A stretch of DNA of 22,873 nucleotides from a virus, in the IMG/VR virus record IMGVR_UViG_3300047678_000044, positions 1 to 22,873 of that record; one strand, written 5' to 3'. Below are positions 1 through 22,873 of this stretch, in pieces. Made by a program: the position numbers and the translations under genes. Every line of letters begins with the position of its first letter. Positions within the stretch are counted from its first letter, which is position 1. The notes beneath the pieces are model-generated. The model worked only from the letters and a program-made list of their open reading frames with translations, searched no databases and was not told the origin of the DNA.

Positions 1-33
1 TCCTTCCAACAGTGGGAGACTGGTGCGCGGGCC

Positions 34-51
34 ATGCACCCTGCATTTTTT
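34..51 (+). terminator. Short stem with T6, possible plus-strand terminator
   Basis: ATGCA-CCC-TGCAT followed by six T on the plus strand. The stem is only five base pairs and AT-rich. It could stop transcription arriving from the left edge against the phage operon, but support is thin. Confidence 0.25.
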
Positions 52-68
52 GAATTGTTGACGATTAA

Positions 69-92
69 GACTGCGCTCATTGCGCACAAGTC
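69..92 (-). terminator. Weak hairpin downstream of the fibre assembly gene
   Basis: On the transcribed strand GACTTGTGCGC and GCGCAGTC pair (with a small bulge) around AATGA, 38 bases after the last stop codon. Only TT follows, so an intrinsic terminator is doubtful. Confidence 0.3.
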
Positions 93-130
93 AAGAAATT
101 CCTAAACACACCCAAATCCGGATACCCTTT

Positions 131-634
131 CTAAGCCAGCACCGCCGCGAACGCACCACGTACAGATGGCGGTACCAAAGTCGCGATTCGTCTCCATTCC
201 GCCAGATACAAAGCACGCGCGCCAGCTTCATCGACCGCAGCGCTAACATTGAGTGCCGGCAGATCACGACATGCCTGCTTGGCCACCTTGATGGCTTGAG
301 CTGTGACGGCGTCGCCATCTGTCAGTGCATCCGCCTGCAAGCCATCGAGTACGTTGATCGCGACATCGCGGCGCAGTCGCAGCTCAGGCCGCATGGCCAC
401 AATAGTCTCGGACAAAGTGGGCGGCGCCGGCGGTACAGGAGGAGCCGGCAGGTCTTCAACGATCCATGCTGTGCCGCTCCATCGAACAAGCTGGGTGTCC
501 GCATTGAACTCGGGCGGTTCGATGGTCGTAGCATGCGCCGGAACCAACCAGTTATCCTCGTCGAGGGGGTCTAGGTCTGCCGGTGACGCCGATAGATACC
601 TGCCGGTCCGCGAGTCAAAATTGAAGATTTGCAT
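131..634 (-). CDS. U: Tail fibre assembly protein, 167 aa
   Basis: The last recognisable gene. The start ATG 634 has GGAG eight bases upstream, and the stop is TAG at 131-133. Residues 1-60 (MQIFNFDSRTGRYLSASPAD, then WSGTAWIVEDLP) are the tail fibre assembly / DUF4376-like beginning, followed by a Pro-rich linker (62-72). A helical C-terminal domain (LRLRRDVAINVLDGLQADAL) follows. It acts as a chaperone for folding or attaching the fibre encoded just upstream. GC is somewhat lower here (about 60 %), common in exchangeable host-range genes. Confidence 0.85.
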   Translation of the reverse strand: MQIFNFDSRTGRYLSASPADLDPLDEDNWLVPAHATTIEPPEFNADTQLVRWSGTAWIVEDLPAPPVPPAPPTLSETIVAMRPELRLRRDVAINVLDGLQADALTDGDAVTAQAIKVAKQACRDLPALNVSAAVDEAGARALYLAEWRRIATLVPPSVRGAFAAVLA

Positions 635-646
635 AGCGATCTCCGT

Positions 647-1345
647 TCAATACTTAACGCAAGCCAGGAAAGCCACGTTGCGTGGCCTGCTCTCGGCAGC
701 GATACGAGGCGTGCCGTTAGTGCCGTCAGACACCAATGCCTTTACGGCCTGCGCCATCAGGGACGATCCCCCGCTTTGCAATCCCATGTAGCCGCCGCCG
801 CTACCGGCGCCCGTGCCATCGGCGCGTAGTTCGTGCCAATGGCCTTGAAGCGCGTCGAGCTGCAACGAACCGAGTACACGCGAGGTATCGATCCCTCGGC
901 TATCGTCCCAGCCGCGAACGAATTCACCGCGCAGGTCCGGCAACCGAAAGTTGCCGGCGCCCTCGCCGCCAGTGTTGAACGCGGTGCCATAGGCTGCAAA
1001 AAGCGCCGCATAGGTGGTCTGTGACACGACGGCGCCGTTGGCCTTCAAAAATCCGGTTGGTGCACTCCCTTGGCCAACAAATACTACTGACCCGGCAGGA
1101 AACGGGGATGCGGTCGTTGCCGCCGCAATCATCGCCGCGATCGCATCGCGTACCTGGGTGAGCACCGCCGCGTCCTCGGCAAGCCCGCCGGCGATGACCA
1201 CCGCACGCAACTCCTCGGTCATCATGTGGTACCAGTACGCCCCCGGAATGGTCGGCGATGCCCCTTCCTGCGGGTACCCGACCGAAGGAGCGCCGGGCGC
1301 GGCCGGCGCGCCCACTGCCGCATTGGCAAGCCATTGTCGTTTCAT
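647..1345 (-). CDS. S: Short tail fibre with phage tail collar domain, 232 aa
   Basis: The collar domain occupies about residues 82-150: FPAGSVVFVGQGSAPTGFLK, ANGAVVSQTTYAALFAAYGT and FRLPDLRGEFVRGWDDSRG. It is followed by a Gly/Ser-rich head with HWHELR and a C-terminal PRNVAFLACVKY, both typical of fibre tips. It should bind the host receptor. At 232 aa it is far shorter than Mu gpS (about 500) and seems to lack a long shaft, so it may form short spikes. GTGAGG lies a few bases before ATG 1345. Gene symbol is by position. Confidence 0.88.
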   Translation of the reverse strand: MKRQWLANAAVGAPAAPGAPSVGYPQEGASPTIPGAYWYHMMTEELRAVVIAGGLAEDAAVLTQVRDAIAAMIAAATTASPFPAGSVVFVGQGSAPTGFLKANGAVVSQTTYAALFAAYGTAFNTGGEGAGNFRLPDLRGEFVRGWDDSRGIDTSRVLGSLQLDALQGHWHELRADGTGAGSGGGYMGLQSGGSSLMAQAVKALVSDGTNGTPRIAAESRPRNVAFLACVKY

Positions 1346-1352
1346 CGTGGCC

Positions 1353-1913
1353 TCACGAGTAGTTGAAAATCAAAACCGTGTGCGCGGCCTTCAAGCGGCC
1401 GAACACGCATTCCAGAAGCTGGTTCGAGGTCACCACCAACGCCTCGCTGACCGGCCCCAGCACCGAGTGATAGAAGCTGTTGGTCAGTGGCGCGTTGACG
1501 CGCCAGTAGAAGCGGATGTCCTCGTGATACAAGCCGTGGTCCACCGGCGAGAGCACCGAGTGCGGGGTGAACTCGTCAATGGTGATCGTGTAGCCCAGGC
1601 GCGCCGCCAGATCGATGAAGTACTGCCGCGACAACCCGCCTTGGCCATCCACCTTCGCCACCAGCGCAGCGCGGCGGATCTCGAACGACTGCCCCGGCCC
1701 GACGCACGGATCGGGCAGGCCGTAGACGCGCTCCCAGTCCACCAGCGACTCGGCCACGGTGGCCGGTACCGACTCGACCAACAACTGATCGGCACGCCCC
1801 TGCGCCGCGTCCAGCACCGCGCCCAGCGCCGCCAGGTCGGCCGCCATCGTCGCCCCCGCCGCATCGTAGGAGACCGGCGGCAGCAGCCGCTTGAGAAGTT
1901 CCGCGTGGCTCAT
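1353..1913 (-). CDS. Baseplate-fibre linker, DUF2313/YmfQ (Mu gp48), 186 aa
   Basis: The family hallmark LLVESVPATVAESLVDWERV (44-63) followed by YGLPDPC is present, as is FIDLAARLGYTITIDEFTP (about 99-117). The protein links the J wedge to tail fibres (Mu gp48, equivalent to P2 gpI in position). The start overlaps the J stop (ATGA); it ends seven bases before the tail fibre ATG. Length is normal. Confidence 0.93.
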   Translation of the reverse strand: MSHAELLKRLLPPVSYDAAGATMAADLAALGAVLDAAQGRADQLLVESVPATVAESLVDWERVYGLPDPCVGPGQSFEIRRAALVAKVDGQGGLSRQYFIDLAARLGYTITIDEFTPHSVLSPVDHGLYHEDIRFYWRVNAPLTNSFYHSVLGPVSEALVVTSNQLLECVFGRLKAAHTVLIFNYS

Positions 1914-2968
1914 GTGAGGGTCACCACACCTTTGCGCGGAATCTCAAGGTGGGTCGCATCGACCAGCGTGGCCACGTTTCCTGCCGGCAGCGTCTGATTG
2001 AAATCGGTCACACCCTGGGTGTCCGCGATGATCGCCGCGCTGCGCGTCTTGATGAACGTCGCGCCCGGCCCGAGCGTGGCGAAATAGGCATCCAGCGCGC
2101 TGTTGATGGCGGCGCTCGCCGTCGCCAGCGTCACGCCAGACAGCGTCAGCGCCGCCGTGATCGCCACATCCACGAAGGTCGGCGCCAACACCAACACATC
2201 CTTGGCCCCAGCCGGGCGGCGCGCGTCGATGTAGGCCTGCACCTCGGCAATCAAAGGCGCGCCCGGCGCAGCCCCGTTCGACAGCACCGCGATATCCACC
2301 GTGCCCACCGCGCGCCGGTTGTCGAACACCCAGGCGTGCGTGATGCCCGGTACCGCCAGCGCCCAGTTGCGATAGTCCGCCTGGTTGCCCCCGGCCGGCG
2401 GGTTCCGCAACACCTCCAGCAAGCGCGCGAGCAACGACGCATCGGTCTCCGCGTCGGTGCCGCCGGTCATCGTCAGGATCGTCGCCGCCGAGGCCACGCC
2501 AGGCGGCGAGGCCGTCAGCACCGCCGCCGTATTGATCGCCTGGTTGCCGGCCAGGCCCGCCGTCACCGCCTGCGCCGCCAGATCCACCGAGCCGCCGCCG
2601 CCGATCGCACCGCCGGTGGTCACCAGGAAGGCCGCGCCGGTCGAGGTCTTCACCTCCGTGCCCAGCGTGACCGCTGCGCCCACCGTGCCGGTGAAGCGCA
2701 CCGTGCCGGTCGCGCTCGTCGCCGGCTTGCGCGTCAACCCCTTGCGGGTCGCATGCTGTTCCAGGATCTCGGCATCGGCCGTGTCCGGAAAAATCTGCCG
2801 GAAGATCCACGCCTGGTGCTGATACTCGCCTTCGAGCGCGGCGGCATGGCCGGCGGCACGGGCGTAGAAGTCCGAGTCCGGCCCCACCACCGCGTCCGGC
2901 AGCTGGTTCTGGATGTTCCGCAGGATCTGGTCGCGGATGTCCGCGTAGGCGGGAAGAACGAAAGGCAT
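1910..2968 (-). CDS. Baseplate J-like protein (Mu gp47), 352 aa
   Basis: A structural wedge protein joining the central hub to the fibre attachment points. It has the J-family layout: an N-terminal helical segment (DIRDQILRNIQNQLPDAVVG, then ARAAGHAAALEGEYQHQAW), EILEQHATRKGLTRKPATSA (about 68-87), beta domain repeats, the conserved GGTDAETDASLLARLLEVLR (168-187) and PAGGNQADYRNWALAVPGI (190-208). It overlaps the genes on both sides (TGATG, ATGA). Confidence 0.95.
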   Translation of the reverse strand: MPFVLPAYADIRDQILRNIQNQLPDAVVGPDSDFYARAAGHAAALEGEYQHQAWIFRQIFPDTADAEILEQHATRKGLTRKPATSATGTVRFTGTVGAAVTLGTEVKTSTGAAFLVTTGGAIGGGGSVDLAAQAVTAGLAGNQAINTAAVLTASPPGVASAATILTMTGGTDAETDASLLARLLEVLRNPPAGGNQADYRNWALAVPGITHAWVFDNRRAVGTVDIAVLSNGAAPGAPLIAEVQAYIDARRPAGAKDVLVLAPTFVDVAITAALTLSGVTLATASAAINSALDAYFATLGPGATFIKTRSAAIIADTQGVTDFNQTLPAGNVATLVDATHLEIPRKGVVTLT

Positions 2969-3351
2969 CAGGCCACCTTGATCGGATGAACGAACGTGAG
3001 GGCGCGGCCACCGGCGTCGGTCACCGCGATGCTCAACTGCAGGCGCCCGCCGGCGGAGGCATCCTTGACCCGCTCGGTAGTCACCACGATCGCGCGGGCG
3101 CGGCCGTCATCGAGAATCGGCTGCAGCGCCTGCTCGCTGTACTGCTTGGCCAACAGCGCCACCCGCGCCACATCCTTTTCGCGCTGCAGCTCGTGAAGGC
3201 GCGATCCCAAGGTCGGGTCCGCCCACCAGGTGGCCAAAGGCGTCATCAGGCGCAGGTACACCGCGTTGGCCAGGCCGTTGGCCGGGTCGCGCACGTAGGC
3301 GCCTGCCTGGTACACGTAGTCGCCGGTGGCCGGATTCACCCATGTATCCAT
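2968..3351 (-). CDS. Baseplate protein GP46 family (Mu gp46), 127 aa
   Basis: Mu gp46 homologue, equivalent to P2 gpW/T4 gp25, a wedge component at the sheath-baseplate junction. The conserved RLMTPLATWWADPTLGSRL (34-52) is clear. The ATG at 3351 shares one base with the spike gene stop (TGATG); an in-frame GTG three bases earlier is an alternative. The end overlaps the J gene by one base. Confidence 0.93.
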   Translation of the reverse strand: MDTWVNPATGDYVYQAGAYVRDPANGLANAVYLRLMTPLATWWADPTLGSRLHELQREKDVARVALLAKQYSEQALQPILDDGRARAIVVTTERVKDASAGGRLQLSIAVTDAGGRALTFVHPIKVA

Positions 3352-3923
3352 CACGGAATCTCCGGTGGTGCGATGGCGTTAGCGGTGCCCGCCACCGCGC
3401 CGATCTGCCAGGTGTTAACGCGGTCCGGCAGCCACTGCTGGCCGTGGCCATTGCAGTCGAACTGGAACTTCGAGGCTGCGTGCACCTTGACCACGTCACC
3501 CTCGATGCGCGCCGTCTCGCTCGCCTTGACCGTGATGTTCTTGGCCGCCACCTCGATCGACCCATCCGCCTTGAAGTGGATGCGATGCCCCTCGGCATTC
3601 GCGTTCAGGTGGGTGTACAGGCACACCTCACCGCCGGCCAGGTTCTTCACCCGGTAGGTCGCATGCTCGGTCGCCACGATCACCCCGTGCGCGGTCTGCC
3701 CGCCGATCGGCAGCACGATGCACATCGTCCCGGCCGGTGGCGCGCTGGTGAAGCCGTAGTGCTGCATCATTTCGTTGTCCTGCAGCGTTTCGCCGGCCAT
3801 CGCATCGGCCTGCAGCAGCGCCACCGGGCCGCCGGTGGTCAGCGCCGTCAGCACAGCACGGAACGCCAGGCGAATGCGGCCGAGCGCGCGGGCGATGCGG
3901 GCGTCGATGTCGCGCGGGTTCAT
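3351..3923 (-). CDS. Baseplate assembly/spike protein (Mu gp45, gpV family), 190 aa
   Basis: The cell-puncturing spike trimer at the tail tip. The start is ATG 3923 (MNPRDIDARIARALG), in ATGA overlap with the hub; a longer frame upstream only overlies the hub gene. The diagnostic EMMQHYGFTSAPPAG (51-65) begins the OB-fold domain, with GGEVCLYTHL (98-107) as in Mu gp45. The region 112-155 is a repetitive beta-helix needle (IEVAAKNITVKASETARIEG). The end lacks the His-x-His iron-binding tip seen in P2 gpV. Length is close to Mu gp45 (197). Confidence 0.93.
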   Translation of the reverse strand: MNPRDIDARIARALGRIRLAFRAVLTALTTGGPVALLQADAMAGETLQDNEMMQHYGFTSAPPAGTMCIVLPIGGQTAHGVIVATEHATYRVKNLAGGEVCLYTHLNANAEGHRIHFKADGSIEVAAKNITVKASETARIEGDVVKVHAASKFQFDCNGHGQQWLPDRVNTWQIGAVAGTANAIAPPEIP

Positions 3924-5056
3924 TTGTTTCCCCGCACCAGCGGCGCCACGTCGACCACCTGCGCCGGCAGGCTGTTCTTGCCACGCCGGTGCTTGTTCTT
4001 GTGCGGCCGGGCGTCGAGCACCCAGGCGCGGTCTTCCTTGAGCGTCAGCGTGGTCATGCCCGACTGCTCGCGCCCGCCCTGGAACTTGCGTCCCATCACG
4101 AACATCGGCGCATTGATGCCGTGCGGCTCGCTCACCACCTGCACCCGCATGCCGGGCGCCCAGGGGCGGCCGTCGTCGACGCGGAAGCCATGCACGCGGG
4201 CGGTCAGGGTGTAACTCGCCATGCGCCCATCGGCCAGCAGCTTGCGGGCACGGTCGCGGCACAGTGCCTCGCTGTCGGCCTCGTGGTCGATGGCGATCTT
4301 CGGCCGCGTCCAGTACACCCCGCCCAGCGCCAGCGAAGTGCCGAGGTCGGCATCCGCCACCGCCGCCTTCAGGCTGTGCTTGCCGGTCTCGGTGCGGGTG
4401 CCGTGGGTTTGTCCCAGCACCGTCAGGTTCGAGAAGCGCTTGTGCACCGACTTCGACTGCTCGAAGCTCGCCACGTTGTTGCCCTTGCCCGAGGTGCGCA
4501 GGATCAGCGTCGCCGCGATCGGCACGTCGTAGTCCGGCCCGCCCACCACCAGCGTGCCGTCCGGCTCGCACCAAGCCCACAGGCCATTCGCCTCCGCCGC
4601 GTGCACCAGCGCGTCCCAGGCGCTGTCGCCGGGCTCCACGTTCACCTTGTCGCGCGTGCCCACCGCCTTGGCATCCAGACGCACCGCGTCGATGCCTAGC
4701 GGCTTGACGATCTTGGCCACGATGTCTTCCAGGCTCACCTGCTTGGCCACGAACACCGGCGCGCTGCAGTCGATCAGAACCGCCGCGTTGTCGCGCCCGC
4801 TCAGGTGGAAGCTGCGTGAGCCCTTGGACACCGCGTCGCGCACTTCGTCAATGCGCCCGGTCATCACCAGGTCATTGCCGAGGAACAACTGGCAGCGCTG
4901 GCCGGGAAACACCTCGGCCGGCAATACGTTGGCCGCCGGCCCAAGCGTCACCTGCCAGGCGTCGGCCGGCGTCAGGTAGTCCGAGTCCACCTCGAAGTCG
5001 GTCCAGTCGGCATGCACCTGGCCGCCGATCGAGAGCTTGATCACCTCATTCGGCAT
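3920..5056 (-). CDS. P: Baseplate hub protein (Mu gpP/gp44), 378 aa
   Basis: Forms the trimeric hub at the centre of the baseplate, homologous to Mu gp44 and T4 gp27. The sequence is rich in beta strands: VIKLSIGGQVHADWTDFEVD at the start, RCQLFLGNDLVMTGRIDEV (about 54-72), and the conserved DSAWDALVHAAEANGLWAWC segment (about 144-163). The C-terminal part carries the YTLTARVHGFRVDDGRPWAPG strand pair typical of the family. There is no good SD; translation is probably coupled through the 11-nt overlap with gene N. It overlaps the spike gene by ATGA. Confidence 0.93.
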   Translation of the reverse strand: MPNEVIKLSIGGQVHADWTDFEVDSDYLTPADAWQVTLGPAANVLPAEVFPGQRCQLFLGNDLVMTGRIDEVRDAVSKGSRSFHLSGRDNAAVLIDCSAPVFVAKQVSLEDIVAKIVKPLGIDAVRLDAKAVGTRDKVNVEPGDSAWDALVHAAEANGLWAWCEPDGTLVVGGPDYDVPIAATLILRTSGKGNNVASFEQSKSVHKRFSNLTVLGQTHGTRTETGKHSLKAAVADADLGTSLALGGVYWTRPKIAIDHEADSEALCRDRARKLLADGRMASYTLTARVHGFRVDDGRPWAPGMRVQVVSEPHGINAPMFVMGRKFQGGREQSGMTTLTLKEDRAWVLDARPHKNKHRRGKNSLPAQVVDVAPLVRGNK

Positions 5057-6308
5057 AGGCGTTCAGGGTCTGCCCCTGCTCGATGAAATTGGGCAGCCGC
5101 AGCCGCGGATTGAGCCGCGCCAGTTCGATCGCCCGCTCGTGGTCGCCGTACCACTGGTGCGCCAAGAGGCGCAAGCACGCAGGCCCCTCGGCCGCGCGCG
5201 CGATGATCGGCGGGCGCAACTCGATCACGCTCTTGGCCAGGTCCTGCACCGCCCAGGCAGTTTCCTTGACCGCCTCGCTCACGGCGTGCGCCGATTCGAG
5301 ATCCAGGTGCGCCCGGTACCAGTCCACCGCCGCCTGCGCGCGGGCGCGCACTTCGTTGGCCAACGCCTCGATCTCGGCCGGCGACATCACCGGCGTCAAG
5401 CTCTCCTGCGACAGCACGTCCGCCGCCGTGTCCGCCAGTTCGGCCAGCGCCTCCACGCGCAGTTGTTGCGCCGCCAGTTCGCGCGCCTCGGCATACGGCG
5501 AGCCGGGCGCATTGCTCACGCCCGGAATCACGGTGGCCACCGCCGGTACCGCCGCGTCGGTAAGCGAAGTAAACAGGCGTGAAAGCCCCAGGAACGAGCC
5601 CAGCGCCAGCACCGCGTTGAACGTGCTCGACAGCGCCGACAGCGGCGAGAAATTGCGCACCAGGCCCACGATCGAACGCACATCGCCGATCCAGGCCGAA
5701 GGCATGGCCAGGATCGAGAGGCCGCTGGTCAGCACACCCGAGACCGACAGGCGTAGGACGCTCATCGCGCCATCGAATACCCCGGCGAAAGCGGCCAACT
5801 CGGCTGGCGTCCGGATCAGCGCGCGCAGGTCCGTGATGCGCTTGGTGAACGCCAACAGGCCGAAGTCGCGCACCTTGGCGGTGGCCGCGTCCACCTTGGC
5901 CGCCTTGGCCAGCGGTACCGAGCGGTCGAAGAACGGCCGCGCCGTGATGCTCTCGACGAACTCCACCCGCAGCGACGCCTGGTCAACCTCTTCGGCCTTG
6001 TGCGCCCATTCCCAATCGGCCACCACCGCCTGTTTGATCGACCCATACACCGGGTGGATCAACTCCCCCGCGCCAGCGGTCTCCAGCGCCTTCTGGAACG
6101 CCTGCAGCCGGCTCTCGTAGTCGTCGCCGTAGAAGATCGCCTCGAAGCTGAAGTGACGCGGCCGGCGCCCCATCGTCTCGATGTTGGCGCCGTCGACATA
6201 GGGATACTCGTGCGACGACTGCGCGTGGCCGTGCTTGCTCGACTCGCCGACCACGTCGAACTTCACGCCGCGATAGCTGGCCTCCAGTAAGGTGTCTTTC
6301 CAGGCCAT
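5046..6308 (-). CDS. N: DNA circularisation N-domain protein (Mu gpN/gp43-like), 420 aa
   Basis: The N-terminal about 95 residues (MAWKDTLLEASYRGVKFDVV, then YVDGANIETMGRRPRHFSFEA) are the DNA-circularisation N-domain found in Mu N and related baseplate proteins. The rest is helical and Ala-rich, ending in RLPNFIEQGQTLNAYAE. Despite the family name, in Mu this is a baseplate/tail protein located between tape measure and hub. It starts one base after the tape measure stop and overlaps the hub gene by 11 nt. Confidence 0.9.
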   Translation of the reverse strand: MAWKDTLLEASYRGVKFDVVGESSKHGHAQSSHEYPYVDGANIETMGRRPRHFSFEAIFYGDDYESRLQAFQKALETAGAGELIHPVYGSIKQAVVADWEWAHKAEEVDQASLRVEFVESITARPFFDRSVPLAKAAKVDAATAKVRDFGLLAFTKRITDLRALIRTPAELAAFAGVFDGAMSVLRLSVSGVLTSGLSILAMPSAWIGDVRSIVGLVRNFSPLSALSSTFNAVLALGSFLGLSRLFTSLTDAAVPAVATVIPGVSNAPGSPYAEARELAAQQLRVEALAELADTAADVLSQESLTPVMSPAEIEALANEVRARAQAAVDWYRAHLDLESAHAVSEAVKETAWAVQDLAKSVIELRPPIIARAAEGPACLRLLAHQWYGDHERAIELARLNPRLRLPNFIEQGQTLNAYAE

Positions 6309-6309
6309 G

Positions 6310-8115
6310 TCAGTTGCGCCGGTTGTTCATTTCGGCCACGCGGTTGTTCGACTCCGCGATCTGCCGGCCGTCCAACATGATCTTGTTGGTGATGGTGAAG
6401 CCGGCCTTGGCCATGTTCGAATCGGTGCTGCCGATCTTGTCGGCGTACTTGCCGATCCAGTCGCCCAGGCCGCTGTTGTAGGCCAGCGTGCCCGCGCCAT
6501 AGCCGGCCGCGCCCGCCAAGCCCGCACCGCCCGCCATCATGGCGAAGCGGCCCGCCGTACCGGCCACACCTGCCGCGCCCAGGGCCGCCGCCGCGCCGCC
6601 GCCACTGGTAACCAGGCCCGTGATGCCCGCTGCGGCCAGCGCCGCCGTGGCTGCGTTAGCGGCGATCTTCAAGCCTTCCATCGCCTCGCCCAGGGCGGGG
6701 TACTTCTGGTAGAGCGCAGTGGTCTGTTCCGCCAGCGCGCCCATCGGGCCGGCGAGCGGGCCGAACAGGGCGGTTTTGGCGAACTCCTGTTCCGAGGCCA
6801 GGCCCTGCGATTTGCTGGCGTAGGTGTCGCCGATGACCGCGAAGTTCTTGTCGATCGCGCCGCCGCCGCCGTTGATGCGGTCCATCAGTCCGCCCAACTG
6901 ATCACCATTGTTCATGATCGCCACCAGCGCCATCAGCGCCTGGCGGTCCTGGATCAGCTTGCCCACCGCCTTGCCCTGCAGAATGTCCGCCATCGCCCCG
7001 TAGGTCGCCTGCTTCTCCTCCGGCGTGCCGGCACGCGACGCCTGGTCGCGCAGCGCCACGTACTGCTTGTCTTTGAGCGCCTCGCCTTTCACCAGCGCGG
7101 TGAACGCGGTCACCGGGTCGATGCCCTGGCTGCGCGCCTTCGAGAGCGTGCCGGACAGATCGATGCCGAGCTTCTTGGCATCGTTGGCGGTGTCCTGGCT
7201 GTTGATCTTGGCCAAGAGGTTCACCAGGTTGTTGCCGGCTTCATCCTTGCTGCCGGCAGTCGTGACCGTGAGCTGGTTCAAGGCCAGCAGGCGCGCGAAG
7301 TCGCCCGTGCCCTTCATGCCCGACATGCGCCCGGCCGCCATCTGCTGTGGCAGCCACTTGGCCATGTCCTTCAGCTCGAAGCCGCCGGCCTGGCCGGCCG
7401 TGAGCGCCATGTCCAGGAGCTGCGGCAATTGTGCACCGCTGATGCCGAAGCTCTGCTTGGCGCGGATCGCGATCTGCGCCAGGGCGTTGGCGTCCGATCC
7501 CGAGGCGGTGGCGCCCTTCACCAGGGAGGGCAGCAGCGCCTTGGATTCGTCGATCGACAGCGCACCGGAGGCGATCAGGGTATCGAGCGCCTCCACCGCC
7601 TGGTCACGCGAGCCGCGACCGGTGCGTACCGCGCCCATGATGGCGCTGTTCATGTCCAGCGCGCCCGCCTTGCGGCCGGCCGTGTCGCGGTCCGCATAGG
7701 CGGTGTTGGCCAAGTGTGCCAGGCGCAGCTCGTAGTCGATCGGCTTTTGCATCTGGTATTTCAGCGCCAGACTGCCCGCCTGCACGCCCTGGAAGGCCAT
7801 GTTGGCACCGCGCAACCCGCCGCGCACCGTGCCCATGTTCCTGCGCCCGAGTTCGCGCATGGCGCGGCCGGCACCGCTGGCGATCTCGCGCAGCAGGCCG
7901 CGCATGGTCATCAGGTCGCTGTTGATGCCGCGCAGCGGGTCACCCCGGCCGATACTGGCCACCGAGCGCGCCGTGTCGTTGGCCGCGCGATCGACGCCCT
8001 TCAACGCCAGCTCCAGCGCCTTGGAGGAGGCTTGCACCTCGCCCAGGGCAGCCTTCAGCGGGCGCGTCAGCTCGTTCTTGAGCTGCAGGCGCATGGCCAG
8101 CGACAGTTCGCTCAT
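6310..8115 (-). CDS. Tail tape measure protein, 601 aa
   Basis: Determines tail length and is released into the host envelope at injection. It lies directly after the chaperone frameshift product (ATGA overlap), the universal tape measure position. It is helical, with coiled N-terminal sequence (MRLQLKNELTRPLKAALGEV) and a long Ala/Gly-rich hydrophobic region at about residues 481-548, the presumed membrane-interacting part. The central region (about 100-480), with motifs such as RTGRGSRDQAVEALD, resembles TP901-type tape measures. At the usual roughly 1.5 A per residue, 601 residues imply a tail of about 90 nm (inference). Confidence 0.93.
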   Translation of the reverse strand: MSELSLAMRLQLKNELTRPLKAALGEVQASSKALELALKGVDRAANDTARSVASIGRGDPLRGINSDLMTMRGLLREIASGAGRAMRELGRRNMGTVRGGLRGANMAFQGVQAGSLALKYQMQKPIDYELRLAHLANTAYADRDTAGRKAGALDMNSAIMGAVRTGRGSRDQAVEALDTLIASGALSIDESKALLPSLVKGATASGSDANALAQIAIRAKQSFGISGAQLPQLLDMALTAGQAGGFELKDMAKWLPQQMAAGRMSGMKGTGDFARLLALNQLTVTTAGSKDEAGNNLVNLLAKINSQDTANDAKKLGIDLSGTLSKARSQGIDPVTAFTALVKGEALKDKQYVALRDQASRAGTPEEKQATYGAMADILQGKAVGKLIQDRQALMALVAIMNNGDQLGGLMDRINGGGGAIDKNFAVIGDTYASKSQGLASEQEFAKTALFGPLAGPMGALAEQTTALYQKYPALGEAMEGLKIAANAATAALAAAGITGLVTSGGGAAAALGAAGVAGTAGRFAMMAGGAGLAGAAGYGAGTLAYNSGLGDWIGKYADKIGSTDSNMAKAGFTITNKIMLDGRQIAESNNRVAEMNNRRN

Positions 8116-8638
8116 GTCTTCTTCCGCTTGGCGTTGACGAAACGCTTGACGCCGGGCTGTTTACCGGCGTCAGGAATCAGGATGTCGACGTACTGGATGA
8201 ACGCCGTCTCGTTCATGGCCAACACCTCGGTCTCGGCAAAGCCACGGCGCATCAGGCCGAGGACGGCCCGGCGGAGGTTGCGGGCGCTGGGCTTGCGTTC
8301 GGGTGAAGCGCCGGCCAGGTCGGGATGCTCGACGCCGGCCAGTTCAAAGGCTTTTTTGCCAGCAGACCTCGGGCCGCCGCGAGCGTCTCGAAGTCGAGTT
8401 CGTCCATCTCGAACACCAGCGCCGTATTGATGTCCTTTGTCGGTATGTCACCGACCGCGACCAACTGGCGGGCGATCTGCGCGCACTCGATCTTGAGGTC
8501 GGAATCGCTGCCCACCTCGTCGAAGGCCGCCAGCGTATCGGCCACCTTCGACCGCCGCAGCTCGAACGCCTGGTGAAGTTTGCCGGCGAACGCCACGCCC
8601 ACTGGCAAGGTGCCCGCGATCTTGTCCAGGACCGTCAC
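8112..8638 (-). CDS. Tail assembly chaperone, -1 frameshift fusion product, about 175 aa
   Basis: Ribosomes slipping back one base at 8357-8351 continue for 79 codons in the -1 frame, beginning AFELAGVEHPDLAGAS and including ARNLRRAVLGLMRRGF and the lysine-rich end RFVNAKRKKT. The stop TGA at 8112-8114 overlaps the tape measure ATG (ATGA). This frame has no good independent start. It is conserved-looking protein sequence placed exactly where lambda G-T and Mu gp41/42-type fusions lie. The fusion would be a minor product that recruits tail tube subunits onto the tape measure. Confidence 0.85.
8252..8638 (-). CDS. Tail assembly chaperone, zero-frame product (Mu gp41-like), 128 aa
   Basis: Starts at GTG 8638 (overlapping the tube stop) with GAGG about ten bases upstream. 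Residues 1-93 form a compact helical domain (AFELRRSKVADTLAAFDEVG; DFETLAAARGLL), as in tail assembly chaperones that coat the tape measure. After the slippery site at codons 94-96 the zero-frame continues for 32 Pro/Ala/Ser-rich residues to a TGA at 8252-8254. That tail looks unselected, as expected beyond a frameshift site. The first domain is shared with the longer fusion. Confidence 0.88.
   Translation of the reverse strand: MTVLDKIAGTLPVGVAFAGKLHQAFELRRSKVADTLAAFDEVGSDSDLKIECAQIARQLVAVGDIPTKDINTALVFEMDELDFETLAAARGLLAKKPLNWPASSIPTWPALHPNASPAPATSAGPSSA
8310..8370 (-). promoter_or_regulatory. Programmed -1 ribosomal frameshift signal (SD-like, A AAA AAG, hairpin)
   Basis: On the transcribed strand an SD-like GAGG (8370-8367) lies nine bases before the heptamer A AAA AAG (8357-8351), which is in register with the zero frame (GCA AAA AAG). 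Eleven bases downstream a hairpin pairs GCCGGCGTCG (8339-8330) with CGAC (8322-8319) and GCCGGC (8315-8310), with a CTG bulge and a 7-nt loop. This is the same three-part layout as the E. coli dnaX frameshift site. Confidence 0.85.
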
Positions 8639-9003
8639 TCGGTCACCTCACGCAGCGCCGCCAGTTCGATGTCGAACATCATTTCGCTATCGGTCTTGTA
8701 CGCCCGACCGACCGAGGTCACGAAGCAGTCCAGATAGCTGGTCGCCTTGCCGCCGATCAGGGGCCGCACGGTGACCTTGGCGTTCTCCACCGCCGCCCAA
8801 TCGCGGGTGTCTTCCAGCTTGGCCGGCAGGCTCACGGTGAGCGAGATCTCCTCGACCAGGCGCGCGAAGCCTTTGGCGCGGCCGGTCTTGTTCATCGTCT
8901 TCACCAGTTTGCGCATGGTGCTGCGCTTGGGGGTGACCGACTCCACCTCGACCTCGACGCCGTCGATCTCGATATAGGCCGCGCCTACGTATTCGATTGC
9001 CAT
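8635..9003 (-). CDS. M: Tail tube protein (Mu gpM), 122 aa
   Basis: The inner tube of the contractile tail. It matches the Mu-like tail tube family by size, position after the sheath gene, and features including IEIDGVEVEVESVTPKRS (beta hairpin), MNKTGRAKGFAR and EMMFDIELAALREV. AGGAG lies six bases before ATG 9003. Its TGA overlaps the GTG start of the chaperone gene (GTGA), so tube and chaperone are made together. Confidence 0.93.
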   Translation of the reverse strand: MAIEYVGAAYIEIDGVEVEVESVTPKRSTMRKLVKTMNKTGRAKGFARLVEEISLTVSLPAKLEDTRDWAAVENAKVTVRPLIGGKATSYLDCFVTSVGRAYKTDSEMMFDIELAALREVTE

Positions 9004-9027
9004 GTGCTTCTCCTATCGACCGTGGGG

Positions 9028-9255
9028 TCAGGTGTTGATCTTGACCATCGCGTACCCGGTGCCGTCCGCGTTGATGTGACCGAAGGTTTCGATCTGCTTC
9101 ACCGACTCAGGCGGCATGTTCTCCATGAGCACGCCAGCGGCGGTCTGGATCTGGCCGGCGATCGGGCAGTTGTCGCGGGCGATCTCCAGCATCGAATCGA
9201 GCGCGCGAATGGCTTCCTCGCGGTTGCTGCCGGATGCTTTCAAGTTCCAGCTCAT
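9028..9255 (-). CDS. Hypothetical protein between sheath and tube genes, 75 aa
   Basis: A clean reading frame with its own SD (CGGAG, seven bases before ATG 9255) and a stop 24 bases before the tube start. The predicted order is helix-helix-strand (MSWNLKASGSNREEAIRALD; NADGTGYAMVKINT). Mu has no gene between L and M. The protein could assist tube or sheath assembly or be an independent small cytoplasmic protein. No family is recognised. Confidence 0.75.
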   Translation of the reverse strand: MSWNLKASGSNREEAIRALDSMLEIARDNCPIAGQIQTAAGVLMENMPPESVKQIETFGHINADGTGYAMVKINT

Positions 9256-9267
9256 GTCGGTCTCCGG

Positions 9268-10704
9268 TTAGAGCAGCAGGTCGATGCGGCCGGCGAACAC
9301 GTGCAGGCCGTTCACCACATCGCAGGGGATCTTCGCGTCCAGGCGGTTCGGGTCCTGGCTATCGCGCTCGACGATCAGGCCGGGCAGGTTGGCCGTGACT
9401 TGCTCGATGATCTCCAGCTCCTCCAGCTTGTAGAGCACGTCGATCAGTTCCGAGCGCACGCGGGCGGCGGTCTTGTCGGAGAGCTTCTCGCGCGGGAAGC
9501 GCAGGCTGATGCGCTCGCGGCAGGCCTTGCGCACGTATTCCAGCGTGCGGATGGTGGTCAGGTCGAGCAGCGCGATGTCGGGGATGGCCTGCGCGTCCAC
9601 CGTATAGGTGGTAATCGCCCGCACGATCTGCACCTTGTTGCCGGGGCCGACTTCCAGCGGCGTGCTGCCGTTGTAGAGTGCGCTCTCCTGCTCGACCCGC
9701 CCCAGCCAGTTGGCGAACGGGTTGGGCAGAATGCCGGTCAGCGCCAGGGTGTTGAGCGGCCGGGCAGGATCTTCCTCGCTGGCGATCACGCCGGCATAGG
9801 CCGCCGCGATCTGGAAGGGCATCTGCGGCGCCGAAGGCAGCAACGCCCCGCTGATGCGTCCGCTATTGAGCGCGGCAGCCAGGGTGGTCGAGGTGGCCAG
9901 CGACCCGGTAAAGCCGTAGACGCCGATCGCGCCGCGCTGTTCCAGCGGGCCGGACACGTTGTCCAGGTGGGTGCGCAGCTTCACCAGGCTGGCCGAGTCG
10001 TTCCAGGCGCTGACGATGATGTTGTGGCCCAGGGCAAACACCGCCGCCAGCGGTGTGGCCATGTCCGGGTCGGTCGCGCCGGCCACGCCATCGGCCACCG
10101 CAGCGGTCACGCCGGTGGCGGCCGAAGTGAGCGGCGTGACCACGGTGGAGACCTTGAGCTGATTGCCCTGGGTGCCCTTGTTGCGCGCGGTGAGCGTCAC
10201 CACGCCGGCCACGTTGGCGGCAGTCACCGGCAGGCTCGGCTGTTGCGCAATCGCCGCCACCAGGGCGGCGGCCATCGCGGTGGCGGTGTCGGCCCCGGCG
10301 AAGTTGATCTCCACGTCCTGGCCATTGATGGTGGCCTTGAGGTTGCCGGCGGCGGCGGCCGGGCCGGTCACCGTGATGGTGTCGGTGGCGAAGGTGCCGC
10401 CGCCCACATCATCCATCGCGATGGCCGAGAGCGCCACATACGGGTTGGCGCGCATGCACGCCTGGCACATCAGGTAGAGCTGCGAGCCGATGCCGAAGAG
10501 CGTGGCGGCCTGGGCGTCCGAGAAGATGTCGACCACCACGTTGGCGGCCTGGCTGCCGGCGGCGGTCTTCTGGCCGACGATCAACACCTTCTGCAGGTTG
10601 GTCGGCAGCGTACGCACCGCCAGCTTGGTGTTGAACTCGAAGTACTTGCCCGGCTTGCGGATGCTCGTCGGGATGTTGTCGAAGCTGATGTTGGGGCTGG
10701 CCAT
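9268..10704 (-). CDS. L: Contractile tail sheath protein (Mu gpL), 478 aa
   Basis: Forms the outer contractile cylinder that drives the tube through the host envelope; its presence shows a myovirus tail. The N-terminus ISFDNIPTSIRKPGKYFEF and the C-terminal domain with DALL-type helices (DLTTIRTLEYVRKACRERI, then SLRFPREKLSD) are typical of Mu-like sheaths. The mid-region is a variable, Ala/Val/Thr-rich domain exposed on the sheath surface. A clear AGGAG SD precedes ATG 10704. Length is close to Mu gpL (about 495). Confidence 0.95.
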   Translation of the reverse strand: MASPNISFDNIPTSIRKPGKYFEFNTKLAVRTLPTNLQKVLIVGQKTAAGSQAANVVVDIFSDAQAATLFGIGSQLYLMCQACMRANPYVALSAIAMDDVGGGTFATDTITVTGPAAAAGNLKATINGQDVEINFAGADTATAMAAALVAAIAQQPSLPVTAANVAGVVTLTARNKGTQGNQLKVSTVVTPLTSAATGVTAAVADGVAGATDPDMATPLAAVFALGHNIIVSAWNDSASLVKLRTHLDNVSGPLEQRGAIGVYGFTGSLATSTTLAAALNSGRISGALLPSAPQMPFQIAAAYAGVIASEEDPARPLNTLALTGILPNPFANWLGRVEQESALYNGSTPLEVGPGNKVQIVRAITTYTVDAQAIPDIALLDLTTIRTLEYVRKACRERISLRFPREKLSDKTAARVRSELIDVLYKLEELEIIEQVTANLPGLIVERDSQDPNRLDAKIPCDVVNGLHVFAGRIDLLL

Positions 10705-10712
10705 GTCGGCTC

Positions 10713-10919
10713 CTATTTCGCGTTAGAGGCGGTGGTTTTGGAAGCGGCCTTGCCGGCCTTAACGGGCACGGCCTCCGGCAAACGGATCAAGTCCCCATCG
10801 GCCAGGCGGCGCAGGTAGTAGTAGCTCTCCGGCACCTCGGTGGCCTCGTCTTGCGTGATGTAGGCGCGCGGGTTGCCCTCTTTGGGCACCTTCACGTCCG
10901 GGCTGGCGACGACTTGCAT
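10713..10919 (-). CDS. DUF2635 protein (Mu gp38-like), 68 aa
   Basis: A short protein immediately before the sheath gene, as in Mu and FluMu. The core VKVPKEGNPRAYITQDEATEV (spanning two beta hairpins) and YYYLRRLADGDLIRLPE match the DUF2635 pattern VPxSxYYxRRLxDGD. The C-terminal 17 residues are a Lys/Ala/Thr tail. AGGGAG precedes ATG 10919. Function is unknown, presumably tail assembly. Confidence 0.88.
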   Translation of the reverse strand: MQVVASPDVKVPKEGNPRAYITQDEATEVPESYYYLRRLADGDLIRLPEAVPVKAGKAASKTTASNAK

Positions 10920-10920
10920 G

Positions 10921-11502
10921 TCAAGCTCCCTGCAGGGTGACCAGGTCGCTCGCGGCCGGGTTTTCAGCGGCGGGCGGGGTGTGATAGTTGAGGCCCATCT
11001 TCAACAGGCCCAGCGTGCGTTCGTCCGCCGGGCGCTCGATCCAGGCGGTGTGGAATTCCAGGGCAAACACCGACATCGCCGCTCGCTTGACGGTCGTGTT
11101 GAACAGCGTGCGGATCGCGCCCGGCGCCATGAAGTCGATCGGCAGCCCCAGGTCGTTGCGGATGAACAAGGCGCGCAAGTCGTGGATGATCTGGTAGGTC
11201 CCCACCGCCACGCGGCTGCCATGCCTGGCCTTGTCCTCGCCGGCCACATTGCGCTGGCCGATCATCAACACGAAGGTGGCGGGCACCTTCCAGGCGTTGC
11301 GCCCGGTCGCCAACGACACCGGCCGCTGCGCGCCGCCGAATGTCACCCAGGCGGCCGGCAGGGCGCGCACCCAATCGAAGGTCTCATCGTCCAGCTGGCC
11401 GCCGTAGTGCTCCACGCTCTTCAATTGATACGGCAGGCCGCGCGCGGTCGTGATCGCCTCGATCATCGCGTCTTCCACCTGGGCGATGATGGACTCGCTC
11501 AT
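10921..11502 (-). CDS. DUF1834 protein (Mu gp37-like), tail terminator/connector, 193 aa
   Basis: Matches the DUF1834/gp37 family by order and by motifs such as ALPAAWVTFGG (47-57), FVLMIGQRN (77-85) and ALFIRNDLGLP. The fold is expected to resemble tail-completion proteins that cap the tail tube and join it to the head; that role is inferred. It is translationally coupled to the gene before it (TGATG) and ends one base before the DUF2635 start. The C-terminal AAENPAASD region looks disordered. Confidence 0.88.
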   Translation of the reverse strand: MSESIIAQVEDAMIEAITTARGLPYQLKSVEHYGGQLDDETFDWVRALPAAWVTFGGAQRPVSLATGRNAWKVPATFVLMIGQRNVAGEDKARHGSRVAVGTYQIIHDLRALFIRNDLGLPIDFMAPGAIRTLFNTTVKRAAMSVFALEFHTAWIERPADERTLGLLKMGLNYHTPPAAENPAASDLVTLQGA

Positions 11503-11948
11503 CAGATGATGTCCCCGCCCGCGCCGCGCGAGAACACGCGGCCGCCCGCGCCGGCATTAGTGCCTGCCGGAAACATCACCGTGCCGCGCCCGCTGGCGGC
11601 ATCCCCCGCCACGTCCACACCCAGCTGCACCTCGCCCTTGCCCACCGCCGTGAAGAACTTCACGGCATCCTTGTAGCGGTTACGGATCTCTTCGGTCGGC
11701 TCGGCTTCGCTGCCGGTCAGGTGGTAGCGCGTGATGTTGCACACGTGCCGCTTGACGATCGGCGACACCTTGGTGAGCGGAATCGCCACCTTGGCGGCCA
11801 CGTAGGCGTCCACCTCGCTGCACGCCCCCACGATGGCACGATCGACCACGTCGGCGGCGACTTCACCGGCGTCGATACGGTCGGAGAGCGCGATCACCTC
11901 GCGCTCTCCGAACTCGTCGATCATGTCTTGGGTCGTGATGTAGGGCAT
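11502..11948 (-). CDS. DUF1320 protein (Mu gp36-like), head-tail connector, 148 aa
   Basis: The N-terminal YITTQDMIDEFGEREVIALSD and the central IVGACSEVDAYVAAKVAIPL and VCNITRYHLTG segments are the DUF1320 signature. Family members are head-completion or adaptor-type proteins (Mu gp36) placed just after the capsid genes. The C-terminal 30 residues are Gly/Ala-rich and flexible. Its stop shares one base with the ATG of the DUF1834 gene (TGATG). A GAAGAGAG sequence serves as SD. Confidence 0.9.
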   Translation of the reverse strand: MPYITTQDMIDEFGEREVIALSDRIDAGEVAADVVDRAIVGACSEVDAYVAAKVAIPLTKVSPIVKRHVCNITRYHLTGSEAEPTEEIRNRYKDAVKFFTAVGKGEVQLGVDVAGDAASGRGTVMFPAGTNAGAGGRVFSRGAGGDII

Positions 11949-12057
11949 GGTCTCTCTTCAAACCGGCGCGGCGGCGCGTGGGTCCGGTATCGCTGGGCTC
12001 CCGGTGCGGCAGCCATCCACCACCGCCACACCGATCAACGCCCCTCGGGGGGTGTAA
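11949..12057. other. 109-nt gap between the 87-aa gene and the DUF1320 gene
   Basis: The largest gap in the connector region. On the transcribed strand it begins with a short GC hairpin (CCCCGAGGGG, part of 12040-12052). A frame without stops, with TTG/GTG starts only, runs through GVAVVDGCRTGSP and ends at TGA 11958-11960, nine bases before the next ATG. I see no convincing promoter, and the hairpin lacks a U tract. Translation of the short frame is uncertain. Confidence 0.35.
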
Positions 12058-12321
12058 CTAGTCCTGGCTTTCGCCGTCGTCGTCGTCGCCGGTCTCAATG
12101 GCGCCCAGCGCCTTCAATTCCGCGGCATCGGCGCCGTTGAGTTCGATCTCCTCGCCCGGCTGCACCATGCCGTCGAGCGTCTTGATCGGTTCCCTGGCCA
12201 CGTAGGTGGCCAGGGCCTTCTTGTCGAGCTTGGCGGCCGGCGCCGCCTTCTTGGCCGGCGCGCTGGCCGGGGATTCCGTCGCTGGCGCTTTCGCTCCAGC
12301 GTTCTTGGCTGCAGTTGCCAT
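12058..12321 (-). CDS. Small Lys/Ala-rich protein downstream of capsid (gp35 position), 87 aa
   Basis: The start is ATG 12321 (MATAAKNAGAKAP), preceded by GAGGG about five bases upstream and lying 11 bases after the capsid stop; the frame is open upstream over the capsid gene, which is ignored. Residues 1-35 are disordered and rich in Ala, Lys and Pro. Residues 36-76 form a compact domain (REPIKTLDGMVQPGEEIEL, then AAELKALGAIE), a pattern seen in many small phage head-region proteins. The tail is very acidic (DDDDGESQD). Mu encodes gp35, of unknown function, here. A head-tail connector or capsid accessory role is possible but not shown. Confidence 0.8.
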   Translation of the reverse strand: MATAAKNAGAKAPATESPASAPAKKAAPAAKLDKKALATYVAREPIKTLDGMVQPGEEIELNGADAAELKALGAIETGDDDDGESQD

Positions 12322-12332
12322 GTCGCCCTCGA

Positions 12333-13262
12333 TCAGTTCGGGTTGATGATCAGGTAACCGGAGACCATCCCGGTCAGCACGGCCGCGCGCTCGTGGGCCA
12401 CGCCGTAGACCCAGCTCTTGCGGCCCGCGTCCCAGTAGGGCATTTCCACCAGGGGATGGCCGCGCAGCGTGTAGGTGTAGCCGAAGCTGGGCACCTGCTG
12501 GTTGCGCTCCGCAGGCGGCGCCACATAGGCCAGCACCGCGTTGTTGCCCCACACGTCGGTGAAGGTGCCCGCCTGGTCGCTGACGATCGCATCGCCCACC
12601 ACCACGTCCTTCACGTCGAACAGCGCAGCCAGGTCGGCGGCGGTGATCGGCTTGTCACCCTTCGAATACGCGAAGCGTGAAATCACGTTCGGGTTGGTGC
12701 GGCACGCCTTGTAGGCCACCGCACTCAGCACCAGCGTGTTCGGCCGCTTGCCACAGGAGGCGCGAATTGCTTCCTTGGCGGTTTCGATGTCCGTGACAGG
12801 CGTACCGGTCGCGGCGCTCCACTTGGTGGCGCCCGCCAGCGTCACTTTGTGGCCGGCGTCGTAGTTGGTGGCCAGCACGGCGAGGGCGGCCTGCTGGCTT
12901 TCCAGTTCCAGGCCGAGCGAGTTCATGGTGTTGCTCACGGCCACGCGCGAGAGGTCGATGCCGGGCACCTGGTTGGCGTCGCGCTGCAGCTCGCGCGGCA
13001 CCAGGGCGTCGAGCGCATGGTTTTCCACGGAATACGGCTTGCCCAGGTATCCCCATTCGATGACCTTGGTCTGGCTGCCGGGCGTGCGCGCGGAGTTGTA
13101 CAGCTTGAACGAGTCCTTGTTGAACTCGATGATCTTGCCAGCGGATTGATCGACCGGAATCGGCGGGAACAGAGCGTTACCGACCCGCTCCGGGTGCTGG
13201 TACCCCTGCACCACCGAGGTGAGGATCGGGTCGATGACGCGGGCTTGTGCGAGGTTTTGCAT
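12333..13262 (-). CDS. Major capsid protein, 309 aa
   Basis: It follows the scaffold and decoration genes, where Mu has the major head protein T (gp34). The N-terminus (VIDPILTSVVQGYQHPERVGNA continuing to LFPPIPVDQSAG) and the spine/axial-domain features (FNKDSFKLYN; the YLIINPN end) match a capsid family common in Mu-like prophages of high-GC proteobacteria. An HK97 fold is expected. AGGAG lies about 11 bases before ATG 13262. There is no obvious cleaved delta domain, consistent with a separate scaffold. Confidence 0.9.
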   Translation of the reverse strand: MQNLAQARVIDPILTSVVQGYQHPERVGNALFPPIPVDQSAGKIIEFNKDSFKLYNSARTPGSQTKVIEWGYLGKPYSVENHALDALVPRELQRDANQVPGIDLSRVAVSNTMNSLGLELESQQAALAVLATNYDAGHKVTLAGATKWSAATGTPVTDIETAKEAIRASCGKRPNTLVLSAVAYKACRTNPNVISRFAYSKGDKPITAADLAALFDVKDVVVGDAIVSDQAGTFTDVWGNNAVLAYVAPPAERNQQVPSFGYTYTLRGHPLVEMPYWDAGRKSWVYGVAHERAAVLTGMVSGYLIINPN

Positions 13263-13301
13263 GGTCTTGGGTTCTCCTGGTGTCCTGGGTTGCCGGCGCG
13301 C

Positions 13302-13640
13302 TTACACTGCGCCCAGCAGCACTTCGATGCGGTCCCCGGCGGCGCCTGCGGCCTCCAGCGCGCGCCCGAGGGCGATGCCGGCGGCGCGGGTGATCGCCCG
13401 GCCCTGGTTGTCGATCTCGATCAGGGCGCCGGCCGCGACCGCCGCGCCGGCCTCGACGTGATCGGTGCCGACCACGGTGACCGGGATGGTGTCGCCGATG
13501 GCGGCGTCCATCTGCGCGACACCGACGTTGCCGGCGGCGGCGGCAGGCACCGCGCCCAGCAGGGTGACAAACCGGCGCGCGGTCAGCACCGCAATGGCCT
13601 TGACCGGCAGAACGAGAATCGGGCTTCCTTGTGCGCTCAT
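13302..13640 (-). CDS. DUF2190-like capsid-associated protein, 112 aa
   Basis: A small Ala/Val/Gly-rich beta protein between the protease/scaffold and the capsid. The central IGDTIPVTVVGTDHVEAG and the pattern GALIEIDNQGRAITRAAG resemble DUF2190 proteins, which decorate or stabilise capsids and are usually encoded beside the capsid gene. The SD GGAG lies about six bases before ATG 13640. Decoration is inferred from family and neighbours. Confidence 0.75.
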   Translation of the reverse strand: MSAQGSPILVLPVKAIAVLTARRFVTLLGAVPAAAAGNVGVAQMDAAIGDTIPVTVVGTDHVEAGAAVAAGALIEIDNQGRAITRAAGIALGRALEAAGAAGDRIEVLLGAV

Positions 13641-13675
13641 GAAGGGCTCCTGGTGGTGAAGGGGTTAAACCGGGT

Positions 13676-14257
13676 TTAGGCGATACCCACGGCCTTGCAA
13701 GCCGTGACGTAGTCGACGCTGTGCTTGGCCTGGTAGGCCAGGGCCTCGGTGTGCTTGGCCGCGCGCAGGGCATCCACCGAGGCGCCGGCAGGCACATCCA
13801 CGCTCGACACCAGCGCGGCGGCGGGCGGCACGCCGCTGGTCTGCTGGGTGGCCAGCGCCGGGATCTCCGGCTGCTTGTCCAGGTACGCCTTCAGCGCCGC
13901 CACGTCCTTCTTGCCCATGTCGGTGAAGTAGTCCTTGGTGGCCGCGACGATCTTGCCCTTGGCCATGCCGCCCTCGACCAGGGCCGCGACCTCGGCTTCG
14001 GTCGCCTTGGTCTTGAACTCGCTCACCTGCGTGAGCGCGGTCTGCAGCTCGGTCTGCAGGCGGGTTAGCTCTGCGATCGGCACATGGGTGCTCGGGCTGT
14101 ACTGGCTGGCCGTCAGGCGCACCACGTCGGCCTCCAGGCCGGCCACACGATCGGCGCTGGTCTTGAGTTCCTTCACCAGCGTCACCAGCGAATCTTCGGT
14201 AGCGGTGGCGGCTTGCGCGGCGGACATGGCCAGCGCGGCAATGAGTAGCTGTTTCAT
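13676..14257 (-). CDS. Z: Internal in-frame scaffold protein (Mu gpZ analogue), 193 aa
   Basis: Within the protease gene, codon 176 is an ATG (14257) preceded by CTCCGGAGGATTCG, with a full GGAGG core five bases upstream. That is a much stronger ribosome site than the gene's own start. Translation from here gives only the scaffold half, as Mu gene Z does inside gene I. It would be made in excess to form the inner core on which the capsid assembles. The first residues, MKQLLIAALAMSAAQA, happen to look like a Sec signal peptide; nothing else about the protein suggests export. Confidence 0.8.
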   Translation of the reverse strand: MKQLLIAALAMSAAQAATATEDSLVTLVKELKTSADRVAGLEADVVRLTASQYSPSTHVPIAELTRLQTELQTALTQVSEFKTKATEAEVAALVEGGMAKGKIVAATKDYFTDMGKKDVAALKAYLDKQPEIPALATQQTSGVPPAAALVSSVDVPAGASVDALRAAKHTEALAYQAKHSVDYVTACKAVGIA

Positions 14258-14782
14258 CGAATCCTCCGGAGGAGATTGGGAAAAATGCCGCGCGGCCAGG
14301 GCCGATACCTCGTTGAGGCCGTCCAGTCCGGGGTTGTTGGTGAGGGCCGCGTGCAGCAGCTCGCGCACCTCGCCGGTTTTGCGGTCATAGGAGAAGACCG
14401 CTGACGCGAATTTGTATTGGTCCGCGTCGATGTAGGCTTTGGCCTGGGCCGTCCAGTCCACCGGGTTGGCGAACAGGCCGACTTGCGCGTCGAACTCCAC
14501 CGACTTGAACCAGCCGGCGGCGGGCGCCGGCTGACCGTTGAAGCGCGCGTTGAGCGTTTGATGCTCGTAGTCGAAAACCAGCGGTGTCTTGCGGGCGGCC
14601 ACTTTTGCGACGATGCGTGCGGCCGCCTCAGGGGTGAGCTTCCAGGCGCTTAGACCATCGTCGGGCCTCCCATCGACTGATTTGAATTCGCCCGCAGGCA
14701 ACAGGTGCACACGACTCGCCGCGCCGCCCTTCAGCTCAAGCGTCAGGACGGCGATATCGGTGCGTGCGGTGGCTTGGTGCAT
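13676..14782 (-). CDS. I: Mu I-like prohead protease / scaffold precursor, 368 aa
   Basis: Mu-like prophage I protein: an N-terminal maturation protease domain (about residues 1-165) joined to a helical scaffold (176-368). The conserved family segment PLVFDYEHQTLNA (67-79), the PAAGWFK strand (87-93) and YKFASAVFSYD (123-133) are visible. The C-terminal half is rich in Ala, Lys, Glu and Gln and predicted coiled (ELTRLQTELQTALTQVSEFK), as expected for a scaffold. The start ATG 14782 has only a weak SD. The upstream gap carries a 16-bp palindrome that may drive transcription. The protease would cleave the scaffold and itself during capsid maturation. Confidence 0.92.
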   Translation of the reverse strand: MHQATARTDIAVLTLELKGGAASRVHLLPAGEFKSVDGRPDDGLSAWKLTPEAAARIVAKVAARKTPLVFDYEHQTLNARFNGQPAPAAGWFKSVEFDAQVGLFANPVDWTAQAKAYIDADQYKFASAVFSYDRKTGEVRELLHAALTNNPGLDGLNEVSALAARHFSQSPPEDSMKQLLIAALAMSAAQAATATEDSLVTLVKELKTSADRVAGLEADVVRLTASQYSPSTHVPIAELTRLQTELQTALTQVSEFKTKATEAEVAALVEGGMAKGKIVAATKDYFTDMGKKDVAALKAYLDKQPEIPALATQQTSGVPPAAALVSSVDVPAGASVDALRAAKHTEALAYQAKHSVDYVTACKAVGIA

Positions 14783-14818
14783 GCCGTCATCTTGGGCATG
14801 CGGGCGATGGGCCGTAAG

Positions 14819-14834
14819 GACTAAATATTTAGTC
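14819..14834. promoter_or_regulatory. Perfect 16-bp AT-rich palindrome upstream of the protease gene
   Basis: GACTAAATATTTAGTC is its own reverse complement. It is an AT-rich island in GC-rich DNA, 36 nt upstream of the protease ATG, inside the 114-nt gap 14783-14896. In Mu the late promoter PI, activated by the dimeric protein C at a dyad-symmetric site, lies upstream of gene I. This is the equivalent position. No convincing sigma70 -10 hexamer was seen downstream. Calling it an activator or operator site is inference. Confidence 0.6.
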
Positions 14835-14896
14835 GCCGACTTCGCTGGAGGATGAAGACAGCGTAGCCGATGGCGGAGCGGCTGGCAAGGAGGTGC

Positions 14897-15397
14897 CTAG
14901 CCAGCCAGGCTCGCCAGGTAAGTCGATGCGCTGGCCACGATGCGCGCCTCATCCTCGGCCGCGAGCATCAGAAACGGCCGCGCCGGGATCGTCGAGCCGG
15001 GGTGGTTCACCTTCTTCGCATAGCGCCCGTTGAACTTGAGCGCCTTGCCCTTTTTCGGCAGGATCACATGCGGTTTGGTCTTGCCGCCAAAATGATGGAT
15101 CGCCGCATACACCACGTTGGTGCCCACCACCGCCTCGGTATCGCTGGCCCGATGCACGATCGAGGCCGCCATGCGTCCGGTGTTCTGCAGGATCTTCGCC
15201 GGCCCGCGCCCCTTCTTCACCGAGCCCGGCTTCAAGCCCAGCCATTTCGGCCGGCCCTCCTGGGCGAAGTTCTCCTCCACCGCATCGAGCATGATGCCGG
15301 CGATCCGCGTCATCAGCGGCGCCGGGTGTGCCGCACCGGCCGCCACCCGCGCCAGGGCCGTCAGAACCGCCTTGTCGTCGACCTTGACCTCGATCAT
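14897..15397 (-). CDS. G: Phage virion morphogenesis protein, Mu gpG family, 166 aa
   Basis: Member of the Mu gpG / P2 gpS-like virion morphogenesis family, involved in tail completion or head-tail joining. Family features visible are FAQEGRPKW (44-52), ILQNTGRMAASI (69-80), YAAIHHFGGK (97-106) and the terminal PARPFL (138-143). The start ATG 15397 overlaps the stop of the preceding 34-codon ORF. Length is normal. It is followed by a 114-nt gap carrying a palindrome before the protease gene, one of the few real intergenic spaces in the operon. Confidence 0.92.
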   Translation of the reverse strand: MIEVKVDDKAVLTALARVAAGAAHPAPLMTRIAGIMLDAVEENFAQEGRPKWLGLKPGSVKKGRGPAKILQNTGRMAASIVHRASDTEAVVGTNVVYAAIHHFGGKTKPHVILPKKGKALKFNGRYAKKVNHPGSTIPARPFLMLAAEDEARIVASASTYLASLAG

Positions 15398-15498
15398 CTA
15401 ACGGCCCTATCATGGGGGCTCTCGGCCGTCACGCGCCTGTCCAGCGCGACCACAGGGCCGGGAACAACCGGGTTCGGGGCAGAGAACCCGGTTTTCAT
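15394..15498 (-). CDS. Small coupled ORF between F and G homologues, 34 aa
   Basis: The ATG at 15498 overlaps the F-homologue stop (ATGA), and its own TGA (15394-15396) overlaps the ATG of the G homologue (ATGA again). A frame linked to both neighbours in this way is likely translated. The product begins MKTGFSAPNPVVPG and ends SPHDRAVR, with no recognisable domain. The 10-bp hairpin at 15466-15493 lies within its first third. It may be a real microprotein or a coupling leader controlling gpG synthesis. Confidence 0.5.
   Translation of the reverse strand: MKTGFSAPNPVVPGPVVALDRRVTAESPHDRAVR
15466..15493. other. Perfect 10-bp inverted repeat (hairpin) after the F homologue
   Basis: AACCGGGTTC (15466-15475) and GAACCCGGTT (15484-15493) pair perfectly around the 8-nt loop GGGGCAGA. 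Read on the minus (transcribed) strand, it begins just after the F-homologue TGA and is not followed by a U tract, so it suits an RNA-processing or translational-control hairpin better than a terminator. On the plus strand four T (15492-15495) straddle its end, which could stop antisense transcription. Confidence 0.6.
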
Positions 15499-16844
15499 TT
15501 GCGGCCCTTCAGGTACACCAGCCACTCGCCGCGCAGCTTTTCCAGGTAGCGCAAGCGCGCCTCCGGTGTGCGCACCGAGTACGGCATGAACGACGTCACC
15601 CCGCGCCACCCTTCCGGCCCGATCTCGAAGATCGCCAGGCCGATCTGCGCCTCGGCCCCGCCTGGCGCGCCCTCGATCTCGAACAGCTTGATGGAGCGCT
15701 GACGCAACTGCCAGGCGTCGGCCATGTCGGCGCGCTTCTCCCAGATCTGCCAGATCTCGTCCGGTTCCTTGAGTGCACGCGCCAGCAGCGGCACATGCTG
15801 CTCGCGGCCATCCTTGAAGATCTTCCAGGCGCCCGCCTGGTCCTGGAACAGCGCCTCACTGATGACATACGGCGTGTGCGCCTTGTTGACGAACACCGCC
15901 GGCTCGCCGATCCGCGCGCCGAACTCCTGCAGGAAACGCTGGGCATACTGCTCCGGCGGCAGCCCCTTGGGCATGAGCACGCTTGCGCTCACCTTCTCGG
16001 GCGTGGGCAGTGGGGGAGCCGCATGCGACAGCAGCCCGGTCGCAGGCCGTTCCAGATCCGGCCCCGGAAAGAACGGCCGCTGCCAGCTCGCGCCGGGGTT
16101 GTAGCTCCACCCAGGGTCCGGCGTGACGCGCTGGCCGGGCAACACCTCGAAGCGCGCCGTGCGCACCTTCTGCTTGGACCCCTTGAACGGCGTGATCCAG
16201 ACACTGTCCAGCTTGCCCTCTGATGACGAAAGCGGCGATTGCCCCGGCCCCGTGCCGACCTGGTCGGGCGCCAGCGCCCGCGCCCTGCAGCGGCAATTGA
16301 AACCGTTGGGCGGATAGAACGCGTTCCAGAAGGCGTCGTCATGCCGGAAAGTGCGGCCGTTCAAGGCGCGATGCGCCGGCCGCGTGCGCCCGTCCAGGAT
16401 GGCGACGTACTGCCAGTAGGGCCGATCCGCCGCATTGGCCTTCATCGCCTCATAGCGCCCGGCCATGTAGGCCGATTGCATATTGGTGCGGAAGATCGTC
16501 TCCAGGCGATGCGGCGCCAGCTTGCCGCCGTGGAACTCGCCCTGCTTGTCCACCCCGGCGCGGCCGATCCACCCCTTGCCCTCTAACGCGCGGTCGACGT
16601 TGTCGCGCCAGGTGGCGAAGGTCTCGCCCTTGGCCAGTGCCTGGTCAAGGCTCTTGCGGATGTCCACCAGCACGTCCTGGCGCGCCACGCCGGCCACGGT
16701 GAACGCCTTGACATGCGCCTCTTGCCACACGTCGCGCCAGCGCTCGGAGACCGCATAGCCCTTGCTGCGAAAGTAGGCGACCGCGGATTCGGGTTCCAGG
16801 CCGAAGGCGTGCTTGAGGTCAATCGCGGGGAGGGGGCGGCTCAT
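15495..16844 (-). CDS. F: MuF-type minor head protein with PBECR-like C-terminal nuclease/toxin domain, 449 aa
   Basis: Minor head protein of the SPP1 gp7 / Mu F family, located at the portal and taking part in head assembly. The start is ATG 16844 (MSRPLPAIDLKHAFGL); the frame is open 56 codons further but that part lies over the Cys-rich gene. The MuF core spans about residues 60-190, ending in the hallmark ILDGRTRPAHRALNGRTF (149-166) and FYPPNGFNCRCRA (176-188). A Pro-rich linker (about 245-295) leads to a separate domain, about 295-449, with KIFKDGREQH (341-350), ALKEPDEIW (357-365), RQRSIKLFEIE and GPEGWRGVTSF. This resembles the PBECR (phage-Barnase-EndoU-ColicinE5/D-RelE) nuclease domains found fused to MuF proteins. 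The domain call is from memory of the motifs; activity is unproven. Confidence 0.9.
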   Translation of the reverse strand: MSRPLPAIDLKHAFGLEPESAVAYFRSKGYAVSERWRDVWQEAHVKAFTVAGVARQDVLVDIRKSLDQALAKGETFATWRDNVDRALEGKGWIGRAGVDKQGEFHGGKLAPHRLETIFRTNMQSAYMAGRYEAMKANAADRPYWQYVAILDGRTRPAHRALNGRTFRHDDAFWNAFYPPNGFNCRCRARALAPDQVGTGPGQSPLSSSEGKLDSVWITPFKGSKQKVRTARFEVLPGQRVTPDPGWSYNPGASWQRPFFPGPDLERPATGLLSHAAPPLPTPEKVSASVLMPKGLPPEQYAQRFLQEFGARIGEPAVFVNKAHTPYVISEALFQDQAGAWKIFKDGREQHVPLLARALKEPDEIWQIWEKRADMADAWQLRQRSIKLFEIEGAPGGAEAQIGLAIFEIGPEGWRGVTSFMPYSVRTPEARLRYLEKLRGEWLVYLKGRK

Positions 16845-17094
16845 ATTCACCGTGGCAAGGCATGCAGGACTTCGTAACGGTGCATCGCATGCCCGGCACG
16901 CAATTCCGGCGGCAAAAATCGGAGCCCAGCGTTTTGACGGTCTCTCTGAAGCTCGCCCGCAGACAGTCCTCATGAAAGCAATGAAGCCTGCCGGCGACAT
17001 TTCTTTGCACACCGCGCTGCACCCGATGTGGGCGACCGCTCGGGCACCACGGAAACAGTGCGTCGTAGAGCCACGCGACCAGATTGCGAATCAC
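16819..17094 (-). CDS. Cysteine-rich small protein, unknown function, 91 aa
   Basis: It starts at GTG 17094, overlapping the upstream TGA (GTGA), with a strong SD GGAGG about six bases upstream. It ends inside the beginning of the MuF gene, a 26-base overlap. The product has eight Cys (C17, C39, C44, C61, C65, C71, C77, C80) plus nearby His (H38, H41, H81), in HCFHEDC, FCRRNC and SCMPCH. Such spacing could bind one or two metal ions, but it matches no zinc-finger family I can name. The C-terminus is Pro-rich. Mu's zinc-binding Com protein sits elsewhere and looks different. The GC content is lower than that of the flanking head genes, suggesting later acquisition. Confidence 0.6.
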   Translation of the reverse strand: MIRNLVAWLYDALFPWCPSGRPHRVQRGVQRNVAGRLHCFHEDCLRASFRETVKTLGSDFCRRNCVPGMRCTVTKSCMPCHGEYEPPPPRD

Positions 17095-17273
17095 GTCGAT
17101 CCTCCGGGACTTTCATCATCGAGTTCGTCCAGACGCATGCGCCAGCCTTCCGCATCGGACAGCAGCAGCTCGTACAGTTCCTTTTCATCGCAGTCGGACG
17201 ATCCGATGATGTCGCGCACCTGGTCGACGACTTCCTTGGCCGATTTCCCCACGTCACCGACTCCTCTCATCAT
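17091..17273 (-). CDS. Small acidic protein, unknown function, 53-60 aa
   Basis: The frame ends at TGA 17091-17093. Its start is uncertain: ATG 17273 or 17270 inside the upstream gene (GGAGAAGG nine bases before 17273), or GTG 17252, which follows the upstream stop by one base and has AGAGGAG eight bases before it (53 aa). The protein is helical and strongly acidic in its second half (SSDCDEKELYELLLSDAEG, then LDELDDESPGG). No domain is recognised. Small acidic proteins beside toxins are often antitoxins or immunity proteins. The next-but-one gene carries a toxin-like domain, so that role is possible but only hypothetical. It overlaps the following GTG start (GTGA). Confidence 0.6.
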   Translation of the reverse strand: MMRGVGDVGKSAKEVVDQVRDIIGSSDCDEKELYELLLSDAEGWRMRLDELDDESPGGST

Positions 17274-17475
17274 TAGCCCGCGCCTTCTCCGGATGCCGCT
17301 CACGCCATTCCTCGACCGCCTCACAGAGATCGTTGATATCCAGCCCCGTACACCACCATTTGAAAGCCCGGTCGGTCAGCCACCATAAGATCCCCGACGC
17401 GGCAACCAAACCGCCGCTGGTCACCACCAGCAGACCAATCCAGGAGATCACCTCCTGCATCACTACCTGCAGCAT
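17254..17475 (-). CDS. Small single-TM protein, unknown function, 73 aa
   Basis: The start codon at 17475 follows a strong SD (GGAGG, six bases upstream) overlapping the portal 3' end. One hydrophobic segment spans about residues 11-33 (WIGLLVVTSGGLVAASGILWW), followed by a cytoplasmic-looking charged tail with the acidic/aromatic stretch DINDLCEAVEEWRERHPEK. There is no signal-peptidase site. It could be a membrane-acting accessory protein, but I do not recognise it. It opens a set of three overlapping small genes with lower GC than the neighbouring head genes, inserted where Mu has none. Confidence 0.65.
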   Translation of the reverse strand: MLQVVMQEVISWIGLLVVTSGGLVAASGILWWLTDRAFKWWCTGLDINDLCEAVEEWRERHPEKARANDERSR

Positions 17476-17476
17476 C

Positions 17477-19108
17477 TCAATCCTCCGTCCCGTTCACCAT
17501 CCCCCACAACTCGCTCACAAAAATCACCTGCGCCAGCTGCTCGCGCAACTTGTCCGCCGGCATGTCCGGGTACAGCTGGGCGATCATCTCCAGCATGTCA
17601 TCCGGCGTCTCGGCACGGCTCAGTTTGTCCAGGAGCGGCTGCAGCAGCGTGCGCATGGCATCGTCTAACGCACCGCCGTCGAGATCCTCCATCGCGCGAT
17701 CGAGCGCGGCCTGGTCGGGGAACAGGCGGCCGTCGAGTTCCTTGGTGCCGCCCTTCAACGCGGCCAGGGCGCTCTTGAGCTTGGCGCGCAGTTGTTCGGC
17801 CGCACCCGGCTTCTTGGCGGCGGGATCGGGGCCGGCCGAGTTCACCTGCACGGGCGCCGTCATCACTGGCTCGCCGTTCTTCGGCTCGGGGATCATCAGC
17901 TTGTTGTGCGCCCACGCCACCGGGATCTGCAGGCCGCTGCCAGCCAACTTGGGTAGGGCATCGGCGAACAGCTTCAAGTCTTCCGGCTGGCGGGTGTCGA
18001 ACTTGAGCTGCGGCATGCGCAGCGGGTTGGGCGGCATGGTGCCGTTCAAGGCCAGGAGCGGGTAGATCAACTGCTCGTTGAGCGTGGACTCCAGTTGCCG
18101 CGCGTCGCTCACCAGGAGGTCATGCCGCACTTCGTTGTGCACGTTGCCCAGGGCATTGGTGCTGCTCTTGCCGTCCGCCCCGCTGGTGAGGGTGCCGCCG
18201 AGGATGGCCTTGCTGATCGAGCGCTCGCACCAGTCGATCATCTGCATGAAGGGGTCGCCGCTGCCGCCCTTGGTGGCTTCCACCAGCTCGATCATCATGT
18301 CGTCGGGGATGATGCCGGCCGCGTCGTGGCCGATGCCCACCACGGCGTTGAGCAGCGCCAGCTTCTCCGGCTCGCTCGTGCCTGGTGCGTATTTGCCGAT
18401 GCGGATCGGCAGGCCGAAGATCTCCAGGAATTCAGCGAAGTCGCGGGCCGAGTAGTTGCGGAACAGGTAGGGCAGCGTCAGCACCCGCAGCAGGCCGGCG
18501 CGCGTGACATAGCCGCTCTTGGCCTTGTGGATGTGCACGATCCAGCCGAACGGCAGCAGCGGTTCGCCTTCGAAGCTGCCGCTCTTGCGCAACTGGATCT
18601 TGGTACGCGTCTCGTGGTCGACGGTAAACCAGGGCTGCGGGCGGTGCTCGATGCACTTAGGCAAGGTGCGGCCGTCCGGACGGTGCCACTCGATCTCCAT
18701 GCAGGCGAAGCCGTGGCCGATCGCATCCAAACAATCCACCATCAGGTCTTCCAGGCTGGGCACGGCCTTCAGCAGTTCGGTGGCAAGCTCTGCCTCGGCC
18801 TTCTCGGCCGCGCTGGCGTTGGGCGGCGCCTGCACGCTCCAGTCGAGCGTCAGGATCGCGCGCTTGCGCTTCTGCAGGTCCGCGAAGATCTGCGTGTCCT
18901 TTTCCTCCATGTCGATGAACAGCTCGTGCTGGTCGCGGATGTAGCCGCGCTCGGCCATGTCGAGCGCCTGGTACAGCTTGCCCGGCGTCAACCCGCGCGA
19001 CGGGTGCAGCGGGAATTCGCGCTTGATCCAGTCCAGTTTGGCGGTTTGCGACTCCCGCAACACCGCTTTATCGATCGGTTGGCCGTCCGGCCCCAGTATG
19101 TTTGCCAT
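17477..19108 (-). CDS. Portal protein, DUF935 / Mu gp29 family, 543 aa
   Basis: The dodecameric portal at the single capsid vertex, through which DNA enters and to which the tail attaches. The ATG at 19108 (MANILGPDGQPI) is preferred over an in-frame TTG 15 bases upstream; a GGGG-type SD lies seven to ten bases before it. DUF935 features include the N-terminal REFPLHPSRGLTPGKL segment (about 30-45), DMEEKDTQIFADLQKRK (about 66-82) and the central GKSSTNALGNVHNEVRHD region. The C-terminal about 100 residues form the helical extension usual in the family. Its stop is one base from the next ATG. Length and order match Mu. Confidence 0.95.
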   Translation of the reverse strand: MANILGPDGQPIDKAVLRESQTAKLDWIKREFPLHPSRGLTPGKLYQALDMAERGYIRDQHELFIDMEEKDTQIFADLQKRKRAILTLDWSVQAPPNASAAEKAEAELATELLKAVPSLEDLMVDCLDAIGHGFACMEIEWHRPDGRTLPKCIEHRPQPWFTVDHETRTKIQLRKSGSFEGEPLLPFGWIVHIHKAKSGYVTRAGLLRVLTLPYLFRNYSARDFAEFLEIFGLPIRIGKYAPGTSEPEKLALLNAVVGIGHDAAGIIPDDMMIELVEATKGGSGDPFMQMIDWCERSISKAILGGTLTSGADGKSSTNALGNVHNEVRHDLLVSDARQLESTLNEQLIYPLLALNGTMPPNPLRMPQLKFDTRQPEDLKLFADALPKLAGSGLQIPVAWAHNKLMIPEPKNGEPVMTAPVQVNSAGPDPAAKKPGAAEQLRAKLKSALAALKGGTKELDGRLFPDQAALDRAMEDLDGGALDDAMRTLLQPLLDKLSRAETPDDMLEMIAQLYPDMPADKLREQLAQVIFVSELWGMVNGTED

Positions 19109-19224
19109 CAAAATCCCCGGCAAGGCCCGTTAGAGGGCGTTAGAAACGACGCAACCCGCTCCGGCCGTATCAGCGCATGGTCCGGGGCGTTAGAAATGCA
19201 ATGGCGGGCCGATCCGGGAAACAT
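19108..19224 (-). CDS. Possible 38-aa small ORF between terminase and portal
   Basis: An ATG at 19224, two bases after the large-terminase TAA, opens a frame that ends at TGA 19108-19110. That stop shares one base with the portal ATG (TGATG), the coupling geometry seen elsewhere in this operon. The product starts MFPGSARHCIS and ends NGPCRGF; it is basic with two Cys and no recognisable domain. The ribosome-binding site is weak. It may serve only to carry ribosomes across the gap into the portal gene, or it may be spurious. Confidence 0.3.
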   Translation of the reverse strand: MFPGSARHCISNAPDHALIRPERVASFLTPSNGPCRGF

Positions 19225-19226
19225 CG
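19109..19226. repeat. Terminase-portal gap with repeated CGTTAGA motifs
   Basis: This 118-nt gap interrupts otherwise tightly packed genes. It holds a 12-bp direct repeat GGGCGTTAGAAA at 19135-19146 and 19185-19196, exactly 50 bp apart. Further CGTTAGA copies lie at 19128-19134 and 19225-19231, the last containing the terminase TAA stop. All have the same orientation. No clear -35/-10 promoter was seen. A short ORF (19108-19224) crosses the gap. Function is unknown; a regulatory or recombination role is possible. Confidence 0.6.
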
Positions 19227-20918
19227 TTAGATCGCCCCGTTCATACCGGCCAGGTGGTCCGTGAGGTTGCTCGACCCTACCCACCCGGACCCCGGCGCGG
19301 ATCGCGAGCCGCACAGCTTCCACAGCATTTCCAGGCAATCCGGGCCGTCGTCGTGGTCGGCCTTGGGGTAGTGGGTGAGCTGCGAAATCAGCGTGGTGAG
19401 GCTGGGGTGGAAGCGGATCAGGCCGTTGGCCACATGCGGCTGCAGGCTTTCGATGCGCAGGTCCTTGTCGTTGTGCGGGATCACCGGCATGGCCGGCACC
19501 GGGATGCCGCGCTTGGCGGATTCGGCCACCAGTTGGCGGCGCATGAACTCCTGGAACTGCACCGCCTCGACCGCCCAGCGCAGGCACTTGTACTCGGCCT
19601 GCAGGCCGATGATGTCCTGGATGATCTTGTCCGGCACCCGCTTGGCGATCTTGGCCTCGATCACGTCCAGGATGCCGGTCAGCCGGTTGAAGCCTCCCAC
19701 CAGGATGGCCGAGGGGTCGCGGCTTTTTCCCTTCAGGCCGAGCGAGGGATCGCAGGCGCCGTAGAAGCGCCACTCCGCCAGGCGGTTCACCCAGAACTGG
19801 ATGCAGCCGGCGAAAATCGCGTTCTCGCCCGACACCGGATCGTTCTGGTACTCCGAGTCGAACGCGCCGTGGCCGTCGCGGGCGCGGATGCGCATCAGCG
19901 CCTTGAGCGGCCTGACCTTCGGCCAGCTCACCACCGCGCCGCGCTCCATCTCGGCGAGGTTCTGCTGGTAGAAGGCTTCGGCGGCTTCTTCGCCGTCGTG
20001 GTCGCCTTGCTCGCCGTCTTCGGTGGCGCGGGTGGCGCCGTTGCGGATCAGCTCCTCCCAGGCGTCCCACAGATCCATGCGGTCCGGCCACTTGATGATG
20101 GCCTTGAAGCGCCGGCTCTTCCACAGCGGGTTGGCCAGCACGCGCGAGAGCACCGAGTCGTAATGCAGCACGGTGCCCACCGCCAGAACATCGAGCGAGC
20201 CGTCCGGCCCGCCCAGGTTCAACACGGTCTTGTTGAGCCAGCCGTTCAGCTTGTCGCGCTGGGCCGGCGTGGCGACGTTCTCGTCGTTCTCCAGATCGTC
20301 GAGGAACACCATGTCCGGGCGGTGTGGGCCGTGACGTAAACCGCGCATCCGTTTGCCGCTGCCAAAGGGTTGCATCTTCACGTCGTTGCGGGTGAGGATG
20401 ACGCGCTCGTTCCACACCCGTCCCTTGCCCGCGATCTCAGGGAAGTCCATCGCGATGCGCGGGTTGATCTCGATCTCGGCCTTGATGGCCTCCATGATCG
20501 CGGCCGCCTGCTCGAAGGTGTCGCTGATCATCGGCATGAAGTGCTTGTACCCGTAGCAGATGCACCACAGCGGCCCGGCCTGGCTGACGATGGTGGTCTT
20601 CATCTCGCCACGCGGCGCCGCGATGGCCTCGGTGACCCCGCCGTCGCCGAACACGATCTCCGGGATGCGCTTGAACAGGTAGCCGTGCAGGGCCGAGAGG
20701 CTTTCGTGCCACTTGTCATACGCCAGACCCTTGGGGTTGACGTAGTGCGGCATGTAGGTGAAGGCGAACAGCTCCAGGCTCTTGGCGCAGTCGGCCCGGC
20801 GCTTCTCGCGCGCGAGATCGTCGGGCGGGAAGTTGTCCACCTTGGCCTCGATCTGCCGCCGCAGATCCTCCGCCAGGGTGGCGATCTCTTCCAGGAACTG
20901 TTTCGCGCTCTTGGCCAT
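19227..20918 (-). CDS. Terminase large subunit (Mu gp28-like), 563 aa
   Basis: The packaging motor ATPase/nuclease. The start is the ATG at 20918 (MAKSAKQFLEE), just after the small-subunit stop; the frame is open further upstream but that part overlaps the upstream gene. An atypical Walker A (APRGEMKTT, about residues 101-109) is followed by a Walker B (PDMVFLDDLEN, about 201-211), the ATPase half. The C-terminal RNase H-like nuclease half shows acidic residues in GACDPSLG (D390), VEAVQFQ (E451) and DHDDGPD (521-527). The length is normal for the family. It would translocate DNA into the prohead through the portal and cut it by a headful mechanism, as in Mu. It is followed by an unusually long 118-nt gap before the portal gene. 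Confidence 0.95.
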   Translation of the reverse strand: MAKSAKQFLEEIATLAEDLRRQIEAKVDNFPPDDLAREKRRADCAKSLELFAFTYMPHYVNPKGLAYDKWHESLSALHGYLFKRIPEIVFGDGGVTEAIAAPRGEMKTTIVSQAGPLWCICYGYKHFMPMISDTFEQAAAIMEAIKAEIEINPRIAMDFPEIAGKGRVWNERVILTRNDVKMQPFGSGKRMRGLRHGPHRPDMVFLDDLENDENVATPAQRDKLNGWLNKTVLNLGGPDGSLDVLAVGTVLHYDSVLSRVLANPLWKSRRFKAIIKWPDRMDLWDAWEELIRNGATRATEDGEQGDHDGEEAAEAFYQQNLAEMERGAVVSWPKVRPLKALMRIRARDGHGAFDSEYQNDPVSGENAIFAGCIQFWVNRLAEWRFYGACDPSLGLKGKSRDPSAILVGGFNRLTGILDVIEAKIAKRVPDKIIQDIIGLQAEYKCLRWAVEAVQFQEFMRRQLVAESAKRGIPVPAMPVIPHNDKDLRIESLQPHVANGLIRFHPSLTTLISQLTHYPKADHDDGPDCLEMLWKLCGSRSAPGSGWVGSSNLTDHLAGMNGAI

Positions 20919-20919
20919 G

Positions 20920-21429
20920 CTAGGACCCGTACACCTTGGAAATCTCCTCGCCGAACGGCTCCAGGATCTCCAGGAACGCGTTGGCGTGGCGCGGGAAGCG
21001 CGCCTGGACGAAGCCTGCGAGCTTCTCCACCGTCTCCATCGCCACGGCCAGCTTCGAGAGCTTGCCGTTGCCACGGGTCACCGCGCTCATGGTCTTGTGG
21101 TACGCGTCGGACAAGCGCGAGATGGCCTCGGCCTTGTCGATCGCCGCCACCTCGGCATCGTCCTTCAGATCCGTGAGGGTCGACTGGAACAGCGCCACAA
21201 AGTCTTCCAGCACCGCCTGGGTGACCGCCTCGGCGCCCTGGCCGGCCAGGTGGCTGGCCGAGCGGGCGCGGTCCCAGTCGTCGCCGGCCGCGCGCGCCTC
21301 GGCCTTCCAGCGCCGCGCCGTGTCGGGCGACACCTTCGGCCGCAGCCCCTTCACGCATTGCGCGATGGGCAGCTTGCGGTGCACGTAGGCCGCCCGGACG
21401 GCGGCCTTGGCTTCGGGACCTTTGGCCAT
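20920..21429 (-). CDS. DUF1804-family protein, putative terminase small subunit, 169 aa
   Basis: Residues 10-58 form a helix-turn-helix-like region with the motif SPDTARRWKAEARAAGDDWD, diagnostic of the DUF1804 family in Mu-like prophages. The remainder is helical and ends at VYGS. The gene lies immediately upstream of the large terminase (one base between its TAG and the next ATG), the standard place for the DNA-recognition small subunit. The role, binding the packaging site and presenting DNA to the large subunit, is inferred from position and the N-terminal HTH. Mu's own gp27 is of another family, so this appears to be an alternative small-terminase lineage. Confidence 0.75.
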   Translation of the reverse strand: MAKGPEAKAAVRAAYVHRKLPIAQCVKGLRPKVSPDTARRWKAEARAAGDDWDRARSASHLAGQGAEAVTQAVLEDFVALFQSTLTDLKDDAEVAAIDKAEAISRLSDAYHKTMSAVTRGNGKLSKLAVAMETVEKLAGFVQARFPRHANAFLEILEPFGEEISKVYGS

Positions 21430-21430
21430 G

Positions 21431-21658
21431 TCAGGTCTTGATCTTCATCAGCCCTTTGAACGACTCGACGATCAGCGCAATGCCGATCGACACCACCGTC
21501 CCGGAAATGGCGCCTGCCTTGGCGGCACTGACTTCCACGTTGCGCAGGCGTTGGTCCATTTCCGTCAGCTTGGCATCCTGGGTCCCCTGGTTCTTGATCA
21601 CCAGGTCCAGCTTGCCGTCCAGGCGCCCCAGGCTGAAATTTTGGTCACTCGCGTTCAT
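21431..21658 (-). CDS. Small single-TM protein, XhlA/holin-like, 75 aa
   Basis: I chose the ATG at 21658 because GGAGG sits five bases upstream of it. Longer in-frame starts at 21682 and 21700 lack this and lie deeper inside the zinc-finger gene. The first about 45 residues form a charged, coiled-coil-like region (heptad-like LGRLDGKLDLVIKN and LTEMDQRLRNVE). They are followed by one hydrophobic segment, AISGTVVSIGIALIV, and a short basic tail. This layout matches XhlA-type hemolysin/lysis accessory proteins and similar small phage membrane proteins, which sit in the inner membrane and assist holin-endolysin release. No endolysin is adjacent in the window, so a lysis role is an inference from topology. 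The stop is one base before the terminase small subunit start. Confidence 0.6.
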   Translation of the reverse strand: MNASDQNFSLGRLDGKLDLVIKNQGTQDAKLTEMDQRLRNVEVSAAKAGAISGTVVSIGIALIVESFKGLMKIKT

Positions 21659-21881
21659 GTTGCCTCCGCAGTTTTGCTTCATGTTCAAGTTCGGTCGCAC
21701 AGTCGATGCACGTCGTGGTGCCTGGCACCGCGCGCACGCGGGCCGGCGCGATCGGGCTGCCGCACTCCAGGCACGTGAGGGTCACTACCCGTCCGCCCGC
21801 AGCAGCTGAGCGCACGCGCTCGATGGAGGCTTCCCGCTCGCGTTCCTCGATCTCGGTGGCGCGGTCGTAGATATCGGTCAT
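21645..21881 (-). CDS. DksA/TraR-type C4 zinc-finger protein, 78 aa
   Basis: The protein has an acidic/charged N-terminal helix (residues 1-28) followed by a four-Cys zinc site, C37-x2-C40 and C58-x2-C61, within CLECGSPIAPARVRAVPG and TTTCIDC. This is the signature of short phage TraR/DksA-like proteins. Family members bind in the secondary channel of RNA polymerase and alter promoter response; in a phage this could tune host or late transcription, but that is inferred. The lack of the long coiled-coil arm of full DksA makes it TraR-like. The start overlaps the upstream stop (ATGA), and the end overlaps the next gene by 14 nt, consistent with an operon. Family assignment is firm, target unknown. 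Confidence 0.85.
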   Translation of the reverse strand: MTDIYDRATEIEEREREASIERVRSAAAGGRVVTLTCLECGSPIAPARVRAVPGTTTCIDCATELEHEAKLRRQHERE

Positions 21882-22705
21882 AGCGCCGTCCTCACGGGCA
21901 GCACGTAGGTCTGCACCAGGTGTTGCCCATCCGAGAGGTCGGCCTCGCAGCGCAGGGCATAGTCGTTGCGGTGCAGACCATCTTGCACGCCCACCATGAC
22001 CAAGGTGCCCGTGACCACAGGTGTCGTAAACAGCATGGCGGCCATCTCCGGGTCGATGGTGCCGCGTTTGAGCGCGATCGCGACCACTGGCGTGCCGACG
22101 ATCGTCAACCCGCCGAACGCCTCATAGGAAAAGTCCCACGTGACGGTCACGCGCTCGGCCGGGTCTTTGCGATCCAGGCGCGTCGAGAATCGGCGCTGAC
22201 GTATGCGGCGATAGAACCGGGGATTGAACGACAGCGTGAACGGCTGGCCGCTCATCTGCCCGGCGGCCACCAGATTGCCGAGAGTGACGCCCCCGGACAG
22301 CACACTCGGCGCGCTGACCAGGCTGCCGGACCCGACCAAGTCGTCAAGCGCCACTGCACCCGTCAGCGTGCCACCGCCGACCGATCCGATGGTGATGGTG
22401 CCGATCGCGGTGCCCGAATCGACACCATCGACATAGAGGCGATAGGTGAACGTGTACACACCATCCGGACCGCTCGCGGTGAAACTCGAATCCTCGAACA
22501 CGTCGAAGGTCGCCAGCCCGACCGGGAACGTCTCGATCAGCCCGCGAACCTCTTTCCCGGCATCGGCCGGCAAGCTCAGGTCGTTGTACAGATACCCGGC
22601 GCCGTTGTCGCCCGAACTCGGCACGGCCGAGCCGAGCACGCCCAGCCCGCCCCCGCCGTAGTGGTAGGCGCCGGGGACGAGTGACGATCCGTACTTGTAG
22701 CTCAT
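21878..22705 (-). CDS. Phage structural-type protein with internal repeats and a tail-adaptor-like C-terminus, 275 aa
   Basis: I chose ATG 22705 because it follows the upstream TAG by one base; the frame can be extended 30 codons but that part reads as out-of-frame sequence. Residues 1-50 are Gly/Ser/Tyr-rich. Residues 112-152 contain two imperfect repeats of the form G-x-V-x-L-x-x-L-V-x-x-G, typical of repetitive phage virion proteins. Residues 180-275 (a KDPAE turn, alternating beta strands, then YALRCEADLSDG and a VLPVR ending) resemble the small phage fibre-tail adaptor domain found in tail clusters. The gene ends in an ATGA overlap with the zinc-finger gene. A virion surface or adaptor role is inferred. 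It is odd that such a gene lies upstream of the terminase and far from the tail genes. Confidence 0.6.
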   Translation of the reverse strand: MSYKYGSSLVPGAYHYGGGGLGVLGSAVPSSGDNGAGYLYNDLSLPADAGKEVRGLIETFPVGLATFDVFEDSSFTASGPDGVYTFTYRLYVDGVDSGTAIGTITIGSVGGGTLTGAVALDDLVGSGSLVSAPSVLSGGVTLGNLVAAGQMSGQPFTLSFNPRFYRRIRQRRFSTRLDRKDPAERVTVTWDFSYEAFGGLTIVGTPVVAIALKRGTIDPEMAAMLFTTPVVTGTLVMVGVQDGLHRNDYALRCEADLSDGQHLVQTYVLPVRTAL

Positions 22706-22706
22706 G

Positions 22707-22862
22707 CTAGGTCGCGGTGTACGGCTCGCAGCCGAATGCGGTGCCGTCGGCGTTGCAGGAGACCAGCAGGTATTGCGTGCCGGGCACGATCGCCACATTC
22801 GTCAGCGTCAACACGCCCGAGCCGTTGGTTACCTGGTTGGTGAGCGTCAGCACCGTGCTCAT
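22707..22862 (-). CDS. Small beta-rich hypothetical protein, 51 aa (possibly partial)
   Basis: The reading frame starts at an ATG at 22862, preceded five bases upstream by the SD-like AGGTGA, and ends with TAG at 22707-22709. The product is rich in Thr, Val, Leu and Asn (start MSTVLTLTNQVTNG, end AFGCEPYTAT), with two Cys and alternating hydrophobic residues that suggest beta strands. There is no signal peptide or membrane segment. The stop lies one base from the ATG of the next gene, so the two are probably co-translated. A GTG at 22871 is also in frame, and the frame is open to the window edge, so the gene could begin further right. I do not recognise the family. Its position suggests a virion-associated protein, which is inference only. 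Confidence 0.5.
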   Translation of the reverse strand: MSTVLTLTNQVTNGSGVLTLTNVAIVPGTQYLLVSCNADGTAFGCEPYTAT

Positions 22863-22873
22863 GTCGCTCACCT

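What the first reader, a model, noticed from the sequence alone, without database searches (positions are those of the whole stretch)
8112..8638. dnaX-like -1 frameshift cassette in the tail assembly chaperone gene
All three parts of a strong -1 programmed frameshift are present: an SD-like GAGG, an in-register A AAA AAG, and a bulged GC-rich hairpin 11 nt downstream. The -1 frame runs 79 codons of protein-like sequence and ends in an ATGA overlap with the tape measure. The 32 residues after the site in the zero frame look unselected. Mu itself is reported to use a -2 shift at the equivalent genes, so this Mu-like phage would have switched mechanism while keeping the product.
Basis: partly seen in the sequence, partly recalled or inferred. 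Interest (0 to 1): 0.65.

Follow-up and report, generated by a model that had tools for sequence, protein, structure and literature searches.

The report
Conserved frameshift in phage tail chaperone
A Mu-like phage uses a standard ribosomal slip site (A AAA AAG, one base back) to make a short and a long version of its tail-assembly helper protein; this is the usual arrangement across its relatives, although one related branch of the same gene appears to slip one base forward at a different site instead.

Summary
On the minus strand the tail assembly chaperone gene (GTG 8638 to TGA 8252) has one in-register X_XXY_YYZ heptamer in its overlap with the next frame: A AAA AAG at 8357-8351. GAGG lies 9 nt upstream and a GC-rich bulged stem about 10 nt downstream. 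The -1 frame runs 79 codons to 8112 and ends in ATGA with the tape measure. Relatives settle it: of 67 loci (this window among them, near-duplicates included) with a recognisable -1 extension, 66 carry an in-register heptamer (51 A6, 15 G GGA AAG). In 13 close pairs, changes in the overlap fall at third positions of the -1 frame (10/5/34), so the -1 frame is selected and the zero-frame tail is not. SD-like motifs peak at 9 nt. The hairpin is real but not exceptional. The 'switched mechanism' claim fails: -1 is the common state of this clade, also in named phages; Mu's -2 (GGGGGC) belongs to a separate branch. The finding is a new member of a known kind. The surprise lies next door: a sister TAC lineage (22 distinct loci) has its extension in the +1 frame, always with a single in-register TTT_C (17 of 22 TTT_CGA), like influenza PA-X.

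The parts
8252..8638 (-). zero-frame tail assembly chaperone (gpG-like; Mu gp41 equivalent), GTG start overlapping the tube gene stop; 96 codons to the slip site plus a 32-residue unselected tail
   Evidence: phrog_508 tail assembly chaperone E=2.6e-18, the family that holds Mu gp41; profile built without the window E=1e-22; PF10109 20.4 bits, below its 25-bit cut-off
8351..8357 (-). slippery heptamer A AAA AAG, in register
   Evidence: conserved at the same place in relatives
8367..8370 (-). SD-like GAGG, 9 nt upstream of the heptamer
   Evidence: SD cores peak at 9 nt among 66 distinct sites (30/66 at 6-14 nt against 10.7% in control positions)
8313..8340 (-). bulged GC-rich stem-loop starting 10-11 nt after the heptamer
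   Evidence: -17 to -22 kcal/mol, z -1.5 to -2.6; moderate
8112..8351 (-). -1 frame extension (gpT-like), 79 codons plus stop; stop overlaps tape measure ATG (ATGA)
   Evidence: extension profile built without the window finds this frame only, E=1e-7
6310..8115 (-). tail tape measure protein
   Evidence: phrog_794 E=2.7e-126, PF10145
8635..9003 (-). tail tube protein
   Evidence: phrog_185 E=7e-24
9268..10704 (-). tail sheath protein (gpL-like)
   Evidence: phrog_165 E=2e-165

Best explanation
This is a programmed -1 ribosomal frameshift that makes two tail assembly chaperones from one gene. Most ribosomes read through A AAA AAG and stop after 32 more codons, giving the short chaperone (about 128 aa). 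A minority slip back one base, with two Lys-tRNAs re-pairing on AAA AAA. They are helped by the GAGG pairing with 16S rRNA 9 nt upstream and probably by the downstream stem. These give a fusion of about 175 aa whose C-terminal domain is in the -1 frame. By analogy with lambda gpG/gpGT, the short form coats the tape measure and the fusion recruits tube subunits. Shown by sequence: the gene, site, frames and selection on the -1 frame in relatives, and the lineage-wide conservation. Inferred: that slippage occurs on the ribosome, its efficiency, and the protein roles.
For: Gene order sheath-tube-TAC-tape measure with phrog_508 identity. The extension is recognised in the window by a profile built without it. 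In-register heptamer in 66 of 67 loci whose extension lies in the -1 frame, against about 7e-5 per codon in neighbouring genes. Changes in the overlap of 13 close A6 pairs fall 10/5/34 at -1-frame codon positions 1/2/3. SD-like cores at 6-14 nt in 30/66, peak at 9 nt, matching the published 9-14 nt for -1 sites (PMC5009743). Same arrangement in named hosts: Denitromonas (A AAA AAA), Chromobacterium, Cupriavidus, Burkholderia, Desulfovibrio.
Against: No protein or reporter data. The hairpin is weakly significant and sits slightly further away than in dnaX. The window has no close relative (TAC at most 46% identical over 87 columns), so selection was measured in relatives and not in this phage. 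A AAA AAG shiftiness depends on the host's Lys tRNAs, and the host is unknown.
Confidence: 0.93

Rival explanations
1. Transcriptional slippage on the A run makes mRNAs with one extra or fewer A, giving the same two proteins without ribosomal shifting.
For: The site is a run of six A; many relatives have eight (AAA AAA AAG). Thermus dnaX is a known case of transcriptional slippage (PMC5009743).
Against: A homologous branch of 15 loci has G GGA AAG with no long homopolymer at the same place, and SD-like motifs sit at the distance typical of -1 ribosomal shifting; neither is expected for polymerase slippage. Six A is short for it.
Confidence: 0.04
2. Sequencing or assembly error: one base is wrong in the A run and the gene is a single fused ORF.
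For: Metagenomic-type contig; homopolymer.
Against: The same two-frame layout with the same heptamer is found in dozens of independent contigs, isolate genomes and named phages, and the zero-frame stop position varies freely.
Confidence: 0.01
3. The -1 ORF is a separate gene with its own start and no shift is needed.
For: The downstream ORF is annotated as a separate hypothetical protein in SuMu, Mannheimia and Klebsiella phages.
Against: Conserved in-register heptamers, third-position bias of the -1 frame within the overlap, and precedent in lambda, P2 and Mu all point to a fusion. In the deposited phages the annotated 'separate' ORFs begin well after the site.
Confidence: 0.02

Closest known systems
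Lambda gpG/gpGT and the conserved dsDNA phage tail chaperone frameshift (Xu, Hendrix and Duda 2004, as summarised in PMC5009743)
   Same: Same position between tube and tape measure, -1 shift, short and long product
   Different: Slip site A AAA AAG; sequence family phrog_508; contractile Mu-like tail
Bacteriophage Mu gp41/gp41'
   Same: Same protein family (phrog_508; Mu zero-frame protein found by our profile, E about 1e-9) and same gene order
   Different: Mu and its Shewanella and Vibrio relatives have GGGGGC (-2 in Mu by the literature); the window has a -1 heptamer
E. coli dnaX frameshift cassette
   Same: A AAA AAG, SD-like motif upstream at comparable distance, stem downstream
   Different: Unrelated gene; in dnaX the shift makes the shorter product, here the longer; the stem here is a little further away (own knowledge for the dnaX layout)
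Haemophilus phage SuMu, Mannheimia phage 3927AP2, Klebsiella phage ST405-OXA48phi1.1 TAC loci
   Same: A AAA AAG in register and -1 extension
   Different: Deposited records list two separate genes and do not mark a frameshift

Membership tests
Tail assembly chaperone (TAC, phrog_508 / gp41-like) | Homology of the zero-frame protein | tested here: met
   phrog_508 E=2.6e-18; same family as Mu gp41, E=6e-49
Tail assembly chaperone (TAC, phrog_508 / gp41-like) | Curated Pfam cut-off for PF10109 Phage_TAC_7 | tested here: not met
   20.4 bits against 25; Mu gp41 itself scores 24.7, so the cut-off misses that known chaperone too
Tail assembly chaperone (TAC, phrog_508 / gp41-like) | Lies between tube and tape measure genes | tested here: met
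-1 programmed frameshift (X_XXY_YYZ type) | In-register heptamer inside the frame overlap | tested here: met
   unique in the overlap
-1 programmed frameshift (X_XXY_YYZ type) | Shifted frame under purifying selection | tested here: met
   in relatives, 10/5/34 differences at codon positions 1/2/3 of the -1 frame in the overlap; window extension found by profile
-1 programmed frameshift (X_XXY_YYZ type) | Upstream SD-like stimulator at 9-14 nt | tested here: met
   9 nt in the window; enriched with a peak at 9 nt in relatives
-1 programmed frameshift (X_XXY_YYZ type) | Downstream structure more stable than expected | tested here: inconclusive
   z -1.5 to -2.6 in the window; mean z -1.07 over 66 distinct sites against -0.27 at control positions
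-1 programmed frameshift (X_XXY_YYZ type) | Fusion protein made, dependent on the heptamer | not testable with these tools
   needs a reporter or mass spectrometry
Mu-type -2 frameshift (GGGGGC) | GGGGGC site with extension in the +1/-2 frame | tested here: not met
   the window extension is in the -1 frame only

The most novel reading that the evidence does not exclude
Within one homologous tail chaperone family the slip direction has changed more than once: -1 (A AAA AAG or G GGA AAG) in most lineages including this window, -2 (GGGGGC) in the Mu branch, and +1 at UUU_CGA in a sister lineage whose named members come from Desulfobacula, Syntrophobacterales, Geobacter and Nitrospirae bins. The last would be a bacterial-virus counterpart of the influenza PA-X site: P-site UUU slips to UUC while the rare codon CGA waits. 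It then spread between phages with the TAC gene. I found no report of it in the held literature.
Probability: 0.6. Interest if true: 0.55.

Novelty: new member of a known kind. Interest (0 to 1): 0.35.

Why it matters
The window's own cassette is ordinary: it extends the lambda/P2-type -1 tail chaperone shift to a broad group of Mu-like phages in which deposited records do not mark it. The comparative result has more use. A single homologous gene with -1, -2 and +1 solutions is a natural experiment on how a phage changes recoding direction while keeping the same two-product output. It also offers bacterial UUU_CGA sites on which the PA-X type of +1 shift could be studied with bacterial ribosomes.

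Tried and rejected
DNA-level search of phage records with the TAC region gave only a 53-nt match, and searches with the TAC protein gave almost nothing, so relatives were gathered through tape measure and sheath. A mechanism switch in this phage was rejected. Independent repeated origin of +1 was considered because +1 loci fall in three places on the sheath tree. The TAC tree puts all +1 genes on one side of a single branch (SH-aLRT 99; zero domain alone 78), so transfer of the gene is the simpler reading. -2 rather than +1 for the TTT_C group was judged unlikely: no G run or other common -2 site was seen, a single in-register TTT_C is present in all 22, and +1-frame stops just upstream in L090/L097 plus zero-frame stops 15 nt downstream in L093, L141 and L146 confine the shift to that spot. 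Burkholderia KS10, reported to lack a frameshift (PMC2628397), was inspected; no clear site was found. Structure prediction was not used: the fusion cannot be submitted, and the separate parts would not bear on the question.

Full report
What is there. The window is a 22,873-base virus record whose tail genes run on the minus strand in Mu order: sheath (10704-9268), tube (9003-8635), tail assembly chaperone (8638-8252), tape measure (8115-6310), DNA circularisation protein N, gp44/gpP-like hub. The chaperone frame starts GTG at 8638, overlapping the tube stop, and stops at 8252. It contains GCA AAA AAG, i.e. A AAA AAG in register at 8357-8351, the only X_XXY_YYZ heptamer in the overlap of the two frames and the only AAAAAAG in the window. 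The -1 frame continues for 79 codons and its TGA overlaps the ATG of the tape measure gene. GAGG stands 9 nt upstream. A stem with a small bulge starts 10-11 nt downstream.

Is it more than chance. Neighbouring sheath, tube and tape measure genes of the same loci hold 9 in-register A6[A/G] in 133,646 codons, so fewer than 0.01 would be expected in the overlap. Profiles built from relatives without the window find the zero frame (E=1e-22) and, in all six frames of the window, only this -1 frame for the extension (E=1e-7). The window differs from relatives in a longer linker between the zero domain and the conserved extension core (71 nt against mostly 26-32 nt).

Relatives. Searches with the tape measure and sheath gave 160 loci in viral contigs, and a scan of bacterial genomes gave 36 loci with named hosts. 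Zero and extension domains were both recognised in 89 viral loci, the window included: 68 with the extension in the -1 frame and 21 in the +1/-2 frame (near-duplicate contigs not removed). After weak extension matches (score 20 or less) were dropped and named phages added, 67 loci have the extension in the -1 frame and 66 of them carry an in-register heptamer: 50 A AAA AAG, 1 A AAA AAA, 15 G GGA AAG. Fifteen further loci carry A6[A/G] with an open -1 frame but an extension too divergent for the profile. The same holds in isolates: A AAA AAG in Chromobacterium aquaticum and C. sphagni, Cupriavidus basilensis, Burkholderia aenigmatica and B. multivorans; A AAA AAA in Denitromonas halophila; G GGA AAG in Desulfovibrio sp. 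DV. Haemophilus SuMu, Mannheimia 3927AP2 and Klebsiella ST405-OXA48phi1.1 also have A AAA AAG, although their records list two separate genes.

Selection. In 13 separate close pairs of the A6 group, differences between the site and the zero-frame stop fall 10, 5 and 34 at codon positions 1, 2 and 3 of the -1 frame. Upstream in the zero frame they fall 36, 14 and 147. Its length also varies freely between loci. This was measured in relatives; the window has no close enough neighbour.

Stimulators. SD core tetramers lie 6-14 nt before the heptamer in 30 of 66 distinct sites against 10.7% of control positions, with a peak at 9 nt, the window's own spacing. The review PMC5009743 gives 9-14 nt for -1 sites. 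The downstream stem is less convincing: z -1.5 to -2.6 in the window and 21st of 120 windows in its ORF. Over relatives the mean z is -1.07 against -0.27 at control positions. The G GGA AAG branch has much stronger stems, six of them with z of about -3.4 to -5.

The claimed switch. Mu, Shewanella MuM16-2 and Vibrio martha have GGGGGC at the end of the zero frame and form one branch. All other loci on the tree lie on the other side, with A6 -1 sites in its early branches. The window therefore carries the common state of its clade. Whether -1 or -2 came first at the root cannot be read from these trees; -1 in lambda, P2 and others makes it likely that Mu's -2 is the derived one (inference). -1, -2 and +1 tail chaperone shifts are already on record in different phages (PMC5009743), and RcapMu is annotated with a potential -1 shift before its tape measure.

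The +1 lineage. In 22 distinct loci whose extension lies in the +1/-2 frame there is exactly one in-register TTT_C, 12-21 nt after the zero domain, and in 17 of them it is TTT_CGA. Sheath and tube genes of these loci have TTT_C 8 times, and CGA 16 times, in 12,828 codons. A +1-frame stop just upstream in L090/L097 and zero-frame stops 15 nt downstream in L093, L141 and L146 confine the shift to this spot. This is the layout of the influenza PA-X site UCC_UUU_CGU (PMC3498833). These TACs are one side of a branch on the TAC tree (SH-aLRT 99) but lie in three places on the sheath tree, so the gene has probably moved between phages. L201, from a Desulfobacula bin, has an in-register A AAA AAG upstream of its TTT_CGA, possibly a relic of the -1 state. 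I found no report of this site in phages in the held literature, which does not include most subscription papers.

Verdict. The finding is a correct reading of a conserved -1 frameshift cassette, a new member of a known kind. The mechanism-switch story is wrong for this phage. The comparative set does reveal direction changes in the family, of which the +1 UUU_CGA lineage is the part worth pursuing.

Noticed in passing
L090, L091, L093, L097, L104, L105, L108, L110, L111, L117, L122, L124, L131, L132, L135, L137, L141, L146, L154, L162, L176, L201 (TAC 3' part): Sister TAC lineage with the extension in the +1 frame and a single in-register TTT_C (17/22 TTT_CGA), often with GGAGG/AGG 5-7 nt upstream; likely +1 frameshifting like influenza PA-X.
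   Followed up: yes
L042, L043, L046, L057, L058, L113-L116, L125, L156 and others: G GGA AAG replaces A AAA AAG in one branch, with a long stem about 5 nt downstream that is strongly stable in several members (z down to -5).
   Followed up: partly
L201, TAC 3' part: A Desulfobacula MAG has an in-register A AAA AAG upstream of TTT_CGA, with the extension in the +1 frame: a possible relic of the -1 state.
   Followed up: no
L171 (Burkholderia KS10) 501-1055: Reported to lack a frameshift, but a long ORF in another frame overlaps the chaperone 3' end and stops near the tape measure start; no clear slip site found.
   Followed up: partly
L184, L185, L187, L189, L191-L193, L195, L197-L199, L206: Chromobacterium-type and related loci keep a related sheath and tube, but no TAC was recognised after the tube; in the two inspected (L184, L206) none was seen there.
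   Followed up: partly
L175, L177, L200 after the tube gene: A different chaperone-like family stands after the tube, again with a possible -1 extension after an A run.
   Followed up: no
9028-9255 (-): A 75-aa ORF between tube and sheath genes that is absent at this place in Mu; function unknown.
   Followed up: no
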